From positions 186,001 to 250,000 of the forward strand of contig JAHCIQ010000004.1 of NCBI GenBank assembly GCA_026129135.1: 64,000 nucleotides of DNA. The letters are read 5' to 3'. Within the stretch, counting starts at the first letter, position 1. Each line of letters opens with the position of its first letter. Both the position numbers and the translations under genes were made by a program. Shown one piece after another: positions 1 to 64,000 of the stretch. The notes below the pieces were generated by a model that searched no databases, was not told the origin of the DNA, and was given only the letters and a program-made list of their open reading frames with translations. The stretch comes from Cyanobacteria bacterium TGS_CYA1. Lineage in GTDB: Bacteria; Cyanobacteriota; Vampirovibrionia; Obscuribacterales; Obscuribacteraceae.

Positions 1-229
1 CAAATTGACGCATTGTCCACATTTTGCCTTGATACATGTTGTGGTGAATTCCGCGTGTATATGGAAATTCGCCTGGCTCGCCTATTTGCTTGTCGTAGTC
101 TAAGTCTTTGATATCTTCTTTGGTGTAGACCGACTTCAGTGGAATACCCGAGAGTGTTTCACAGACAGGCTCTGTGTCTTGTCCTTTGTCCTTTGATTTG
201 GGCTGGGACTTTGTCATCTCTTTGACCAT
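1..229 (-). CDS. Methylmalonyl-CoA mutase large subunit, N-terminal fragment
   Basis: The gene runs off the left edge; only the first 76 codons are present. Reading leftward from an ATG at 229 gives a charged, poorly conserved leader of about 30 residues. The hallmark N-terminus of the catalytic subunit of B12-dependent methylmalonyl-CoA mutase follows: VYTKEDIKDLDY, then PGEFPYTRGIH, then MYQGKMWTMRQF. In this family the segment lies at the substrate entrance of the TIM barrel, and the enzyme interconverts methylmalonyl-CoA and succinyl-CoA. A GGGGAA stretch just upstream may be the ribosome site. The B12-binding domain is not in the window, so a related acyl-CoA mutase such as isobutyryl-CoA mutase is possible. 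A biotin-dependent acyl-CoA carboxylase subunit near 54-55 kb fits a propionate/succinate pathway. Confidence 0.85.
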   Translation of the reverse strand, partial: MVKEMTKSQPKSKDKGQDTEPVCETLSGIPLKSVYTKEDIKDLDYDKQIGEPGEFPYTRGIHHNMYQGKMWTMRQF

Positions 230-330
230 GGATTTTCCCCTTAAGTGAAAGTAACCAATATCATTTTATATAGAAATATTAGAACCTATAAATGGCACTT
301 ACCGAACATTCTTTAGAAATAATTCCCGAC

Positions 331-339
331 TGTTATAAT
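331..339 (+). promoter_or_regulatory. Extended -10 promoter element upstream of hutU
   Basis: TGTTATAAT is a perfect TATAAT hexamer with the TG dinucleotide of an extended -10 element. It lies 41 bases before the hutU start. No good -35 hexamer is visible 16-18 bases upstream, which is typical of extended -10 promoters. A similar TGTTAGAAT occurs upstream of rpsT. Confidence 0.55.
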
Positions 340-379
340 CGCCTCCTATTCAGATGTTCAATTTTCGAGGACCTGCCCC

Positions 380-2131
380 ATGACTACGCCGGTTAAGACA
401 GCCTGCAGCACAAAATCTGAGCAGCAAATGCTTCAGGACATACTTGCGAGCAAAGAACCTATCACGGTTCGCGCTCCTCGAGGAAGCGAATTACACACCA
501 AAGGCTGGATTCAAGAAGCGGCGCTGCGGATGCTCTTGAACAATCTCGACCCCGAAGTTGCAGAGCGTCCATTAGATCTGGTCGTTTATGGCGGCTCAGG
601 CAAGGCTGCACGAAACTGGGAAAGTCTCAAGGCTCTTGTCAAAACACTGATGGAGCTTGAGTCTGACGAGACTATGCTAGTTCAATCTGGCAAACCGGTC
701 GGAGTATTTAAAAGTCATAAAGACGCACCAAGAGTGCTTATAGCCAACTCCAATCTGGTGGGCAAATGGGCCGACTGGGATTATTTCCGCGATCTCGAGC
801 GTAAAGGCTTGATTATGTTTGGACAGATGACTGCAGGTTCCTGGATCTATATCGGGACCCAGGGCATTTTGCAAGGAACTTATGAAACATTTGCTGCGCT
901 TGCACGCAAACATTTCGAAAAACAAGGTGGCACACTAAATGGAACTATCACACTCACCGCCGGACTTGGTGGCATGGGTGGTGCTCAACCTCTTGCTGTA
1001 ACTATGAACGGTGGTGTGGCAATTTGTATCGAAGTCGATCCCGAGCGCATCGAGCGTCGTCTGGAGAAAAAATATCTCGACGTCAAAGTCGACACCATCG
1101 AAGAAGCTGTGAAAATGGCTCAAGAAGCAAAATCAGAAGGGAAGCCATTATCTATTGGTTTGCTGGGTAATGCAGCGCATGTTTTGCCAGAATTACTCAA
1201 AATGGGCTTCAAGCCAGACGTTCTTACAGATCAAACTTCGGCGCATGACCCACTCAATGGCTATGTTCCACTCGATCAAAATAAAAAGCCGATGTCGCTT
1301 CAAGAAGCTGACAAATTGCGCAAAGAAAATCCCGAAAAATATCTAGACTTGTCTGTCAAAGCCATTGTCGCTCATGTGGAAGCGATGCTCGCTTTTCAAA
1401 AACAAGGTGCCATCACTTTCGATTATGGCAATAACATCAGGCAGGTAGCTTCTGATGCCGGGCTCAAAAACGCTTTTGCATTTCCTGGATTCGTGCCGGC
1501 TTATATTCGTCCGCTCTTTTGCGAAGGCAAAGGTCCGTTTCGCTGGGCAGCTTTGTCTGGCGATCCAAAAGATATCGAAGTGATAGACCAGGCGATTCTC
1601 GAGCATTTTGCCCACGACAAAGCGCTTTGCCGCTGGATTGAAATGGCTTCAAAACAAGTTCAGTTCCAGGGCTTGCCTGCTCGAATTTGCTGGTTTGGTT
1701 ATGGTGACCGAGCCAAAATGGGTCAAATTATGAACGACCTGGTTGCACAAAAAAAGGTCAGCGCTCCTATCGTAATTGGTCGCGACCACCTAGATTCAGG
1801 CTCAGTAGCTTCGCCTAATCGCGAAACAGAATCGATGAAAGACGGTTCAGACGCGATCGCCGACTGGGTATTTCTCAATGCCATGATCAATGCAGTAGGT
1901 GGAGCTTCCTGGGTCTCGGTGCACCACGGCGGCGGGGTCGGAATTGGCTATTCGCTGCACGCAGGACAAGTAATTGTGGCAGATGGCAGCAAAGAAGCGG
2001 CCGAGCGCCTAGAGCGGGTGCTCACCACCGACCCTGGAATGGGCGTCATTCGTCACGTTGATGCGGGATATGAAGAAGCTATAACCTTTGCGAAAAAAGC
2101 AGGGGTAAAAATTCCGATGGATCCCGCCTAA
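380..2131 (+). CDS. hutU: Urocanate hydratase (urocanase)
   Basis: The 583-residue protein is close to the usual urocanase length (about 550-560) and matches the family throughout. Visible blocks are [13 protein letters not shown] (68-80), the NAD-binding glycine run [12 protein letters not shown] (195-206), [11 protein letters not shown], and the active-site segment [11 protein letters not shown] with Cys437. Urocanase uses a tightly bound NAD+ as an electrophile to hydrate urocanate to imidazolonepropionate, the second step of cytosolic histidine degradation. No hutH, hutI or hutG lies next to it, so the rest of the pathway must be elsewhere or absent. It has its own extended -10 promoter and is followed by lysC after about 125 bases, probably as a separate unit. 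Confidence 0.96.
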
Positions 2132-2257
2132 TATTGGCGTTTTTGCAATTAATTAGAATAGTTTTCGCATCCACTTAACTTCTTCCTAACCATGGAAGGC
2201 TATTATTTATAAGCAGGGTGCTGGTTTCCAGCGCATATGCAAAGGAAATATCAATCA

Positions 2258-3520
2258 ATGAGCAGGCTGGTTAAAAAATTTGGCGGAACATCTGTCGCTG
2301 ATATCGACAAGATTCGAAAAGCCGCGGAGATAGCAGTTAAAGCTGCATCTGAAGGTCACGAAGTCACAACCGTCGTATCTGCGATGGGCGATACCACTGA
2401 CAGACTGATTACTATGGCAGAAGAAATTACCCGTTCTCCAAATGCTCGCGAGATGGACATGCTTTTGACCACTGGCGAGCAGGTTTCAATCGCTTTGATG
2501 TCGATGGCCATTCAGTCGCTTGGTTATGAAGCGCGCTCTTTTACGGGGGCTCAGGCTGGAATCATGACTGGCACCCAACATGGTTATGCCAGAATCGAAG
2601 AAGTCCAGCCCGATGCTATTCAAGCAAGTCTTGCTCGGGGCGAAATTGCAGTGGTTGCTGGATTTCAGGGCGTGACCGATAGAAACGAACTGACCACGCT
2701 TGGTCGCGGTGGCTCGGACACTACGGCAGTAGCACTTGCAGCTGCACTCAATGCCGATTGCTGCGATATTTACACAGATGTAGACGGCGTTTATACTGCC
2801 GACCCGCGCATTCTGCCCGAGGCTCGTCGTCTGGACTCTATTTCTTATGAGGAAATGATGGAATTGTCAGCTACAGGTGCTCAAGTTCTTGCAACCCGCT
2901 CGGTCGAACTGGCGATGGACCAGGACGTTCCGCTTCGAGTACGTTCAACATTCAAACCAATGGATCCTGGAACACTGGTCGGAAACAGAGTAAGCGTTCC
3001 CGAATACATGGTGGCTGGTATCTCATGCGACACCAACCAGGTGTCGGTAATGCTCAAGGGCGCTCGCAGTACTAATGCCAAAACTAAACCAGCAGATGGA
3101 CTGGGCAGCCTTTTCACTCGTTTGCAAGAACTCAATATTCAAACCGACATGGTCATGCTTCTGGCCCATGACGATGGTGCTTCTTATGAAGCTTTCCAGG
3201 AAATCGCCTTTAGTGTAGACAAAAAGTATCTGGCTCGGGTCAAAGGTCTAATCGATACTTTCTCTGAATCATTAGGTAACCCTAGAGTTTCGCTTGAAAC
3301 AGAAATGGCTAAAATTTCCGTTGTAGGTAGAAGATTTTCCAGCCGTCCAGAGATGGTGGCAAATGTTTTCGAGACTTTGCAGGCTGGAAAAATTCCAGTC
3401 AACATGGTTGCCACTGGCGACTTGCGCATGAGCATGTTGATGCCTAAAACATATGCAGTGCGCGCAGTTAAGCTAATACACGATTGTTTTGGATTGGCCG
3501 AGGGGTCATTTCTGGCATAA
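2258..3520 (+). CDS. lysC: Aspartate kinase
   Basis: This enzyme phosphorylates aspartate, the first committed step toward lysine, methionine, threonine and diaminopimelate. The kinase domain shows KKFGGTSV at 6-13 and the substrate/ATP loop [11 protein letters not shown] at 147-157. The C-terminal third holds two ACT-type regulatory regions, including [20 protein letters not shown]. The 420-residue length is typical of monofunctional, allosterically regulated aspartokinases. An in-frame ATG at 2237 also exists. The ATG at 2258 is preferred because an AAAGGA ribosome site lies at 2241-2246 and the homologous N-terminus begins there. Lysine or threonine feedback is likely from the ACT domains but cannot be assigned from sequence alone. 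No lysine riboswitch was recognised in the 126-base leader. Confidence 0.95.
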
Positions 3521-3549
3521 TAGTCATATCTAAATCTAATGAGGTCTAA

Positions 3550-3879
3550 ATGAGCGGTTTCTTCGACAAGGTAAAGTCTTACACCAAACAAGCAGCCGAT
3601 CAGACTGGACGTGCTGCCAAAATTGCCAAAATCAAAATGAATATGGTCAGCTTGAACAGCGAAAAAGATAGACACTTGAAAGCAATTGGTCAAAATGTTT
3701 TTTCGATGGTAAGTGAAACAGGAGGACTGGATCCTGAAGCACTACGTCTTGCTTGCAGAGATAACGTAATGCAAATCAACCAGTTGAACGAAAAAATTCA
3801 AGAGCTCGAGAATGAAATTGCTGGTATTCAGGCTGGCTCAACCGATTCTGACTTGGGTGAAAGTGAAGATGAAGAATAA
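3550..3879 (+). CDS. Small coiled-coil protein of unknown function
   Basis: This 109-residue protein is highly charged and predicted helical. The N-terminal part (MSGFFDKVKSYTKQAAD) is amphipathic. Residues about 75-95 (INQLNEKIQELENEIAGIQ) form a heptad coiled coil, and the tail is acidic (DSDLGESEDEE). A GAGG ribosome site sits a few bases before the ATG. There is no signal peptide, so it should be cytoplasmic. It follows lysC by 29 bases and overlaps the next gene by 11, so the three may be co-transcribed. No family is recognised. The coding call rests on start context, frame openness and the overlap with a clear secreted-protein gene. Confidence 0.75.
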   Translation: MSGFFDKVKSYTKQAADQTGRAAKIAKIKMNMVSLNSEKDRHLKAIGQNVFSMVSETGGLDPEALRLACRDNVMQINQLNEKIQELENEIAGIQAGSTDSDLGESEDEE

Positions 3880-4456
3880 ACTGCTTTTTTCACTGGTAGT
3901 TTTTTCTCTTGCATTTTCTTCTAATTTAAATTCTCCTCTTTTCGCTGATGCCATTTCGCCTGGTATTGGGGGTAGTGACGAAATTTATTCAGAAGAAAAA
4001 CCAGATCGCGCTTATTTTGGCACAGGCACTGCAGGTCGCATGACCGAGGCGTCGCATTTGCGATTCTTTGGCGAGCAGCATCTAGCAGACAGTAATTATG
4101 ACGAAGCGATTAAAGCATTTTCTAAAGCAGTCCAGCTGGACGAAGGTTATCCACTTGGGCACGTGCTTTTAGCAAAAGCACGTACGGAGAAGCTGAAGTC
4201 GCTCACTAAAAAAGACGTACGCAATTTCAACCAGGATTTGTACAACGATTGCATCAAAGAATGGACGCTAATTTTGCGACACGACGCAGATTATCTAGAA
4301 CAAGTGGAAGCAAAAGCGAATTTGCGATCGCTCAAACGTATATCCCGCGCCTATCAAGAAATGAAAGAAGCAGAAGAAAACGCAAAAAATATTGCTGAAG
4401 GCAGAAAGCCTAAAAAGAAACCCTTATTTGCCGGCAGAAAAATTTTCGGAATGTAA
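3869..4456 (+). CDS. Secreted TPR-containing protein
   Basis: The 195-residue product starts with a strong signal peptide (MKNKLLFSLVVFSLAFSSN, cleavage probably after FADA), which fixes the start at 3869 rather than at an upstream in-frame codon. After it comes a TPR-like pair of helices: LRFFGEQHLADSNYDEAIKA followed by FSKAVQLDEGYPLGHVLLAKA. The C-terminus is basic. The start lies inside the end of the preceding coiled-coil gene (11-base overlap, GGGTGAAAG upstream), which suggests translational coupling. It is one of several secreted TPR proteins in the window and probably acts as a periplasmic or envelope scaffold. No specific partner can be named. Confidence 0.75.
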   Translation: MKNKLLFSLVVFSLAFSSNLNSPLFADAISPGIGGSDEIYSEEKPDRAYFGTGTAGRMTEASHLRFFGEQHLADSNYDEAIKAFSKAVQLDEGYPLGHVLLAKARTEKLKSLTKKDVRNFNQDLYNDCIKEWTLILRHDADYLEQVEAKANLRSLKRISRAYQEMKEAEENAKNIAEGRKPKKKPLFAGRKIFGM

Positions 4457-4636
4457 ATGCAAATCGACCTGATTTGCTGTTTTGCAAGCAATGGCTGCAG
4501 CGTCAGAAAGGGCACACTCATTCAACTGAGCTGCTTCCATCGCCTTTTTAAAAAACGATTCGGCAAGTTTAGAATTGCCGCGCATTTTTTGCTGTTCGGC
4601 AAGTAACCAGTAAAATTCAAAAGCGTTGAAATTCAT
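4424..4636 (-). CDS. Small TPR-like protein
   Basis: The 70-residue reading frame starts at an ATG at 4636, seven bases after a GGTGA ribosome site. The translation looks like one and a half TPR repeats (FYWLLAEQQKMRGNSKLAES, then FFKKAMEAAQLNE), which argues for a real gene rather than chance. It has no signal peptide. Its 3' end overlaps the convergent secreted TPR gene by 33 bases. It lies 98 bases downstream of the leftward membrane-protein gene and could be the last gene of the pdp-lipM operon, or a remnant of a longer TPR gene. The function is unknown. Confidence 0.5.
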   Translation of the reverse strand: MNFNAFEFYWLLAEQQKMRGNSKLAESFFKKAMEAAQLNECALSDAAAIACKTANQVDLHLHSENFSAGK

Positions 4637-4734
4637 ATGCAAGTCACCAAATTTATCATTGCACCGTTACTCTAATCCTGCATATAGCCATGGTCGTATT
4701 GTGAATAAGTTTTGACCTATTATGGAGTTCCCTC

Positions 4735-5784
4735 TTATTTGGAATCGGGCGCTTGTGCAGGCGGGGTGATTTTAATCCCTTTTTCTACATATGTTTCAAG
4801 AATAGTCTTGAGTCTTACTTGAGCATCTTTTATCGAGTCTTCGATTTCAGGAAGATGAGCATAACCATTTTTGTCTTTATCTACTTTACTCAAAGGCCCC
4901 GCTTCGCTCACGCCTGTTATTTTGGCTTCGATTTCGAGCGCCTCTTTCAAATATTTGTAGGCATCTTCAATTAGCTTGTCCGAAGCGTACATGCTTGCAA
5001 GGGCTAAATCTGCACGCATGACCTGTTCTTGAACCTGCTCGTCGGGATTATCCTTACCCAGATGGCGAGCGCGTTTGTACAACTGTTTCGATTCCCAGTG
5101 ACCGGTGGTGCTTTTGGGTTTTGCTACAGTAGCATCCTTCAAATGTTGATCAGCAAGATTGTTGATAGACGAAATCAAACCAGCCATTTGATCGCCTGTG
5201 GGACCAGTAGTCGAGCCAATAGAGGTAAGTTCGACCACGCGCAGGGGCGAGGTGTCGTTTGCTTTTCTTTCTCGCAAAACGAGAGCCTGAGAATACAATT
5301 TACTTGCAAGCTCAGCATGTTTAGGGTCGTCGCTGTATTGTGCAGCTAATTTTTCTGATGAAACTTGCAAGGCTACAAGCGCGTCTTTGTCGTGGTCTAA
5401 TTCGCCTGTTCGAGCGATAGAACTGACCACTCGGTAAATGTCTTCTGGAAACAAGGCTGCTAAATCACGCAACATGGTGCGATTATTTGCTGTCCTAAAA
5501 ATCGCCCAGATGGCTCCGTCGCGACCCATGTGACTTGAGGACCCGTCGTCTTTTTTACTTCCATCTTCCATCTGGGGAAGCATTTTGGCAATTGCTTCAA
5601 TACGATTCAACTCGTGTTGATGCTCGTTGAACTGGAAGGTGACGTAACTGCCAAGCAAAGCTACCCAGACCGTTGCCACCAGTTTGGCAATTTCTATTGT
5701 TCGCTCCCAGGTGAGATGTTTTTTCTTGACTGGAGCCTGTTGTGATTGCTGTGATTGGTCTAAATTATGCGGTTCTTCGTCCAT
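4735..5784 (-). CDS. Membrane-anchored helical protein of unknown function
   Basis: This 349-residue protein has a Gln-rich cytoplasmic head (1-25), one transmembrane helix at about 34-51 (IAKLVATVWVALLGSYVTF), then a long extramembrane region. That region has helix-rich stretches resembling degenerate TPRs, such as AELASKLYSQALVLRERKA and LIEDAYKYLKEALEIEAKI. AAAGGA lies five bases before the ATG. It starts eight bases after lipM and so belongs to the pdp-lipM operon. The repeated alanine-rich helices suggest a protein-interaction scaffold on the membrane. No enzymatic motif and no named family are recognised. Confidence 0.75.
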   Translation of the reverse strand: MDEEPHNLDQSQQSQQAPVKKKHLTWERTIEIAKLVATVWVALLGSYVTFQFNEHQHELNRIEAIAKMLPQMEDGSKKDDGSSSHMGRDGAIWAIFRTANNRTMLRDLAALFPEDIYRVVSSIARTGELDHDKDALVALQVSSEKLAAQYSDDPKHAELASKLYSQALVLRERKANDTSPLRVVELTSIGSTTGPTGDQMAGLISSINNLADQHLKDATVAKPKSTTGHWESKQLYKRARHLGKDNPDEQVQEQVMRADLALASMYASDKLIEDAYKYLKEALEIEAKITGVSEAGPLSKVDKDKNGYAHLPEIEDSIKDAQVRLKTILETYVEKGIKITPPAQAPDSK

Positions 5785-5792
5785 TTTTTCCT

Positions 5793-6542
5793 TTACTGCA
5801 AGTAATTGGCACGCAAATCGTTTAGTAAATCTTTTTCGCTCTGGACTAATTCGCCCGCTTTGAAGTCAGCACTAAAAGCTTCAGAAAAGCCTTTAGTGAA
5901 TGCGTTTTGCATTTCGTCCAAGCCAACGTCACGTCCTGCTACATCTTTGAAATTAGAATGTCGTTCTGAATTTGCATGGTGTTTTGAATCAAGCAATTCT
6001 GGTAAAAGATTTTGGGGTTGGTCCAATAAAATCGAACCGTGTTGTAAAACGGCTCCCTGTCTTCTCAATTGAGCAGACCCGACCATTTTTTTATTATTTA
6101 CTTGCAAATCTGCTTGTGTAGTTGCCATAAAACAATCCGAAAAATCTTTGTATTGTTTGTTCGATTTTCCTAAATCTGCTTCGACACCAAGATGGTTGAG
6201 CCCAAGAATCAGTCCATTGCAAATCTGTCTGTAAGCTTCGTTCAATTGTTCTGAAAGCACGGGGGGACTTGCTATGAAAGAATAGGTCAGTTCGGCGAAA
6301 TGAAGCACCGCTCTTCCACCTGTGAGTCTTCGCACTACGTCGAAGCCTTTTGATTTTATGCGCTCTATAGTGTCCGGGTCCATTTTTTGCGAGTAACCAA
6401 TTGATACTGCAGGAGGTGCCCAGCCATAAAATCGCAAAGTGGGAGGCACTAGACCATTGCGGTGTGATTCGAGTATCGCCTCATCCAGAGCCATATTCGT
6501 GGCTGCATCAAAAACTTGATACTGGAGAAGGCGAAAATTCAT
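5793..6542 (-). CDS. lipM: Lipoate-protein ligase A family octanoyltransferase (LipM-like)
   Basis: The 249-residue protein belongs to the LplA/LipB/LipM fold, which moves octanoyl or lipoyl groups onto the lysine of lipoyl domains (2-oxoacid dehydrogenase E2, GcvH). The signature RRLTGGRAVLHFAELTYS and GYSQ upstream of it are clear. The block SDCFMATTQADL then KKMVGSAQLRR carries a cysteine where LipM-type octanoyltransferases have their acyl-thioester nucleophile. The length fits LipM (about 270) better than full LplA (about 335), because the C-terminal LplA domain is missing. The start is two bases after the pdp stop codon, so it is co-transcribed with pdp. An LplA-type ligase lacking the accessory domain is the alternative. 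Confidence 0.85.
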   Translation of the reverse strand: MNFRLLQYQVFDAATNMALDEAILESHRNGLVPPTLRFYGWAPPAVSIGYSQKMDPDTIERIKSKGFDVVRRLTGGRAVLHFAELTYSFIASPPVLSEQLNEAYRQICNGLILGLNHLGVEADLGKSNKQYKDFSDCFMATTQADLQVNNKKMVGSAQLRRQGAVLQHGSILLDQPQNLLPELLDSKHHANSERHSNFKDVAGRDVGLDEMQNAFTKGFSEAFSADFKAGELVQSEKDLLNDLRANYLQ

Positions 6543-6544
6543 TT

Positions 6545-7858
6545 CTAGGAAATTGTCGCTTTTATTAATGTTGGAGTCTCTACTTCGTTTTCTTCGAAAC
6601 TAAAAGCAGATAAGATTTTTTCTTGTACCTGCTCGAACTGTTCGCGGCTATCTGCCCAGACTTCAGCTACGGGCTCGCCTTTTTCTATTTTGGTGCCAAT
6701 TTTGCCTTTTAAAATTACGCCAACACCAAGATTTATTTTGTCTTCTTTTTTTGTGCGTCCAGCACCCATCATTTTGCAACCTTCAGCAATGGTTCTGCCG
6801 TCTAGATGCGAGATCCAAACTGGTTTTTGATGGGGCGAGTATAAAGCGAATTTGTGTTTGGCATGCGGCATCAAAGCATAATCGTCTACCACTTTAGCGT
6901 TTCCACCCTGGGCAGAAATAAGTTCTTTGCATTTTTCTAGCGCGATTCCGTTATCGATGATATCGCTCAAAATACGCGTAGCCTTTTCTTTGTTTTCTGC
7001 TTTCTTAGCTTTGACCAGGGCCACTGCACCTAGCTCCATACAAAGCTCGCGCAAGTCATCTGGACCACGACCTTTGAGTGTTTCGAAAGCTTCAATACAT
7101 TCTGTTGTGTGACCGACAGCAAGACCAAGTGGTTGTTCCATTTCGGTCACTGTAGCAATGACAACCTTCTTCAAAGCTTTTCCGATCTCGACCATTTGTC
7201 TTGCCAGGCTTTCAGCTTTTTCGAGCGTTTCCATAAAAGCTGCTTTGCCGCACTTAACGTCTAATATTATTAAATTGGCTCCCGCTGCCAGTTTCTTCGA
7301 CATGACCGAAGATGCAATCAAAGGAATGGATTCGACCGTGCCAGTGACGTCGCGCAAGGCGTAGATTTTGCCGTCGGCTGGTGCTAGTTCTTTCGTTTGC
7401 CCAGCAATTGCCATGCCGATTTTCTTTATCTGGGCAATGAATTCTTCTTTGGTCAATTGGGTGTTGAAGCCGGGAATAGCTTCCAATTTGTCTATAGTGC
7501 CACCAGTATGACCAAGACCACGACCCGATAATTTGGCCATGGGAATGCCTGCTGCCTGCATGAGCGGAACGAATACCAGCGTAGTCTTATCTCCCACACC
7601 GCCTGTGCTGTGCTTGTCTCCAACCAGTTGTGAGATATCACTCAAGTCGAGCATTTCGCCAGATTTGCTCATGAAGTCTGTGAGCCAGGAAGTTTCCTGA
7701 TTCGACAGTCCCTGCCAGCAAGTCGCCATCAACCAGGAACTCAATTGATAATCGGGGATGGTATTATCCATGATACCGTCTATGAGAAATTTGATTTCGT
7801 CTTGAGAATGTTCTTTGCCGTGGCGTTTAGCCAGAATAAGGTCAAGCATTCGAATCAT
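6545..7858 (-). CDS. pdp: Pyrimidine-nucleoside/thymidine phosphorylase
   Basis: The 437-residue protein matches the NP-II nucleoside phosphorylase family over its full length. Features include the phosphate-binding motif KHSTGGVGDK (about 83-92) and the family signature SGRGLGHTGGTIDKLEAIPGF. KLAAGANLIILDVKCGKAAFM covers the pyrimidine/cation site, and the C-terminal PYNP domain is intact. It cleaves pyrimidine (deoxy)ribonucleosides with phosphate, releasing base and sugar-1-phosphate for salvage. Family members with KxSTGGVGDK include both Pdp and DeoA, so uridine/thymidine preference is not decided. The start could be the ATG at 7858 or the one at 7849. It is the first gene of the leftward operon and is divergent from mqnA across an 87-base gap. 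Confidence 0.92.
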   Translation of the reverse strand: MIRMLDLILAKRHGKEHSQDEIKFLIDGIMDNTIPDYQLSSWLMATCWQGLSNQETSWLTDFMSKSGEMLDLSDISQLVGDKHSTGGVGDKTTLVFVPLMQAAGIPMAKLSGRGLGHTGGTIDKLEAIPGFNTQLTKEEFIAQIKKIGMAIAGQTKELAPADGKIYALRDVTGTVESIPLIASSVMSKKLAAGANLIILDVKCGKAAFMETLEKAESLARQMVEIGKALKKVVIATVTEMEQPLGLAVGHTTECIEAFETLKGRGPDDLRELCMELGAVALVKAKKAENKEKATRILSDIIDNGIALEKCKELISAQGGNAKVVDDYALMPHAKHKFALYSPHQKPVWISHLDGRTIAEGCKMMGAGRTKKEDKINLGVGVILKGKIGTKIEKGEPVAEVWADSREQFEQVQEKILSAFSFEENEVETPTLIKATIS

Positions 7859-7945
7859 AATATTTAGAAATTCCTGGAAGTATAGAAAAGCATATATAGT
7901 AACAGGAATTAGCTTTTGCGGATAATCTAGAAGGGTTTCTTTGCA

Positions 7946-8758
7946 TTGAAAACTATTTCGAAAATTGGACTGATAGATTTTGCGAACTGTTTGCCAGTGC
8001 TTCTGCCCATCACCACAAAACGGGTAGATTTCAATTTCGAATTAGTGCTCGGCAACCCACAACAACTGAACAGGCTCATGGCAAACGACGAGCTTGATGC
8101 CGCATCGGTCAGTCTATTTTATTATCTGGATCAAAAGGAGCGTCTGGAATTATTCAAGACCATTTCTATATCGAGTTTTTCGCCCGTTGGCAGTGTCGAA
8201 CTCTACTCTAAAATTCCGGTCGAAGACCTCGATGGAAAAACTATCCAGGTACCAAAATCATCAGCCACGTCTATAAATATGATGCGCATGCTTTTACTCG
8301 AAGAATTTGGGGCAAAGCCTGATTTAGAAGAAATGGAAGAGCCCGATTGTTTTGACTTGAATTGCGATGCTGCACTTGTAATAGGCGACCGGGCGCTTCT
8401 TGTAGAAGAAGAATGGGCTTCTAAAAGACCGATAAAAATCGACCTGGCGTCCTGGTGGTTCAACTGGACCAAATTGCCAGCTGTTTTTGGCGTTTGGGTC
8501 TATAAAAAATCTCTTGAAGCTGAAAATTCAACAAAAATCGATTCGTTGGCAAAAACCTTTGCCTGTGCCAGAGACCTTGGGCTGACTGACCTAATCGATA
8601 ATGTTATTAAGGAAGCAGCCGGACGATTTGAGGGAAAGGTAGATGAAGCAAGGCTTTTGAGATACTACACAAAAGAGCTGAATTTCGATTTTTCGAGTTT
8701 GCACCAAGATGCAATTGACCATTACGCCAGGCTCTGCCGCAAATACGACCTTTTTTAA
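7946..8758 (+). CDS. mqnA: Chorismate dehydratase (futalosine pathway of menaquinone synthesis)
   Basis: This 270-residue protein has the periplasmic-binding-protein-like fold of the MqnA/MqnD family. Visible landmarks are IGLIDFANCLPVLLPI at the N-terminus, GNPQQLNRLMANDELDAASVS, SSFSPVGSVELYSKIPVEDLDG, and the late blocks ALVIGDRAL and DLASWWFNWTKLPAVFGVWV. These are MqnA hallmarks, so conversion of chorismate to 3-enolpyruvyl-benzoate is inferred. This implies menaquinone made by the futalosine route rather than the classical MenFD route. The start codon is TTG with AAGGG ten bases upstream. No other mqn genes are adjacent. MqnD (naphthoate synthase) is the main alternative but fits less well. 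Confidence 0.85.
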   Translation: MKTISKIGLIDFANCLPVLLPITTKRVDFNFELVLGNPQQLNRLMANDELDAASVSLFYYLDQKERLELFKTISISSFSPVGSVELYSKIPVEDLDGKTIQVPKSSATSINMMRMLLLEEFGAKPDLEEMEEPDCFDLNCDAALVIGDRALLVEEEWASKRPIKIDLASWWFNWTKLPAVFGVWVYKKSLEAENSTKIDSLAKTFACARDLGLTDLIDNVIKEAAGRFEGKVDEARLLRYYTKELNFDFSSLHQDAIDHYARLCRKYDLF

Positions 8759-8832
8759 TCTAAAGTGCTTGTCAAGAGATTATAAATTGTTATACTTGAT
8801 GAGCTTACTAATCCCCTCAAATAGATTTTTGC

Positions 8833-10005
8833 ATGTCTGATCCAGGACTAGGTCTTCCATGTGTGCTCAACAGGCGCTGGCAAGTCGTTCAACGACTTGG
8901 TCAGGGCGGCATGGGCACAGTCTATTTATCCAACGATTTGAATCTTCCAAATCTTGGTGACAGTAAACGTTCGTGCGTGGTCAAACAATTGCGCGACGAT
9001 TTCTTCAGACAGGAAGACCGTGAGCGCGCTATTCAATTCTTCTTCCGCGAAGCACAAGTTCTTTCGGCGTTGAGCCATCCAAATATCGTGGCTATTCTCG
9101 ATTTCTTTCAGGAAGAAGGAAAGTCTTATCTCATTATGGAATACGTGCGAGGCAAAAACTTGCACGAGATGCTCATGGAGCGCGGCGAGCCATTCTCTAA
9201 CGAAGAAGTCATAGACTGGGCCATTCAAGTTTGCGAAGTGCTGCACTATTTGCATACGCACGACCCGCCCGTCATTTATCGTGATCTAAAACCAAGCAAT
9301 ATAATGATCGACGAGCGCAATCAAGTAAAACTAGTAGACTTCGGTATTGCAAGACCTTTTGAAGAAAGCGAAGACAACACGCACGTAGTATCGCAAGGAT
9401 ATTCTCCACCAGAGCAATATTGGGGCGCTGCCGATCCAAGGTCAGATGTTTACGCCCTTGGTTGCACAATGTATTTTCTTTTGACTGGCAAAGACTCGCT
9501 TGCTTTGACAGTATCGAATCCTAAAAAATTGAATCCAGACGTGCTCGATGCATTGGATAGAATCATACAACGAGCCACTCAACAAGACGTTTGGAGCCGC
9601 TATCAGTCTGCTCTAGAGATGAAAGAAGAGCTTATTTTCTTGCGCTCCAAAATTCAGCCCAAGCCAAAGGCTTCGCGCAATAAAATATGGATGATTGCAG
9701 CTGCAGCCATCGGACTGGTTGTGGTATCGTCCCTGGTGATTGCCAAAATGCAAAGCGAACATGAAATGGTGGAGCAAGAAGCTGCTAATTACAGAGAAAT
9801 GCGTGCTCAAGCCGAGCAAGAAAAAATGCTTTTCAAAATAGGCAATCAGACCAAGCAACAAAAGGTCTCCCCTACCGCACAAACGCAAACAAATTCTGGC
9901 GCCTTTCATATTCAGCAAGCAAAGCCTAATGTTTCAAAAAAACAGTATCTGCCAGTGAGCGATGAGTCTATGCTCACCGATTCGCAGGGCTTATTTGACC
10001 GTTGA
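8833..10005 (+). CDS. Membrane-bound Hanks-type Ser/Thr protein kinase
   Basis: The kinase domain occupies residues 16-275: glycine loop LGQGGMGTVYL (22-32), catalytic Lys51 in VVKQL, catalytic loop YRDLKPSN with Asp151, DFGIARPF (169-176), and an activation segment ending YSPPEQYWG. All catalytic residues are present, so it should be active. Tyr replaces the usual His of HRD. One transmembrane helix follows (about 285-305, WMIAAAAIGLVVVSSLVIA), then a roughly 85-residue Gln-rich coiled coil expected outside the membrane. There are no PASTA repeats. A paralogue without a membrane helix lies at 23619-24716. Its 3' end overlaps convergent uppP by 15 bases. The substrate is unknown. Confidence 0.92.
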   Translation: MSDPGLGLPCVLNRRWQVVQRLGQGGMGTVYLSNDLNLPNLGDSKRSCVVKQLRDDFFRQEDRERAIQFFFREAQVLSALSHPNIVAILDFFQEEGKSYLIMEYVRGKNLHEMLMERGEPFSNEEVIDWAIQVCEVLHYLHTHDPPVIYRDLKPSNIMIDERNQVKLVDFGIARPFEESEDNTHVVSQGYSPPEQYWGAADPRSDVYALGCTMYFLLTGKDSLALTVSNPKKLNPDVLDALDRIIQRATQQDVWSRYQSALEMKEELIFLRSKIQPKPKASRNKIWMIAAAAIGLVVVSSLVIAKMQSEHEMVEQEAANYREMRAQAEQEKMLFKIGNQTKQQKVSPTAQTQTNSGAFHIQQAKPNVSKKQYLPVSDESMLTDSQGLFDR

Positions 10006-10839
10006 AGCCAGATAAAGGGCAAAAGCTCCAAAGAACATTCTGTACACGACAAAACAAATTGTCGAATGCTTTTGCAAGAATTTAATCAACCAGTAAATGG
10101 CAAGAAAACTGACGATAGTCGAGCTTAAAAGTCCGCCTGCCATCTCGGTCATGCCAATATGCATGCCTGCCTGTTTTGCTTCAACCAAGTCTTTTAGTTC
10201 GAGCAAACCGCTTAGCAAAATAGCCGGAATACCAAGTAAAAAACTAAATCGAGCTGCGTCTTCGCGTTTCAGTCCAAGCAAAAGTGCCACTGTCAAAGTG
10301 GATCCACTTCTAGATGCCCCCGGAATCAAAGCCAGTGCCTGACCCATTCCGACAAAGAGTCCATGCTTGATACCAAGGTCGCTCAAATTCAGTCGCGCCA
10401 TTTTTTTGCCCACTAATTCTGCCACCATGAGCAAAATTCCCATTGCGATTGAAACTATTCCCACCGTGTTCAAAGAGCGAAGTGGGCTTGAATCAGACTC
10501 GAGCGTATGCTTTAAAAGCAAGCCCAGGACACAAATGGGCACGGTGCCAATTATGATTCCCATAAGCAAAAGAAAATTGTGGTCTTTAAAATCTTTGCGC
10601 ATCACAGCGCCAAATGCACCACTAATTATCGTTTTTAAATCTTTGAAAAAATAGACGAGCACCGCTAAAACAGAGCCTAGTTGAATCGATGCCGAGAAGG
10701 CGACGCCTGGATCTTGCCAGCCTAAAGCGGCAGGGACGACACGCATGTGTGCGCTGCTAGAAATAGGTAAAAACTCGGTCAGTCCCTGAACAATGCCTAG
10801 AACGACTGATTGAAACAAGGATAAGGGTTCTGATTGCAA
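9991..10839 (-). CDS. uppP: Undecaprenyl-diphosphatase (BacA type)
   Basis: This 282-residue multispanning inner-membrane protein has both active-site motifs of the UppP/BacA family: QGLTEFLPISSSAH at 18-31 (including the catalytic Glu and the Ser/His cluster) and PGASRSGSTLT at 173-183. It dephosphorylates undecaprenyl diphosphate at the periplasmic face, recycling the lipid carrier for peptidoglycan and O-antigen synthesis, and can confer bacitracin resistance. The length is typical (about 270). It starts right at the stop of the PilZ gene, so it forms an operon with rsmI and the PilZ protein. The 3' end overlaps the convergent kinase gene. Confidence 0.95.
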   Translation of the reverse strand: MQSEPLSLFQSVVLGIVQGLTEFLPISSSAHMRVVPAALGWQDPGVAFSASIQLGSVLAVLVYFFKDLKTIISGAFGAVMRKDFKDHNFLLLMGIIIGTVPICVLGLLLKHTLESDSSPLRSLNTVGIVSIAMGILLMVAELVGKKMARLNLSDLGIKHGLFVGMGQALALIPGASRSGSTLTVALLLGLKREDAARFSFLLGIPAILLSGLLELKDLVEAKQAGMHIGMTEMAGGLLSSTIVSFLAIYWLIKFLQKHSTICFVVYRMFFGAFALYLASTVK

Positions 10840-11682
10840 TTATTTCGATCTCTTTTTAGTTACAGGTTTTTTGGCTTGAGTTGGTGCTTTCACGCTTTGT
10901 GCTTTGGTCAGAGGCTTTGTCATCTCTGCAAGTGTGGTGCGAGTTTTAGCTGCAGGCGCGATATTTTTCTTTTCTTTAATTTGAGCAGACCATGAGTTTA
11001 GCCCGGTCTTGACCTGGGTCTGGAGTTCTTTACTCGATTTTTGGCTGCTTGCCTGACCACCAAGTTTGACCAGAAACTTGTCTAATTTGTCTGACGACTC
11101 TTTGCTCAAAGCTATAAATTGAAGAGCGATAATTGATTTGTTCGCAAGCCAGTTCGATTCTATGCGAATAATTTGGGCTTTTATTTTGAGTATGCCTTCA
11201 GGCAATTGAAATTCGCTTTTGACCATTTGTCCGGGCTCGAGGCCCAACTTCTGAATGAGCTTGGTTTCGAGCTTCGAGCCCGAGCGGCAAAGATCAACTG
11301 TTTCAAAAGTTCTAGACCTGGCGTTGGTATCATCGCTGGTGACAGTAACGGGTAATTTTACTTCGACCCGATTCACTTTGCGTCTTTGTTTGAGTGGCTT
11401 CAATTTTGGAAGACCACAAACGAGCACTTTTTTGCCTTTGACCAGTTGGCTCGACATTACAGAAGATGCCCACAAGCCTGCAAAGCCTGAAATGCCTGCA
11501 TCCTGCACAAACCAGAGTTTGGTGCCAGCTGGCAAAATTTTGTTTGCGCTTTGATTGGTCTTAATCTGCAGAAAAATTTGACTTGCAGTCTTAGACAAAA
11601 TGGTGGCACGACCAATATCGAATTCGCCTGGTGCAATTTCGAACTTGATCTTGTATGAGCTGTTTGTTTCAAGCATAGACAT
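10840..11682 (-). CDS. PilZ-domain protein with YcgR-like N-terminal domain
   Basis: The 280-residue protein has an N-terminal beta-rich domain (about 10-95) resembling the PilZN/YcgR cap. It is followed by a PilZ domain beginning with RKVNR (101-105, the RxxxR motif for c-di-GMP binding). The second motif is DLCRSG (130-135), where Cys replaces the usual Ser of DxSxxG. PilZ proteins sense cyclic di-GMP and act on motility, exopolysaccharide or secretion. The altered motif could weaken binding. The C-terminal 80 residues are Lys/Thr/Ala-rich and probably disordered. It lies between rsmI (3-base gap) and uppP (no gap) in one leftward operon. Confidence 0.8.
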   Translation of the reverse strand: MSMLETNSSYKIKFEIAPGEFDIGRATILSKTASQIFLQIKTNQSANKILPAGTKLWFVQDAGISGFAGLWASSVMSSQLVKGKKVLVCGLPKLKPLKQRRKVNRVEVKLPVTVTSDDTNARSRTFETVDLCRSGSKLETKLIQKLGLEPGQMVKSEFQLPEGILKIKAQIIRIESNWLANKSIIALQFIALSKESSDKLDKFLVKLGGQASSQKSSKELQTQVKTGLNSWSAQIKEKKNIAPAAKTRTTLAEMTKPLTKAQSVKAPTQAKKPVTKKRSK

Positions 11683-11685
11683 AGA

Positions 11686-12558
11686 TTATAGGTTATTTTC
11701 ACTCAAAGAAGAGGCCATGATTTCCAGAGTCAATTTATAAGCGTCAGACTTGCGCACACCAAATCTGGTTTGACACGAGGCGGAGATGTCTTTGACCGAT
11801 TGGTTTTGAGAAAGTGCCATTTGTATATATTCTTTCAAGTCTTCTGCGCTTGCTTCGCCTTCTTGTTCTAACTCTTTATTGCCTTCAATTACGAGGGTAA
11901 ATTCACCTTTTAGTTTTACCGAATTTTCTTTCTTGCTCAAAAAATCATGAATTTGAGCAATGCTTCCACGAATGAATTCTTCGTGCAGCTTGGTCAGTTC
12001 ACGAGCAACACATGCTGGTCTATCTTTGAACACTTCACTTAAAACAATCAATTTTTCAAGCAGTCCGTGAGGCGAAACAAAAAAGACCATGGTTCTTTTT
12101 TCTTGTTCAAGGGCCTGAGCCATTGTTTTGAGTTCCTTTTTCTTATCCGGCAGAAAACCCTCGAAGCTAAAACGGCTCGAATCGAGCCCGCTTCCAATTA
12201 GCGCCTGAATAATTGCTGTGGGACCAGGTATGGGAACGATTTCAAATCCAAGTTCTATAGCCGTTTGAATGACCAGTTGTCCTGGATCGCAAAGACATGG
12301 TGTTCCTGCATCGCTTACGATTGCTGCGTCTTGTCCATTTTCAAGCAGCGATTGCAACAAATCCAGTCGTGATTTTTCATTGAACTTGTGACAACTGATA
12401 AGCTTCTTCTTTATGTCGAGATGATTCAAAAGTTTGAGCGATACGCGCGTATCCTCAGCCAGAACCACATTTGCACTCAGAAGAGCTTCTTTGGCACGCG
12501 CCGATATATCTTTTAGATTTCCTATCGGTGTAGAAATTATGAACAGTCTTGCTGACAA
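11686..12558 (-). CDS. rsmI: 16S rRNA (cytidine1402-2'-O)-methyltransferase
   Basis: The 290-residue protein belongs to the tetrapyrrole-methylase-like SAM enzymes. FIISTPIGNLKDIS near the N-terminus, AEDTRVSLKLLNHL, VSDAGTPCLCDPG and PGPTAIIQALIGSGL are the RsmI signatures. It methylates the 2'-OH of C1402 in the decoding centre, together with RsmH. The C-terminal HemX/HTH-like tail (KDISASCQTRFGVRKSDAY) is also typical. It is the first gene of the rsmI-PilZ-uppP operon, which faces away from a 426-base intergenic region. Confidence 0.95.
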   Translation of the reverse strand: MSARLFIISTPIGNLKDISARAKEALLSANVVLAEDTRVSLKLLNHLDIKKKLISCHKFNEKSRLDLLQSLLENGQDAAIVSDAGTPCLCDPGQLVIQTAIELGFEIVPIPGPTAIIQALIGSGLDSSRFSFEGFLPDKKKELKTMAQALEQEKRTMVFFVSPHGLLEKLIVLSEVFKDRPACVARELTKLHEEFIRGSIAQIHDFLSKKENSVKLKGEFTLVIEGNKELEQEGEASAEDLKEYIQMALSQNQSVKDISASCQTRFGVRKSDAYKLTLEIMASSLSENNL

Positions 12559-12984
12559 CCCCTGCTCCTTATGGCGATTCTGTAAGTGCCGAATATGGCA
12601 TCGATTTGGAAGATATGTCTAGGTGTATAAGAGTCAAATATGCTCCGATTAAACAGCTCTTTTCGACAGGTTATGAACAGCTGTAGATTATTTAATCCCG
12701 ACTTCTTGCGCAAAAAACGGACAACTTTTGAGATTTAGTTTTCAGGATATAACAAACAGATTTAGCCCGGTGAATTTGTTGCGTTTGGCGAAATTCATAT
12801 AAAGTCAGGACAGAAATTATGTATTGCACTAACCCGAACTCGACTGATTGTATATCTATTTTGAATGTCGCATGTAATCTTGGTTTCCTTGGGATGCCTC
12901 TTTGGAAATCAAAAAATTCTTTGTGCTAAAGTTACGACTTGATGACCTGCACCTATAAATTTTTCAATCATTAGAGAATCAATA
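12559..12984. other. Divergent intergenic region between rsmI and the caspase-like gene
   Basis: This 426-base AT-rich stretch has no convincing reading frame and no recognised RNA. It separates divergent genes and must hold both promoters. A candidate rightward promoter is listed separately; no convincing leftward promoter for rsmI was found. Confidence 0.5.
12932..12959 (+). promoter_or_regulatory. Candidate promoter for the caspase-like gene
   Basis: TTACGA (12932-12937) and TATAAA (12954-12959) are separated by 16 bases and lie 25 bases before the ATG at 12985. Both hexamers deviate from consensus, so this is a moderate candidate by eye only. Confidence 0.35.
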
Positions 12985-14265
12985 ATGTTTAGACCAGCGC
13001 TCAATCTTTTTTCTATTCCTCTTATAGTTTTTGCGCTCGTGATTTCTCAATGTTCTAAAGTATTAGCATTGCCTGCCAAAGAGAAGAAGCCCGCCATCAG
13101 AGAGAAGTGGGCGCTCATAGTTTCGTGCGAAAAATATTTCGACAAAGATATTCCTTCTATTAATTCAGCCACCGATAGTGGAGTAGCGCTCAAAGAAATT
13201 CTTTTGAACCCGCAGATTGGACGTTTTGCCCCTGCACACGTGGCATCTGTTTCAGGCACCAAAACAATCAAAAGCAATATAGAAAAATGTGTGGGCGAAC
13301 CGTGGCTTTTAAAACATACTCTGCCAGGCGATCTCGTCTTGCTTTACTTCAATACTCGTTATAAAACAGTGCCTGGCAAAAACGATATATTTCTATGTTT
13401 TTACGACACGCCATCAAGCAAAGGCAGTCTTGAAAACACAATCAGTCTGCGCGAAACGCTCAAAGTCGCAGCCAAGCGCACCCAGTCTCCATACATCGTA
13501 TGTCTTCTCGATATAAGTCCAGTTGTGCATCTTGATGACGGTTCTGCTCCGTCGTCCAAAATATTTGATGAGATCGCGCAAGAAACTAATACCACTATTT
13601 TTGCCGCTACTCATCCGGGACTTGAAGCGCAACACGCGCAAACAAAAAAGTGTTCAGCATTCATAGATAACTTTTCAGAAGCACTTAAAGCTGGTGCTGG
13701 TCAGACCGATCTCTTTGCTATCAGTCAATATGTCCAGCAAAACGCTGGAACTGAAAAGGCTATTTTTGCTTATCCCAGAAACGATTCTCTGGTTGTGAAA
13801 GCCATTCTTGGGATGCCTACCAAAAGCTCGACGCCAGAACATATACGCATTGGACATAATCCAGATACTGTCTATGTCGAAGAACGTCAGGCGCAACTAG
13901 CAGCTAAAAACGCAGCTGCTGCCAATGACAAAGACAAAGAAAAAGACGACGACGATGATGATGACGATACATCTAATTCAGGTCAGGCTGTCGATTTTGG
14001 CTCGTATATGAAAAAAATGAAAAAAGATATACAGTCGAAATGGGCACCACCAAAAGGTTTTAACGCCGAGCGTGTGGTGGCTGTTTTTACAATAACTAAA
14101 GATGGACGAATCACAGAGCCGCAAATAGTCGAAAGCAGCGGCAAGCAAAATATAGACGAACTTGCGCTTCAGGCTTTGACTCAAGCCTCGCCGCTTGATC
14201 CATTGCCAAAAGGCTCGCCAAGTTCAGTCCAGATTCGATATCAGTTCGACTGGTCAGTGCACTGA
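12985..14265 (+). CDS. Secreted caspase-like pseudoenzyme fused to a TonB C-terminal domain
   Basis: The 426-residue protein begins with a Sec signal peptide (1-29). Residues 40-275 read as a caspase/peptidase C14-like fold: WALIVSCEKYFDKDIPSINSA, a hydrophobic strand DLVLLYFN, and IVCLLDIS. Where active caspases have the SGHG histidine this protein has NTRYKT (123-128). Where they have DACxS it has DISPVV (176-181). Both catalytic residues are therefore missing. A run of eight aspartates (321-328) links to a TonB-C domain (338-426) with YMKKMKKDIQSKW, GRITEPQIVESSG and LDPLPKGSP. TonB-C domains normally contact TonB-dependent receptors or act in envelope scaffolds. The combination suggests a non-catalytic envelope protein. 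The fold call is by motif spacing and is less certain than the TonB-C call. Confidence 0.7.
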   Translation: MFRPALNLFSIPLIVFALVISQCSKVLALPAKEKKPAIREKWALIVSCEKYFDKDIPSINSATDSGVALKEILLNPQIGRFAPAHVASVSGTKTIKSNIEKCVGEPWLLKHTLPGDLVLLYFNTRYKTVPGKNDIFLCFYDTPSSKGSLENTISLRETLKVAAKRTQSPYIVCLLDISPVVHLDDGSAPSSKIFDEIAQETNTTIFAATHPGLEAQHAQTKKCSAFIDNFSEALKAGAGQTDLFAISQYVQQNAGTEKAIFAYPRNDSLVVKAILGMPTKSSTPEHIRIGHNPDTVYVEERQAQLAAKNAAAANDKDKEKDDDDDDDDTSNSGQAVDFGSYMKKMKKDIQSKWAPPKGFNAERVVAVFTITKDGRITEPQIVESSGKQNIDELALQALTQASPLDPLPKGSPSSVQIRYQFDWSVH

Positions 14266-14383
14266 GTTTAGAGTCATTTACAGTGGTGATTGACCCACTG
14301 AACTGATTGACAATCCGGCTCTACGGGCTTAAGCTCAAATTCAGGAAATTTGCGGTCTGTTAGAATTTCCCGGTTATTCTTAC

Positions 14384-14389
14384 TATAAT
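14384..14389 (+). promoter_or_regulatory. Consensus -10 hexamer upstream of the 173-residue protein gene
   Basis: A perfect TATAAT lies 39 bases before the ATG at 14428. The -35 region is weak. A second possible -10 with extended TG (TGTTAGAAT, 14358-14366) lies just upstream, so two overlapping promoters are possible. Confidence 0.4.
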
Positions 14390-14427
14390 ATGTATAAATG
14401 CGCTCACTTGAGGACCGACCTTAAAAG

Positions 14428-14949
14428 ATGAACAACGACAGCAATCAAGACCCAATGGATAAATTGCCCAAAAGGCAGGAGCGTCCGGATGAATCCGGAA
14501 GCGGCGGGTTCAACTTGCTCGACATCTCTAAAGATTCAGGCAAAAAAGCTGAGCAAGCGAAGCCCAAAGACACTGGCAAAGACGCTAAAAAAGACGTCCA
14601 GGACACTAAAAGCGACAGATCGAGCGAAGCTTTCGATAAAGCCGCAAAAGACGGAAAGTCAGTCCAGGCTATTGCTAAGAGCGGCAAGAAAATCAAAGAA
14701 GGCATGAACAGACTTCCTGCCAACTGGAAAAAGCATGCTCAGAACGTGATGTCTCAAACAGTTCAAATTCTGGTCCAACAGCACGGTCCTAAAAATCAGC
14801 AGGTTGCCAAGGCTGCTCTCAACTACACTGCCGGCGGCGGTGAAGAAGAAAACAAAATCATCCAGATCACAACCGACCCTCAAGGGGGTCAAGACCCAGC
14901 CACTGGCGGCTCTGAGCCCGGACCTGCCGCAGGTTCACCGCAAAAGTAG
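14428..14949 (+). CDS. Low-complexity charged protein of unknown function
   Basis: This 173-residue protein has no signal peptide or membrane helix. Residues 1-85 are Lys/Asp/Ser-rich and probably disordered (repeated KDTGKDAKKD-type segments). A short helical core at about 88-135 (MNRLPANWKKHAQNVMSQTV, then QQVAKAALNYTA) is the only likely ordered part. The tail is Gly/Pro-rich. It has its own -10 hexamer. It lies between the caspase-like gene and rpsT, about 118 bases from the latter. The coding call rests on frame length, promoter and codon pattern; no family is recognised. Confidence 0.65.
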   Translation: MNNDSNQDPMDKLPKRQERPDESGSGGFNLLDISKDSGKKAEQAKPKDTGKDAKKDVQDTKSDRSSEAFDKAAKDGKSVQAIAKSGKKIKEGMNRLPANWKKHAQNVMSQTVQILVQQHGPKNQQVAKAALNYTAGGGEEENKIIQITTDPQGGQDPATGGSEPGPAAGSPQK

Positions 14950-14994
14950 TTTTCCATTTTGTTAAGCTCTTGTTTAACCACCAAGGCTCTTTTA

Positions 14995-15022
14995 TTGGCG
15001 CTCGGGGGCTTTGTGTTAGAAT
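14995..15022 (+). promoter_or_regulatory. Promoter of rpsT
   Basis: TTGGCG (14995-15000), a 16-base spacer and TAGAAT (15017-15022), with TG at 15014-15015 giving an extended -10. It lies 45 bases before the GTG start of rpsT. A GGTGAGG ribosome site sits at 15047-15053. Confidence 0.6.
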
Positions 15023-15067
15023 ATTTCCCTTCGAGTATATATATCCGGTGAGGCGTAGTTAAGATCC

Positions 15068-15340
15068 GTGCCCAATATCAAATCTGCTATTAAGAGAGTC
15101 AAAGTTGCTGAACGCAACCGCCTGCGCAACCGCGTATACAAGTCTCAGTTGAGAACTTTCCAAAATCACGTCGAAGACGCTATGAAATCGGCTGACCAGA
15201 AAGCTATTGATTCTAGCCTCAGCGCTTTCTACAAAATCGTAGATAAGTCCGTCGCCAAAGGTGTGTTGCACAAAAACACCGGTGACCGTAAGAAGTCTCG
15301 CTTGGCTGCCAGACTTCACCTGTTAAAATCTGGCAAATAG
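15068..15340 (+). CDS. rpsT: 30S ribosomal protein S20
   Basis: The 90-residue basic protein matches bS20 end to end: PNIKSAIKRVKVAERNRLRN at the start, DKSVAKGVLHKNTGDRKKSRLA in the second half. bS20 binds 16S rRNA early in 30S assembly. The start codon is GTG at 15068 with GGTGAGG 14 bases upstream. The length is normal (85-90). It has its own promoter and is followed by murC after about 70-120 bases, depending on the murC start. Confidence 0.97.
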   Translation: MPNIKSAIKRVKVAERNRLRNRVYKSQLRTFQNHVEDAMKSADQKAIDSSLSAFYKIVDKSVAKGVLHKNTGDRKKSRLAARLHLLKSGK

Positions 15341-15411
15341 AATTCAAAACTGAATAGCAATTCCATTGAGTCTTTAGCGCTTTCTCGCTATATTTAGATG
15401 TAGCCAAAACT

Positions 15412-16956
15412 TTGTGTGTCTTACCGAAGTTGGCTGTATATGCAGGATATGCGAGGCGGGACTTGGATATAGATACTCGTAATACTCAAAGCGCTGTTAC
15501 TAAAAATTCTGTCGATTTTGAAAAGCTGACTAAATCAGGAAAGACTGTACACCTTGTAGGCATTGGTGGCATCGGTATGTCTGCTCTTGCACGCCTTGTG
15601 CTTGCTCAAGGCAAGAAGGTAAGCGGTTCTGACAAAGCAGCTTCTGAAATAACAAAAGAACTGGAAGACAGTGGTGCCAAGATATGCATTGGACATAACG
15701 CTTCTAACGTAGCTGATGCGGGACTCATGGTCGTCTCGACCGCAATCTCGGATGAAAATCCAGAAATGGCTGAAGCCAAGCGTTTGAACCTTCCTGTGTG
15801 GCATCGCTCAGACTTACTTTGCGAATTGACTAAAGGCAAAAAACTTATCGGTGTCTCGGGCACCCACGGCAAAACCACTACAACCGGCATGGTATCTCAG
15901 ATTCTCATAGATGGCGGTCTTGAACCGTCGGTGGTGGTAGGCGGAATCTTCGGCAAAATCAAAGCTAATTCTATCCATGGCAACGGTCAATATTTCGCTG
16001 CTGAAATCGATGAGAGCGATGGCACTCAAGTCAAAGTAGACTCGTATATTTCTATCATTACAAATATCGAAGGCGACCATCTGGAGAACTATCCAGGCGG
16101 ACTTGAACAAATCAAAAAGATGATGCTCGTCTTTGCCGAACAGACCAAAGGTCACATCATTTTGTGCATGGACGACGCTGGATGTCGCGAACTTAGTGGC
16201 AATATTTCGCCTGGACAAAAATCCAAGCTAGTCACTTACGGTACAAGAGGCACAGCCCATGCTGCCGCTTGCGACTACACATTCGAGAGCCCAGATAGTT
16301 TCTCGATGGAGGTCTATCACAAAGACAAATTGCTAGGTACGCTCGAAATGAGTGTTCCCGGTGAGCATAATAAAGCAAATGCACTATCTGCCATCATCAC
16401 AGGTCTGCTTTGCGGACTCGATTTTGAAACAATCAAAAAATCTATTTCGCAATTCGTCGGTGTCAACAGACGTTTCCAGATACTTGGTCAATCTGGTGGC
16501 GTCATGGTAGTAGATGACTATGCGCACCATCCAACAGAAGTGGTGGCGACACTAAAAGCAGCGCAAGATTATCTCACGGTAAAAGGAAAAGACCAGGGAT
16601 TGAAGCGTGTTGTAATCTTGTTCCAGCCGCATCAACCGTCACGTTTGAAAGACCACTGGCAAGATTTTTGCCGCTCTTTCAAATTTGCAGATTTGGTTTT
16701 GATGAGCGACGTTTATGTGGCAAGAGGAAAATCAATCGATGGTATAAACTCCGAAAAGTTTTCCAAAGAAGTCGAACACAAAGACGTAAAATACATTGGC
16801 GGTGCGATAAAAGATATTGCCGACAATGTGATGAGCGAACTCAAAGCAGGTGACTTACTCTTGACTGTGGGTGCAGGCGACATCACAAATATTGGGCCGA
16901 AGCTTTTGCAAATGCTTCAAGGCGCGGAAGTAAAAGAGAATGGAAGAACTAGCTAA
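15412..16956 (+). CDS. murC: UDP-N-acetylmuramate--L-alanine ligase
   Basis: MurC adds L-alanine to UDP-MurNAc in the cytoplasm. The Rossmann motif HLVGIGGIGMS (47-57), the ATP loop GTHGKTTT (150-157), and the late block VVDDYAHHPTEV are diagnostic. The start is uncertain because there is no ATG before the conserved core. TTG at 15412 gives 514 residues. TTG at 15463, behind GAGGCGGG, would give 497 and removes an unconserved leader. MurC is usually 450-490. The stop overlaps murB by 17 bases. It is the first gene of an operon murC-murB-hydrolase-murF-ddl. Confidence 0.95.
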   Translation: MCVLPKLAVYAGYARRDLDIDTRNTQSAVTKNSVDFEKLTKSGKTVHLVGIGGIGMSALARLVLAQGKKVSGSDKAASEITKELEDSGAKICIGHNASNVADAGLMVVSTAISDENPEMAEAKRLNLPVWHRSDLLCELTKGKKLIGVSGTHGKTTTTGMVSQILIDGGLEPSVVVGGIFGKIKANSIHGNGQYFAAEIDESDGTQVKVDSYISIITNIEGDHLENYPGGLEQIKKMMLVFAEQTKGHIILCMDDAGCRELSGNISPGQKSKLVTYGTRGTAHAAACDYTFESPDSFSMEVYHKDKLLGTLEMSVPGEHNKANALSAIITGLLCGLDFETIKKSISQFVGVNRRFQILGQSGGVMVVDDYAHHPTEVVATLKAAQDYLTVKGKDQGLKRVVILFQPHQPSRLKDHWQDFCRSFKFADLVLMSDVYVARGKSIDGINSEKFSKEVEHKDVKYIGGAIKDIADNVMSELKAGDLLLTVGAGDITNIGPKLLQMLQGAEVKENGRTS

Positions 16957-17836
16957 TGCCTCACTGGCACGCTATACAACACTAAAAATCGGCGGTGAAG
17001 CCCGTCGCGTTTTCCATCCTAAAACTATTGACGAGCTTGTAGGTCTGGTCACAAAACTTGATGGCGAGCCCTGGTACATTATTGGTGGCGGCTCGAACCT
17101 GCTCGTTTCTTCAGAAGGTTTTGACGGTTCTGTTATTCGTACAACCGACCTTACCGAAATAAAACAGATTTCTGAAAGTCAATTAGAAGCAGCCGCAGGT
17201 GCGCGTCTTCCGCACCTGGCAAAGTTTGCAGCCAAGCAAGGATATTCTGGTCTCGAGTTTGCAGTTGGAATTCCAGGAACTGTGGGTGGTGGCGTCATAA
17301 TGAATGCCGGTGCACACGGAAGTTGCATGGCGAATATCGTGGACACTGTCACTTATTTTGATTCAGACCAGAAAAAACTAGTCACACTTAAAAATGACGA
17401 AGTCGGATTTGTTTACAGAAAGTGTAAGCTCGATCCTCTGAAACATGTGATTGTTTCTGCCGTTTTCAATCTTCCTCATGGCGAAGCTGAAGCTATCGTT
17501 GCCAAAACCAAACACAACGAAGAATATAGAATGCGCACCCAGCCAATTGGATTTCCCAATGCCGGAAGCACATTCAAAAATCCAGACCCAGACAGAAGCG
17601 CAGGTTTGCTCTTAGACAAATCTGGTGCCAAAAACATGCACATTGGCAAAGCAGCTGTTTCAGACCTGCATGCCAATTTTGTCATTAACATGGGTGGTGC
17701 CACTTCGCACGATGTGGCAAACTTAGTTGGTCGCATGCAAGAAATGGTGCAAGAACAGTTCCATGTAAGAATGATGCCCGAATGGAAAACGCTTGGTAAA
17801 TTCACCGATGAAGAATTGAGGGCATGGAAATCATGA
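16940..17836 (+). CDS. murB: UDP-N-acetylenolpyruvoylglucosamine reductase
   Basis: This FAD enzyme reduces UDP-GlcNAc-enolpyruvate to UDP-MurNAc with NADPH. The FAD-binding stretch WYIIGGGSNLLVSSEGFDG, the loop VGIPGTVGGGVIMNAGAHG, and QPIGFPNAGSTFKNP (with the proton-donating Ser) are all visible. The length of 298 and the lack of the extra E. coli-type insert indicate a type II MurB (B. subtilis/cyanobacterial type). Its ATG lies within the end of murC, so the two are probably translationally coupled. Confidence 0.95.
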   Translation: MEELANASLARYTTLKIGGEARRVFHPKTIDELVGLVTKLDGEPWYIIGGGSNLLVSSEGFDGSVIRTTDLTEIKQISESQLEAAAGARLPHLAKFAAKQGYSGLEFAVGIPGTVGGGVIMNAGAHGSCMANIVDTVTYFDSDQKKLVTLKNDEVGFVYRKCKLDPLKHVIVSAVFNLPHGEAEAIVAKTKHNEEYRMRTQPIGFPNAGSTFKNPDPDRSAGLLLDKSGAKNMHIGKAAVSDLHANFVINMGGATSHDVANLVGRMQEMVQEQFHVRMMPEWKTLGKFTDEELRAWKS

Positions 17837-18639
17837 CCGACATAAATTTTGCACTATTGCCTGCTAAAAACAGAACTCAATTCAGATCAAACGTGCCAAT
17901 CATCATGATGCACGGCTGGGGACAGAGCCTCAATTCGATGCGACTCTTAGGCGAATTGCTTTCCAATTTCTTTACTGTCTATATTTTAGACTTACCAGGA
18001 TTCGGCAAATCACCAAAACCAGAAACCGATTGGGACACACGCGAATACGCAGTTGGTGTGCGCGCCTTTGCAGAGTCCAAAGGCATAAGCAAATGCTTTT
18101 TAATAGGTCACAGTTTTGGTGGCAGAGTATCTGTCAGATTGGCAAGCATGTATCCAGACCTCGTGGCTGGCGTTGTATTAATCAATTCGGGCGGTCTCAA
18201 GCGCGAATTGAAATTCCCTAAAAACATCCGCGCCAAATCGATTGGTTTATTATCTAAAAGTGTCAAAGCTATCGATTCTATGACTGGCTCTAAACTTTTT
18301 CAAGAATGGTTCATTCCAAAATTCGCCTCGCTCGATTATAAAAACGCAGGGGACATGCGCAATATCCTGGTCAAAGCAGTCAACGAAGATTTGACCCAAG
18401 ACAGCCAGCTCATAAAATGTCCTACCTTTATATTGTGGGGCAAAAACGATACAGAGACACCGCTAGAGTGCGGACAGCGTTTCCATGCCCTTATAAAAGA
18501 CTCGCAATTTGTCGCTCTTCCAGGCAAAGACCATTTTCCTTTCATCGATGAAGGTGCGCATATCTGCGCTCATTACATTGCTCCATTTTTGCAATCGGTC
18601 AATGTAGAGATTAAGCAGGAGGAAAAAGCCTGTGTTTGA
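17833..18639 (+). CDS. Alpha/beta-hydrolase embedded in the mur operon
   Basis: The 268-residue protein has the full alpha/beta-hydrolase set: oxyanion HG in MMHGWGQSL, nucleophile elbow GHSFGG (Ser94), acid Asp206 in WGKNDTETP, and His234 in GKDHFPF. The start is taken at 17833, where ATGA overlaps the murB stop and GAGGG lies ten bases upstream. An in-frame ATG at 17824 is too close to that site. It overlaps murF at its 3' end by 8 bases. Location inside a peptidoglycan operon suggests an envelope-related substrate, but the family covers esterases, peptidases and haloalkane enzymes, so the reaction is open. Confidence 0.85.
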   Translation: MTDINFALLPAKNRTQFRSNVPIIMMHGWGQSLNSMRLLGELLSNFFTVYILDLPGFGKSPKPETDWDTREYAVGVRAFAESKGISKCFLIGHSFGGRVSVRLASMYPDLVAGVVLINSGGLKRELKFPKNIRAKSIGLLSKSVKAIDSMTGSKLFQEWFIPKFASLDYKNAGDMRNILVKAVNEDLTQDSQLIKCPTFILWGKNDTETPLECGQRFHALIKDSQFVALPGKDHFPFIDEGAHICAHYIAPFLQSVNVEIKQEEKACV

Positions 18640-20332
18640 TGACCAGTTCATAATGAATCTAGTAATAGTCTTGCTAGCCGCCTGCGCAAGCGTGTTCTTC
18701 TTCACCAAGCGCGCCAAGCGCTATCTGCAATTTTTGCAGCAAGAAGACTATGATCATCACAGATTCAAAAAATGGTTTTTTGCAAGAAAAGCTTTTGACA
18801 CCCGCGGATCGCTTGTTTGCATTGTCGGTATCGCAGCAAGTTATTTCAGTCACAACTTCGCCCCGGCATTGACGCCTTATTTCACAGTGGCGCTAGCTGC
18901 CGTGCTTTTCTATGTCGCATCGCGCGAAGAAAACCCAATGACGCACGCCAAAGTCTCGCTCAAAATGACTGAGCGTGCCAAGCGTATTTATAATCTTGCG
19001 CTTTGCACTTACACAGCCTCGTTAGCGCTTGTGATGGTCTTCTCGTTCAAGCATTTTTACGAGTATCTTTACACCGCATTCTGGATCAAGAATCTGGTTC
19101 TGATTCAATTTATTTCCTGGTACCTAATTAAATCTAATTGGTTGCTCGACCCTTACGAAAAATCGCTGCAAGAAAAATTCGCTAACGAAGCAAGAGCTAT
19201 AGTAAAAGATGTAGACCCTGTAATCATCGGCATTACAGGCAGCTACGGCAAAACCAGTACCAAAGTTATTCTGGCTGATATTTTAGGTGCAGTCGCTCCG
19301 ACATTTTCGACACCACGTTCTATCAATAGTTATATGGGCATGACTCGCGAGATTCGCGAGCGCATGAAACCAGGACAGAAATTTGCCGTAGTCGAGATGG
19401 GCGCGTATCACGTTGGTTCTATTAAAAGAATGTGTTCGCTCACCCCACCTCATGCTGCAATAGTGACGGCAGTTGGCGAGATGCACTTAGAATTATTTGG
19501 CTCGCCTGAGAATGTATTCAAAGCAAAATCAGAATTGCCCCAAGCAGTGCCCGAGGACGGAGTGCTTGTCGTAAATGGCGACAATGTCTGGACCCGCAAA
19601 ATGGCAGAGCTTTATCCCAAGAAAAAAACACTCATTTATGGACTGAATCAAGAAGCTGGTCCACTCGATGCTTACATGTACGACATCGAGCCCACTTCTA
19701 AAGGAACAAATTTTGCCATAAAAATCAAAGGCAAAGAATATCAAGGATTCACCAAACTGCTTGGTGAGCCAATGTTATCCAATATTCTTGCAAGCTTCAC
19801 CATGGCGTGCGCAATGGGTCTTGCACCAGAACTGGTGCTTGCTGCAATTCGCAACGTCAAAACAGAAAGCAACAGACTAGAACCAGTTCGTACGACTATC
19901 TCGTCTTTTATTGGTTCGCCAAATGGCAGACCGATTAGACAAGGCGATATCTTGCGCTTGAACGACGCGTTTAACTCAAACCCTGTTGGATTCAAAGCCG
20001 CGCTCGATGTGCTAGGCTTGCAAAAAGGCAATAGAAAAATTCTAGTAACGCCTGGCATGGTCGAGCTTGGACCAAAACAATTCGAAGAAAACAAAAAAGC
20101 GGCACTGCACGCAGCCACTTTGTGCGACCAGGCGATAATCGTCGGCTCGACCAATAAAGACGCGCTTTTGACCGGCTTGAAAGAAGGCGGACTTGCAACT
20201 GAAAAAATACGAGAAGTAGCAACCATGAAGGACGCCTTTAGCTATCTGGCTTACGACTACTGCGACGACGGTGACATAGTCTTGATAGAAAACGACTTGC
20301 CCGACTTGTATGAATCTAATCCGAGGTTTTAA
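18632..20332 (+). CDS. murF: Membrane-anchored MurF-type Mur ligase
   Basis: The C-terminal 370 residues are a Mur ligase: ATP loop GSYGKTS (203-209), FAVVEMGAYHVGSI, IVTAVGEMHLELFGSPENV and NDAFNSNPVGFKAAL, the last resembling the MurF motif around DSYNANP. MurF joins D-Ala-D-Ala to UDP-MurNAc-tripeptide, and ddl follows directly. Unlike standard soluble MurF (about 450), the first 170 residues hold about five hydrophobic helices (roughly 6-24, 59-74, 79-96, 120-138, 150-166). The GTG at 18632 has AGGAGG nine bases upstream and overlaps the hydrolase stop. A Mur-ligase-like amide ligase of other specificity is possible, but the context favours MurF. Confidence 0.85.
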   Translation: MFDDQFIMNLVIVLLAACASVFFFTKRAKRYLQFLQQEDYDHHRFKKWFFARKAFDTRGSLVCIVGIAASYFSHNFAPALTPYFTVALAAVLFYVASREENPMTHAKVSLKMTERAKRIYNLALCTYTASLALVMVFSFKHFYEYLYTAFWIKNLVLIQFISWYLIKSNWLLDPYEKSLQEKFANEARAIVKDVDPVIIGITGSYGKTSTKVILADILGAVAPTFSTPRSINSYMGMTREIRERMKPGQKFAVVEMGAYHVGSIKRMCSLTPPHAAIVTAVGEMHLELFGSPENVFKAKSELPQAVPEDGVLVVNGDNVWTRKMAELYPKKKTLIYGLNQEAGPLDAYMYDIEPTSKGTNFAIKIKGKEYQGFTKLLGEPMLSNILASFTMACAMGLAPELVLAAIRNVKTESNRLEPVRTTISSFIGSPNGRPIRQGDILRLNDAFNSNPVGFKAALDVLGLQKGNRKILVTPGMVELGPKQFEENKKAALHAATLCDQAIIVGSTNKDALLTGLKEGGLATEKIREVATMKDAFSYLAYDYCDDGDIVLIENDLPDLYESNPRF

Positions 20333-20340
20333 CAGATTAG

Positions 20341-21543
20341 ATGAGTAACGGACACAAAAGAAAAAAAGTGGCAGTGATGTTTGGTGGTCGCTCAGTCGAA
20401 CACGAGATTTCGGTCATAACCGGCTTGCAGTTAATCAAAGCTCTCGACCCAATTAGATGGGACCCGTATCCAGTTTATATTGCCCCTTCTGGCAAATGGT
20501 ATTTCGGCAAGAAGCTTTTGGACAAAGGCTTTTATCTGCGCATGCCAGGCTCGCTTTCTGAAGTGACCGAAGTGACATTGCTTCCAAAGCCTGGTGTAGG
20601 CGGTTTGACTATACTGGAAAATCCAGAAGAACATGCAAGCCCAGTTATTCCAATAGATATTTTCTTGCCAGCATTTCATGGCACTTATGGCGAAGACGGA
20701 AGTATTCAAGGCTTGTTTGAATTAGCCGATGTTACTTACACCGGATGTGGTGTGCTTGGCTCTATTCTTGGGATGAGTAAGTATCATTCCAAGAAAATTG
20801 TCGAAGCGCATGGCGTGCCAGTCTTGCCCTGCCAGGTTGTGAATCGCGAATCTGTAGAAGCCGATTTTGGTAAACATCTCACTTCGCTTCGTGATCAAAT
20901 AATCAAACGACTTGGTAATTTTCCTTTATTCGTAAAGCCATGCAATTTAGGATCCTCAATTGGTGTGGTTCGTGCTACTTGCGAAGAAGAGCTTGATTCA
21001 GCCCTTCTACACGCGCTCAAATACGACGTCTCGGCCATGGTTGAGCCATGTCTAGATAAGAAACTTGAGATAAATGTCTCTGTATTAGACGACCCACAAG
21101 AGCCGATTGCCTCTGTAGTTGAGATTCCTGTTTCATCGTCTGGCAAAGAGCTTACTTACGAAGATAAATATCTGCGTGGCGGAAGCAAAAAAGGCGACGA
21201 TAGCATGCAAGGCATGGCCGCATTAACACGCGTTATCGACCCTGAAGATTTAGACCCTGTGGTCAAAGAGAGAGCTAGAAGCTATGCTGTGACCGCGTTT
21301 AAAGCATTGAATGCAAGTGGAGTATCTCGTATAGACTTTATGCTTGATACCACAGATGGTACTTTATATTTTAACGAGATTAATACAATTCCTGGTTCGT
21401 TTTCGTTCTATCTGTGGATGAATTCAAAACCACCAGTGTTTTATACAGAACTTTTGAATCGCATTATCTCAGTGGCTCAGCTAAAAGCTGTGCGTAAGAG
21501 TTCTGTCGAGCGTCAGGTTGGCTTCAAGGCGCTGAAGAAGTAA
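20341..21543 (+). CDS. ddl: D-alanine--D-alanine ligase
   Basis: This ATP-grasp enzyme makes the D-Ala-D-Ala dipeptide. Visible motifs are VMFGGRSVEHEISVITG (12-28), PAFHGTYGEDGSIQGLFEL, FVKPCNLGSSIGV and the metal-binding end FNEINTIPGS. At 400 residues it is longer than the common 300-370 and has extra residues around 230-310, closer to VanA-type spacing. It starts eight bases after the murF stop and ends the mur operon. The 3' neighbour higA is convergent with a 2-base gap. Confidence 0.95.
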   Translation: MSNGHKRKKVAVMFGGRSVEHEISVITGLQLIKALDPIRWDPYPVYIAPSGKWYFGKKLLDKGFYLRMPGSLSEVTEVTLLPKPGVGGLTILENPEEHASPVIPIDIFLPAFHGTYGEDGSIQGLFELADVTYTGCGVLGSILGMSKYHSKKIVEAHGVPVLPCQVVNRESVEADFGKHLTSLRDQIIKRLGNFPLFVKPCNLGSSIGVVRATCEEELDSALLHALKYDVSAMVEPCLDKKLEINVSVLDDPQEPIASVVEIPVSSSGKELTYEDKYLRGGSKKGDDSMQGMAALTRVIDPEDLDPVVKERARSYAVTAFKALNASGVSRIDFMLDTTDGTLYFNEINTIPGSFSFYLWMNSKPPVFYTELLNRIISVAQLKAVRKSSVERQVGFKALKK

Positions 21544-21545
21544 GT

Positions 21546-21971
21546 TTAAGCTGTTACCTTTTTATTTCTCAATTCAAATAGTTCAGGTTTTAGTTTGAAT
21601 CTCTCTGCCAATTTTTCACGCGCAGCTCGTGGCAAGCCTCGATTGCCTTTCAGAAATGAGTTTACGTTCTGTCTTGGCATATCTACCAGCTCGGCAATTT
21701 GACTTTGACTCAGAGAATGTTGATCCATCAAGAAATTCAAAACATCGTTGCCTGAGAATTTCTCAAATTTGGATTTCAACTGAGATGTTTCAAACGTAGA
21801 AATCATTACTCCCAGTGCTTTGCCGTAGGCAATTTCAGATGGCGTCAATTCGCCATCTAATTCGTTCATTTTTAATATGACGTTTACTGCTTTCTTGTGA
21901 TGCGCCCAATTTTCAATTGGCACAATTGGAAATTCAGCTATCCATTTTAAGTAATTCTTGTCTATTTTCAT
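21546..21971 (-). CDS. higA: HigA-family antitoxin (XRE helix-turn-helix)
   Basis: The 141-residue protein has a helical N-terminal half and a C-terminal XRE HTH. The HTH reads FLMDQHSLSQSQIAELVDM then RQNVNSFLKGNRGLPR, followed by AAREKLAERFKLKPELF. This is the layout of the HigA antitoxins paired with HigB_toxin-family RNases, in which the HTH represses the operon. It directly abuts the toxin gene upstream (no gap), in the toxin-first order typical of higBA. Confidence 0.85.
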   Translation of the reverse strand: MKIDKNYLKWIAEFPIVPIENWAHHKKAVNVILKMNELDGELTPSEIAYGKALGVMISTFETSQLKSKFEKFSGNDVLNFLMDQHSLSQSQIAELVDMPRQNVNSFLKGNRGLPRAAREKLAERFKLKPELFELRNKKVTA

Positions 21972-22313
21972 TTAGCTTCTTTTACTCTTTCTAAAATGTG
22001 CTAGCTTGCTATACTCTGCATGGGTAAAAACGCCTGAAACCGTGATTTGTTGAAGCTGGAACGAAATGGAAACTAGCAATCTAAATTCGTTTGACTTGAT
22101 GTTGAAACAATATCGAGACTTAGGAATGTAATCGCATGAAGGAAAGTCTTGCTTGCGTTCAATCAAATTGGACCAGTCTCGGGATTCAACAGTAGCAAGC
22201 CAAACAGCAAGCGGCTTGCGCGCGCTCGGATGGAGCTTTCCAAACTCATATAAAAGATTTTGATTGAAGACTTCCAACGTTCTAAGTGTAATCAAATTTG
22301 ATGACAAAGTCAA
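21972..22313 (-). CDS. higB: HigB-family mRNA interferase toxin
   Basis: The product has the block order of the HigB_toxin family: a short N-terminal strand, LHPSARKPLAVWLATVES, DWSNLIERKQDFPSCDYI, then CFNIKSNEFRLLVSI and the terminal GVFTHAEYSKL. These correspond to the RelE-like fold that cleaves mRNA on the ribosome. The annotated start is TTG at 22313. Alignment with typical HigB N-termini favours TTG at 22295, giving about 107 residues. No clear ribosome site is visible for either. The gene looks intact, so the module is probably functional. It lies between the mur operon and small secreted-protein genes. Confidence 0.82.
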   Translation of the reverse strand: MTLSSNLITLRTLEVFNQNLLYEFGKLHPSARKPLAVWLATVESRDWSNLIERKQDFPSCDYIPKSRYCFNIKSNEFRLLVSISFQLQQITVSGVFTHAEYSKLAHFRKSKRS

Positions 22314-22411
22314 GATGAATGAACAAACTGAACATTACTGCATAAGAATTATTGGCGCTAGCAAAAATCCCGATAAACAGGCAAGACCTTGCCTCTATTT
22401 ACTTTTTCAAT

Positions 22412-22639
22412 TTAATTCTTATCGTAGCCATCAAGCTTATTAGTCTTGCCGTCCATAAAGTCTTGTACTGCTTTCGATTTGTATTTCTGTTTTGCAGCAG
22501 GAGTTTTTACGACTTTTTTCTTGGTTGTTTTGTAAGTCTTGATGTGTCCGCCAGTGCGCCTTGTGGTTCCTTTGCTCCAAGTAGCGGAGGCACTGATTGT
22601 AAGTATTGTCACAGACAAAATCAAACTGAGAAATCGCAT
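22412..22639 (-). CDS. Small secreted basic protein
   Basis: The 75-residue product has a clean signal peptide (MRFLSLILSVTILTISASA) followed by a Lys/Thr-rich mature part (RRTGGHIKTYKTTKKKVV). The ATG at 22639 with GGATGGA upstream is preferred over an in-frame start 42 bases earlier, because the signal peptide begins here. The mature protein of about 55 residues would be strongly cationic and exported. No family is recognised. An opposite-strand frame over the same bases lacks such features. Confidence 0.6.
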   Translation of the reverse strand: MRFLSLILSVTILTISASATWSKGTTRRTGGHIKTYKTTKKKVVKTPAAKQKYKSKAVQDFMDGKTNKLDGYDKN

Positions 22640-22714
22640 AGAGCATCCATCCAAATAATTGACTAGTTCAGCATAACTCACTTTGTTAAAGCTTTTGTGA
22701 TCAATCTAAGTCAA

Positions 22715-23590
22715 TCAATGCTTTGCGTAAAAATAGCCCTCTAAAAATGTCCCCGGATCTTGAGTCTGCAAAATGATATAACCCGGAACAAGACCCTGAG
22801 CGTTTTTGGGACTGAGAGCTAATTGAATACCAAAATCGCCTGCATCAATCATTTTTGTTTTCTTGCCATTCTCTTCTACCCAAACACTAATCTTGCCGGT
22901 GTTTGAAGCGATTTCTGGTGCTACTGTTTGGTTCATTCGAGTATTGATTAGAGAACCTTTGAAGAAATGAAACCACAGTGTAATACTTTTCTCTGCAATA
23001 ATTTTGTCTGGATATCCAAACTCCAGAGTGTTTGGATCCCAAAGTTTGACTCGCGCTGGCTTGAATTCGACGCCATTTATTTTGCCATGCACAGGCACTT
23101 GAGGAAATTGTTTTTTCACTGCACTATATGCGGTATTGATGGTTTTTTGGTTGACTACTTTGCTTTGGGGCTTTGTATTCACATGAAACGTAAGACCCTT
23201 AATCTTCCAAGCGCCATGAGATTTGTTCAGTACTACTTCTGTATAGCCTTCCTTGTCCATGCCTTGACCATAGAAGAGTCGAGCGGTGTTATCATCAATA
23301 CTTTCGTATAAATATTTTTGATCTTTGGGAACCATAGAGCCGAATGCGTTTCTCAATCCTTCTAGTGCAAGTTTTTGATCTGCTGGTAGTTCGTCGAATT
23401 TTTTCTTGGCTTCTGCTTTCTTAGCAGGATCTTGCGGTTCAAGCATGTATTGGCTTGTATCTTCATGCTTAGCATTGGCTTGCATATAATTTTCGTAAAC
23501 CTGGCGCGGTGTCAGATTCGCTTGCGCGATTGCAGCTTGACACGCAAATAACACTGATATTGCAAGTGATACCATTCTTTTGTAAAACAT
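22715..23590 (-). CDS. Secreted protein of unknown function
   Basis: The 291-residue protein has a signal peptide (MFYKRMVSLAISVLFACQAAIA) and no further membrane helix. The N-terminal half (TPRQVYENYMQANAK, then WKIKGLTFHVN) resembles the SnoaL/NTF2-like secreted proteins in which a helix is followed by a sheet ending in a Trp. The C-terminal half is a beta-rich domain (KISVWVEENGKKTKMIDAG, YIILQTQDPGTFLEGYFY). The ATG at 23590 is chosen because GAGG lies five bases before it; a GTG six bases upstream overlaps that site. The function is unknown and the NTF2-like resemblance is tentative. Confidence 0.75.
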   Translation of the reverse strand: MFYKRMVSLAISVLFACQAAIAQANLTPRQVYENYMQANAKHEDTSQYMLEPQDPAKKAEAKKKFDELPADQKLALEGLRNAFGSMVPKDQKYLYESIDDNTARLFYGQGMDKEGYTEVVLNKSHGAWKIKGLTFHVNTKPQSKVVNQKTINTAYSAVKKQFPQVPVHGKINGVEFKPARVKLWDPNTLEFGYPDKIIAEKSITLWFHFFKGSLINTRMNQTVAPEIASNTGKISVWVEENGKKTKMIDAGDFGIQLALSPKNAQGLVPGYIILQTQDPGTFLEGYFYAKH

Positions 23591-23618
23591 AGACACCTCA
23601 TATTTGTCTTTGTCTTTT

Positions 23619-24716
23619 TTATTTGTCTTTTTTGCCGAAAATTTTGGACCAGATGCTTGGTTTTTCTTCTGGCTCTATTGCGCGGGAGCCTGGCTTGGGG
23701 CGCAGGTTTCGCTCAGGTTGATATTTTTCTGAAATCATATTTTTTACAGTAGTGGGCATAGACTCGTCGTCGAATACTTGGGAGTCTGGACCTTTTTCTT
23801 GCGGCAATCTTTGGTCAGAATTTCTTTCTAAGCCAAGTTTGCGCAATTTTTTACTGATACTCTGCTCTTCGTAAGTGGCTGGTGCTTCAACGAAAGCGTC
23901 GTCTGGAATTTCGAAATCGGGGTGTAATTGTTGGTAGATTCTATAGAGTCTGTGTCGGACTAGTCTTGCGCTGCGCGGGCGGTCTTCGGGACTGTGCGCT
24001 GTAAGTTCGGTAATCAGACTGTTCAGGTCTGGTAGCATATTTGGTAGCTCTTTAATTGGTACGCAAGTCATGAGCGGTCGCGGGCGCGTGCCGGTAATTA
24101 TGTGCGACATAGTGGTTCCAAGTGCATACAAATCTGAGCGTGTTTCTGGTTTGCCGAAATATTGTTCGGGTGGAGAATAGCCTGCAGTCACTACGCGCGT
24201 CGCCGACTCTTTTTCCATGAAGACACGTGCGATACCAAAGTCGATGAATACTATTTGACCATCGGGCGTGAGCATCAGGTTGCTTGGTTTTAAATCGCGA
24301 TACAAGATTGGCGGTGTGCGCTCGTGCAAATATTCGAGCACTTCGCAAATCTGGATGCACACTTTTATGGCATCATCCTGGGTGAAAGGACCGAAGTTTT
24401 GCAGGATGGTCTCGAGGTTATTACCTTCTATATAGTCCATGACCAGAAAGAGTTTGCCATCTGGCGAGACGAAATCGTCGAAGAATCGAACGATGCCTGC
24501 GTGGTCCAGTTCTTTTAGAAGTTGCGATTCGCGTCGGAATAGACGCATCGATTCGGCGGCTTCTTCGTCCGAGGCGCTGTCCGAGCGCAACTGCTTGATA
24601 ACGCATTTTGAGTTATTGGAGAATTTGTCCTCGGCAAGATATACGACGCCCATCCCGCCTTGAGCGATAGGTTCGCACCACTTGTATCTTGAAAACCAGT
24701 CGGTTTGTTGAGCCAC
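23619..24716 (-). CDS. Soluble Hanks-type Ser/Thr protein kinase
   Basis: The kinase domain covers residues 9-270: IAQGGMGVVYL (17-27), catalytic Lys41 in VIKQL, YRDLKPSN with Asp141, DFGIARVF (159-166), and the activation end YSPPEQYFG. All catalytic residues are present. The roughly 100-residue tail is charged and ends WSKIFGKKDK; there is no transmembrane helix. It is a clear paralogue of the kinase at 8833-10005, sharing the unusual YRD loop and YSPPEQY segment. The start codon is GTG with AAGG close upstream. It lies 28 bases before the secreted-protein gene, so the two may be co-transcribed. Targets are unknown. Confidence 0.92.
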   Translation of the reverse strand: MAQQTDWFSRYKWCEPIAQGGMGVVYLAEDKFSNNSKCVIKQLRSDSASDEEAAESMRLFRRESQLLKELDHAGIVRFFDDFVSPDGKLFLVMDYIEGNNLETILQNFGPFTQDDAIKVCIQICEVLEYLHERTPPILYRDLKPSNLMLTPDGQIVFIDFGIARVFMEKESATRVVTAGYSPPEQYFGKPETRSDLYALGTTMSHIITGTRPRPLMTCVPIKELPNMLPDLNSLITELTAHSPEDRPRSARLVRHRLYRIYQQLHPDFEIPDDAFVEAPATYEEQSISKKLRKLGLERNSDQRLPQEKGPDSQVFDDESMPTTVKNMISEKYQPERNLRPKPGSRAIEPEEKPSIWSKIFGKKDK

Positions 24717-24859
24717 AGACCTTATATATGGAAGGAAGAATCACACCGTTCAATAGAAACATACCCGAGCGTCAAGCACATGAACCAATGGACTCTGAGA
24801 GGAAAAGCCGAATTTACGGTGCTTCTGGGGTCTGAGCGTCCGAAAATGTTAAATGTGGA

Positions 24860-24887
24860 TTGACATACGTTTGTATGGTGGTACTAT
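24860..24887 (+). promoter_or_regulatory. Strong promoter of ssb
   Basis: A perfect TTGACA (24860-24865), a 16-base spacer and TACTAT (24882-24887) lie 70 bases before the ssb ATG. This is the best -35 hexamer noticed in the window. Confidence 0.65.
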
Positions 24888-24892
24888 ACAAA
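24870..24892 (+). promoter_or_regulatory. Operator-like inverted repeat over the ssb -10
   Basis: TTTGTAT (24870-24876) and ATACAAA (24886-24892) are perfect inverted repeats separated by nine bases, covering the spacer and -10 of the ssb promoter. A repressor bound here would block RNA polymerase. The arms are not a recognised LexA box, so the regulator is unknown. Confidence 0.5.
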
Positions 24893-24957
24893 TGTCTCCC
24901 CCAATTGAAGCTCAATTTGTTGCCCCCGGCAACTTAAATAGAAGGAAGGAGGAAATT

Positions 24958-25362
24958 ATGAGCCTCGTAACAATATCGATTGTGGGAAACCTGGTTAAAG
25001 ACCCTGAGTCTTTTGAATATGTGAGCGGAAGAATCAAAACTACTTTAGTGCTTGCGGTCAACGGATTCAATAAGGTGCGAAAAGAGAAAACATGCGATTT
25101 CTTCAAAGTAGAAACCTGGGACAAGTTGGCTCAACTATCGAGTCAGTATCTAGCCAAAGGATCTCAGGTTGCAGTGTCAGGAAGATTTTCTCTAGAGCAC
25201 TGGTTAGACAAAGAAGGAAAAGAAAGAATCACGCCGGTCGTGCATGCAAGTCAGATGGCCTTGCCGCCCAAATCATCCCGCAAACCTGGCAGCGAAACGG
25301 GTGATCTTTCTTTGTCCAACGAAGATTTAGTGTTATTAGCTAGTACAGGAGGACCTGTTTAA
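24958..25362 (+). CDS. ssb: Single-stranded DNA-binding protein lacking the acidic tail
   Basis: The 134-residue protein has a complete OB fold of the SSB family: ISIVGNLVKDPESFEYVSGR, a central CDFFKVETWDKLAQLSSQYL, and GSQVAVSGRFSLEHW. The start is fixed by an AGGAGG six bases before the ATG at 24958. After the OB fold only about 25 residues remain, ending LLASTGGPV. The conserved acidic DDDIPF-like tip, through which replicative SSB recruits partners, is missing. It is therefore probably an accessory SSB, comparable to tail-less paralogues such as B. subtilis SsbB, and another ssb for replication should exist. The promoter carries an operator-like repeat, which suggests induced expression. 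Confidence 0.88.
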   Translation: MSLVTISIVGNLVKDPESFEYVSGRIKTTLVLAVNGFNKVRKEKTCDFFKVETWDKLAQLSSQYLAKGSQVAVSGRFSLEHWLDKEGKERITPVVHASQMALPPKSSRKPGSETGDLSLSNEDLVLLASTGGPV

Positions 25363-25378
25363 CCGCCGCCCCGACTTT

Positions 25379-25455
25379 TTGAGCCTCAACGAACGAGAGG
25401 TAAACGCCACTCGGCACACCACACACACCAGTACCAAATTTTGGTTGAGGCTCAA
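25379..25455 (+). repeat. 12-base perfect inverted repeat enclosing a 53-base loop
   Basis: TTGAGCCTCAAC (25379-25390) and GTTGAGGCTCAA (25444-25455) are exact reverse complements. Each arm is itself nearly palindromic. The enclosed sequence is CA-rich and does not code. Located in the ssb 3' region, it could form a long stem in RNA or be a protein-binding pair of sites. Confidence 0.6.
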
Positions 25456-25519
25456 TAACCCTTACTAACAAAGAAAGTTTTTTTCCACTGGTTCAATGCT
25501 AACTGAGAAGACGAGGATA

Positions 25520-25546
25520 GGGGCAGAGTAATCTGCCCCTTTTCTT
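25520..25546 (+). terminator. Rho-independent terminator after ssb
   Basis: GGGGCAGA (25520-25527), a GTAA loop and TCTGCCCC (25532-25539) form a perfect 8-base-pair stem followed by TTTTCTT. It is the clearest intrinsic terminator found in the window and would end the ssb transcript about 180 bases after its stop codon. Confidence 0.85.
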
Positions 25547-25578
25547 CGACCTTGTAGTGATATCAATTTTGGTATCAA

Positions 25579-26058
25579 CTATTCAGATTTGTCTCCAGGT
25601 TTGCCTCCACTTTTAGGACTGTCCCAGATCTTGAGATCAGGCTTTTGTTTCTCGCCGCTGAACTCTTTTACTACTCTTCCTTCGTTGTCGAGGCGTACAC
25701 CAAAGTTTCCATCTGGTGTGTATAAAGTCACACCATTGGCATCGCGAGAGTAACTAAATACTTTTCCGTCTTCGCCTTTTAGTGTGTGTTTGCCTTCGGG
25801 ACTTTTTAGAATATCTTTCAATTGTTCTTCATTTAGATTCAATGTGCCCGAATCGTTGCCCATGTGCATCAGGCGTCCCTTCTCGTCGACACCGGTTGTA
25901 GCTAATCTGCGTTGCTCCGGTTTTTGATTCCCCTCGTTTTCGGGTGAAGACGGAAGACCGTAGACTTCTTCCATTTTCTTTTGCAGTACTTCTGCTTGTT
26001 CGGGAGTAGTCGCGGAATCTTCTAAGGATTGGCTAGATTGTTGAATTTCAGTGACCAT
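25579..26058 (-). CDS. Small acidic hydrophilic protein of unknown function
   Basis: The 159-residue protein is hydrophilic and has no signal peptide. Residues 1-55 are Glu/Gln/Ser-rich and probably disordered. The middle (LNEEQLKDILKSPEGKHTLK) is helical. GKVFSYSRDANGVTLYTPDG then GVRLDNEGRVVKEF looks like a short beta-meander of RHS/YD-like rhythm. It ends with DLKIWDSPKSGG, which shares the Lys-rich then I-W-D ending of the next gene upstream. No family is recognised. A short imperfect palindrome around GATATCAATTTTGGTATC (25560-25577) lies just after the stop. Confidence 0.65.
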   Translation of the reverse strand: MVTEIQQSSQSLEDSATTPEQAEVLQKKMEEVYGLPSSPENEGNQKPEQRRLATTGVDEKGRLMHMGNDSGTLNLNEEQLKDILKSPEGKHTLKGEDGKVFSYSRDANGVTLYTPDGNFGVRLDNEGRVVKEFSGEKQKPDLKIWDSPKSGGKPGDKSE

Positions 26059-26117
26059 GTCTTGCTTGCCTCGTAGTTTTTGTGTTTTGGATGTTAGTGT
26101 TAAATGTGGTGGCTATG

Positions 26118-26375
26118 TTAGGGAATTTGATCCCAGATCTCAGTTTTGAGTTTTCCTTCATTACTATTTTTCTTTTCGAGCGATTTGTCGCTATTTTCCA
26201 ATTTTTGCGGATCTTCACCTTTTTTCTCTTCTGGAGCTTTGCCAGAACTATAAAGATCACGGATGAAGTCACCCACGCGAGAAGCGATTGCCCCGATGTC
26301 GTCAAATACACTGGATTCTCTCTGTTCTGATTTTGCTTCTACGTCTACTTTTGATGCTATTTCTGTTGAACTCAT
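26118..26375 (-). CDS. Small charged protein, probable partner of the 159-residue protein
   Basis: The 85-residue protein is charged and has no signal peptide. FDDIGAIASRVGDFIRDLY (24-42) is an amphipathic helix; the rest is Lys/Glu/Ser-rich. It ends KLKTEIWDQIP, resembling the DLKIWDSP ending of the neighbour 59 bases downstream. A GTGAGG ribosome site lies upstream of the ATG. The pair is probably co-transcribed and may be related in evolution or function. No family is recognised. Confidence 0.6.
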   Translation of the reverse strand: MSSTEIASKVDVEAKSEQRESSVFDDIGAIASRVGDFIRDLYSSGKAPEEKKGEDPQKLENSDKSLEKKNSNEGKLKTEIWDQIP

Positions 26376-26689
26376 CGCTTTCGAGCCTCACTTAAGGTAA
26401 TTTTGTGATACTAAATACAGTAGCGCTCTGCCCAGTTGAAAATTGAGTTGACTTCTTAAATCTTGTAGCGAACATTCCAAATTTCGTTGTGTCTGGAAGA
26501 TGTAGATTCGCATCAAGAGCCGGAAGTTGCTGCAATTTCTTTTCTGTTTAGTCATTGCGCTTGTCCTTTCGTTGCTCAGCGATTGGTGCCGAACATGGTT
26601 TCATTATGCTCAAAGCAAAGCCGAGCATCCATAGACATTAGTGCAAAGATGCTGCGTAAATCCGCAAGTCTTGAAATTAGCGAGAAAAG
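26376..26689. other. Non-coding stretch between the small acidic genes and tRNA-Arg
   Basis: This stretch of about 314 bases has no convincing gene. A rightward frame across it continues into the antisense of the tRNA and is rejected. It should hold the leftward promoter of the 85-residue protein gene; none was identified with confidence. Confidence 0.4.
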
Positions 26690-26762
26690 AGCCCTTGGAG
26701 GGAATCGAACCCCCGACACCTTCCTTAGGACGGAAGTGTTCTATCCGCTGAACTACAAGGGC
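26690..26762 (-). tRNA. tRNA-Arg (anticodon CCT)
   Basis: The 73-base cloverleaf has acceptor GCCCTTG pairing with CAAGGGC, D-stem GTTC/GAAC, anticodon stem CTTCC/GGAAG with loop GTCCTAA (anticodon CCT, reading AGG), and T-loop TTCGATT on a GGGGG/CCCTC stem. The discriminator is T. The 3' CCA is not encoded, so it must be added enzymatically. A TTTTC stretch just downstream may aid termination. Confidence 0.93.
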
Positions 26763-26784
26763 AAACGCTCAGACCAGATCTATT

Positions 26785-28380
26785 TTAATTGAAATTGCCC
26801 CGATAACCAATCTCGCGTTTTTGCTCAGCGCCCATTGTGGTTGCTGCTTTTTGCGAGGCGTTCATCAAAGGATTGACGAGGAATGTACCAGCCAGACTGA
26901 TTGCGATGGTGCAAAGCCAGAGTGCAAGCCATGGACCTTCTTGAGGGCTGCCGACAAATTTGCGGTGGTCGGCTAATTGAGCGACCTTTTCGGATGGTTC
27001 CGGCACAATCATATAGATAACTACTTTCGAGTAGTAGTAGATTGCTGGAATCGATGTAACCAGTGCACAAATCACAAGCACCCAGCCGATGGGGAAGCTG
27101 CCCCACATGGTTGTTTGAGCAACATAATTGGCGCTGTCGGCAAGAGTTGCGCTTTCGCTTATACCTAAACCTGCTTTGAAAATGAAGAGCTTAGCCAGGA
27201 ATCCTGCGGGAGGAACCGGCAAGCCAGCGAGGTTAAGCAAGCAAATTGAGGTCAAGATTGCAAGCCAGGGACGTTTTTTAATAAGTCCAGCCATGTCTTC
27301 GATGCGGTCCGAGCCAGTTTCGTTGAAGAACAAAATAGCTCCAGCAAATGCACCAAGGTTCATGATGCCATAAACAATGATATAGAAGAGCATGGATTGC
27401 ACGCCTTCAGCATTGAAGGTAAGCAGACCTAGAAGCATGTAGCCAACGTGGGCGATAGAAGAATAAGCGAGCATTCGTTTGAATGACGATTGAGCAAGTG
27501 CAATCAAGTTGCCTGCGACCATCGATACAAGGGCCAGGATTGCAACAAGGACCATCCAGTCGCGGTAGACACTTCCCATAACTTCGTAGAGGAAGCGAAG
27601 GGCGACGACGAAACCGCCAGCTTTCGAACCGATAGAAAGGAATGCGGTAACTGGAGTTGGAGCACCTTCAAATACGTCTGGTGTCCACATATGGAACGGA
27701 ACAACCGATAGTTTGAAACCGATAGCGCTCAAAGTCAAAGCGATAATCAAGTATTTGATCAGGCTTCCAGTACCGATAGACATCAATTGCAATTTCTGAG
27801 CGATGATGTCGAAAGAAGTCGAGCCGGTAAATCCATAAATAAAGGAAAGGGCGTACAGCAACGTAGCGGTTGTGGCAGCGGTCGAAAGCAAATATTTGAG
27901 TGAGGCTTCGCCCGATTTTTTGTCTTTCTTGGCGAAACTGGTAAGCAGTACGCAGCAGATACTGAGTGTTTCAAGTGCTACGAAAAGCATGATGAGGTCT
28001 GTTGAGCCAGCAAGAAACATGACTGCAACGATTGCTGTCAAAAGAATGGTGTAGAACTCGCTTCTGTTCTTGCCGAAATGGTGTTCGTAACCCATGGTCA
28101 TCAAAACTACGATTAGACCCGACGCTACTGCAATCATGCTGAAGAGCACTGTCAGAGTGTCTACGGAGAAAAGACCGCCGAATATTTGAGCGTTTACGCT
28201 CCATTGACGGGTGAGTGCGAAGAATGAAAGAGCCAGGCAGAGTATTGATACGAGCGGGGTCATTTGCTTATGCTTGGGGAAGAAAAGGTCCCAGCAGGAA
28301 GTAAAGAGAATTGCCGCTATAACCAGAATCTGAGGGGCAAGAAGTGCCACACCGCTCAGATACGTATCCAGATTAGTCAT
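26785..28380 (-). CDS. nuoN: NADH-quinone oxidoreductase subunit N
   Basis: The 531-residue membrane protein has about 14 hydrophobic helices and the antiporter-like pattern of NuoN. Examples are GYEHHFGKNRSEFYTILLTA, LKYLLSTAATTATLLYALS, FHMWTPDVFEGAPTPVTAFLS (proton-channel region) and LAYSSIAHVGYMLLG. It is one of the three proton-pumping arms of complex I. The length fits (480-530). No other nuo gene flanks it, which is unusual because nuoN is normally last in the nuo operon. It is transcribed toward tRNA-Arg. A perfect palindrome lies 56 bases upstream of its start. Confidence 0.93.
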   Translation of the reverse strand: MTNLDTYLSGVALLAPQILVIAAILFTSCWDLFFPKHKQMTPLVSILCLALSFFALTRQWSVNAQIFGGLFSVDTLTVLFSMIAVASGLIVVLMTMGYEHHFGKNRSEFYTILLTAIVAVMFLAGSTDLIMLFVALETLSICCVLLTSFAKKDKKSGEASLKYLLSTAATTATLLYALSFIYGFTGSTSFDIIAQKLQLMSIGTGSLIKYLIIALTLSAIGFKLSVVPFHMWTPDVFEGAPTPVTAFLSIGSKAGGFVVALRFLYEVMGSVYRDWMVLVAILALVSMVAGNLIALAQSSFKRMLAYSSIAHVGYMLLGLLTFNAEGVQSMLFYIIVYGIMNLGAFAGAILFFNETGSDRIEDMAGLIKKRPWLAILTSICLLNLAGLPVPPAGFLAKLFIFKAGLGISESATLADSANYVAQTTMWGSFPIGWVLVICALVTSIPAIYYYSKVVIYMIVPEPSEKVAQLADHRKFVGSPQEGPWLALWLCTIAISLAGTFLVNPLMNASQKAATTMGAEQKREIGYRGNFN

Positions 28381-28697
28381 TCAAGGAAGCCCTTTTCAAC
28401 AGTAGTTTTGCACGTCACTAATTTTACAGGCGCGCGACATAATTATTATGTCTGTGCGGGCGCCAGACTTAGAAGAATCTCAACATAGGCGCAGTCAAGG
28501 ATATACGCCATCCCAAGGGCTGGATCGCTGGCGAGCTGATCCTCCTTGAATCGGTGCTATGTGGGAACTTAAATCTGTCCAATACGACTTAAAGACAAGA
28601 CCTTTATCGTCACAGACCTATACATTTTCTGTGAGCACAAAAGTCCCTAATATTAAGAAAAATTAGGTATTATAGAAACGGAAGGTCTTTTACAAAT
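28381..28697. other. Divergent intergenic region between nuoN and carA
   Basis: This 317-base region carries the nuoN-side palindrome (28436-28452) and a TATTAT (28668-28673) about 25 bases before carA that could be its -10, without a good -35. GGAAGG (28680-28685) is the probable carA ribosome site. No gene or recognised riboswitch is present. Confidence 0.45.
28436..28452 (-). promoter_or_regulatory. 7-1-7 palindrome resembling a PerR/Fur-type box upstream of nuoN
   Basis: GACATAATTATTATGTC is a perfect palindrome with a single central base. The inner ACATAAT-T-ATTATGT has the same 7-1-7 layout as Fur-superfamily (PerR, Fur, Zur) boxes, of which TTATAATnATTATAA is the PerR form. It lies 56 bases before the nuoN start. 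Operator function is inferred from symmetry only. Confidence 0.45.
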
Positions 28698-29843
28698 ATG
28701 GCAAAAAGCACACTCAAGTCTCAATTCCAGTCAAAATTTCGTCCCGGCATACTTGCTCTAGAAGATGGCACTATCTTCCAGGGGCAGGGCTTTGGCGCTA
28801 GCGGCGTGGCATGCGGCGAGCTTGTGTTCAATACGAGCCTTGCTGGATACCAGGAAATCTTGACCGACCCGAGCTACGCTGGGCAAATAATCACGATGAC
28901 CGCCCCTGAGATGGGCAATTATGGTATTAACAGCGATGACATGGAGTCGCGTCAAATCTTCGCTCGGGGTCTTGTAATCAGACATTTAAGCTCGCGCTAC
29001 AGCAACTGGCGTGGGGAAGAAAGTCTGGATGAATTCCTCAAAAAGCAAGGTATTACTGCCATTGCAGAAGTCGATACTCGTGCCATCACTCGCCATATCC
29101 GCCAGAAGGGTGCGCTTCGTTGTGCTATATACTCCACGGACGAAGTTTTAGACACAAAAGAAAAGCTTGAAGAAGCGAAAAACTCGGCCCTTGAACAGGC
29201 TCGAAAATTCCCGTCGATGGAAGGAATGGACCTCACTGCTGAAGTGACCTGTGCCAAGAAATACAAATTCAGCGAAGGCAAAAAACAAGTGGCCGTCATG
29301 GATTTTGGCATAAAACAAAATATTTTGAGAGAACTTGCTTCTCACAATCTGGAATTGACGGTATACCCGGCGCAATCAAAGGCTGCCGATATACTGGCCG
29401 ATAAGCCGCAAGGCATTTTTCTGTCCAATGGACCTGGTGATCCCGCCGCGTGCAAAGGCGTTTTGAAGGAGCTTCCCGAGCTCATTTCGAGTGGATTACC
29501 GATTTTTGGTATCTGCTTAGGGCATCAACTTTTGTCGATTGCTCTGGGCGCATCAACATATAAATTGAAGTTCGGGCATCGTGGTGGCAACCAGCCAGTA
29601 AAAAATCTGCAAACTGGAAAAGTAGAAGTCACCTGTCAGAATCACGGTTTTGCTGTTGATGCAAATTCAATGCCTGAAGACCTCGAAATCACGCATCTCA
29701 ATTTAAACGACGATAGCGTGGAGGGATTCAAGCATAAATCAAAACCGATTTTTGCGGTGCAGTATCACCCGGAAGCATGTCCGGGACCGCATGATTCGAA
29801 GTATCTGTTTGAAGATTTTCTTTCTCTAGTCGAATCCCATTAA
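28698..29843 (+). CDS. carA: Carbamoyl-phosphate synthase small subunit
   Basis: CarA is the glutaminase subunit feeding ammonia to CarB for arginine and pyrimidine synthesis. The N-terminal CPSase domain (LALEDGTIFQGQGFGA, FNTSLAGYQEILTDPSYAGQ) and the class I glutamine amidotransferase domain are both complete. Catalytic Cys is in GICLGHQ (about residue 275), with His/Glu in QYHPEA. The 381-residue length is normal. carB is not adjacent. The HAD phosphatase gene follows after 19 bases, and this begins a rightward run of genes that continues to 46.3 kb. Confidence 0.96.
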   Translation: MAKSTLKSQFQSKFRPGILALEDGTIFQGQGFGASGVACGELVFNTSLAGYQEILTDPSYAGQIITMTAPEMGNYGINSDDMESRQIFARGLVIRHLSSRYSNWRGEESLDEFLKKQGITAIAEVDTRAITRHIRQKGALRCAIYSTDEVLDTKEKLEEAKNSALEQARKFPSMEGMDLTAEVTCAKKYKFSEGKKQVAVMDFGIKQNILRELASHNLELTVYPAQSKAADILADKPQGIFLSNGPGDPAACKGVLKELPELISSGLPIFGICLGHQLLSIALGASTYKLKFGHRGGNQPVKNLQTGKVEVTCQNHGFAVDANSMPEDLEITHLNLNDDSVEGFKHKSKPIFAVQYHPEACPGPHDSKYLFEDFLSLVESH

Positions 29844-29862
29844 ATGGGAGGAGGTCGTATCA

Positions 29863-30552
29863 TTGTATAAACTAGCAATCTTTGACTTTGACGGAACCCT
29901 CGTGGATTCCGCTCCCGGCATCATTGAAATTATGAAAAAGGTCGGGGTCGAATACAATCTAAACAACCATATAATTGAACACTGGTCTACATTGATTGGT
30001 GTGCCACTCGATCAACAAGCACGCATAATTTTGCCAGGCGAACACCCGGCTCTTCATGCCCAGTTAGTCGATCGTTATCGTGTTTTATACAACTTGCAAA
30101 ACATTGAATTGTGCCCACCATTTCCTGGCTTGCTCAATATGCTAAAAGTTTTGCGCGAAAATGGAGTCATCTCGACAATCGCATCATCAAAGCGAAAAGA
30201 GATTATCCAGCCAGTTTTGGATCATCACGATTTGAATCATTATTTCGATCTTGTTCTTGGCGCTGGCGAAGTTTCTTCGCACAAACCAAGTCCTGAGGCA
30301 GTTTTGCATACACTAAGAAAACACGGAATGCAAAATCATGAAGCGGTCGTAGTAGGCGATTCCAAATTCGATCTAGAAATGGCCCGCAACGCAGGGGTCG
30401 ATTCGATTGGTGTCACCACTGGTGTGCACAAAGAACACGAATTAATGGAAAGTAATCCAGTGTCTGTCGTAGGCAGTCTGGATGACGTACTTAAAATTGT
30501 TTTGACCGGACGCAAGCAGCCAATTGTTGGAGAAGTTAGAGAAGCTTCTTAA
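29863..30552 (+). CDS. HAD-family phosphatase (Gph/PpaX-like)
   Basis: The 229-residue protein has all HAD motifs: DFDGTLVDS at 8-16 (nucleophile and acid Asp), IASSKRKE (motif II Ser), Lys in SSHKPSPEAV, and VVVGDSKFDLEMARNAG. A helical cap lies at about 20-85. The family includes phosphoglycolate phosphatase and pyrophosphatase PpaX; substrate cannot be assigned. The start is TTG at 29863 with GGAGGAGG about eight bases upstream. It sits between carA and a secreted TPR gene in one direction with small gaps. Confidence 0.85.
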   Translation: MYKLAIFDFDGTLVDSAPGIIEIMKKVGVEYNLNNHIIEHWSTLIGVPLDQQARIILPGEHPALHAQLVDRYRVLYNLQNIELCPPFPGLLNMLKVLRENGVISTIASSKRKEIIQPVLDHHDLNHYFDLVLGAGEVSSHKPSPEAVLHTLRKHGMQNHEAVVVGDSKFDLEMARNAGVDSIGVTTGVHKEHELMESNPVSVVGSLDDVLKIVLTGRKQPIVGEVREAS

Positions 30553-30573
30553 ATAAGACGATATAATCGGCAC

Positions 30574-31419
30574 ATGCAAATCTTGTTGTGCCTCTTATTA
30601 GGCTTTGTGTTACTGGCTCCTGCTGCGCATTGCGCGCCTATTGAGCTTGGCACGGACACTGAAGACATAAAAATAACAAGTGACCTTGCGCTTGCGCGCG
30701 AGCAGGTGGTTCATTTCCCTGCCAGTGCCGAAGCGCATTTTGTTCTTGCTGTGGCGCTTACACGCACGAGCCAAGTGGAAGAAGCAATGAATGAAATAAA
30801 TTCTGCTCGTAGACTTTCGCAGATGCAGGGTGGTGCGAAATATTTCCAGGACATGATAAATGAGTATGAAGAAATGCTCAAACGCACTCCGGAAGATAAC
30901 CGTATACGGTATCAACTGGCATGGGCTTATTATATGAAAGCATATCTTTTGACCGAGTATTCAAAGAGCAAACATGGCTGGCAGCCTGATTGGGTCAAAC
31001 AAGTCATTAAAGAGGAAGCGGATAAATCAGGCGCCAAAGAAGATGAACAATCAGCCACATTAGTAGAATCGCAAAATCAAAGCGTGCTCAAACCAATGGA
31101 GCGCGTAACTGCAAAAGCGGCACCCGAAGCGCTGCCTGCAATCAAGCTCTATTACCAAAAGGCGCTGGGCAAGTTAAATGAAATCTTAGCCTCTGACCCC
31201 AATGATATTTGGACACAAATTCACCAGGCGCATCTCAAGGCAGAATATACTGGGGACCTGGATTCTGCCATGTCGGTGTGGCAAAGCTGCAGTGAAAAAG
31301 ATCCTAATAATCCCGCACCCTATTTTTTCCTGGGTGAAGGGTATCTGAAAAAAGGCAATCTCAAAGAGAGCCTGCGCCTGATTTCCAAAGCCACCGCCTT
31401 GAGGGCCCTGGGTAACTAG
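30574..31419 (+). CDS. Secreted TPR protein at the head of the Lpt operon
   Basis: The 281-residue protein has a signal peptide (MQILLCLLLGFVLLAPAAHC; the Cys could be a lipidation site but the lipobox AAHC is imperfect). TPR-like helices follow: AEAHFVLAVALTRTSQVEEA, IRYQLAWAYYMKAYLLTEY, and a C-terminal pair ending PYFFLGEGYLKKGNLKESLR. It is probably periplasmic or bound to the outer membrane. It precedes lptC by six bases, so it is co-expressed with LPS export genes and might serve as a scaffold for that bridge. This role is inference from position. Confidence 0.8.
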   Translation: MQILLCLLLGFVLLAPAAHCAPIELGTDTEDIKITSDLALAREQVVHFPASAEAHFVLAVALTRTSQVEEAMNEINSARRLSQMQGGAKYFQDMINEYEEMLKRTPEDNRIRYQLAWAYYMKAYLLTEYSKSKHGWQPDWVKQVIKEEADKSGAKEDEQSATLVESQNQSVLKPMERVTAKAAPEALPAIKLYYQKALGKLNEILASDPNDIWTQIHQAHLKAEYTGDLDSAMSVWQSCSEKDPNNPAPYFFLGEGYLKKGNLKESLRLISKATALRALGN

Positions 31420-31425
31420 AGACTG

Positions 31426-32016
31426 ATGAATAAAATCAAGCCATTCTTGAAAATGATGCTGGCGTTAGGCATTTTAGGCGGTATTGTCGGCTCGATTTAT
31501 TATGCTCAAATTCATGCCGATATCGAAATGAAGAAGTTTCAGGAGTCATCTAAAAGTACTGATCCTGAAGATACCATCACAATCGACAACTATGAATTGA
31601 AAGAAGTCGACGACACTAATGCCCTCAAGTGGATTCTGACCGCCAAAAAAGCGATTTTAGAACCCGCGACCCGTCTTGTGGACTTGAAAGAGATAGAGGT
31701 CAAGTATTATTCTGGACCCAACATTTCAATGAGGCTTCAATCTCCTCTTGGCAAGGCGAATGAAGCAACTAAAGTCGTTACACTCACTGCCAATGAAAAA
31801 GCCAAGGTAATTGGCATAGGTGAGGAAAATAAATCAAGATTAGAAACTAAAGCTATGGAATTAAGGAAAAAAAATGAGTTTGTATGCACTGGCGGTGTTA
31901 ACATCGATTGGCCAGGGGTAGCCAAGGTGACAGGTAACACAGCTCAAGGCACCATTTCCAGCTCGAAAATGCAGAATATGCTGATCAAAGGTAACACTCA
32001 CTCTATATTGAATTAG
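31426..32016 (+). CDS. lptC: LptC-like LPS export protein
   Basis: The 196-residue protein has one N-terminal transmembrane helix (about 8-26) and a periplasmic beta-jellyroll of the LptC type: DTITIDNYELKEVDDTNALK, WILTAKKAILEPAT, VDLKEIEVKYY, and a late VTGNTAQGTISSSKM. LptC anchors at the inner membrane and hands LPS from LptB2FG to LptA. Sequence similarity is by pattern, but its place directly before lptA, lptB and lptF makes the call solid. The length matches E. coli LptC (191). Confidence 0.85.
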   Translation: MNKIKPFLKMMLALGILGGIVGSIYYAQIHADIEMKKFQESSKSTDPEDTITIDNYELKEVDDTNALKWILTAKKAILEPATRLVDLKEIEVKYYSGPNISMRLQSPLGKANEATKVVTLTANEKAKVIGIGEENKSRLETKAMELRKKNEFVCTGGVNIDWPGVAKVTGNTAQGTISSSKMQNMLIKGNTHSILN

Positions 32017-32022
32017 GAAAAG

Positions 32023-33297
32023 ATGCCGTCAATCCCGAAAAAATCGATAAATGCATTGTTTGCCTTTCTTATGATAGCTGGCTATGCAATGCCGTCTGTC
32101 CGGGCTCAAGCCAATAACATCGACATCAAAGCCGACGAACAAGAATTTGCCGACGATCGCATGATTGCCCGCGGTAAAGTTGTAGTAGTCAAAGGCGACA
32201 CCGTCGTTTACGCGCCTGTAGCAACGCTCTACAAAGACGCAGCAGGTCAACCAGAGCGCGCAGTGTTCACAGGACATCCAAGATTGGCGCAAGGACAGAA
32301 CAAAATCCACGCTGATACGCTTACTTTTCAAATCAAAACTTCAGTCATCGTTGCCGATGGTCATGCTCACTCAGAAGTAATCAGCACATCTGAAGAAAAG
32401 GAGAAAGACGGCGAAGACGGCTCTGAAGGAAAGACAAAAAAAACTACTCGCACCATTATTACCGATTCGAACAAGCAAGAGTACGAACAGCAGACTGGAC
32501 GTTTCGAAGCTACAGGCAATGTGCGTGTCGTAACTCAAGACACTGTCGTCAATTCGGACCACATGAAACTGGTCTATGGTACAGACCGCAAAGCTGAAGC
32601 TGCTGTATTCACTGGCAAAGTAAAAGCTCGTCAAAACAAAAATCTGACCGAAGCTGACACTATGACCTATTTCTTCAATACTCAACGTTTGCAAGCCAAT
32701 GGACATGTACGATCACGTGTCGTGGAAGAGGGCGGCAAAGACATGTCTATCATGCCTGAAACCAAGCAACCGGTCGCTCAGAAACCTCGCATCGTCGGCA
32801 CCGCAGGTGGTGCTATCGCTGCCAGCACCAAATCGAACGTGTATAACACCTTCAGCGAAAGTGAAGACAAACAACCACCAATCATTATTCACTCAGACTC
32901 CCAGGACTACAACAAAGAAACAGGTCGTATGGACGCTGTGGGCAATGTCAAAGTGGAATACCAGGATACGCGCGGCTCGGGCTCGCACGTTGTGATGGTC
33001 AAAAATATGGATGGCGAGACCGAAAAGGTCGTATTCCTTGGTCGCTCGCAAATCATTCAACCAGGCAGACGTTGGATTGGCGATCGCATCACGCTGGTGA
33101 TGAAAGACCGCAAAGTAATCGCCGAAGGCAACACCAGAGCTTACATTATTCAAAAGGACTCAGCCTCGCAATCTAAGCTGGCTAATTTTGGTCCTAGTCT
33201 CAAGAAAGACGTAGCACCTGCTCCTAAACAAAACAAACCTAGCAAAAACGTAACTCAATTCGCTGAGGACGAGAAGAAGCGGGAGAAGATAAATTGA
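32023..33297 (+). CDS. lptA: LptA/OstA-like periplasmic LPS bridge protein, extended
   Basis: The 424-residue protein has a signal peptide (about 1-28, cleaving after VRAQA). Several OstA-type beta-units follow: IDIKADEQEFADDRMIARGK, TGRFEATGNVRVV, FNTQRLQANGHVRSRV and TGRMDAVGNVKVEYQ. These build the jellyroll that forms the transperiplasmic LPS bridge. E. coli LptA is only 185 residues, so this protein holds roughly twice as many repeats and could span more of the periplasm by itself. A Lys/Glu-rich linker interrupts the repeats near 125-150. It overlaps lptB by a TTGA stop/start. Confidence 0.88.
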   Translation: MPSIPKKSINALFAFLMIAGYAMPSVRAQANNIDIKADEQEFADDRMIARGKVVVVKGDTVVYAPVATLYKDAAGQPERAVFTGHPRLAQGQNKIHADTLTFQIKTSVIVADGHAHSEVISTSEEKEKDGEDGSEGKTKKTTRTIITDSNKQEYEQQTGRFEATGNVRVVTQDTVVNSDHMKLVYGTDRKAEAAVFTGKVKARQNKNLTEADTMTYFFNTQRLQANGHVRSRVVEEGGKDMSIMPETKQPVAQKPRIVGTAGGAIAASTKSNVYNTFSESEDKQPPIIIHSDSQDYNKETGRMDAVGNVKVEYQDTRGSGSHVVMVKNMDGETEKVVFLGRSQIIQPGRRWIGDRITLVMKDRKVIAEGNTRAYIIQKDSASQSKLANFGPSLKKDVAPAPKQNKPSKNVTQFAEDEKKREKIN

Positions 33298-34073
33298 TCC
33301 CTCAAGCTAATCCTTACAAAGCGAACAGTCCAAATTCGTCCGCACAAACGACCACTCTCTTGATAGAAGGCTTGCAAAAAACATACGGCGGCAGACGTGT
33401 CGTAGATGGTGTCAGCTTCACTGTTTCGCGTGGCGAAGTAGTTGGTCTGCTTGGCAGAAACGGAGCTGGTAAAACCACATCGTTCGATATGGTGCTTGGT
33501 CTTGTGAAACCTGAAAAAGGTAGTATCACCCTCAATGGCAAAGATTTGTCCAAGATGGCGATTCATAACAGAAGTCGCATGGGCGTTGGCTATCTTCCTC
33601 AGGAAAACTCTACTTTCAGAAAGCTGACCGTAGAAGAAAATATGATGATGATTCTCGAGTTGCGCAATATTCCAAAGCGCGAACAAAAAGAAAAATCAGA
33701 CTATTTGCTCAATCAGTTCGGACTTGGACATTTGCATGATATCGCAGCCGTTCAGCTGTCTGGTGGTGAGCGTCGTCGTTTAGAAATCGCTCGCTGTCTT
33801 GCGTCAGAGCCTCACTTCATTTTGCTCGACGAACCTTTTACTGGTATCGACCCGATTTCAATCTCAGATATTCAGTCACTCATTCGTCGTTTGCGCGATG
33901 AGTGGAATCTTGGAGTGCTTCTAACAGACCACAACCCAAGAGCTACGCTTAGAATTACAGACAGAGCCTATCTTATCGATCAAGGCAAAATTTTGGTAGC
34001 TGGCTCTTCGCAAGAAGTAGCCGATAGCCCGGTCGCGCGTAAGCATTACCTGGGCGAGGACTTCACTCTATGA
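33294..34073 (+). CDS. lptB: LPS export ABC transporter ATP-binding protein
   Basis: The 259-residue ATPase has Walker A GRNGAGKTT (54-62), signature LSGGERRRLEIA, Walker B FILLDEPFTGIDP, and the LptB-typical LLTDHNPRATLRITDRAYLI. LptB powers extraction of LPS from the inner membrane. The first 20 residues are an extra polar leader. The start is TTG at 33294 overlapping the lptA stop (TTGA), and the stop overlaps the lptF start (ATGA), indicating tight translational coupling. Confidence 0.95.
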   Translation: MIPQANPYKANSPNSSAQTTTLLIEGLQKTYGGRRVVDGVSFTVSRGEVVGLLGRNGAGKTTSFDMVLGLVKPEKGSITLNGKDLSKMAIHNRSRMGVGYLPQENSTFRKLTVEENMMMILELRNIPKREQKEKSDYLLNQFGLGHLHDIAAVQLSGGERRRLEIARCLASEPHFILLDEPFTGIDPISISDIQSLIRRLRDEWNLGVLLTDHNPRATLRITDRAYLIDQGKILVAGSSQEVADSPVARKHYLGEDFTL

Positions 34074-35167
34074 TTCAGCCTAAATTACTCGATCGTTATA
34101 TTGCAAACGAATTCTGGCAGCCGCTATTGTTCGGTGTCGGTATCGTTACTGGTGTGTGGTTTGGTGCCGACCAGTTGAAACTGGTATTCAGTTTGATCAT
34201 GCGCTCTGGTGTTCCAATCGATATGGCTTTGAGCATTATCGGTTTGCACTTGCCTGCCGTTATCGTTATGACTATTCCAATCGGTGTGCTGCTTGGTACA
34301 TTGCTTGTGTTCAACCGATTATCGGGAGATTCTGAAATTATCGCTTTGCGCACAAGCGGCGTGAGCTTTTATAGAATCATGGTGGCGCCACTTTTATTTG
34401 GTGTGTTTACAAGTCTCGTGAGCTTTGGCATCAACGAAGCAATCGTGCCAGTAGCAAACCGCGCAGCTAAAAAACTCGAGTTCCTTGCTTTGTACAAAGC
34501 CGAAATGCCTGCTGGTCAGACTAACTTCACTTACATGGAACGAGACCCTAATATGCGACTTCAGCGTATTTATTTCGTCGACCAGTATCTGGGTGAAAAA
34601 CTGACTAACGTCATCATTATGGACTTCACGCGCAGTCAGTTAGTGCAAATTATTGCTGCGGCTCAAGGTTGGTTCCGTCATGGCGAATGGATCCTCGAAA
34701 ACGGAAGAACTTATGTAATTAGCGGTACAAGCGATATCACGCGTATTTTGCAGTTCGATAAGCTTCGTATCCCGGGCATCAAGAATGCTCAAAAGGTGCT
34801 TGATTCTGGCAATATTTTGCCTACCGAAATGAACATCTTCGAATTGCACAAATATATCGAGAACCTCAAAGCATCTCACTCGCTATCCAACGACATTCTG
34901 GTCCGCTACTATCAGAAGATTTCGCAACCCCTTGCCTGTCTTGTGGTAGCTCTGGCAGGGGCGCCTTTGGGCCTTTTAGGCAGGCGATCTCGAAGCAATA
35001 TGGGTCTGATTTATTCAGCCATCATCGTATTTTTGTATTACGTCTTACAGTCGTCTTCGGGGGCGCTTGGCGAAGCTGGACGTATCGACCCGCTCATGGC
35101 GGCGTGGATGCCTAACATCGTGCTTGGCTCTCTGGGTCTATTCATCCTTTATTTCAAAGCGAAGTAA
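34070..35167 (+). CDS. lptF: LptF/LptG-family LPS export permease
   Basis: The 365-residue protein has the YjgP/YjgQ architecture: helices at about 15-35, 50-75 and 95-120, a roughly 140-residue periplasmic beta-jellyroll, then three C-terminal helices. DRYIANEFWQPLLFGVG at the N-terminus and LVFNRLSGDSEIIALRTSGVS (coupling helix to LptB) are family hallmarks. E. coli uses LptF plus LptG, but only one permease gene is present here. Either the partner lies elsewhere or this protein works as a homodimer. The gene is the last of the lptC-A-B-F unit and is followed by an 89-base gap with a candidate promoter. Confidence 0.92.
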   Translation: MIQPKLLDRYIANEFWQPLLFGVGIVTGVWFGADQLKLVFSLIMRSGVPIDMALSIIGLHLPAVIVMTIPIGVLLGTLLVFNRLSGDSEIIALRTSGVSFYRIMVAPLLFGVFTSLVSFGINEAIVPVANRAAKKLEFLALYKAEMPAGQTNFTYMERDPNMRLQRIYFVDQYLGEKLTNVIIMDFTRSQLVQIIAAAQGWFRHGEWILENGRTYVISGTSDITRILQFDKLRIPGIKNAQKVLDSGNILPTEMNIFELHKYIENLKASHSLSNDILVRYYQKISQPLACLVVALAGAPLGLLGRRSRSNMGLIYSAIIVFLYYVLQSSSGALGEAGRIDPLMAAWMPNIVLGSLGLFILYFKAK

Positions 35168-35185
35168 ATCTAATCATAAAATAGA

Positions 35186-35213
35186 TTGACTTATTTTCGT
35201 GTGAACATATCAT
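35186..35213 (+). promoter_or_regulatory. Candidate promoter for the TPR-aro unit
   Basis: TTGACT (35186-35191), a 16-base spacer and TATCAT (35208-35213) lie in the gap after lptF, about 45 bases before the next start. It would allow the TPR-aroK-aroQ genes to be expressed separately from the Lpt genes. Confidence 0.5.
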
Positions 35214-35231
35214 CTATATATGGGTTGGCGT

Positions 35232-35245
35232 ACGACTATAGTCGT
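35232..35245 (+). promoter_or_regulatory. 14-base perfect palindrome after the promoter
   Basis: ACGACTATAGTCGT is an exact palindrome placed between the candidate promoter and the start of the TPR gene. It could be an operator or form a short stem in the leader. Confidence 0.4.
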
Positions 35246-35256
35246 GGGTTGAGGCG

Positions 35257-36699
35257 TTGGTAAGCAGTAGTCAGATCTGCCGTTCTGTGTCGGCGAAAAG
35301 AAACGCGAAGAAACGTTTTTGGATTGTTGCAGCTGCTGCAATAGCCCTTGTGACCCTGCCTGTTATTCCTCTGACCTTTTTTGCCGAGAAAGGCACCGAT
35401 GTGCTTAAACAGTTCGGCGGCAAGAAAACAAAACCAGTGCTTGGAGCCAAAAATGTCTCAGGCTCCAGGAAAAAAACTGGCAACCTGCCTAGTGATGGTG
35501 AATATGGATTGCTTGAAAATTCGCTCAACACTCTTTTGAAGCAGGTAGGCACTACCCCGCACGATGCTGGCTTGCACAACAAAATCGGCATGATTTACCT
35601 AGAGATGTCCGAAATTACTCCAGCCATCAATCATTTCGAAGAAGCAATTGCAGCCAGTCGGTCCACTCGCAAACAGTTGCATCGCGAAGCTTCCGAAGCA
35701 AATCTTGCTGGCAATCGCGAACTTGCTTCGCAAAAAATAATCGAAATCACACGCAATAACGTCCATCTTGCCGCAGCGCACAGCAGTCTGGCGAGGCTAT
35801 ATGACAAACAAGGACGGTCAGACAAAGTAATCGCCCACTTGAGCGAGCTTGATAGCGACATTGGCTTTTCGATGCTCGATACAGTCAAAGACAAGACTGC
35901 TACGGGGCTTGGAAAATCACGCTTCGAGCAATTGTTCGTGAGTAAGGCACAAGCTCAGTCTCAATCTAATTCGGGCAATCTTCAAAATATGGACCCTCAA
36001 ACAGCAGCACTTCTTGCGCATGCCACTGGTCTTTATCAATCGGGTCGTTTCATGGAAGCGATAGAAGATTACAAACGTCTGGTCAATATTTTGCCTAATG
36101 ACGCCACTATTCATAAAGACCTCGGTATGAGCGCGCTTGGGGTGCATAATTTCCATCTGGCTGAAAGCGAACTGGCACGCTCGATTCAACTGGGCGCAAA
36201 TGACGCTGAAATTCATAATGCTCTTGGCTCCATTTATCTCAATTCTGGCAGAACAGATCTTGCCAAGAACGAGCTCGAGAGGGCTCTGGCATTGAATCCA
36301 AATTTGAGTGCTGCATCTTACAACCTGGGCAATATTCTTGCAGGCATGGGCAAATATCCCGAAGCTATTCAAGCTTTTCATCGTGTCATCATGGTCGAGC
36401 CTAGATCGGCGGCGGCTCACAATAACCTGGCTACGATGCTTTCGCTCGTCGGTAATTATGACGAAGCAATTCATGAGTTCAAACAATCTGTAACCCTGGC
36501 ACCAAATATGGCATCAGCCCATTATGGTTTGGGATTGGCTCTGATGAATACCAAGCGTTATCATGAATCGATACCGCCATTTAGAAAGGCTCTGGCTCTA
36601 AATCCTGGGCTGGTGGATATTCACAACAAAATCGAGTTTGCCGAGCGCAGAAGTGGTGGCACTAATGCTGCCATGCACACATCTTACAAATACAATTGA
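35257..36699 (+). CDS. Membrane-anchored TPR protein
   Basis: The 480-residue protein has one N-terminal transmembrane helix at about 22-42 (FWIVAAAAIALVTLPVIPLTFF). An early TPR-like block follows at 90-180, a Gln/Ser-rich linker at 225-245, and then at least six regular TPRs from about 250 to 460 (for example AEIHNALGSIYLNSGRTDLA and AAHNNLATMLSLVGNYDEA). It should face the periplasm and act as a protein-interaction scaffold. The TTG at 35257 sits directly after GAGGCG, which is too close; a GTG at 35287 is an alternative. Its stop overlaps aroK by TTGA. Confidence 0.85.
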   Translation: MVSSSQICRSVSAKRNAKKRFWIVAAAAIALVTLPVIPLTFFAEKGTDVLKQFGGKKTKPVLGAKNVSGSRKKTGNLPSDGEYGLLENSLNTLLKQVGTTPHDAGLHNKIGMIYLEMSEITPAINHFEEAIAASRSTRKQLHREASEANLAGNRELASQKIIEITRNNVHLAAAHSSLARLYDKQGRSDKVIAHLSELDSDIGFSMLDTVKDKTATGLGKSRFEQLFVSKAQAQSQSNSGNLQNMDPQTAALLAHATGLYQSGRFMEAIEDYKRLVNILPNDATIHKDLGMSALGVHNFHLAESELARSIQLGANDAEIHNALGSIYLNSGRTDLAKNELERALALNPNLSAASYNLGNILAGMGKYPEAIQAFHRVIMVEPRSAAAHNNLATMLSLVGNYDEAIHEFKQSVTLAPNMASAHYGLGLALMNTKRYHESIPPFRKALALNPGLVDIHNKIEFAERRSGGTNAAMHTSYKYN

Positions 36700-37274
36700 A
36701 CAAGGTCTTAATTCTAATTGGTATGTCTGGTTCGGGTAAAACTACTGCTGGAGAGGCTCTAGCCAGGGCGTGCAGTTGTGATTTCTTCGATACCGATTTG
36801 TTGATCGAAAATGAAATAGCCAAAAAAACGATTGAACAAATTTTTCAAGACCACGGGGAGTACGAATTCAGGCGTTTAGAGAAAGCGGCTCTGGCTGGCA
36901 TTTTGCAATCTTCCGTCGAACATTCAAACGATTCTACTAAGACGAAAATGGTCGTAGCGACTGGAGGCGGTTTGCCTCTATTCGAAGATAACTTTGCTAG
37001 ACTTGCTTCGCTTGGCACCATAGTTTATTTAAAATGCGAAACTGAAATTTTAGCCAGAAGATTGATTGAGCAATTCAAGTCTGAAAAGAAGGAACGACCA
37101 ATGATTAACTTGGCATCTGGAAGCAAAAATGAGTCGGTACAAGAAGGTTTAAATAAAAAGCTTCTTGAATTGCTGCAATCAAGAGCTCAAACTTATGAAA
37201 AAGCCGACCACTGCATTGATACGACCCATTTAACCCCCAGTGAAGTTGTTGAGCGGCTGAAAGCATTTTTGTAA
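36696..37274 (+). CDS. aroK: Shikimate kinase
   Basis: The 192-residue P-loop kinase has GMSGSGKTT (9-17), FFDTDLLIE (shikimate-binding Asp), an EYEFRRLEKAAL block containing the substrate-binding Arg, and VVATGGGLPLF. The lid region with ERPMI is present. It phosphorylates shikimate in aromatic amino-acid synthesis. The start is TTG at 36696 overlapping the preceding stop as TTGA. aroQ, another shikimate-pathway gene, lies two genes downstream. Confidence 0.93.
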   Translation: MNKVLILIGMSGSGKTTAGEALARACSCDFFDTDLLIENEIAKKTIEQIFQDHGEYEFRRLEKAALAGILQSSVEHSNDSTKTKMVVATGGGLPLFEDNFARLASLGTIVYLKCETEILARRLIEQFKSEKKERPMINLASGSKNESVQEGLNKKLLELLQSRAQTYEKADHCIDTTHLTPSEVVERLKAFL

Positions 37275-37340
37275 GGCGTGGTAAGTTGTTGAGAGTATAA
37301 AATCCATTAGTAATTGTTTTAAGCTCCAGGAGTATCCAAA

Positions 37341-37964
37341 TTGGTAACACAAGACGAATTGATGTATCTGCAGTCGCAGCTCGAAGGTCTTGAGTCGATT
37401 TTTCTTGAGCTCATGCCGGCTGGTGTGGAGCTAAAACGCCAACAGGTTCAGGATTTCTACGACAAGCGTCTGGATGCTGCCCGTGACCCTGTAACTTCGG
37501 TTGCTCCCACAGAATTGCGTCGTCAGTTCAACACCAAAGCCAACCAGGTGCGCAACCTGGTAGATAGCGCCGAATCACTTGGAGACGCTAGCAACAAGAT
37601 AAATCTCATTCGTGCCGCCTCATCATTGCCGGAAGAACGTAGCCGCGGCGTTATGGAAATTGTAATGCAGTTCTGCAAAGAGCTCACTTATGAAAATCAT
37701 GCCAATGCTAAGTTGATGGATTCTATTCTGCAAAGCGGCGAAATTCGTCCGGTCGAAGCACGTATGCTTCTTGCTGCTTCAATGTTCGTTATTGTCTATG
37801 AAGTCGAGAGCGAAGGTCAGAAAATACCCCTCAAAGACGTATTAGCCCAGTATATCGGGCTTGTGAAAGCAGAACGTCTGCTTGCTCGTAACGATCCGTT
37901 CTTGCTTGAAGCTCAGTGCGCACTCGAGGCGCTTGATCTAGAAGAAGCGGAAATGCAAATTTGA
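37341..37964 (+). CDS. Helical protein of unknown function between aroK and aroQ
   Basis: The 207-residue protein is predicted all-helical, acidic and soluble, with no signal peptide. Notable segments are LEGLESIFLELMPAGVELKR, a central FNTKANQVRNLVDSAESLG, and MLLAASMFVIVYEVE, a mildly hydrophobic buried-looking helix. The start is TTG with CAGGAGT about nine bases upstream. Its stop overlaps aroQ by TTGA. No family is recognised; location suggests co-expression with aroK and aroQ but not a role in that pathway. Confidence 0.78.
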   Translation: MVTQDELMYLQSQLEGLESIFLELMPAGVELKRQQVQDFYDKRLDAARDPVTSVAPTELRRQFNTKANQVRNLVDSAESLGDASNKINLIRAASSLPEERSRGVMEIVMQFCKELTYENHANAKLMDSILQSGEIRPVEARMLLAASMFVIVYEVESEGQKIPLKDVLAQYIGLVKAERLLARNDPFLLEAQCALEALDLEEAEMQI

Positions 37965-38419
37965 AGATACTCGCTATTCATGGTCCCAATTTAAATTTAC
38001 TGGGCGAGCGTGAGTCCCAACATTACGGAACCACGACGCTAGAGCAAATAAATGGGGATCTTGTCGAAATTGCAAAGAAAGCTGGGCATTCTCTTTTGTA
38101 TTATCAATCGAATGTCGAAGGTGAGCTTGTAAATAGAATTCAAGAAGCTCGAAAAGAAGAGGTTGGCGGCATTTTAATCAATCCTGCCGCTTATGGACAC
38201 ACGTCTGTGGCTCTGAGAGACGTGCTTCTGGCTGTAAAAATACCTTTTGTCGAGGTTCATCTTTCAAATATCGCTGCCAGAGAGGAATTCAGACACAAAA
38301 GCTTGATTTCGGACATCGCTCATGGAGTCATTTTTGGCTTTGGCCCTAAGAGCTACAAAATAGGCCTTTTGGGCTTGATGAGCTTATTTGAAGGAAGCAA
38401 AAACGACTCGAAGCTATAA
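37961..38419 (+). CDS. aroQ: 3-dehydroquinate dehydratase, type II
   Basis: The 152-residue protein has the flavodoxin-like type II fold: IHGPNLNLLGERESQHYG (with the catalytic Tyr/Arg loop), YYQSNVEGELVNRIQEA, NPAAYGHTSVALRD (catalytic His) and EVHLSNIAAREEFRHKSL. It converts 3-dehydroquinate to 3-dehydroshikimate. The length is typical (about 150). The start is TTG overlapping the preceding stop codon. The following TPR gene starts at its stop. Confidence 0.95.
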   Translation: MKILAIHGPNLNLLGERESQHYGTTTLEQINGDLVEIAKKAGHSLLYYQSNVEGELVNRIQEARKEEVGGILINPAAYGHTSVALRDVLLAVKIPFVEVHLSNIAAREEFRHKSLISDIAHGVIFGFGPKSYKIGLLGLMSLFEGSKNDSKL

Positions 38420-39477
38420 TGTCAGCTATGAATAGGATTTTTGCATTTATCTCGGCTCTGGCCTTCATCTCACTCTCATTTCTGGGTCCCGTTTGCGGGC
38501 AACCTGCTTTTGGTCAGGAAGAAAAAGAAAAGGTCAAAGAAGAAGCCAAAGAACAAGCGGCTGGCGAATCTAAGGCTGAGTCCACAGCTGAATCGAAGCC
38601 AGCAGAAAGCAAGCCATATTCAAAAGAAGCCATTCAATTTTTCAACGATGGTGTCGAACTGCACAAGACTGGTTATTTGAATAAAGCGATTACCGCTTAT
38701 AAAGCAGCCATCAAAGCAGACGACCGTATCGAACAAGCCTGGAGCAACCTGGCTCTCCTGTACACCGCGCAGAAAAACTGGACCAAGGCACTTGAAGCAT
38801 TCGACAAAGCGCTTGCATTGAAGCCGAAAAGCACGACCAGTCTAAATGGTCTTGGCACCGTTCTTTTCGCCATGAAGAAGAATAAAGAAGCGATGGAAAA
38901 ATGGCAGAAGGTAATCGAAATCGATCCTAATTTCGCCTCTGCTTATTACAATATGGGCTACGCCATGGAGATGGAAGATAAGCGTCCAGAGGCTCTCAAA
39001 GCCTATCTCAAAGCGCTTGATATTAGTCCTGAAATGTCTGACGCTTATTACCGTATGGGATTGATTCTGCAAACCACCAATCATCCTGCTCAAGCAAAAC
39101 TGTTTCTTGCCAAAGCAATCAACATAGATCCTGAAGGCGCGTTCATTAGGGATGCCCAGAAACAATTAAGCACTATTGCTCACGATCTGGACAAGAACCG
39201 AACTATTTCTAATTCTTCTAATTCTTCTAATTCCACTTCTACCTCGACCGGCTCTGTTTCTTCGCAGTCGAGCAAAGAAGCTCAAAGTTCCGGTGATACC
39301 AAATCCGATGCTCCAGTCAAAGAGCGTGGTGGTTTGATATCGTCTTTTGCGCAAAAGCTAGGACGTGACAGAAATCCCGATGCTAAAAGCAAAAAGCCAG
39401 TCGATATGTTCGTTCAACCTCCCAGTGGCGAAACTGATTTGAAGCCTAAGCCAGAAGAAGGAAAGAGCGATTTTTGA
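38419..39477 (+). CDS. Secreted TPR protein with Ser/Asn repeat
   Basis: The 352-residue protein has a signal peptide (about 1-30, MNRIFAFISALAFISLSFLG onward, with a second in-frame ATG at residue 4). A Lys/Glu/Ala-rich linker follows, then five TPRs at about 70-245 (for example EQAWSNLALLYTAQKNWTKA and ASAYYNMGYAMEMEDKRPEA). The C-terminal 100 residues are disordered and contain three tandem copies of a 9-base repeat coding SNS (39205-39234 region). It is probably a periplasmic scaffold. Its stop overlaps the next start by TTGA. Confidence 0.83.
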   Translation: MSAMNRIFAFISALAFISLSFLGPVCGQPAFGQEEKEKVKEEAKEQAAGESKAESTAESKPAESKPYSKEAIQFFNDGVELHKTGYLNKAITAYKAAIKADDRIEQAWSNLALLYTAQKNWTKALEAFDKALALKPKSTTSLNGLGTVLFAMKKNKEAMEKWQKVIEIDPNFASAYYNMGYAMEMEDKRPEALKAYLKALDISPEMSDAYYRMGLILQTTNHPAQAKLFLAKAINIDPEGAFIRDAQKQLSTIAHDLDKNRTISNSSNSSNSTSTSTGSVSSQSSKEAQSSGDTKSDAPVKERGGLISSFAQKLGRDRNPDAKSKKPVDMFVQPPSGETDLKPKPEEGKSDF

Positions 39478-40067
39478 TTCCAGTAAATAAAAGCAAGGTC
39501 CAGGTAATCAGCGATGCCTTGAAGGCAAAACCTGATAAAGACACTGGTCTAAATGACCTTGTTTTAAGAGGCAAACGTGGTGACTATGACATCGCGCTTA
39601 CTGTATTCAAACCATTTTTTCCATTTGGAACTGGATATTTGCTCAGTTTTCCCGGTGCGGAAAATGCAGAGAATTCAAATGATGTTTCAGATCCTGAAGC
39701 CTTGCCTCCCTTGAAACTGACTATTTTGCCTCGTTTTGCCAAAGGTCCCATGTCTATTTTAGGTCGTCTATTTCTTTTCGAATCAAAAGGACAATCGGTG
39801 GAAGATGGAAAGTTCGAGCGCCGATTTATCACTTCATACAACGAAAAAGAATTGATGCTGGCTTATTTCAATGCACCAATGGTGAAAAAAACTATCTGGG
39901 ATTTGTCGATGAAAGAAGAGTTCAACGAGCTCGTTATAAATTCAGACACTGGCATTTATCTCTATCAACCGCAATCTTTCAATTATCTTGCTGTTGAAAA
40001 ATGCGAGCGTACTTTTGAAGCAATGGAAAAGCTAGCCAATTCGCTCACTGAGGTCTTTTATGAGTGA
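39474..40067 (+). CDS. Protein of unknown function, similar in layout to the one at 63355
   Basis: The 197-residue soluble protein has strands such as LTILPRFAKGPMSILGRLFL, a charged DGKFERRFITSYNEKELMLA, and a helical end. The pattern of a short acidic residue-rich turn, E/K-x-F-x-x-x-F, then a helix and VINSDTGIYLYQP resembles segments HEDFDKAFMIKGSDEAKVKA and following in the 207-residue protein near the right edge. The two may share a fold used for holding a substrate or partner. No known family is named. The start is TTG overlapping the preceding stop; the next gene overlaps by 8 bases. Confidence 0.72.
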   Translation: MIPVNKSKVQVISDALKAKPDKDTGLNDLVLRGKRGDYDIALTVFKPFFPFGTGYLLSFPGAENAENSNDVSDPEALPPLKLTILPRFAKGPMSILGRLFLFESKGQSVEDGKFERRFITSYNEKELMLAYFNAPMVKKTIWDLSMKEEFNELVINSDTGIYLYQPQSFNYLAVEKCERTFEAMEKLANSLTEVFYE

Positions 40068-40674
40068 TTACATAAAAGGGCTATTCAAGCGTTATTTGAT
40101 TACGTTTCCCCATGAGCGTCAGCGCCTGGAGCAACTCAAAACTCAAATAGAAAAAAGGGGACAGGATCTTTATTCTCGTGCCAACATGCAAGGTCATTTG
40201 ACAGCGAGTGCTCTTTTAATCGACGACGACGAGCGTGCGCTTTTAATCCATCACAAATTCCTTGATATCTGGATTCAGCCTGGTGGACATCTCGATAAAG
40301 ATGAATGGCCATACAAAGGCGCGCTCAGAGAGTTTCATGAAGAAACCGGGTTTGACGCAGTGTCTATGTGGGATTGGCATGAAGTGCATGCCAATATACC
40401 GATAGATTTAGATACCCATGCTATTCCAGCTAATGCCGAAAAGGGCGAAGGCGAGCACTTCCATCACGACTTCCTTTACGTTTTGCGTTTGAGCGAAGCC
40501 GGGCAGCAGGATTCAGCCATCAGCATCGATTTGAATGAAGTAAAAGACAGCAGCTGGGTGCCGCTCACCGAACTTATGTCTGGCAGGTACGAAGAAAAAC
40601 TTCGTAGAGTTGCAAAGAAATTCTTATCTTTTCATAGCAGTCAAGGGAATTCACTAGAGCCTGTGGTAGAGTAA
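40060..40674 (+). CDS. Nudix hydrolase
   Basis: The 204-residue protein contains the complete Nudix box GGHLDKDEWPYKG then ALREFHEETGF (about 77-100), with all metal-binding glutamates. It begins with a roughly 40-residue helical region before the fold. HHDFLYVLRLSEAG and EVKDSSWVPLTEL are typical later strands. Nudix enzymes hydrolyse nucleoside-diphosphate-linked compounds; the substrate cannot be predicted. It overlaps the preceding gene and precedes the Fe-S carrier gene by 26 bases. Confidence 0.9.
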   Translation: MSDYIKGLFKRYLITFPHERQRLEQLKTQIEKRGQDLYSRANMQGHLTASALLIDDDERALLIHHKFLDIWIQPGGHLDKDEWPYKGALREFHEETGFDAVSMWDWHEVHANIPIDLDTHAIPANAEKGEGEHFHHDFLYVLRLSEAGQQDSAISIDLNEVKDSSWVPLTELMSGRYEEKLRRVAKKFLSFHSSQGNSLEPVVE

Positions 40675-40700
40675 GGAAAGGTTTTAGAAGGAACAGCGTT

Positions 40701-41051
40701 ATGGCAGATACAGCAGTCAATACCGAAACTCAAATCGTTTCTATCACCGAGTCGGCAGCTTCCGAAGTGAAAAAACTGCTTGCTCAAGAACCAGACAAAG
40801 ACGGTCTGCGTCTTGAAATTCGCGGCGGCGGATGCTCGGGCATGTCTTACGGAATGAGCTTCGACAAAGCAAAAGAAGAAGACCATGTTATTGAAGAGCA
40901 TGGAGTCAAAGTTTTAATCGACCAGAAGAGCGCAATTTACCTCAAAGGCACATTGCTTGATTTTGAAGGCGGATTGCAAGGCAAAGGATTCATGATCAAA
41001 AATCCTCAAGCCAAAGGCTCCTGCGGTTGCGGTAACTCGTTCTCAGTCTAG
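40701..41051 (+). CDS. A-type iron-sulfur cluster carrier (ErpA/IscA/SufA family)
   Basis: The 116-residue protein carries the three conserved cysteines of A-type carriers: Cys45 in RGGGCSGMSYGMSF and Cys108/Cys110 in GSCGCGNSF. Such proteins receive Fe-S clusters from the scaffold and deliver them to apo-enzymes. ErpA, IscA and SufA cannot be separated by sight. The next gene encodes a YgfZ-type protein, also linked to Fe-S cluster maintenance, which supports a joint role. Confidence 0.92.
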   Translation: MADTAVNTETQIVSITESAASEVKKLLAQEPDKDGLRLEIRGGGCSGMSYGMSFDKAKEEDHVIEEHGVKVLIDQKSAIYLKGTLLDFEGGLQGKGFMIKNPQAKGSCGCGNSFSV

Positions 41052-41064
41052 TTAGTTAATCAAA

Positions 41065-42801
41065 TTGTCCAGACTAGAGCAGATAGATACGACAAATATT
41101 AGAGAAGGCGGCGGTTTATTACCAACCACCGCCTTTTCGCTTATCGAAGTGAATGGTCCAGATGCAAAACGTTTTTTGCAAGCTCAAACGACTAACAATG
41201 TAGATTTGCTCGAAGACGGTCAAATGCAGCTTTCGGCGCTGCTTGATAGAAAAGCGAAATTAGTAGCGAACTTTCACTTGTATAAAATAGACCAGGATCA
41301 TTTCACTATAGTTTCTGATTCGTATTTGCAAAAACCGATTTTGGAGCATTTGGACAAATTCTGTTTTGCAGATAAAGTCGAATTTGTTTGCATTGAAAAT
41401 CGAAAGCTTGGCTATTTATATGGATTGCACAGTCGATTGCTACTAAGCTCGAAACAGACACAGGAACACAGTTTTTTCGAAGCCGATTGTGGCAATATCG
41501 CTTTTGCAGGCAATGATACTCAGTATTTCAAATTTTCACGCACTGGCGAAGAAGGTTTTCTTCTGCGCATGAATCTTTCAGATTCTGACGAAGCCGAATC
41601 AAAAGACGAAGACTTTCAGAAACAAATGAAAGAGAAAGAACACCTGATAGATGTCGCGCGCATCGAAGCTGGCATCGGAAAATTTGGCGTCGATTTCGAC
41701 TGTGACAATTTGATTTTCGAAACCGGGCTTGATGCATCGAGCGTGAGCTATACAAAAGGTTGTTTTCAGGGACAAGAAGTTCTTGCCCGTGTCAAAGCAC
41801 AAGGCGCTCCAACCAGGGCTTTGTGCGGATTGAAAATAAAGTGCGATGACGAGCTTGGCGTGCTTGGCGAATTAAAAAATAAATCTATCGATAAAGATGG
41901 GGAAGTTATTGGCACTATAACTTCTATTGCAAATTCAAAACTGGCTCAGGGAATCATTGCGTTGGCATCGATGAAGCGCGACTATAGAGCACCTGGCAAA
42001 ACTGTCGCCTGCAAAATAGACGGGCAGGACGCGACTATTACAGTTTCAGATTTACCGTTTGTGCAAATCACTTCGCCAAAAGAATTTGCCAGTCGAATGC
42101 TCGAGCAAGGAATGAATCTTTTCGCAAAAGAGCCGCTTGCAGTTGAAGCCAAAGATTCAAAAGCAGTATTTTTCTTGCGCATCGCTTTGCTCTATAATCC
42201 CATGTCGCTTGACGCTTACGAGGCTCTGGGTGTGGTTTTGAATAAAAAGGGCGAGCTTGATGAAGCAATTGGCATAATGGAAGAAATGGCCAGGCTCAAT
42301 CCAGATTCTGTGATGGCGCATGCAAATCTTTCTGCATTTTATGTAGAAAAAGGCTGGATTGAAAAAGCGGAAGAAGAAAAAGCTATTTCGATGTCTTTGC
42401 GCATGAAAGAAATAATGCAAGAATCCAAACAAAAAGAAGAAGCAGAAAAGAAAAAACAAGAAGACGAAAGCGACACCTTAAAGCGACTGGAGATGTTCAA
42501 GCAAGTTCTTGGCATAGACCCAGATGATTTACTTGCCAACTATGGCACCGGGTCTTGTCTTGTCGATTTGGGACGTTTTGAAGAGAGCCTTAGCTTCTTG
42601 AATAAAGCCATCGAAGTGAAACCCGACTACACAAATGCCTACCTTTATCTGGGCAGGGCACACCTTGGCTTGGACGATAGAGGCGGGGCAACGGCTTGCC
42701 TTGTCAAAGGTATAGAAGTGGCGGCAAAACGCGGCGACGGTGAGCCTTTGAAAGCTATGCAAATACTGCTCAATGGGCTCGAATCTAAGATGCGGTCTTA
42801 A
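41065..42801 (+). CDS. ygfZ: YgfZ/GcvT-domain protein fused to TPR repeats
   Basis: Residues 1-330 are the folate-binding YgfZ fold: ALLDRKAKLVANFHLYKI, ARIEAGIGKFGVDFDCD and the diagnostic KGCFQGQEVLARV (about 231-243, with the YgfZ-specific Cys). YgfZ/Iba57 proteins use tetrahydrofolate in maintaining [4Fe-4S] enzymes. Residues about 340-578 add TPRs (LRIALLYNPMSLDAYEALGV, DYTNAYLYLGRAHLGLDDR) around a charged coiled coil (430-470). YgfZ is normally about 325 residues, so this is an in-frame fusion. The start is TTG at 41065. It lies 13 bases after the A-type Fe-S carrier gene. Confidence 0.88.
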   Translation: MSRLEQIDTTNIREGGGLLPTTAFSLIEVNGPDAKRFLQAQTTNNVDLLEDGQMQLSALLDRKAKLVANFHLYKIDQDHFTIVSDSYLQKPILEHLDKFCFADKVEFVCIENRKLGYLYGLHSRLLLSSKQTQEHSFFEADCGNIAFAGNDTQYFKFSRTGEEGFLLRMNLSDSDEAESKDEDFQKQMKEKEHLIDVARIEAGIGKFGVDFDCDNLIFETGLDASSVSYTKGCFQGQEVLARVKAQGAPTRALCGLKIKCDDELGVLGELKNKSIDKDGEVIGTITSIANSKLAQGIIALASMKRDYRAPGKTVACKIDGQDATITVSDLPFVQITSPKEFASRMLEQGMNLFAKEPLAVEAKDSKAVFFLRIALLYNPMSLDAYEALGVVLNKKGELDEAIGIMEEMARLNPDSVMAHANLSAFYVEKGWIEKAEEEKAISMSLRMKEIMQESKQKEEAEKKKQEDESDTLKRLEMFKQVLGIDPDDLLANYGTGSCLVDLGRFEESLSFLNKAIEVKPDYTNAYLYLGRAHLGLDDRGGATACLVKGIEVAAKRGDGEPLKAMQILLNGLESKMRS

Positions 42802-42946
42802 CATTTAATTCGCATTTTTGGCTCACTTTAATCTGATTCGTCTAGATGATTAAGGAAAGATATGATTTTGCCAATCTGCCCTCTAGAGTGAATAAAGTGG
42901 ATTATGTATGCCCGTGTAATTTTGAACGCAGGGAGATGGTTTCAAT

Positions 42947-44857
42947 ATGGGAAAATCGGTAGGAATTGACCTTGGTACGACTAACTCGGTAGTCGCCGTT
43001 ATGGAAGGCGGACAGCCAGTCGTTATTGCTAACACTGAAGGCGGACGCACTACACCGTCTGTAGTGGCATTCTCCAAGACAGGCGAAAGACTGGTCGGTC
43101 AATTGGCTCGCCGCCAGGCTGTAGTCAACCCGCAGAATACCGTTTATTCAATCAAACGTTTCGTGGGTCGTCGCTTCGACGAAGTATCGTCAGAAATGGG
43201 CAAAGTGAGCTATCGCGTCATTGCTGGTCCAGATGGTGGATGTAAAGTCACAATCGGCGACAAGAACTATTCGCCCGAAGAAATCTCGGCGATGGTTCTG
43301 CGCAAATTGAAGGAAGACGCAGAAAAATATTTGGGTGAAAAAGTGACGAGCGCTGTGATCACCGTTCCCGCTTACTTCAACGACTCGCAAAGACAAGCGA
43401 CCAAAAACGCTGGCGCTATTGCTGGTCTCGATGTTCTTCGTATCATCAACGAGCCTACAGCAGCTGCACTTGCTTATGGTCTAGAGAAAAAAGCAGAAGA
43501 AACAATTCTTGTATTCGACCTTGGTGGTGGTACATTCGACGTTTCGATTCTTGAAGTTGGCGAAGGCGTATTCGAAGTAAAATCGACCTCAGGCGATACT
43601 CACCTTGGTGGTGACGATTTCGACTATTGCATCGTGCAGTGGATTGCTGACGAGTTTCAAAAAACAGAAGGCATCGACCTGCGCAAAGATCCGCAAGCTT
43701 TGCAACGTCTGACAGAAGCTGCCGAGAAAGCCAAAATCGAATTGTCTTCGGTTACCGAAACAACGATTTCGCTTCCATTCGTAACTGCCAACGAAACCGG
43801 ACCCAAGCACTTGGATATGCGCTTGACCCGTGCTCGTTTCGACGAGTTGACTCGCAGTCTTGTAGAGCGTTGCCGCCCTCCAGTAGAAGCTGCATTATTC
43901 GATGCTAAATTGACTTACAACAATATAGACGAAGTTGTTTTAGTTGGAGGTTCGACCAGAATTCCAGCAGTACAAGCATTGGTCAAGAGTTTGACTGGTG
44001 GCAAAGAGCCAAATCAGGGTGTTAACCCAGACGAAGTAGTAGCAATCGGTGCTGCAATTCAAGCAGGCGTGCTCGCTGGTGAAGTCAGAGAAGTCGTACT
44101 TCTTGACGTTACACCTTTGTCGCTTGGTATCGAAACCATGGGTGGTGTCTTCACCAAACTGGTCGAGCGCAACACCACAATTCCTTGCCATAAATCAGAA
44201 ACTTTCTCGACTGCTGAAGACAATCAGCCTGGTGTTGACGTTTACGTCTTCCAGGGAGAGCGTCCAATGGCAAAAGACAATAAGATGCTAGGTAATTTCC
44301 GTTTAGATGGAATCGCACCAGCGCCGCGTGGTATGCCAAGAGTCGAAGTATCATTCGACATCGACGCAAACGGTATCTTGTCTGTAAGCGCTAAAGATCA
44401 AAACACCGGCAAAGAACAGAAAATCACAATCACTGCTTCGACCAACCTTTCCAAGGACGACGTCAGTCGCTTGGTTCGCGAAGCCGAATCGCACGCTGCC
44501 GAAGACAAAGGCAGACGCGAAAAAGCAGATCTCAGAAACGAAGCCGATTCTCTCAGTTACTCAATCGAGCACCAGTTGCGCGAATTGGGTGAGAATGCCA
44601 CTCAAGGCAGCAAAGAAAGAGCAGAAAAACTTATTGCTGATTTGAGACAAAAAGTGGAATCCGATGCAAACATTGACGACATCAAGTCGATTATGAACGA
44701 ATTGCGCGGTCTGCAAGTAACTCTGGCTCAAGATGCCAACGCAAGAGCCCAGAGTGCACCACCACAAGATGGCAATGGCACAAACGGTAACTCAGGTGCT
44801 GAGCAAAAATCCGGCTCCGGCTCGGATGACATAATCGATGCAGAAATTACTCAATAG
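42947..44857 (+). CDS. dnaK: Molecular chaperone DnaK (Hsp70)
   Basis: The 636-residue protein is a complete Hsp70: [17 protein letters not shown] at the N-terminus, [35 protein letters not shown], and [13 protein letters not shown]. The substrate-binding domain begins around [17 protein letters not shown] Gly/Asn/Ser-rich tail ends with a DDIIDAEI-type motif that binds partners. AGGGAG precedes the ATG by about 11 bases. No CIRCE element is visible, and dnaJ and grpE are not adjacent; an esterase gene and msrA follow instead. Confidence 0.97.
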
Positions 44858-44864
44858 CGAGTAA

Positions 44865-45824
44865 ATGCAGCGCATCGTTCTAGTATGTACGGTATGGATC
44901 CTGACCCTTTTCCTGGGCGGGATCCATCCCTGTCATGGAGAAACTAAATACTGGTCTGGTGCGGGCACCATGGAACACAAAACCATATCGCACGAAGATG
45001 TAAAACGCGAGTACTATTTGTATAGACCTCAAGGCGTAGAACCAACAGACAAGCTTCCGCTAGTCTTTGCTTTTCACGCTGGAAAAGCCACAGCCAAAGG
45101 CATCGATCGCACCTGCGGCAATATCACAAAAATTGCCGACCAGAAAAAATTTACTGTAGTATTTGCTCAAGGCATGGAGCAGCATTGGAATGACAGCCGT
45201 CCCGATATGGTAAAGCGTTTTTATGACGATGTTGGTCTGGTCAGAAAAATAATCGATTCACTCGTGTCGGATGGAATGGTAGACCCCAAGCGCGTTTATG
45301 CCATCGGTATGTCGAATGGTGGTTTTTTTAGTCAATATCTTGGAATAAAGATGCCAGAAAAAATTGCAGCAGTAGCAGCAGTGGTGGCATCTGTACCTGA
45401 ATCATTTCAAAAACTTTCTATCGACAAGCCGTTTCCCATAATGATGATTTTGGGTACGCAAGACACTCTGGTTCCATTCAAAGGTGGAGACATAGGCGGC
45501 AAGCTCTTTCCACACAAGCGTGGCAAATGTCTTCCGGCACAAGATGCAGTCGATTTCTGGCTGAAAAAGAATAATGTCACTGCCAAGCCAACCATAAAAG
45601 ACCTTCCAGACAAAGACAAAAGCGATGGCTGTCAGGTCAAAGTAACGACCTATGGTGACTCGGATTCAGACAATCAATTTGTATATGTCGAAATAAAAGG
45701 TGGCGGACACACTTATCCATCAGGATTGCAGTGGCTCCCAAAAACCTTTATAGGTCCCGTTTGTAGAGATTTTAATGCCAATGAATTGGCGTGGGAATTT
45801 TTCAGCAAGCACAAACTCAAATAG
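44865..45824 (+). CDS. Secreted esterase of the PHB-depolymerase/feruloyl-esterase (LpqC) type
   Basis: The 319-residue protein has a signal peptide (about 1-25, ending HPCHG). The alpha/beta-hydrolase fold of the LpqC/Esterase_phd family follows: LPLVFAFHAGKATAKGIDR, nucleophile GMSNGG at about residue 150, acid in ILGTQDTLVPF, and His in GGGHTYPSG. Such enzymes cleave polyester or phenolic esters outside the cytoplasm. The gene begins seven bases after dnaK and ends 11 before msrA, so it may be part of a stress-related operon. The substrate is unknown. Confidence 0.85.
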   Translation: MQRIVLVCTVWILTLFLGGIHPCHGETKYWSGAGTMEHKTISHEDVKREYYLYRPQGVEPTDKLPLVFAFHAGKATAKGIDRTCGNITKIADQKKFTVVFAQGMEQHWNDSRPDMVKRFYDDVGLVRKIIDSLVSDGMVDPKRVYAIGMSNGGFFSQYLGIKMPEKIAAVAAVVASVPESFQKLSIDKPFPIMMILGTQDTLVPFKGGDIGGKLFPHKRGKCLPAQDAVDFWLKKNNVTAKPTIKDLPDKDKSDGCQVKVTTYGDSDSDNQFVYVEIKGGGHTYPSGLQWLPKTFIGPVCRDFNANELAWEFFSKHKLK

Positions 45825-45835
45825 GAGAATGACGC

Positions 45836-46312
45836 ATGGCAATAGAAACAGCGACATTTGCAGCAGGTTGCTTTTGGGGCGTAGAAGCTGCGTTTAGAGA
45901 ACTGAAGGGCGTTTTGGATGCCACCGTTGGCTACACTGGCGGGCATAAAGAAGAGCCAAACTACAAAGACGTTTGTACTGGAACGACTGGTCATGCAGAA
46001 GCTTGCGAATTGAAATTCGATAACGAGATTATTTCTTTCGACCAGCTTTTAGATGCTTTCTGGAAGATGCATGATCCAACTCAACTAAATAGACAAGGTC
46101 CCGATATCGGCACCCAATATAGATCTGCAGTCTTTTTTCATTCGCCCGAGCAAGAAGAAAAGACAAAAGCTTCGATGAAGGAATTATTCGATTCAAAAAA
46201 AACGCGCGGACCAATTTGCACGCAAGTGGTGCCAGCGGTCAAATTCTGGCCAGCAGAAGAATACCATCAAAACTATTGCGCTAAAACTGGGCGCGGGTTC
46301 TGCCACCTGTAA
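45836..46312 (+). CDS. msrA: Peptide methionine sulfoxide reductase MsrA
   Basis: The 158-residue protein has the MsrA active-site motif GCFWG (Cys12), VGYTGGHKEEPNYKDVCTG, GHAEACELKFD and GTQYRSAVFFH. It reduces methionine-S-sulfoxide in proteins using thioredoxin. The length fits short MsrA forms. It lies downstream of dnaK and a secreted esterase, consistent with an oxidative/protein-damage theme. It has no signal peptide. A long hairpin lies in the convergent gap after the gene. Confidence 0.95.
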   Translation: MAIETATFAAGCFWGVEAAFRELKGVLDATVGYTGGHKEEPNYKDVCTGTTGHAEACELKFDNEIISFDQLLDAFWKMHDPTQLNRQGPDIGTQYRSAVFFHSPEQEEKTKASMKELFDSKKTRGPICTQVVPAVKFWPAEEYHQNYCAKTGRGFCHL

Positions 46313-46347
46313 TTACACGTCAAAAGTTACTGGTTACACGTTTTTTA

Positions 46348-46386
46348 ATTTCGTCTGAAGTACAGGGCCTGGACTACAGACGAAAT
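46348..46386. terminator. Long hairpin between convergent msrA and the Roadblock gene
   Basis: ATTTCGTCTG (46348-46357) pairs exactly with CAGACGAAAT (46377-46386). The intervening 19 bases continue the stem with AGT/ACT and CAGG/CCTG separated by single mismatches, so nearly the whole 39 bases fold back. No T-tract follows on either strand. It probably acts as a bidirectional block or transcript-end stabiliser. Confidence 0.6.
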
Positions 46387-46410
46387 CAGAAAAAGAGCTA
46401 TGTAAGTATC

Positions 46411-47232
46411 TCAAGATACGAGATCTGTAATTTTACGCATTAGTGGAACTAGTTTTTCCGCATCTGAGTCGAGAGTCAACGCTACAAGCAGTCCTCCTCC
46501 AAAATCTGCAATTATGGTATGACCTCTTGGTGTTTTATTTACTATTTGATGAACGCGCTCATGTCCAAATTTTCTCATGACATGTTCGGTATTCATATAT
46601 ACTCCAAGCGACCAGACGCCAATAGACTCTGCATCTACTTCTGTTGGCATGGTGTTTGCGATGAGTAAACCATCGTGACCAACAACTACACATCCAATGA
46701 CGCTTGGAACCTGACCAATTTCAAGTAGAAGTGTTTGCAAATCTTCTGATGCTTCAAGCGTTTGTTTTCTCAGTTCGAGTTCTGAGTTAGTAACGACAAG
46801 ATTCTTCAACTGGTCCAGATCTCTTTTGGTTAGCAGAAATTTTCCAGTCGCAAGTGGCGGAGGATCATTTGCTTTCTCGAAAAGCTTAAATTGATTGTGA
46901 CGTGATTTTATTGGACCAAGCATCAAGAGCCAGGTTTGAGATAGTTCAAAGGCTGTTATCACTATCTGGTCAGTTTGGAACGAAATGCATTCAAAGTTGC
47001 TGTAATTCAGGTCTTCTAAAGTAAGGTTGCAATTTTTGACAATGGCAAGAAAGCGAAATGAGATTAGTTCGGCGTCGAGGTCTGAGGGCAGGTCAGCTAA
47101 AAGCACACCACCTGACTGATTGATAATCATGTAACCAATCAGCGAGGTGTCCGCATTGAGACATGCAAGAAGCTGTTCTAGCCTCTGTCTTGAAAAATCG
47201 TCTTTGGGATCTGGTGCTTGGTCAGGACACAA
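46411..47232 (-). CDS. Roadblock/LC7-domain protein, duplicate of the giant protein's C-terminus
   Basis: The 273-residue protein seems to hold two Roadblock/LC7-type units: a diverged one (about 14-110, LIGYMIINQSGGVLLADLP) and a clear one (about 150-273, VVVGHDGLLIANTM, then SIGVWSLGVYMNTEHVMRK). The last 155 residues are very similar to the end of the upstream 1619-residue protein, including the shared ending PLMRKITDLVS. In bacteria such domains (MglB type) regulate small Ras-like GTPases, often as dimers. The start is TTG at 47232 inside the end of the upstream gene (11-base overlap). No small GTPase gene is in the window. Confidence 0.85.
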   Translation of the reverse strand: MCPDQAPDPKDDFSRQRLEQLLACLNADTSLIGYMIINQSGGVLLADLPSDLDAELISFRFLAIVKNCNLTLEDLNYSNFECISFQTDQIVITAFELSQTWLLMLGPIKSRHNQFKLFEKANDPPPLATGKFLLTKRDLDQLKNLVVTNSELELRKQTLEASEDLQTLLLEIGQVPSVIGCVVVGHDGLLIANTMPTEVDAESIGVWSLGVYMNTEHVMRKFGHERVHQIVNKTPRGHTIIADFGGGLLVALTLDSDAEKLVPLMRKITDLVS

Positions 47233-50200
47233 GGTCTGTGATTTTGCGCATCAACGGAATTAGCGTATCTGTGTCTGTGCCATCAGTTATGGTGACGAGC
47301 AAACCACCGCCAAAATCGGCGATGACAACGAATCCGCGAGGTGTGCGTGATACAATCTGGTGCACTCTTTCGTGACCCATTTTCTTCATGACGTGTTCAG
47401 TGTTCATGTAAACACCAAGTGACCAGACGCCGATAGACTCTGCATCTACTTCTTCTGGCATGGTGTTTGCGATGAGAAGGCCGTCGTGACCGACGATGAC
47501 AGATCCGATCACTCTTTGTTGAGTTCCGATTTCTTTGAGCAATGTTTGCAGGTCTTCGGATGCTTCAAGAGTCAAAACGCGCATCTTGAGTTCGGATTGC
47601 TCGGAGCCTGTGATTTTGCCAAGCTTTTCCATGTCACTCTGGTCGAGCAAGAATTTACCGATGGCTGCAATTCGTCCAGAACCAGTTTCTTGTTTTTCTG
47701 GACCAGCATCGAGTTTGCCGATACCTTCGATCTTGGGTGGTGGCAAACCAGGTGAAACTGCTTGAGCTTGCGATTCTGCCTGAGCAATTGGCATTGCAGG
47801 AGGTGTGTTGATTTGAATGGGCATTGGACCAGTCGAAGACATATCGAAATTCTGACCAGGCATCGGCATTTCAGCAGATCCAAATGCAGGAGGCATTGGT
47901 GCTCCACCAAAAGCTGGCGGTGCTGCGGCTGGAAAAGATGGCATTTCTGGCATTGGAATTGGTGGCGGTGGCTCTGGCATCGGAATAGGAGCCGGAGCCG
48001 GAACAGGTGCTGGCGCTGGAATTGGAGCTGCCACTGGTGGTGGTGCTGGAGGTGGAACAGGTGCAGGGACCGGAGCGGAACTCGCGTCGGGACCTTGCTC
48101 GCCTTCCGGAGTATTTTTGATCAACATTTTGTCAAAAATGCGATCCAATTCGGCATCGTTTACATTGAAGAGTTTGGACGGATCCATTGCCGCAGCAGGT
48201 GCGGGAGCTTGCGCCGGAGGTGGAACTGGTTCAGGAGCCGGTGGTGGCGCGGCCATTGGTGCCGGTGCTGGTGCAGGTTCGGGAAGAGGTGTGTAGCCCT
48301 CTGGCATTGCGATTGGTGGCATCGATGGTGCACCAAATGCTGGTGGCTGGCTGAAATCAAAAGCCGGAGCCGATGGCGGTGCTAAAGGTGCTTGAGGCAC
48401 TGGCGCCGGCATTGGTGCAGGTTCTGAGAATTGAGCGGGTGCCTGAGCTTGCGCATTTGCGCCACCGTTATCTTCGGGAGCGCCCATTTTTCTGTAGATT
48501 TCGTTGACCATCTGGTCATCGACTTTCATAATTCCGTTGCCGGGAGCAGCTTGTGCTGCTGCACCAAAGTCTGGAGCAGGGGCCGGCGGAGCTACAGGCA
48601 TGGGAGCTGGAGCCGTAGGTTGAGCAGGGGCGGGTGCGCCCCATACTGGAGGTGCTTGCTGTGCAGGCAGATTTCCAGCTGTTTGGTTCGCGAGTCTTTG
48701 TTCTTTAGTCGGAATAGGTTTGATGCGTGGAACAGACGGATCCGAAGGAGGTTCGGGCTCGGCTGGTGCACCCCATGCGGACATAACTGGAGGTGCAGTG
48801 GGTGGCAATGGGCTCGAATCGATAGGAGCCATTGGTGCAACATTTGGTATATTAGCCATGGCGGCAGGCACCGGTGGTGGTGGCGGCGTGGCTGGGGGAT
48901 CGAAAACTGAGGGAGCTGGCATTGGCGGCTCGGGCATGGGGACTGGTGCTGCTTCTTGCGCTGCAGGAGCCTGTCCTGCTCCGGGATTGACCATTGCGCC
49001 AGAGCGCATCAGGTCGTCTTGAACACCAAGATTTTCTTTGAAAACTTTATCTATAGCCTGGTCATCTATTTTCTTGCCAAACAAATTGTTGCTCGCAACT
49101 TCTGGCGCCGGAGCTGGAGCTGGTGCGGGTGGTGGAACTGGAGCTTGAGAAAAAGTTCCCTGTCCAAAGCCAGGAATAGATGCTGAAGAAGAACTATTTG
49201 GGTCGAATTGAGGAATTGCGGCTGTTGGCAGTGAGCCGAAGTTTGGCTGCTCCATCTGAGGCACAGGCGGTACAGGTTGTGGTGGTGCGGCTGGTGCTTC
49301 ACCCCATGGGCTTGCTGTTTCGTTGCCACCGCCACCGCTACCCCATGGATTAGCAGGATTGACAGCAGGTGCTGCAGCAGTTGCAGGTGCTGGCATCGGA
49401 GCTGGAGTGGGAGCTGGTGCTGGGTCTCCCCAGGGATTTGCTGCAGCCGGTGCAGGTGCTGGCGCTGGCGCCGGAGCTGGTGGCGGTGGAGCTGAAGTTG
49501 TGAGACCTTCGCCAGTAAATTGAAAAGCTTTGAATGAGCCAGTTTCCATTTGCTCGCTTTGGAGCTGCCAGCTTTCTCTAGCAGCTGCAGCTTTGTTTTC
49601 CGCTGGTGCTTCTTGTGCAGGAGCTGCTCCACCCCACGGATTTGGTGGTGCGGATTTAGATCCCCAGCCGCCCGTTGAGGACAAGTCTTGAGGCGCTTCT
49701 GCAGCAGGAGCCTGAGCTGGAGCTTGCATACCCCAGCCGCCAGAACTGGCATTGTCAGCAAATGCAGGAGCAGGTGGTGGCGCAGGTGGTGCTGCCTCCA
49801 TAGGCGCCTGGGGAGGGGCTCCCCAACCGCCAGTATTTGAATTATCTGTGAAAGACGGCGCTGGAGCAGGAGCAGGTGCGGGAGCCGGTGCAGGCGCTTG
49901 AGGGGTAGGGATACCCCATCCACTATTCAAATCTTGGGCCGGTTCTGCAACAGGTGCTGGTGCAGGTGGAGCACCCCAACCAGGATTAGATTCTTGTGGT
50001 GCACCGTTCCATTGATTGTCTTGCTTGCCCCAGGAGTTTGGAACTTGTTGCTCTTCTACAACTGGTGCTGGAGCCGCGCTCCAACTTCCACTGGTGCTCG
50101 GCGCGGGTGCCGGAGCTGGTGGTGTTTCGGGAACGCCCCAGGCAGATGCGGCTGATTCAGCAGGTTTTGCTTGGGCAGAATTGCCCCATTCACCTGTAGT

Positions 50201-52081
50201 GAAGCCTGAGCTTGATTCGCCTTGAGATTTGGGAAGACCCCAACCGCCAGTGCTGCCTACTTGATCTGCTGCAGGAGCACTTGGCTCACTCTTCATTTCT
50301 TGTACTGCATTTGATTGCCAGGAACCGCCAGCAAGACTTGGAGGAGTAGCCCACGTGCCAGAACTGGTCGCGTTGAAGCCACTACTATTGGTGCTGGTTT
50401 GAGCTGCTGCAGGTGTCGTTGGTGCCCATTCGCCCGAAGATATCGCTTCGTTATTAACGCTCCAGCTAGAGCCAGATGCTTGAGAGTCAGTCGAATTTCC
50501 ACCCCAGGAATTAGACCCAAAACTGGCTGTTGAACCGCCGGGAGCGGAGCCGCCCCAAGAAGATGAATTATCAGGGGCTTGTGTAGGAGCAGGAGTTACT
50601 GCTGGTGCTGGTGGTGTTGCTCCCCATGATGAAGCCGTTTCCGGAGCAGCAGGAGCTGCGCCCCACGAAGAGCCGGCAGGTGCTTGCGCTGTATCCTGGT
50701 TTGCGGCAGGAAACGGTGCTGCTGACCAACCACCTGACGTGGTTGGTGAAGGAGCTTGGGCAGGTGGTGCCGGGGGTGGTGCTCCCCATGAGCCACCGCC
50801 TGAGTATCCAGGACCGGGCATGGGATTCCATCCGCTATCTGTAGATGTTTGAGATTGTCCTCCAGCGGGTGCTGGAACGGGTGAAGAAGGAGCCAGTCCG
50901 ATTGGCGAGCTTGTTACTCCGCCAAAATTAGATGGCGGTTGAATTGGTTGAAAGCCCGAATCTTGAGATGGGCTTGGCGAGCCAAAATTGGAAGTTTGTC
51001 CCCAACTGCCCGCTGGAGCCGGAGCACCAAATTGATTATTGGCTGGTGCTTGATTTGGAGCGGATTCTTCCCATGCGCCACCTGCAGGAGGTGGACCCCA
51101 TTCAGACTCGTCGTCCGCAGCATCGTGGCCTTTAGGTGGAGCACTCTGCCATGCGGCTTGTCCTTGCTGCTGAGGCGCCATGCCCAGACCCATTCCCATA
51201 CCTGAGCCTGGAATCGGACCCTGACTAAGACCAATGCCTGCGCCACCAGGAGGCGGTGCAAGACCAATAGAGCTGCCTGGGTGTTGGGTATCGAATTGCG
51301 ATTGAGCTGCTGGTGGCTGATTCCACTGATCGGGGGCATTTTGCATTTGACCAGGAACTGGATCGGGATTGCCAAATGAATTTGGTGCGCGTCCTTGTGA
51401 CCAGTCTGCAGGCCCGCCACTGCCTTCGGTTCCAGATTGTGTATTCCATCGGTCGCTAGACTGTTGATCTTCGGTACCGTCTGGAATTTTGTTCGATTCG
51501 GTCACTTTTCGGCGAATTGTTTCTGCCAGAGTAAGGGGCGCTTCGTCAGCGATACTTTCTGTACCAGTTTCAAAACCGAATTTGCGACCAAGCGATCCTG
51601 TGGTGGATTGTTGTTCTCTACTGTCACGCATTTCGGACTGAGCCGTACTGCGTCCCATCGATTTCAAACGTTTGGTTACGCCATCGTCATCGTCCATTGA
51701 AGGATATGAGCCTTTTTTGCCCTTTTTCTTGTCTTTGGGCTCGGCACCGCTTTTGTGCGGAAATGAAGAGGTCGAGGATTTTGGCTGGGACTTGGAACCA
51801 CCGCCGCCACCAAACATAGAGGTAATTGCACCGAATATGTTTGCCTTTTGTTGCGGCAATTGCTGTTGAACTTGCTTGGTAAGCGATTCTGGATTAGGCG
51901 GCATATACTCGTCTGGTAACGGCGCCTCTTCAGCTCCTTCTATCATTTGCACCATCTGATGATCAAAACGAGCACAGGATTCGCAAGCTTCCAAATGCGA
52001 ATCGAGCGAGCCGGACTGCTGACGGCTCAAGTCCTCGTCAAATCGTTTTTGAATTAAGTGTCTAAATTCGGCGCAGTTCAT
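47222..52081 (-). CDS. Giant anti-sigma zinc-finger/Roadblock protein with Pro-Ala-Trp-Gly-rich region
   Basis: The 1619-residue protein has three parts. Residues 1-50 form an anti-sigma zinc finger (Cys3, His29, Cys33, Cys36 in HLEACESC), and the gene follows an ECF-like sigma gene. Residues about 80-1460 are low-complexity, rich in Pro, Ala, Gly, Ser and Gln, with about thirty tryptophans mostly in W-G motifs (SSWG, GGWG, NPWG). Three short helical motifs interrupt it near 1003, 1183 and 1303. Residues 1465-1619 are a Roadblock/LC7 domain (IVGHDGLLIANTMPEEVDA). There is no transmembrane helix, unlike most anti-sigma factors. A scaffold coupling GTPase-type signalling to the sigma factor is inferred. 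The reading frame is open throughout. Confidence 0.85.
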   Translation of the reverse strand: MNCAEFRHLIQKRFDEDLSRQQSGSLDSHLEACESCARFDHQMVQMIEGAEEAPLPDEYMPPNPESLTKQVQQQLPQQKANIFGAITSMFGGGGGSKSQPKSSTSSFPHKSGAEPKDKKKGKKGSYPSMDDDDGVTKRLKSMGRSTAQSEMRDSREQQSTTGSLGRKFGFETGTESIADEAPLTLAETIRRKVTESNKIPDGTEDQQSSDRWNTQSGTEGSGGPADWSQGRAPNSFGNPDPVPGQMQNAPDQWNQPPAAQSQFDTQHPGSSIGLAPPPGGAGIGLSQGPIPGSGMGMGLGMAPQQQGQAAWQSAPPKGHDAADDESEWGPPPAGGAWEESAPNQAPANNQFGAPAPAGSWGQTSNFGSPSPSQDSGFQPIQPPSNFGGVTSSPIGLAPSSPVPAPAGGQSQTSTDSGWNPMPGPGYSGGGSWGAPPPAPPAQAPSPTTSGGWSAAPFPAANQDTAQAPAGSSWGAAPAAPETASSWGATPPAPAVTPAPTQAPDNSSSWGGSAPGGSTASFGSNSWGGNSTDSQASGSSWSVNNEAISSGEWAPTTPAAAQTSTNSSGFNATSSGTWATPPSLAGGSWQSNAVQEMKSEPSAPAADQVGSTGGWGLPKSQGESSSGFTTGEWGNSAQAKPAESAASAWGVPETPPAPAPAPSTSGSWSAAPAPVVEEQQVPNSWGKQDNQWNGAPQESNPGWGAPPAPAPVAEPAQDLNSGWGIPTPQAPAPAPAPAPAPAPSFTDNSNTGGWGAPPQAPMEAAPPAPPPAPAFADNASSGGWGMQAPAQAPAAEAPQDLSSTGGWGSKSAPPNPWGGAAPAQEAPAENKAAAARESWQLQSEQMETGSFKAFQFTGEGLTTSAPPPPAPAPAPAPAPAAANPWGDPAPAPTPAPMPAPATAAAPAVNPANPWGSGGGGNETASPWGEAPAAPPQPVPPVPQMEQPNFGSLPTAAIPQFDPNSSSSASIPGFGQGTFSQAPVPPPAPAPAPAPEVASNNLFGKKIDDQAIDKVFKENLGVQDDLMRSGAMVNPGAGQAPAAQEAAPVPMPEPPMPAPSVFDPPATPPPPPVPAAMANIPNVAPMAPIDSSPLPPTAPPVMSAWGAPAEPEPPSDPSVPRIKPIPTKEQRLANQTAGNLPAQQAPPVWGAPAPAQPTAPAPMPVAPPAPAPDFGAAAQAAPGNGIMKVDDQMVNEIYRKMGAPEDNGGANAQAQAPAQFSEPAPMPAPVPQAPLAPPSAPAFDFSQPPAFGAPSMPPIAMPEGYTPLPEPAPAPAPMAAPPPAPEPVPPPAQAPAPAAAMDPSKLFNVNDAELDRIFDKMLIKNTPEGEQGPDASSAPVPAPVPPPAPPPVAAPIPAPAPVPAPAPIPMPEPPPPIPMPEMPSFPAAAPPAFGGAPMPPAFGSAEMPMPGQNFDMSSTGPMPIQINTPPAMPIAQAESQAQAVSPGLPPPKIEGIGKLDAGPEKQETGSGRIAAIGKFLLDQSDMEKLGKITGSEQSELKMRVLTLEASEDLQTLLKEIGTQQRVIGSVIVGHDGLLIANTMPEEVDAESIGVWSLGVYMNTEHVMKKMGHERVHQIVSRTPRGFVVIADFGGGLLVTITDGTDTDTLIPLMRKITDLVS

Positions 52082-52144
52082 ATTTTTTTCTTGTGAGCCA
52101 AAATGGCCCGGTAATCTTCCTTAAAAAGCCTTCTATTATAGATC

Positions 52145-52720
52145 TTATCCTTTTCCCAGACATTTAATGATGGAAACTCTTGCACGGTAAAGAGCTGCCA
52201 TGCTCATTTCAACTGATTGATTCATCACTGCTGCAATTTGTTCGTAGTTCAAATCGAGCGAGTGACGTAAGTAAAAAGCTTTCTGTTGCTCAGGAGGTAA
52301 AGAGCTAATACAGCGTTTGATTCGCGGAAGTCCAAGCAAGACGGTGGTTTCCCAGTCCATGCTGGCAGAGCCATCCTGACCAGGATCGATATTGGGATTG
52401 TCGTCGGGGATACCAGAATTCTGGGCGTGATACTCGACACAAGCGTCAACCACGAAATCGGCAAGCCATTGCCATATGGTTAGTCCACTGTCTTTTTTAG
52501 GAATACTGTCTTGCAAAGAAGTGAGTGCGTTGCGAAACGCCTCAATAGTCAGCTCCTGAGCGTGTTCTTGATTGTCAGAAGCTATAAAGGCAATAGCGTA
52601 AACCCTTTCGAGGTTTAGATAGACGAATTCGTTACGCTTTTCATCCCCGCCTTTTTTGATTTCATTCAAAATCGAGGTGGCTGATGTGTTTAGGTTCTTG
52701 CTTGATGGTAAAAGAGCCAT
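52145..52720 (-). CDS. ECF-like RNA polymerase sigma factor
   Basis: The 191-residue protein has the two-domain layout of ECF sigma factors. A sigma2-like region spans about 25-95 (VYLNLERVYAIAFIASDNQE, AQELTIEAFRNALTSL). A well-conserved sigma4 follows at 135-190 (LPPEQQKAFYLRHSLDLNYE, QIAAVMNQSVEMSMAALYRA). The sigma2 part is diverged and lacks a clear -10-recognition helix. The gene directly precedes the zinc-finger anti-sigma gene (63 bases), the classical sigma/anti-sigma order. Its target promoters are unknown; no ECF-type GGAAC/CGTC autopromoter was recognised upstream. Confidence 0.82.
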   Translation of the reverse strand: MALLPSSKNLNTSATSILNEIKKGGDEKRNEFVYLNLERVYAIAFIASDNQEHAQELTIEAFRNALTSLQDSIPKKDSGLTIWQWLADFVVDACVEYHAQNSGIPDDNPNIDPGQDGSASMDWETTVLLGLPRIKRCISSLPPEQQKAFYLRHSLDLNYEQIAAVMNQSVEMSMAALYRARVSIIKCLGKG

Positions 52721-52798
52721 TTATTTTTGTTGTTTCCGGCTTTTTATTTAATCCCTTTAGTTGAAGTACCCAAAAATTGCTCCAATGGATACAATTCA

Positions 52799-52817
52799 TG
52801 CCTGAGACTGTCAGGCA
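52799..52817. repeat. Small stem-loop upstream of the sigma gene
   Basis: TGCCTGA (52799-52805) and TCAGGCA (52811-52817) are exact inverted repeats around a five-base loop, in the 295-base divergent region between the sigma gene and the 255-residue protein gene. A third partial copy (GCCTGA) lies about 30 bases on. It could be a regulatory site. The rest of this region shows no gene. Confidence 0.4.
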
Positions 52818-53015
52818 CAAGGCACGGATTAACTACCCTTGCCTGATTAGATGATTCAAAAGAGATTTATCCCGAGTCGCCAAATGTCTTATAACTAGTT
52901 TTTGAGCGGACCAATCAAATGGTCAGGTGCTCAAATCCCCCTCCTTTTTAAGATGTACCACAATTATTAAACTTATACGCTAATCCTTATTCTCTCTATT
53001 AGTTATTAGACAAAG

Positions 53016-53783
53016 ATGGCAACTCAAAATATCTCTAAATTTAAAATTGAAAGTCTGGAACCGACCAGTTTTAGCCTGTTCAACGTCACCAGAGAGCCGC
53101 GTGCTTTCGCACCTGACGACATCAAAGCAGCTTGTAACAATCTGGTAATCAGAGAATTGTCTGATTCTCCAGTCAAACTGAGCAGCCCGAGCCAGTTTTT
53201 CTTGCATTATCTGTTTACCGACTATTTTCAAAGGGCTCATCAATCTGGTTTGTACAATCGTCAGCGCGAATTATTCGAAGCTATTGGCAAAGTAGAATAT
53301 GGTGAAAGCGAGCCTGTTAGTTACGGGATGTTTTTCAACAAGGTTTTATGGCCTTGCAACGACATCACACTTTTCGATAAAGACAAAAATCCGCTTATAG
53401 TGGCAAGAGTGGTGGACGAAAAAGATAGCGCAGTTTCAGAGCGCACCGACAAAAGCAATGCAATGGACTGGTTGCGCAATTTCGTGGATAAGCTGAATAA
53501 ATTGCAGACCAGAAAAAATTGTGTCGCCGGCGCATTTTTCGCTTTCGTAGGCGATTTTCCTTTAGATCTCAAAGCGCGTGTCGAAAATTTAATTGGTGTT
53601 TCAGATCCTGTCGCAAGATACGATTGCAAGCTGCCGCCGCCTGCTATGCTTTCACTCAATCTGCTTGAAATGCACAAGAATGGTGATACCGCATATGATG
53701 ACGAGCAACAAGTAGAAGACGAGCAAGAACTGCTCGATTACAGTTATCGAGGTGTGCTGGTTTTACCTCAACTCAAGAATTAG
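53016..53783 (+). CDS. Protein of unknown function
   Basis: The 255-residue soluble protein has no signal peptide. Alternating helical and strand segments include FFLHYLFTDYFQRAHQSGLY, MFFNKVLWPCNDITLFDKDK, and CVAGAFFAFVGDFPLDLKAR, the last resembling a nuclease- or lyase-like core strand. The C-terminal 40 residues are acidic, then end in LVLPQLKN. No motif is diagnostic. It is divergent from the sigma/giant-protein operon and overlaps the convergent acyl-CoA carboxylase gene by four bases. The coding call is firm from length and composition; the function is open. Confidence 0.78.
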   Translation: MATQNISKFKIESLEPTSFSLFNVTREPRAFAPDDIKAACNNLVIRELSDSPVKLSSPSQFFLHYLFTDYFQRAHQSGLYNRQRELFEAIGKVEYGESEPVSYGMFFNKVLWPCNDITLFDKDKNPLIVARVVDEKDSAVSERTDKSNAMDWLRNFVDKLNKLQTRKNCVAGAFFAFVGDFPLDLKARVENLIGVSDPVARYDCKLPPPAMLSLNLLEMHKNGDTAYDDEQQVEDEQELLDYSYRGVLVLPQLKN

Positions 53784-55327
53784 AGCGGAATATTTCCGTG
53801 CTTGCGGGCAGGGCGCTCGATTCTTTTGTTTTTCTGCATTTCCAGGGCGCGAATCAAATGTTCGCGTGTCTGCTCAGGCAGGATGACATCGTCTACATAT
53901 CCTAATTGTGCGGCTATGTATGGATTGGCGAACTTGTCTTTGTATTCGGTCACGCGTTCGCTCAGGTACTCTTTCTCCTGGTTTTTCACTTCTTTTCTAT
54001 ACAAAAGATTTACTGCCGCCTGGGCGCCTACTACTGCAATCTCAGCTGTGGGCCAGGCGAAGTTGTAGTCGCCACCTACGTTTTTGGAGCCCATCACGTC
54101 GAATGCGCCGCCATACGCTTTGCGGGTTATCACTGTGAGCTTAGGAACTGTAGCTTCGCAGTAGGCATAAAGCAGTTTTGCTCCGTGACGAATAATGCCG
54201 TCGAATTCTTGATTTGTTCCAGGCAGATAGCCCGGAACGTCAACGAAAGTAATAATTGGAATATTGAAGGCATCGCAGAAACGCACGAAGCGAGCAGCTT
54301 TTGTCGATGCATTTATATCAAGACATCCAGCAAGCCATTTTGGCTGGTTGGCTACAACCGCTACAGCTACGCCATTTAAGCGGGCAAATCCGGTTATGAT
54401 ATTTGCAGCATAAAGTGGTGACATTTCAAAGAAGCTTTCTTCATCGAATATTCGAGTGAGTACGTCGAGCATGTTATATGGTTTTGTCGGGTCTATCGGC
54501 ACTACCTGACGCAACTCATGGGCACGTTTTGGTTCCATTGCCTGGTCGTGCAGCACTGGAGTAAGTTCCATGTTATTGCTTGGCAGATAAGAAAGTAGGC
54601 GGCGAGCCATTAAAAACGATTGTGATTCGTCTTCTGCCATCAATTGAGCAACACCGGATTTGGTGTTATGCACTCTGGCACCACCCAGGTCTTCTAAGGT
54701 AACTTCTTCACCAGTAACTGTTTTTACGATTTCAGGTCCGGTTACGAACATGAAACTTTTGTCTTTCACCATAATCGAAAAATCAGTCACTGCTGGGCTG
54801 TAAACCGCGCCACCAGCGCATGCCCCGTAGATTATAGAAATTTGGGGAATTACGCCCGAGCACTGAACGTTGCGGTAAAAAATGTCAGCATATCCGGCGA
54901 GAGATTTGACCCCTTCTTGAATACGAGCACCGCCACTTTCGTTCAAACCAATTATGGGACAACCCGCGTTTTTAGCCAGATCCATTACTTTGCACACTTT
55001 GCGAGCAAATACTTCGCCTAATGCGCCACCAATAAAGGTGGCATCGTGAGCGAACAAATAAACCGGTCTTCCGTCTATTTTCGCCTGTCCAGTGATTACC
55101 CCGTCTCCAAGCGCCTTGCGCTCGTCCATGCCGAAGTCTGAGCACTCGTGCAGAGCATAGCGGTCTATTTCAAGAAAACTGTCTTTGTCGACTAGATGTT
55201 CAATACGTTCGCGAGCGTGGAGATATCCCGCTTTATGCCGTTTCTCAACCGTTTTTTGATCCAATAAACCGGCTTCTTTTTTTCTTTGTTCCAGTTCGCT
55301 ATAGGGATCTTTTTGTGTCGTGTTCAT
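53780..55327 (-). CDS. Acyl-CoA carboxylase, carboxyltransferase (beta) subunit
   Basis: The 515-residue protein is a PccB/MmdA-type carboxyltransferase: RHKAGYLHARERIEHLVDKD, GQAKIDGRPVYLFAHDATFI, IGLNESGGARIQEGVKSL (oxyanion-hole glycines), YGACAGGAVYSPAVTDF, and FVDVPGYLPGTNQEFDGIIR. It moves carboxyl from biotin to propionyl-CoA, or the reverse in decarboxylases. The start at 55327 is chosen because GGGAG lies five bases upstream; upstream in-frame codons reach into mgtE. The biotin-carrier and carboxylase subunits are not adjacent. With the mutase fragment at the left edge, a propionate/methylmalonyl-CoA pathway is likely. Confidence 0.93.
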   Translation of the reverse strand: MNTTQKDPYSELEQRKKEAGLLDQKTVEKRHKAGYLHARERIEHLVDKDSFLEIDRYALHECSDFGMDERKALGDGVITGQAKIDGRPVYLFAHDATFIGGALGEVFARKVCKVMDLAKNAGCPIIGLNESGGARIQEGVKSLAGYADIFYRNVQCSGVIPQISIIYGACAGGAVYSPAVTDFSIMVKDKSFMFVTGPEIVKTVTGEEVTLEDLGGARVHNTKSGVAQLMAEDESQSFLMARRLLSYLPSNNMELTPVLHDQAMEPKRAHELRQVVPIDPTKPYNMLDVLTRIFDEESFFEMSPLYAANIITGFARLNGVAVAVVANQPKWLAGCLDINASTKAARFVRFCDAFNIPIITFVDVPGYLPGTNQEFDGIIRHGAKLLYAYCEATVPKLTVITRKAYGGAFDVMGSKNVGGDYNFAWPTAEIAVVGAQAAVNLLYRKEVKNQEKEYLSERVTEYKDKFANPYIAAQLGYVDDVILPEQTREHLIRALEMQKNKRIERPARKHGNIPL

Positions 55328-55346
55328 GCGGTCTCCCATTTTTTGT

Positions 55347-56720
55347 TCAGACAATGTGCGATAAGAAGTGGTGAACGATGGTCAAATAAATGGTCATTGT
55401 AGATACGTCGAGCAAACTTGTGATGAATGGTCCACTTGCGTGTGCCGGATCGATTCCGATTTTTTTGAAAACCATTGGCATTGCGGTTCCTACAGTTACG
55501 CCAAAAGTCATTGTGATTACAAGCGAGATGGCAACCACTAAGCCTAGCTCGTGGCGAGAATTATTGACCAGTAAGCTTACTATAAAAGTGAAGACGCCAC
55601 AGCAAATAGCAAGCAATAATCCTACTCTTACTTCGTGCCAGATGTTTCGTGCCACCATTTTGGTTGTGAGCTCGGCGCGAGCGCTGTTGCTTCTGATCAC
55701 GATACAAGTGCTTTGCGTGGCTACAGAGCCCGTGACACCAGACAAAAGAGGCATGAAAGATGCGGCAGCTACTGTTTGTTGAATAACAGCGTCAAAGTGG
55801 GTTATGACCGTGCAAGAGCCAGTCTCAATTCCAAGCGTGATTAAGAGCCAGGGCAGTCTTGCAGCAAAAGCTTTGCGAACGTTTGAGCCAAGCTCTTCTC
55901 CGTCTTCGGTGGCGTTGATACCAGACGATTGATAAATATCTTCGGTCGCTTCCTCGCGCAAAACGTCGATGATGTCGTCGCTCGTGATTACACCGCAGAG
56001 CTTGCCTTCGTTATCTACTACAGGTAGAGAGTGCAAGTCGTAACGCTCTACTTTCTTTGCGGCTTCTTCCTGATCGTCAGACGTGACCACTTTCACCACG
56101 TCTTTGTCCATTACGGCTTCAAGCCCGGTGCCAGCTTCTGTGGTGATCAGTTCTCGCACTTTGATTACACCAACCAGAAAATTAGCTTCATCGACAACGT
56201 AAACGTCGTAGATGTCTTCTTCCAAATCTTCATATTGCTCGCGCAGATAATCGAGAGCTTCGCCTACAGTCATGCGCGAATACAAAGACAGATAATCGGT
56301 AGACATGATGCCACCGGCTGAATCTTCGTCGTAACCTAGAAGTTGTTTGATGTCTGCTTTTGTTTCTACGTCAGCAATTTGCTCAATAATTTCTTGAGCT
56401 TTTTCTTCCGGCAATTCGGACAACAAGTCGGCTGCGTCGTCTGGAGACATGTTGCTAATGAGCGGTACCACGCCCAAATTGCCCAGGTCTTTTAAAAGAT
56501 TTCTTTGATTTTGGGGCTCAAGCTCAGTCAAAACTGCACTGGCATTGTCCAGGTCGAGCAATCTGAAGCAAGAAAGCCTGTGCTGTGGCTCCATTTCCTG
56601 GAAATATTCAGCCAGGTCATAGGGATTGATATCGTTTATGAGGATGCGCAAACGTTGACGCTCGCCGCTTTCAGCTAGCGAGACCAAATCCTCCAACGCT
56701 ATCGCCATTCGCTCCGTCAT
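55347..56720 (-). CDS. mgtE: Magnesium transporter MgtE
   Basis: The 457-residue protein has the full MgtE layout: N-terminal helical domain (about 1-130, LSELPEEKAQEIIEQIADVE), two CBS domains (about 135-255, DVYVVDEANFLVGVIKVREL and SLPVVDNEGKLCGVITSDDI), and five C-terminal membrane helices with PLLSGVTGSVATQSTCIVIR as the pore-forming region. It gates Mg2+ entry by sensing cytosolic Mg2+ through the N and CBS domains. No M-box riboswitch was recognised in the 126-base leader. The downstream carboxylase gene starts about 20 bases after its stop. Confidence 0.95.
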   Translation of the reverse strand: MTERMAIALEDLVSLAESGERQRLRILINDINPYDLAEYFQEMEPQHRLSCFRLLDLDNASAVLTELEPQNQRNLLKDLGNLGVVPLISNMSPDDAADLLSELPEEKAQEIIEQIADVETKADIKQLLGYDEDSAGGIMSTDYLSLYSRMTVGEALDYLREQYEDLEEDIYDVYVVDEANFLVGVIKVRELITTEAGTGLEAVMDKDVVKVVTSDDQEEAAKKVERYDLHSLPVVDNEGKLCGVITSDDIIDVLREEATEDIYQSSGINATEDGEELGSNVRKAFAARLPWLLITLGIETGSCTVITHFDAVIQQTVAAASFMPLLSGVTGSVATQSTCIVIRSNSARAELTTKMVARNIWHEVRVGLLLAICCGVFTFIVSLLVNNSRHELGLVVAISLVITMTFGVTVGTAMPMVFKKIGIDPAHASGPFITSLLDVSTMTIYLTIVHHFLSHIV

Positions 56721-56846
56721 GGCCGTGTCCAGATCTAAGTTTGTGAAACAAGCGAATTAACTTAATTACGCACGAATTCGCCGACTATAACCCTAGCAAG
56801 GTATACAGCCCAAAAGTTGGAAATTTATCTAATTGCAAAGAAGAAA

Positions 56847-57848
56847 TTAGTCGTCAAGATAACCGACGAGCTTATTGGACCACGAAGGTTGTCTCAATTT
56901 TCTGAAGGCTTTGTGTTCGATCTGTCTCACACGCTCTCTTGTGATGTTGAACAATCTGCCCACTTCTTCAAGTGTGCGCTGTCTTCCATCTTCGAGCCCG
57001 TAGCGCAAATGCATGATGTCGCGCTCGCGTGGTGTGAGCTGACTCAGCATTCTGCCTATGTCCTGGCGCAACAATTCGTCTTCGGTCATGTTGTCAGGAC
57101 GATTGGAATCAGAGTCCTCGATCAGGTCCCCAAGATACGTCTCTTCGTCTCTATTGAGCGGCATTTCCATCGAAACCGGCTCTCGGTCCGCGGTTAGAAT
57201 TTCCTGGATTTTGCTTACTGGGATGCTCATTGCCTGGGCAAGCTCTTCGTCTGTCGCTCTGCGACCTAAATCTTGAGCCAGTTTGGCGCTCATTTTCTTG
57301 AGCTTATTCATAGATTCGACCATATGGACCGGCACGCGAATAGTGCGTGATTTATCTGCCAGACCGCGGCTGATTGCCTGTCTGATCCACCAGGTGGCAT
57401 AGGTAGAGAATTTAAATCCTTTAGTATGGTCAAATTTTTCAGCGGCTCTGATTAAGCCGAGATTTCCTTCTTGAATTAAATCCTGGAAGGGCAGACCTCT
57501 GTTTACATATTTTTTGGCTATAGAAATTACAAGACGCAAATTGGCTTGAATCAATTTTTGTTTGGCCTGGGCGTCGCCTTCAGAAATTCGCCTGGCAAGG
57601 TCGATTTCCTCGTCGGGCTTGACCATGCGCACACGACCAATTTCTCTCAAATATAGTCTGACCGAATCCTCAGTGAAACCATCGCCACGTTTTGGAATGG
57701 GAATTTCTTCCACTTCGACTTCGTCTTCGACCTCGTTATCGAGGTCTCCATCGACTTCTATTTCAGACCAGTCTTCTGCTAAATCATCGGATGTCCGAGA
57801 TTTCGCTTTTGGTTTTGCTCCCACTTTTTTACCACTCAAAAGATTCAT
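56847..57848 (-). CDS. rpoD: Primary RNA polymerase sigma factor (RpoD/SigA type)
   Basis: The 333-residue protein has regions 1.2-4.2 of a housekeeping sigma factor: [52 protein letters not shown] (region 2), [19 protein letters not shown] (region 3), and [20 protein letters not shown] (region 4 HTH). The N-terminal 55 residues are acidic with no full region 1.1, as in many short SigA proteins. Group 2 paralogues are possible, but the match is near-complete. The TATAAT and TTGACA elements seen in this window fit its expected specificity. Confidence 0.93.
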
Positions 57849-58017
57849 GCCTCTTATCTACCCAGTTAGTCGTAGTCTGTAGCGTTTATGGTTCGAATTA
57901 ACTTTTGTAAATTTGCCCGGGCATATGCGAGAGTAGATACCCAATAATGGGCGACCTGAAATTATGCTCAAGTAGTATGAGTAGTATGATGTTCTCCTCG
58001 CCTAGAGGTATCTGTCG

Positions 58018-59430
58018 GTGTTGGAAGGTAGCTTATCGGACGCAAGCGTAGCTGGGCTATTGCAGCTGCTTTGTCACGAAACTCAGAAATCCTATTCCAT
58101 TCAAATAAGAAGGATGGGACAGGTGTGCAATGTATTTGTCTGCAAAGGCGAAGTGGCGTCTGTAACTTTTGGCATTCTTACAGGAGTGGAAGCGCTTTCA
58201 GAAGTTCTTTTCTGGGATGAAGGCGAATTCTGGGTGGAACGTCTTGAGACTGCTTCTGAAACTGCATTATTTGAAAAAGAGCGTAATCTCAATATCAAAT
58301 TCGATAGTCCTACCAGTCTTGCTTATTATTGTTCTTTTCTAAAACAAAACAATGTCGGTTTGCACACGGAAATCGTTCCGTCTGCCAATTTTGGAACACA
58401 AGCCTGGCAAGAAACTCTGACGCGTGAGCCGCTAGTGAAAGACGACTTTACTGTCATAGGCTGGATCACGGATGGTCGTACTATGCGCCAGGCCATGGTC
58501 GAATTGAATCTGGATCTGAAATCGGCATTGAGCAGCCTCTATCGATTGCTTGCCACACGATCGGTAGACGTGGTGCGACCGATGATTCAAGATGCTTCAG
58601 TGGCTGACGATATAAAGAATTCGAGCGACAATTTGCCGGTGCAGCGAAGAGTGCGCAAAACACAAGATGTAGAACTGAAAAAAGGTGCAGGCTCCATGAT
58701 TGGAGTCGATACCCAGGAAATTCCATCCCTTCCAAAAGACGCAGAGATGGACCAGAGCAGCACACACGAAGAAATAAAACACGACCCCACCAAAAAATTA
58801 GCCGAGCTTGCCGTAAAAACCAAAGCACCAGATACAGTGTCAAGCATGACTCGCGATGAAGTGAAGAAACCAGATTTGAATTCTGGTTCTGCCAGACTCG
58901 AAAATATCAATAACGATGAAAAACTGGTAGATGAAAATGGCGACGAGTTCGATGCCAGACTCACTGATTTGCTGCCAATAGTTTCCATTGATATAGAACG
59001 GCTTTTAAACAGTAATTTCAGCGTCACCAAAGAAGGCAAAGTGCGCCTGGAGGACGACGAATTGCACGAACTGGTCCGTCAGGTGCTGGTAGATACCACC
59101 AATGGAAAAACGCTGGTGTCTGTTTTGACCGATTCGAGCTTGACTGAAGCTGCTGTGCTTGCCACGTACAGATATTGTCTTGAAGAAAAGCTCATAAGCC
59201 ACTACGACCCGGTAATTTCACTCACGATCGAGCTTGTGATGGCGAAAATGGAACTCGAGCAATATTTACTCCAACGAAGACGCATCACAGGCGATCAATT
59301 GCAAGATTTGATTACAATTGCAGGTCGTCAAGGTATCGGGCTCGATAAGCTATTGGTGGGAGCCGGCTACCTTTTGCCAGTCGATATGGACAGATTGAAA
59401 CAAGAACAAGACAGGTTCTCTAGCAAGTAG
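58018..59430 (+). CDS. PatA N-terminal (DUF4388) domain protein
   Basis: The 470-residue protein starts with a PatA-N/DUF4388 domain (about 1-95: LEGSLSDASVAGLLQLLCHE, VCKGEVASVTFGILTGVEAL, FWDEGEFWVE). This domain occurs in cyanobacterial PatA response regulators and in gliding/type-IV-pilus signalling. A second, degenerate copy may lie at about 140-185 (WITDGRTMRQAMVELNLDLK). A Lys/Asp/Glu-rich linker (200-310) leads to a helical C-terminus with VLATYRYCLEEKLISHYDPV. No receiver domain is present. The start is GTG at 58018 with AGAGG nine bases upstream. It is divergent from the primary sigma gene. Confidence 0.8.
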   Translation: MLEGSLSDASVAGLLQLLCHETQKSYSIQIRRMGQVCNVFVCKGEVASVTFGILTGVEALSEVLFWDEGEFWVERLETASETALFEKERNLNIKFDSPTSLAYYCSFLKQNNVGLHTEIVPSANFGTQAWQETLTREPLVKDDFTVIGWITDGRTMRQAMVELNLDLKSALSSLYRLLATRSVDVVRPMIQDASVADDIKNSSDNLPVQRRVRKTQDVELKKGAGSMIGVDTQEIPSLPKDAEMDQSSTHEEIKHDPTKKLAELAVKTKAPDTVSSMTRDEVKKPDLNSGSARLENINNDEKLVDENGDEFDARLTDLLPIVSIDIERLLNSNFSVTKEGKVRLEDDELHELVRQVLVDTTNGKTLVSVLTDSSLTEAAVLATYRYCLEEKLISHYDPVISLTIELVMAKMELEQYLLQRRRITGDQLQDLITIAGRQGIGLDKLLVGAGYLLPVDMDRLKQEQDRFSSK

Positions 59431-59432
59431 AT

Positions 59433-59448
59433 GAGCCCACAGGGGCTC
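59433..59448 (+). terminator. Possible weak terminator after the PatA-N gene
   Basis: GAGCCC (59433-59438), loop ACAG, GGGCTC (59443-59448) form a six-base-pair GC-rich stem right after the stop codon, followed only by TTTG. It may attenuate rather than end transcription. Confidence 0.4.
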
Positions 59449-59494
59449 TTTGTGATATAGTTTGCAATCTCATATTTTTTGTCGCAGAGGAAAA

Positions 59495-59626
59495 ATGACT
59501 CATAAATATAACGCCAGAGAAAAGCGTGCTCGTAGAAAAGCCAAAGTTTCGCGCAAATTAGAAGCTACCCGCAAAGCCATTGCTGCTGCTGGAAAAAGCA
59601 AACCAAAATCTGAAAGCCAGAACTAA
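59495..59626 (+). CDS. Very small basic protein (43 residues)
   Basis: An AGAGGA ribosome site lies six bases before the ATG at 59495. The 43-residue product is extremely basic (about 14 Lys/Arg), starting MTHKYNAREKRARRKAKVSR and followed by KLEATRKAIAAAGK. It should be one long cationic helix, consistent with RNA or ribosome binding. It lies between the PatA-N gene and trpS (17-base gap to the trpS start), so it may be co-transcribed with trpS. No known small ribosomal protein is matched by eye. The coding call rests on the ribosome site and strong amino-acid bias. Confidence 0.6.
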   Translation: MTHKYNAREKRARRKAKVSRKLEATRKAIAAAGKSKPKSESQN

Positions 59627-59643
59627 AACTAATTCAGATCAAG

Positions 59644-60699
59644 TTGAGCCAAGCAGCTTCAAAAACAAATAAGCGAATAATGTCCGGTATGCGTCCTACC
59701 GGACGCTTGCATTTGGGGCATTATTTCGGCGTTCTGGTCAATTGGGTGGAATTTCAGAGTCAGTATGACTCTTATTTTTCAATCGTAGACTGGCACGCTC
59801 TTACTACCAAGTACGAGAACTCAGAAGAAATCAATCGCAACGTTTTAGAAGTAGCGCTTGATTGGCTTGGAGCCGGCATCGACCCTGAGCAATGTACTTT
59901 GTACGTGCAATCGGGTGTTCCTGAAATTGCAGAACTGCATCTGCTTTTGTCCATGCTTACGAAACAAAACTGGGTGGAGCGCGAACCAACACTCAAAGAC
60001 ATGGTCAAAATGCTTGCTGCAAACGAGGAAGAGGCACACGATAAGCTGACTTATGGCATGCTTGGTTATCCTGTGTTGATGGCTGCAGATATTTTGTCTT
60101 TCAAAGGCGAACTTATTCCTGTGGGAAAAGACCAGGAATCGCACCTGGAATTTGCTCGTAATCTTGCTCGCAAATTCAATTCGCTGTATGGTCAGGGCGA
60201 AGAAATTTTCCCCGAACCAAAACCTCGCTTCACCGAAACGCCGCTGCTCAAGGGCATCGACGGTCAGAAAATGGGCAAGTCTTTCAACAACGATATCAAA
60301 CTGGCTGATACCGCCGAAGATACCGCAGCCAAAGTAAAAAAAATGATCACCGACCGCACCAGAATCGCTAAATCTGACCCTGGTCATACAGATTTGTGTG
60401 AAGTGCCCTGGCCTTTCTACAACATTTTCTTGCCCAAAGAATCCGATGCCTGGCTCAAAGTCAAAACAGAATGTGAAACAGCTCAGATTGGTTGTGTCGA
60501 CTGCAAGAAAAATCTTTCTGTATTAATCAACGAATACTTCGCACCAATCAGAGAGCGTCGCGAAAAACTGGTCAAAGACGAAGCCAAGCTTTATCAAATT
60601 TTAGAGCACGGCAACCAGAAAGCACGCAAAGTGGCTCAAGCCACACTCAAGCAAGTGTACGAAGCAATGAAAATGAAAAACTGGTCTTTAAATAGCTGA
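59644..60699 (+). CDS. trpS: Tryptophanyl-tRNA synthetase
   Basis: The 351-residue class I synthetase has MSGMRPTGRLHLGHYFG (HIGH-type motif HLGH at 23-26), DWHALTTKYENSEEI, MAADILSFKGELIPVGKDQ and the KMGKS signature (about 210-214). It charges tRNA-Trp. The length is normal (330-350). The start is TTG at 59644. The stop overlaps the next gene start as ATGA-like TGATGA. Confidence 0.95.
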   Translation: MSQAASKTNKRIMSGMRPTGRLHLGHYFGVLVNWVEFQSQYDSYFSIVDWHALTTKYENSEEINRNVLEVALDWLGAGIDPEQCTLYVQSGVPEIAELHLLLSMLTKQNWVEREPTLKDMVKMLAANEEEAHDKLTYGMLGYPVLMAADILSFKGELIPVGKDQESHLEFARNLARKFNSLYGQGEEIFPEPKPRFTETPLLKGIDGQKMGKSFNNDIKLADTAEDTAAKVKKMITDRTRIAKSDPGHTDLCEVPWPFYNIFLPKESDAWLKVKTECETAQIGCVDCKKNLSVLINEYFAPIRERREKLVKDEAKLYQILEHGNQKARKVAQATLKQVYEAMKMKNWSLNS

Positions 60700-61916
60700 T
60701 GATTGCTTGCCAGCGTTATTTACTCTGGGCTTATAGTGTTTGTGTCTTTCTTCCCATTACGATACCGTGGGTGGTGCTAGGGTTGGGCATAGCGCTTTCT
60801 CTGGTAATGATTGCCAAAGAGCGCAAATATACGCCTCCGCCTTTGTTTGCTCCACTTCTTGCACTTGCATTGTGCGTTACTCTATCAGGTCTGGTTGGAC
60901 ACACTTTTACTGATGGACTCGATGCTTTAATCAGTCTTAAGGCCCTGCTTGTATATTTCTGGGCTCATTATGCTTTGAGCAAAATGCCCGAAGAACGACT
61001 CTGTGTCTTGTTGATTCTTTTGTGCGCAGGTGGTCTGGATGGCATCTGGGGCATGATTCAACAACTCTTCAATTTTCATCCTGGCGAAAAATATCAGTAT
61101 TTGCAGGCTACCGGATTTGTCAAAAATCCAATGGCTTTTGCAGGCGAAATGCAAGTAACTGCTTGTATGAGTCTGGCTCTTTGTCTTGGCTTGAAGCAAG
61201 AGACATTGCCTATACCCAAATATGTTCTGTTAGTACTTGCGCTTGCGAATTTACTTGGTGTCATTTTTGCTAGCGAACGCAGTGCCTGGCTTGGCATTGC
61301 GGTGGCAGTGCTTGTAATGGCATTTTTTGTATCGAGAAAACTATTTGGCTTGACTTTGCTTTCTGGCATTGCACTTGTTTGTCTGCTCTGGTTCACTGTG
61401 CCTGTGGTGAAGACTCGTCTTGAGCCGCTTTTGACCAATGCCCAGAATGACACGAGTACACGGGTGCGATTTTCGATTTGGCAAGAGAGCATAGAAATGT
61501 GGCAGAAAGGACCGGTTCTAGGTCGGGGAATCAACAATTTTCCCAAGCTCAACTACAAAGAAGCAATCGTTCCTGGTATTTCTGAACATCTTACCCATGC
61601 TCATTCCAACTATTTGCATTTGCTTGTGTGTCTGGGTCTGCCTGGATTGTTTGCGTATCTTGTTTTGCTTGGACAAACCTTTTATATGGGATTTTCCAAC
61701 TGGCGTAATGGTAAGTCAGGTGAAATCGACAAAGCGCTTGGGCTTGGCGTTATTGGAGCCCTGGTTTCACTTAGCGTCGCTGGTATTTTCGAATACAATT
61801 TTGGAGCAGGACATGTTCGGCTCATATCCTGGTTTGTATTTGCTTTTTTGTTGAGCTTATACCCTCTGGCGAGTCCAGCTCAAAGACCGGAAGCGCATAG
61901 CGGTGATGATGCCTGA
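60699..61916 (+). CDS. O-antigen ligase/polymerase-type membrane protein
   Basis: The 405-residue protein has about 10-12 hydrophobic helices and a large extracytoplasmic loop with RVRFSIWQESIEMWQKGP, LGRGINNFPKLNYKEA and HLTHAHSNYLHLLVCLGLPG. This is the Wzy_C pattern of O-antigen ligases (WaaL) and related polymerases. Such proteins transfer lipid-linked glycans to lipid A or other acceptors in the periplasm. It shares an overlapping stop/start with trpS. Its 3' end overlaps the convergent MATE gene by 60 bases. Exact acceptor is unknown. Confidence 0.85.
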   Translation: MIACQRYLLWAYSVCVFLPITIPWVVLGLGIALSLVMIAKERKYTPPPLFAPLLALALCVTLSGLVGHTFTDGLDALISLKALLVYFWAHYALSKMPEERLCVLLILLCAGGLDGIWGMIQQLFNFHPGEKYQYLQATGFVKNPMAFAGEMQVTACMSLALCLGLKQETLPIPKYVLLVLALANLLGVIFASERSAWLGIAVAVLVMAFFVSRKLFGLTLLSGIALVCLLWFTVPVVKTRLEPLLTNAQNDTSTRVRFSIWQESIEMWQKGPVLGRGINNFPKLNYKEAIVPGISEHLTHAHSNYLHLLVCLGLPGLFAYLVLLGQTFYMGFSNWRNGKSGEIDKALGLGVIGALVSLSVAGIFEYNFGAGHVRLISWFVFAFLLSLYPLASPAQRPEAHSGDDA

Positions 61917-63269
61917 CATGGCGACTGAAAGGGTCATTGCAAGCCACGCTCCGCTTGGTCCCATATCGAGCCCGAGTACGAACCAGTAAGCAAGCGGCAG
62001 TCTGATTAACCAGTTACAGACGATTGTTATCCACATTGGTGTTTTGGTATCACCAGCGCCTTGCAGCGCTCCAGACAAAATCATCGCTATGGCGAGAAAC
62101 GGCTCGCAGAATGCTGCTATTCTCAAATAGCTCGCAATATGCGGGATAGTCACAGGATCGGTACTGATCCAGGAGGCGATATTGTCAGCCAGCAAAAACA
62201 TTCCTGTTGCCAGTGCCGTCAGGCTCCAGAAGCCTACTGTGGCCATTTTCACACCAGCCTGATAGGCGCGTTTGACTTTTCTGGCGCCAAGATTTTGTCC
62301 CACAATTGAAGATACAGCCATGTTCAAAGCCATGATAGGCATGAACAGCAAAGCTTCTATGCGCATTCCAACTGCAAGTGCTGCAAGAGCCGGAGTAGGC
62401 GAATCGCACTTTGACAAAATAAAATAGAGCACGAATAAACTGGTTGCCCAGCCAAGTCTTTGCAGTGCCGATGGCACACCGATTTTTACTACACGTCTTA
62501 TGCGGTCTATTTCTATGGGCATGAAATGATGGAACGATGGCGCCAGTTTGGAGCGTCGCAAAAGAAACAAGCCTAAAAGCGATGAAGTGAAAGAGGCTAC
62601 CACAGCCGAGATTGCTATGCCTTGAACACCAAGATTAGCCACTGGCCATTGCATTACTACGGTCAAAAAATCACCAATGACAGTAAGCGAGGTGAAACAA
62701 GCCACGAGCACAAGCGGCGTTTTTGCGTCTCCGCTTGCTCTCAATGCCGAATTCATCACCGACACTATACTGAATGGAATTATATAGAAGCTATAAATAC
62801 ACAGATATTGTCTGGCTAGAGCTTGCACCTCAAGCGAGTTTGAAAACATCGAAAGCGACATGATGCCAAAAACGAGCAGAGCAAGAGACAAAACAATTCC
62901 AAACAAGAAAGAAAATAGAATAGATTGAGCTGTGAATTTCACGCCTTCTTCATAGTTCTTCTCGCCCCAGTAGCGCGAAACTATGGCAGTGGTTCCCATG
63001 CTCACGCCCATAATCAGAAGCATGGCAAAAAAGGCTATGTGCTCAGAAATTCCTACTGCAGCCTGACTCGAGGTGCCAAGAAATCCTGCGACATACAGAT
63101 CGCATATACCAACTAGAGAGTTAGCTACGGTTGCAATCAGTAATGGCCAGGCCATCACCCAGCAGGCGCGCCACAGATTGCCTGTGACTAAAGTATCGTC
63201 GAAATGTGGTTTTTCAGCTTCTGGAAGGCTTTCTTGAGCAATCGGACGCTTGTCTAAAGTGGTGTTCAA
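61857..63269 (-). CDS. MATE-family multidrug/metabolite efflux transporter
   Basis: The 470-residue protein has twelve hydrophobic helices in two halves and typical MATE patterns: ACWVMAWPLLIATVANSLVG, MGVSMGTTAIVSRYWGEKNY, KIGVPSALQRLGWATSLFVL, and AVSSIVGQNLGARKVKRAYQ. MATE transporters export cationic compounds with Na+ or H+. Substrate cannot be assigned. The ATG at 63269 gives a roughly 30-residue polar leader. It converges on the O-antigen-ligase gene with a 60-base coding overlap at the 3' ends. Confidence 0.92.
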   Translation of the reverse strand: MNTTLDKRPIAQESLPEAEKPHFDDTLVTGNLWRACWVMAWPLLIATVANSLVGICDLYVAGFLGTSSQAAVGISEHIAFFAMLLIMGVSMGTTAIVSRYWGEKNYEEGVKFTAQSILFSFLFGIVLSLALLVFGIMSLSMFSNSLEVQALARQYLCIYSFYIIPFSIVSVMNSALRASGDAKTPLVLVACFTSLTVIGDFLTVVMQWPVANLGVQGIAISAVVASFTSSLLGLFLLRRSKLAPSFHHFMPIEIDRIRRVVKIGVPSALQRLGWATSLFVLYFILSKCDSPTPALAALAVGMRIEALLFMPIMALNMAVSSIVGQNLGARKVKRAYQAGVKMATVGFWSLTALATGMFLLADNIASWISTDPVTIPHIASYLRIAAFCEPFLAIAMILSGALQGAGDTKTPMWITIVCNWLIRLPLAYWFVLGLDMGPSGAWLAMTLSVAMSGIITAMRFRSLSWTRQRV

Positions 63270-63354
63270 TGTTGCAACTTTTTGTGATGAAACATAAGTT
63301 TAAACTTCTAGATGGTATAAATACAAGTTGATTCATTCTTAGAGGAATTGCGCC

Positions 63355-63978
63355 GTGAAGCTGCACAGTAGAATTTTCGGTTGGAAACAAGTTTGGTTTG
63401 AATTTTCTGAGGAATTTAATGCTCAGATTGATGATCCCAATCCTGATTCGAGCACTTCAAAACTGACAATGTCCATGCCAATCGACGGCACCGACTGGGA
63501 ACTGCTCTATACCATGGTTCCAGGCGACGACAAATTGAAGTCTGACCAGCACACAACAGTCGAGACTAATATCATTGGCACCGACGATTTCAAATTTGCT
63601 CTTTATCCTGAATCCTGGTATCACGGTTTGCACAAATTGCTTGGCGTGCAAGACATCGTAGTAGGGCACGAAGATTTCGACAAAGCCTTCATGATCAAAG
63701 GTTCTGATGAAGCCAAAGTCAAAGCGCTCTTCGACGATCCAGTTTTGCGCAAACTCTTTTTGGAAGAACCGCAAATGCAATACTGGGTTTCAGTCGAGCA
63801 TCAAGAATCGATGCCGACCAGGAAAGCATTGCGCGAAGGTCAAAACAAATTGCTCAGCTTGAGAGTTAAAGGTGCCGTAGACGATTTCGAGCGCTTAAAG
63901 ACCTTCTACAAACTCAAACACCGGATTCTTTCCCAGCTAGCCCGTTTGGGCGTTTGCCATCCCGGTAGTCAGGCTTAG
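63355..63978 (+). CDS. Protein of unknown function, DUF3137-like layout
   Basis: The 207-residue soluble protein begins with SRIFGWKQVWFEFSEEFNAQ and has a beta-rich middle (KLTMSMPIDGTDWELLYTMV). The segment HEDFDKAFMIKGSDEAKVKA then LFDDPVLRKLFLEEPQMQYW is characteristic of proteins in which an E-x-F-x-K-x-F turn leads to a helix of degenerate 'conserved D/E-F' type. The start is GTG at 63355 with AGAGGA ten bases upstream. A related segment occurs in the protein at 39474-40067. It lies divergent from the MATE gene. Function unknown. Confidence 0.75.
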   Translation: MKLHSRIFGWKQVWFEFSEEFNAQIDDPNPDSSTSKLTMSMPIDGTDWELLYTMVPGDDKLKSDQHTTVETNIIGTDDFKFALYPESWYHGLHKLLGVQDIVVGHEDFDKAFMIKGSDEAKVKALFDDPVLRKLFLEEPQMQYWVSVEHQESMPTRKALREGQNKLLSLRVKGAVDDFERLKTFYKLKHRILSQLARLGVCHPGSQA

Positions 63979-64000
63979 CACCTGGTTCGGCTTTTGGCGC

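Follow-up and report, generated by a model that had tools for sequence, protein, structure and literature searches.

A predicted catalytically dead caspase domain joined to a TonB/TolA-type domain in an apparently exported protein of the order Candidatus Obscuribacterales

Dead caspases are usually viewed as regulators of live caspases or of cell death, and c-FLIP(L) is an animal pseudocaspase. Pseudo-orthocaspases are a group without proteolytic activity and without the separate p10 domain that metacaspases have. Among bacteria, pseudo-orthocaspases made up 858 of the 9,994 orthocaspases surveyed by Klemencic et al. (2019, PMC6426788), and the main text of that work names several dyad variants, each linked to a domain architecture: YS, YA, FS, QC, HA, and YN, with plain C-termini, TPR, trypsin, or DUF4384. 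The word "TonB" has 0 occurrences in this main text, and likewise 0 in the available text of PMC3501461. According to the abstract of PMC7889975, deletion of SyOC, a pseudo-orthocaspase of Synechocystis, led to higher oxidative stress tolerance. No report of a caspase–TonB fusion, of an orthocaspase with TonB, or of TonB in Obscuribacterales was found in the open-licence PMC literature. In the same literature a bat microbiome paper was the single match for Obscuribacter together with a caspase, and four papers matched for caspase-like domains, TonB, and Melainabacteria did not, by their titles, concern such a fusion.

The window, a stretch of 64,000 nucleotides, contained an ORF of 426 aa with an ATG start at 12985..14265 (+), exactly where the initial annotation had placed it. 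Judging from the ORF and its orthologues, it encodes an apparently exported fusion of a pseudocaspase with a TonB/TolA-type domain; the features of this ORF given in the present paragraph lie on the same strand. A putative N-terminal export segment, recognized by eye (residues 1–28, 12985..13068), has its hydrophobic core at residues 8–21 and a possible cleavage site after VLA28. It is followed by a caspase-fold domain (residues 36–284, 13090..13836), assigned from a weak sequence match together with the fold, by a linker carrying the expected Asp run (eight Asp, residues 321–328, 13945..13968), and by a TonB/TolA-III-type domain (residues 339–423, 13999..14253), assigned from Pfam and fold matches.

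The Pfam models TonB_2 (E 3.4e-12) and TonB_C (E 4.8e-9) both scored above their cut-offs, confirming the TonB-type C-terminus proposed initially, and beyond the TonB type no further domain was recognized by Pfam over cut-off in the window fusion. Peptidase_C14 matched at E 0.0035 only, under its cut-off, and the NCBIfam model caspase_w_EACC1 (E 2.7e-9) was likewise under its own. The caspase call is weak when made from the sequence of the window protein alone, and it is the sequences of its relatives that settle the caspase identity. Peptidase_C14 matched 13 of the 32 aligned orthologues at E ≤ 0.01, with a best value of 1.6e-11; TonB_2 and TonB_C matched all 32, and Pfam TolA matched 11 at E ≤ 0.01. 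The 25 residues ahead of the TonB-type domain contained 5–13 Asp or Glu in 30 of the 32 orthologues and none in the other two (L071 and L072; L071 and L077 are one gene, counted as L071 alone).

The AlphaFold2 model of the whole window protein, built from 26 sequences, had a mean pLDDT of 82 and contained a single caspase-like unit of about 250 residues. The top match of residues 36–284 was the MALT1 paracaspase (3v4o_A, Foldseek E 3.4e-12), and 209 residues of the caspase part were aligned with 3uo8_C at Z 22.9 and rmsd 2.7 (VIA-align), supporting the caspase-type fold that had been read from the sequence; animal caspases scored just behind MALT1 (VIA-align, Z 20–22). The C-terminal domain, modelled by itself with a mean pLDDT of 81, matched TolA domain III (6s3w and 2x9a, both Z 11.5) and Helicobacter pylori TonB (6sly, Z 10.4), far above unrelated structures lower in the list; receptor-bound TonB domains were also among the matches (6i97_D, Z 8.6; 2gsk_B, Z 8.2). 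For the modelled domain, TolA III is at least as good a match as TonB, the two being nearly tied. The longest helix of the linker region comprised residues 293–313, and the model was without a long helical domain. By these models, both a caspase fold and a TonB/TolA-type C-terminal fold are present in the window protein.

According to the alignment of 43 orthologues, the place of the catalytic His is taken by Arg125 (13357..13359), within YFNTRYKT, and that of the catalytic Cys by Ser178 (13516..13518). The initial annotation had reported both residues as lost (NTRYKT and DISPVV), and this was true of the whole family. Among the 43 fusion proteins, one per genome, residue 125 was R in 33, K in 6, A in 2, I in 1, and L in 1, with His in 0/43; residue 178 was S in 18, A in 7, T in 5, Q in 4, N in 3, L in 3, G in 2, and Y in 1, with Cys in 0/43. 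The comparison set of 78 other caspase domains, gathered as a single set for the dyad counts from the window genome and named relatives, had His in 76, Cys in 76, and both in 75. Asp176, the D of the DxC motif (13510..13512), was D in 43/43 fusions and in 76/78 other caspase domains. An intact dyad elsewhere in the homologues was looked for as well, and no evident replacement was found at another position: no common Cys or His column of the 43 fusions substitutes for the His–Cys pair.

The losses were not confined to the dyad. Paralogue matches shorter than 180 residues were left out of the alignment of fusions and paralogues, and 61 of its positions reached 85% conservation or more among the 75 intact domains; 21 of these were likewise retained by 60% or more of 32 fusions, and 40 were not. 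The glycine after the His, the Ser two residues ahead of that His, the Ser following the catalytic Cys, the Asp at 65, and the Trp-Glu at 216–217 were lost in the fusions, while K41, W42, F81, L108, D116, and D176 were kept. Counted over all 43 fusions, the cleft residues were retained as follows: D65 in 1/43, S123 in 7/43, W216 in 0/43, and E217 in 6/43. The conserved D176 and the basic residue at 125 (Arg or Lys in 39/43) may form a salt bridge shutting the old pocket. From these alignments, the caspase domain is predicted to be catalytically dead and proteolytically inactive across the family.

The fusion was found in 43 of the 53 genomes of the order Candidatus Obscuribacterales, which is far above chance; 42 matches were full-span and one consisted of two pieces inside one open frame. 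Twenty-two genomes were of high quality (completeness of 90% or more, contamination of 5% or less), and 21 of them carried the fusion, the exception being G002. The ten genomes without a full fusion were G002 and G024, which had the TonB-type part only, G017, where this part lies at the end of a contig, and seven for which no full-span match was listed (G003, G028, G031, G037, G436, G442, and G443), each of them outside at least one of the two quality limits. Across the phylum, the family alignment matched 45 of 386 genomes at 1e-25. All listed phylum matches outside the window genome started from model position 286 on and covered the linker and the TonB-type domain only; the 17 such regions that were read encoded TonB-type proteins, many of them with Pro-rich spacers, with a caspase match in none and rpsT or murC adjoining none. 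Nucleotide records were scanned with a single peptide pattern, which leaves fusions elsewhere possible; the source records of the best 80 of 125 matches were mostly Candidatus Obscuribacter, Obscuribacterales, or Melainabacteria MAGs. One record carrying the fusion, JAJPJO010000559.1 (Centralia_MAG_505, L094), is titled Proteobacteria, a title that is probably mislabelled.

In a tree of 110 caspase domains, rooted at the midpoint only, all 32 fusion domains fell on one side of a branch with 100/100 support, and the fusion clan was separated from the other caspases of the window genome in 200/200 bootstrap trees. This topology indicates that the 32 fusion caspase domains are one clan of single origin. 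Caspase domains of Acidobacteriota (L151, L163, and L164) branched beside those of Obscuribacterales in the same tree; gene transfer or sampling may account for this. The TonB-type domain was the best conserved, with a mean pairwise identity of 54%; the caspase part reached 32% and the linker 27%. Five of eight pairs had an estimable dS and gave dN/dS values of 0.08–0.30 for the caspase part, dS being saturated in the other three. The values point to purifying selection on the caspase part, the strength of which is rough because dS was saturated or high in most pairs.

The window gene lies between the divergent rsmI (11686..12558, −, TIGR00096) and the same-strand genes rpsT (15068..15340, +, TIGR00029), murC (15412..16956, +, TIGR01082), and murB (16940..17836, +, NF010480), all named by NCBIfam matches over cut-off; uppP lies past rsmI, and the gene between these two (10840–11682) had no NCBIfam match. 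In 38 of the 43 fusion loci a same-strand rpsT was detected downstream, as were murC and murB in 33 each; rsmI was detected upstream and divergent in 34. Most of the missing neighbours fall at loci where the available sequence is short; at the five loci without rpsT the sequence stops 1.8–3.8 kb downstream of the matched point of the caspase part. Where the sequence suffices, the fusion gene almost always has rpsT-murC-murB downstream of it and rsmI diverging from it.

An ORF of one cluster sits between rsmI and the fusion gene in 15 of the 23 loci compared, the window not being among them; the scanned example of this cluster was an Eco57I-type DNA methylase. Between the fusion gene and rpsT the window has a hydrophilic ORF of 173 aa (14428–14949, +) without a Pfam match, which clustered with no ORF at the same place among the loci compared. 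Promoter-like sites numbered 9 against 4.2 (sd 2.2) in shuffled sequences, and terminator-like sites 3 against 3.3; neither count enters the interpretation below. A Ser/Thr protein kinase is encoded at 8833..10005 (+), near cell-wall genes, and a similar kinase was seen near the locus in many relatives.

Two genomes of one genus, g3 (G002 and G024), had at this place, upstream of rpsT-murC, a TonB-type protein of 156–163 aa without the caspase part and with a hydrophobic N-terminus, as judged by eye. The caspase part can be dispensed with, since it was dropped in this genus.

The window genome (an assembly of 4.26 Mb) contained 13 other C14 domains over cut-off, and most of the paralogues that were read had intact dyads. 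Many of the 13 were joined to TPR or Sel1 repeats. A second dead caspase of this genome (L010, G000 C13:180500-184000) has STSSFP and LQSGYSG at the places of the dyad and is followed by TPRs; it has a relative in L148 and lies outside the TonB-type clan. Two adjoining, closely related TPR-caspase genes (L020, G000 C1:262800-266900) are apparently a tandem duplication. A second TonB-type/caspase fusion, considered for the N-terminus of the caspase at C1:265 kb (L020), was rejected on profile comparison (probability 1.0%, E 0.053). Elsewhere, an ORF of 639 aa (L170) encodes tandem caspase domains, the first without the dyad (residues 68–315) and the second with it (residues 380–637); it is a possible built-in pseudocaspase–caspase pair.

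Twelve genomes were chosen for a check of C14 matches besides the fusion. In four of them, all of high quality, the fusion was present and there was no other C14 match: G007 (98% complete) and G018 (93%) had the fusion itself as the only match, while G021 (97%) and G036 (94%) had none. It seems unlikely that intact caspases went undetected in these four genomes, because those found elsewhere score far above the C14 cut-off, though divergent ones could escape. In G002, which has lost the caspase part, there was no C14 match anywhere.

A hydrophobic N-terminal segment was found in all 32 aligned orthologues, which bears out the initial suggestion of a secreted protein as far as apparent export is concerned. 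An A-x-A motif follows this segment in 21 of the 32 and is absent from 11, the window protein among them; the segment may act as a signal that is cleaved off or as an uncleaved membrane anchor. The membrane segment of TonB needs a His to meet ExbB, and all 32 orthologues lacked a His in their hydrophobic segment. The linker of the fusion is acidic rather than Pro-rich, so there is no Pro-rich periplasmic spacer. With both the ExbB-type His and the spacer absent, the protein does not appear to be a plain TonB. The window genome has one ExbB/TolQ-type and one ExbD/TolR-type protein, adjoining a different TonB-type gene: the single ExbB and ExbD lie together with a Pro-rich TonB on contig C12. 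TonB_2 matched at 17 places in the genome, far exceeding the need of the one plug-domain receptor found, which suggests that the module has other uses. Several of the TonB_2 proteins (L024, L025, L026, and L027) also match TPR.

We infer that the fusion is an exported, non-proteolytic adaptor of the envelope, a reading to which we give somewhat better than even confidence. A Sec-type N-terminus would carry the protein over the inner membrane, and the TonB/TolA-III-type domain would dock on a partner in the periplasm or outer membrane, the model for this being, by analogy, the way in which TonB and TolA domains bind. The dead caspase fold would be retained as a protein-interaction domain binding another protein, tethered to the docking domain by the acidic flexible linker. 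Such an adaptor would be neither an ExbBD-driven energizer nor a regulator of active caspases. The same reading proposes that the caspase dyad has been lost since the ancestor of Candidatus Obscuribacterales. From the fixed position of its gene next to rpsT-murC-murB, the protein may take part in maintaining the envelope or the peptidoglycan, though synteny with the housekeeping genes rpsT and mur may be historical. Counted against the adaptor are the fast divergence of the caspase part, its loss in genus g3, the absence of A-x-A from 11 of the 32 N-termini, and the fact that all knowledge of the order here comes from genomes of uncultured organisms. Taken more broadly, the caspase domain would be a non-enzymatic structural or binding module of an order-wide Ton/Tol-type envelope protein, serving the upkeep of the cell wall or outer membrane apart from any proteolytic or cell-death pathway; this we propose tentatively, at a little less than an even chance. 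The initial annotation had offered sensing or scaffolding as alternatives, and scaffolding fits better, because the substrate cleft was remodelled and not the dyad alone.

Several other explanations were weighed against the adaptor. The wealth of mostly intact caspases in the window genome and the presence of the caspase-8:c-FLIP structure 3h11_B among the fold matches of the caspase part (Z 21.3) would suit a c-FLIP-like regulator, whose dead domain would pair with active caspases secreted by the same cell, checking or activating them. As the fusion is kept in four genomes without another detectable caspase, regulation of active caspases is not its conserved role, and we regard this explanation as quite unlikely; caspase regulation could be an extra role in caspase-rich species. 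An energy transducer like TonB, or a competitor on TonB-dependent receptors, draws on the clear TonB_2 and TonB_C matches, on the receptor-bound TonB structures in the fold list, and on the presence in the genome of an ExbB, an ExbD, and a plug-domain receptor, each found once. It is unlikely in view of the missing segment His, the acidic linker, the Pro-rich TonB that adjoins ExbB on a different contig, and the ratio of 17 TonB_2 matches to a single plug receptor. The missing His, the canonical TonB–ExbB–ExbD set encoded elsewhere, the single plug receptor, and the TolA III match likewise leave unsupported a link to TonB-dependent receptors, an interaction that the initial annotation had marked for testing.

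The Asp of the DxC motif helps to line the S1 pocket in metacaspases, and the invariance of Asp176 next to an Arg or Lys at the His site could thus indicate a pseudo-receptor, in which the old cleft binds basic peptides uncut and signals to the envelope via the TonB-type domain. With cleft positions 65, 123, 216, and 217 mostly lost, and with D176 present in nearly all active relatives, where it may be structural, only a minor chance is left to this explanation. Residual proteolysis, by way of another nucleophile or a dyad shifted elsewhere, is extremely improbable: the Cys site is most often occupied by Ser (18/43), and Cys occurs at column 123 in 25/43 fusions and at column 173 in 27/43, but there is no column in which either residue takes the place of the dyad family-wide, and the glycine after the His and the Ser after the Cys are gone as well. 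The sole common His column, 85 (38/43), is likely structural since it is just as common in other caspase domains (75/78). That the caspase part is a functionless, decaying relic would agree with its loss in genus g3 and with its faster divergence compared with the TonB-type part; it is very improbable given a frame open in 43 genomes across the order, dN/dS well under 1 where estimable, and the retention of 21 of the 61 positions that intact caspases conserve.

Were the adaptor reading true, the caspase fold would be separated here from proteolysis and death, and the fusion would provide an envelope marker protein for an order that is represented here mostly by metagenome-assembled genomes. 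What sets the family apart is a dead caspase conserved across a bacterial order, even in genomes without a detectable live caspase, and linked to cell-wall genes by its locus and to a Ton/Tol-type domain by fusion. Like c-FLIP(L), it has a caspase fold without protease activity, as predicted here; unlike c-FLIP(L), it is retained in genomes with no other detectable caspase. The C-terminus has the same fold as TolA III and the TonB C-terminal domain, but it stands behind a dead caspase and an acidic linker, without an ExbB-type membrane segment and, in contrast to TolA, without the long helical domain II that TolA has. By dyad and fold, the fusion belongs in kind with the pseudo-orthocaspases, sharing with those in the main text of PMC6426788 a p20-type caspase domain, a substituted His–Cys dyad, and clade-specific occurrence; the cyanobacterial YS forms described there have a TAT-like N-terminus. 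SyOC is likewise a dead caspase homologue from a relative of the window lineage, but its abstract (PMC7889975) mentions no TonB-type domain, which the fusion has. The dyad of the fusion, mostly Arg or Lys with a variable residue, and its TonB/TolA-type C-terminus are absent from the variants named in the main text of PMC6426788, and by these two features the family differs from each of them.

Follow-up and report, generated by a model that had tools for sequence, protein, structure and literature searches.

A conserved ECF-type sigma factor gene adjoining a giant anti-sigma/Roadblock scaffold gene in Candidatus Obscuribacterales

The 64,000-nucleotide stretch of DNA analyzed here (the window) belongs to a Candidatus Obscuribacterales genome. 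It contains three minus-strand open reading frames, whose coordinates and strand are as given in an earlier note on this DNA. These genes, together with the domains at the two ends of the largest product and an element in the promoter region, are as follows.

52950-52960, minus strand: conserved promoter-region element, TGGTACATCTT
52145-52720, minus strand: ECF-type sigma gene, 191 aa
47222-52081, minus strand: scaffold gene, 1619 aa, encoding an anti-sigma domain, a disordered linker and a Roadblock domain
51842-52081, minus strand: class I anti-sigma domain, RsiW-like, scaffold residues 1-80, with putative zinc ligands Cys3, His29, Cys33 and Cys36
47621-47680, minus strand: conserved lead-in to the Roadblock domain, scaffold residues 1468-1487, beginning SGRIAAIGKFLLDQ
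47225-47584, minus strand: C-terminal Roadblock/LC7 domain of the scaffold, residues 1500-1619
46411-47232, minus strand: tandem Roadblock gene, 273 aa, with a TTG start, overlapping the end of the scaffold gene by 11 bp

The other genes around the sigma/scaffold pair in the window are msrA, dnaK, a carboxylase gene and one divergent gene of unassigned function; no kinase or GTPase gene is found among these neighbors. The exact form of the promoter-region element, CGTGGTACATCTA, occurs once per genome in four relatives, upstream of the sigma/scaffold operon. A promoter shared by a wider regulon was not found, exact conserved 13-mers being confined to this operon.

ECF profiles recognize the sigma, which also aligns with full-length ECF structures (sigma-E 1or7, E=4e-8) and has the ECF fold in its regions 2 and 4. 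When the modeled protein was compared with known structures, matches 2-4 were SigW from SigW-RsiW complexes. The first 81 residues of the scaffold score 23.8 bits against zf-HC2, above the cut-off of 22.2, and match NCBIfam antisigmaE at 8e-9, which is under the curated cut-off of that model. The anti-sigma family profile aligns with RsiW (5wuq_C) over positions 1-79 (E=5e-7). The scaffold has the homologous domain and the conserved adjacency to an ECF sigma that mark a class I anti-sigma. At the opposite end, the Roadblock domain exceeds the Pfam cut-off, as does that of the 273-aa protein. The Roadblock profile matches PDB Roadblocks, with CvnB5 as a weak sequence match, and has the Roadblock fold; the modeled 273-aa protein also matches MglB. 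The proposal of the earlier note that an ECF-like sigma lies beside a giant protein with an anti-sigma domain at one end and a Roadblock/LC7 domain at the other is thus borne out by profile, structure and gene-order evidence. It was staked on the zinc finger scoring as an anti-sigma domain and on the sigma gene being conserved beside it, and both were found.

The two genes adjoin in all 26 loci in which both are intact, with a gap of at most 84 bp; these loci were read end to end and come from about 20 genera. They also adjoin in truncated loci and, with a 120-bp gap, in a second family. Nearly every genome of this order of non-photosynthetic cyanobacteria carries the pair, which is therefore not a curiosity of one assembly. 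By family-level matches, both genes are missing from three genomes of the same family (G007, G018 and G037, of which G018 is 98% complete), while all its other genomes have the sigma. A further 141 genomes of the class yielded no sigma of this kind. The sigma/scaffold pair and the domains of the scaffold are well supported. In contrast, the three-gene module suggested earlier shrinks to these two genes, with the Roadblock gene at 46411-47232 outside the conserved unit. The description of its product as a 273-residue Roadblock protein overlapping the scaffold stop was correct in coordinates, overlap and domain, but the protein is actually a tandem double Roadblock, of which Pfam sees the second half alone. 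This half arose as a copy, specific to the lineage, of the scaffold's own Roadblock end, and comparison with relatives led us to reject the gene as a third member of the module. Roadblock duplicates directly behind the scaffold arose at least twice, in the window and in G028.

Between its two domains, the scaffold contains a linker of about 1380 residues, which is disordered by composition, as noted earlier, but not featureless, since several conserved islands lie inside it.

51578-51625, minus strand: linker island 1, residues 153-168, DSREQQSTTGSLGRKF
51491-51538, minus strand: linker island 2, residues 182-197, PLTLAETIRRKVTESN
49523-49570, minus strand: linker island 3, residues 838-853, WQLQSEQMETGSFKAF
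48641-51448, minus strand: Trp-Gly repeat region, its WG count compared with linker shuffles
49022-49075, minus strand: DDxxIDxIF motif, copy 1
48482-48529, minus strand: DDxxIDxIF motif, copy 2
48119-48169, minus strand: DDxxIDxIF motif, copy 3, NDAELDRIF, a looser match

The linker contains 22 WG dipeptides, whereas 3.7 are expected from linker shuffles and the maximum of 5000 shuffles was 11. The short motif FxxDDxxIDxIFxxNLG is present in 2-3 copies in every scaffold, with 63 strict copies across 27 scaffolds against 0.016 expected. In seven whole genomes, matches of this motif at E<0.001 were restricted to the scaffold protein, and the next own-genome matches were in a membrane-anchored Roadblock protein encoded at an unlinked site. 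DDxxIDxIF resembles the C-terminus of CheZ and the N-terminus of FliM; however, when PDB chains of at least 20 residues were searched with its profile, all matches were at chance level, and docking to CheY is retained only as a lead. The repeated motif goes beyond the earlier note, as do the membrane-anchored paralogue, the pilus-operon relatives, the repeated loss of zinc ligands and the unusual sigma described below.

The membrane-anchored Roadblock protein is pheT-linked and encoded apart from the sigma/scaffold pair in the same genomes, and has the lead-in, the Roadblock domain and the DDxxIDxIF motif in common with the scaffold. In deeper Cyanobacteriota, its relatives are found in type IV pilus operons, usually with a sigma gene. 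In all seven pilus loci with the 3' flank read, the relative directly precedes pilB or is followed by a Roadblock gene and then pilB; pilT/pilC are usually present, and a sigma-70 gene lies nearby in five of the seven. Several relatives are immediately followed by a Roadblock gene. Similar to the 1619-aa scaffold, the pilus-operon scaffolds and the pheT-linked protein combine a disordered Pro/Ala-rich linker and repeated short motifs with an IGKxLxDQ lead-in and a C-terminal Roadblock; unlike it, they have a membrane or other N-terminus and no anti-sigma domain. The sigma near the pilus-operon scaffolds is also of a different type, comprising regions 2-3-4, whereas that of the window is an ECF. 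The repeated LDSALDDLFG of the pilus-operon scaffolds looks like the linker motif by eye, but homology is unproven, and the profile scored 0 copies (11 proteins kept by the filter). The pilus genes of the window's own genome lie on a different contig. Control of type IV pili by MglA and Roadblock proteins is established in Myxococcus (PMC9481161).

Small GTPases, which the earlier note proposed to look for, are encoded elsewhere in this genome: there are two of the MglA type, with both mglA genes on other contigs and no GTPase gene in the sigma/scaffold operon. Of 53 genomes of the order, 50 carry MglA, and the identity of the best copies is mostly 84-96%. G018 carries MglA even without the pair, so MglA does not depend on the module.

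The observed domains, gene order, conservation, motif repeats, membrane paralogue, MglA genes and pilus context of distant relatives are consistent with a soluble anti-sigma scaffold that couples the ECF sigma to a Roadblock/MglA/pilus platform, a model in which we place about as much belief as doubt. The two proteins would form a cognate pair of ECF sigma and soluble class I anti-sigma, with the anti-sigma domain holding the sigma. The long linker would serve as a scaffold with Trp-Gly repeats and 2-3 putative docking peptides (DDxxIDxIF), which may recruit a partner common to this protein and the membrane-anchored Roadblock scaffold. The Roadblock domain may dimerize with itself, with a Roadblock protein that stands alone or with the membrane scaffold, and would offer a platform to the MglA-type GTPase. 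Release of the sigma toward its presumed regulon would depend on the state of this platform, be it the nucleotide state of the GTPase, contact with a surface or the activity of pili, and would not be set by a membrane signal or by zinc redox state. GTPase control of the sigma and the Roadblock-GTPase contact are predicted here from sequence, in which MglB-type GAP activity is unreadable; the condensate-like scaffold suggested in the earlier note is likewise hypothetical. The lack of a GTPase gene in the operon, the presence of MglA in G018 despite its lack of the pair, the loss of signature DNA-contact residues from the sigma, the lack of a shared regulon promoter and the location of the pilus genes on another contig also speak against the model. 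A more specific form of it is tentative and less probable than not: MglA would gate the sigma directly, by way of the Roadblock platform of a 1600-residue anti-sigma scaffold that branched from an ancient pilus-operon Roadblock scaffold, and would in this way link cell-surface or pilus polarity to transcription.

It is also possible, though we consider it rather improbable, that the Roadblock end is a dimerization tether with no GTPase role, which would bring the anti-sigma domain to the membrane-anchored Roadblock scaffold and control the sigma by localization alone. The lead-in, Roadblock and motif common to the scaffold and the membrane protein fit this explanation, and the repeated origin of Roadblock duplicates behind the scaffold, together with the Roadblock genes directly behind several membrane-scaffold relatives, points to Roadblock-Roadblock pairing. 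However, a tether could operate alongside a GTPase; Roadblock dimers usually serve GTPases as platforms, and MglA is both present and highly conserved.

A second alternative concerns the sigma itself. Its region 2.3/2.4 has no basic residues and carries Asp in place of the ECF Asn; the family pattern is WLxxFIVDxxxEYHxQ, with almost no Lys/Arg, whereas all 12 control ECFs, taken from related genomes, show a WLxxIAxNxxLNxIR-like pattern. The mean net charge of this region is -2.1 in the family and +0.6 in the controls. The start of the region-4 helix is without the VK/VR that the 12 controls keep. Compared with these controls, the family has thus lost the promoter-contact signature of regions 2.4 and 4.2, which is a signature and not a strict criterion of ECF membership. 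Because of this loss, we lower the claim that the sigma is an ordinary ECF; it may not drive transcription in the ordinary way. It could instead be a sigma-like adaptor seated in the anti-sigma domain of the scaffold, with protein assembly or the release of another sigma as the output, similar to the sigma-like domain of PhyR, which is a decoy for NepR. PhyR sigma-like domains are among the weaker structural matches of the modeled sigma, and the near-invariant DPxxDGSAxMDWETTV linker that joins regions 2 and 4 ranks with the best-conserved segments of the protein. On the other hand, the basic helix of region 4 (net +2.3) and the whole fold are retained, and ECF promoter specificity varies, so an altered -10 contact need not abolish DNA binding. 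We therefore regard the adaptor role as unlikely, though worth keeping in view.

The zinc finger described earlier at His29, Cys33 and Cys36 is present and part of the anti-sigma domain, but that set was incomplete, as Cys3 is also conserved in most relatives. The RsrA-type arrangement, Hx3Cx2C with an upstream Cys, is found in the window but is not conserved family-wide. The putative ligands disappeared at least twice, in the branch of L037/L038/L042/L051/L057 and separately in that of L055, both of which kept the sigma, the scaffold and the gene order; zinc redox sensing is therefore rejected as the shared function. That the protein is an RsrA-kind zinc/redox anti-sigma with filler for its remainder, as the four ligands, a weak match to the RsrA model and the enrichment of zinc motifs in soluble class I anti-sigmas (PMC7406223) might suggest, is very improbable and is refuted as a common function by these losses and by the conserved linker islands and motifs, although it may yet apply to the lineages that bear zinc.

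Among known systems, RsiW of Bacillus subtilis, RsrA and ChrR resemble the scaffold, whose anti-sigma domain lies at the N-terminus and aligns with RsiW throughout, and whose gene comes directly after that of an ECF sigma. In contrast to them, the scaffold lacks both a transmembrane helix and any known sensor domain, ends in a Roadblock domain after a long disordered linker that carries motifs, and belongs to a family in which the zinc ligands are dispensable. The MglA/MglB polarity system of Myxococcus xanthus (with MglC, RomR and RomY) likewise combines a Roadblock protein and an MglA-type GTPase in one genome and is linked to type IV pili, a link seen here in relatives; unlike it, the scaffold has its Roadblock, a putative GTPase-binding domain, fused to an anti-sigma domain and no adjoining GTPase gene. 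Actinobacterial conservons (cvn) consist of genes for a histidine kinase, a Roadblock protein, a protein of unknown function and a GTPase. They share with this locus a Roadblock protein in a signaling operon, CvnB5 being the weak profile match, but their gene order is not seen in the window, where the operon has neither GTPase nor histidine kinase and the output is a sigma/anti-sigma pair.

No description of a protein joining Roadblock and anti-sigma domains was found among the papers listed in searches of mainly open-access literature. The architecture suggests that a GTPase or pilus signaling platform is coupled to gene expression in a manner not described before. The inputs known for anti-sigmas are membrane proteolysis, partner switching, and metals or redox; input from a GTPase platform, if true, would be a new way of controlling transcription, with genes expressed according to the state of the surface or the pilus. 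Additionally, the comparison showed that disordered Roadblock scaffolds form a wider set within Cyanobacteriota, with several encoded in pilus operons, which offers MglA, PilB and the paralogous scaffold as testable partners.

The sigma factor and its giant neighbour form a real and conserved pair, and so is the architecture of the giant protein. The genome holding the window comprises 4.26 Mb in 16 contigs, and the three minus-strand open reading frames, with which msrA and dnaK are convergent, lie exactly at the positions read in the earlier note:

52145-52720, minus strand, ECF sigma gene
47222-52081, minus strand, giant (scaffold) gene
46411-47232, minus strand, Roadblock (third) gene, with a TTG start inside the end of the giant gene (11-bp overlap)

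The sigma-scaffold order, whose absence in relatives would have counted against that note, does recur there: the two genes adjoin in all 26 loci holding both ends, with a spacing of -51 bp (early start call) to +84 bp, are also neighbours where a contig end cuts the locus off, and lie together in a second family, f2 (L127 is complete and has 120 bp between the two; L128 is truncated). By full-family match, 50 of the order's 53 genomes have sigma; genomes G007, G018 and G037 yielded neither sigma nor a strong scaffold match, and none of 141 genomes from other orders of the class contained sigma at E<=1e-15. No paper describing an anti-sigma/Roadblock fusion was found among the open-access papers searched. 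A divergent 255-aa gene (window 53016-53783), with no Pfam family above cut-off, stays beside sigma in f2 too (L127, L128, L129).

The three-gene module proposed in the earlier note did not hold, since extra Roadblock genes stand right behind the scaffold only in the window and in genome G028, among the loci read. In a tree of Roadblock ends, the window's third gene clusters with the scaffold end of the same locus (support 87/80), as the G028 copies do with the G028 one (81-89). Because each copy groups with its own genome's scaffold end, these look like separate duplications, a reading of which we are moderately sure, the branches being long. The 273-aa protein is predicted to form two complete Roadblock folds, of which the second has pLDDT >90 and the first a lower value; its structural matches include Asgard Roadblocks, Ragulator subunits and MglB.

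Scanned alone, scaffold residues 1-81 reach 23.8 bits against zf-HC2 (Pfam cut-off 22.2), and the single significant PDB match of the head family profile is RsiW (positions 1-79, E=5e-7), which upholds the earlier assignment of the zinc finger as an anti-sigma domain. Among 20 relatives, 18 match zf-HC2 at E<=0.01 and 16 the NCBIfam anti-sigma model, under whose strict curated cut-off the window's head falls. The putative zinc ligands Cys3, His29, Cys33 and Cys36 are kept in most lineages, which would suit a zinc redox sensor. The same positions are Asp3, His29, Ser33 and Gly36 in loci L037, L038, L042, L051 and L057, and Asp3 (where the start call shifts by one residue), Phe29, Ser33 and Cys36 in L055. 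In the tree of Roadblock ends, the ligand-losing loci form two separate groups, each including zinc-bearing members, implying at least two losses; such repeated loss argues against redox sensing as the common function. Anti-sigma groups mixing zinc and non-zinc members are known (PMC7406223).

Sigma itself is recognised by Pfam (region 4) and NCBIfam (ECF superfamily), and its family profile, built from 20 relatives, matches solved ECF sigmas across residues 12-187 (AlgU, 2e-9; E. coli sigma-E, 4e-8; SigW, 1.5e-7). The best structural matches of its predicted model (mean pLDDT 80) are mycobacterial SigE and SigW-RsiW complexes. Two traits of this sigma stand out as unusual. Region 2.3/2.4 reads WLxxFIVDxxxEYHxQxS in this family, in contrast to a WLxxIAxNxxLNxIR-like sequence in 12 other ECFs from related genomes; Asn is replaced by Asp, Lys/Arg are nearly absent, and the mean net charge is -2.1 versus +0.6. 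The region-4 helix, too, has lost its VK/VR. Secondly, the inter-region stretch DPxxDGSAxMDWETT is among the best-conserved parts, and Cys137 (invariant) and Cys187 (nearly invariant) are both retained in the lineages that have lost the zinc ligands of the anti-sigma domain. Either promoter recognition is altered or sigma may be turning into a sigma-like adaptor.

Upstream of sigma (window region 52721-53015), relatives carry the common elements GTAAACTG and CGTGGTACATCTA. In the genomes searched, a genome that has either one as an exact 13-mer has it a single time, at the sigma-scaffold operon. In the window, the second element reads TGGTACATCTT and the first is absent. These elements look like operon-specific control sites rather than a regulon motif.

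The scaffold linker is rich in Pro, Ala and Gly, and of the 27 scaffolds compared, 26 have a linker free of Cys. Linker variation takes the whole protein from 744 aa in the shortest scaffold to 1845 aa in the longest. Trp-Gly pairs in the linker number 22, where 3.7 are expected and 5000 shuffles gave at most 11, and window-by-window comparison against 19 relatives revealed conserved islands at residues 153-168, 182-197, 838-853, ~1447 and 1468-1487. The strongest repeat, FxxDDxxIDxIFxxNLGV, sits in the final portion of the linker in two to three copies (strict and loose) in 27/27 scaffolds, with 63 strict matches against 0.016 expected from shuffles. Across seven whole genomes, the motif profile reached E<0.001 solely within the scaffold protein, and in the window's genome the four matches ranking after these (E 0.018-0.06) fall in a single other protein:

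L063:6993-10343 (contig C15 of the window's genome), membrane-anchored Roadblock protein, 1116 aa

This paralogue runs from hydrophobic N-terminal helices through a disordered linker with five to six motif copies to an IGKxLxDQ lead-in and Roadblock end shared with the scaffold. In a comparison of eleven relatives, its Obscuribacterales motif copies score, against 0 of 220 shuffled sequences, and pheS/pheT precede it both in the window's genome and in its relatives. For other classes of the phylum, the 3' flank of its relatives was read in seven loci, and in every one pilB follows directly or after an intervening Roadblock gene; pilT and pilC are usually present there (PilB/T/C being assigned by Pfam in two loci and by N-termini in the remaining ones). 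A standalone Roadblock gene follows within ~10 bases in 5 of an initial set of 11 loci. Five of the seven pilB loci have a sigma-70 gene nearby:

L216, L217, L218, L221, L222: pilus operons that include a Roadblock scaffold and have a sigma-70 gene (regions 2, 3 and 4) close by (in L216-L218, a standalone Roadblock gene lies directly behind the scaffold)

These five may represent a pilus-linked sigma system of deep Cyanobacteriota. Elsewhere in the window's genome, pilB-pilT-pilC is followed by a sigma gene similar to the pilus-operon ones. Neither an anti-sigma domain nor a related ECF was found in the distant loci examined. The simplest history would be descent of the scaffold from an ancient pilus-linked Roadblock scaffold, whose Obscuribacterales copy would have come to carry an anti-sigma N-terminus and its own ECF partner. 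More Roadblock-ended proteins occur in loci L158-L172 (e.g., L159:1396-3234, L160:1520-3601, L158:1192-2004), several with anti-sigma-like N-termini, some of these without zinc ligands; no neighbouring sigma of this ECF family was found there.

Control of small GTPases by Roadblock proteins, often in heteromeric complexes, is found in every domain of life, and type IV pili of Myxococcus are under MglA/MglB control (PMC9481161). The small GTPases expected elsewhere in the genome are indeed encoded there, as two MglA-type genes (L139 and L140) on contigs other than that of the window. MglA is encoded by 50 of the order's 53 genomes, where the best copy mostly shows 84-96% identity, and L139 is the exceptionally conserved one. 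Reasoning from these parts, we tentatively suggest that sigma release could be gated by a GTPase or by the pilus, a prospect we rate at even or somewhat below. The L140 gene adjoins a DUF4388 gene.
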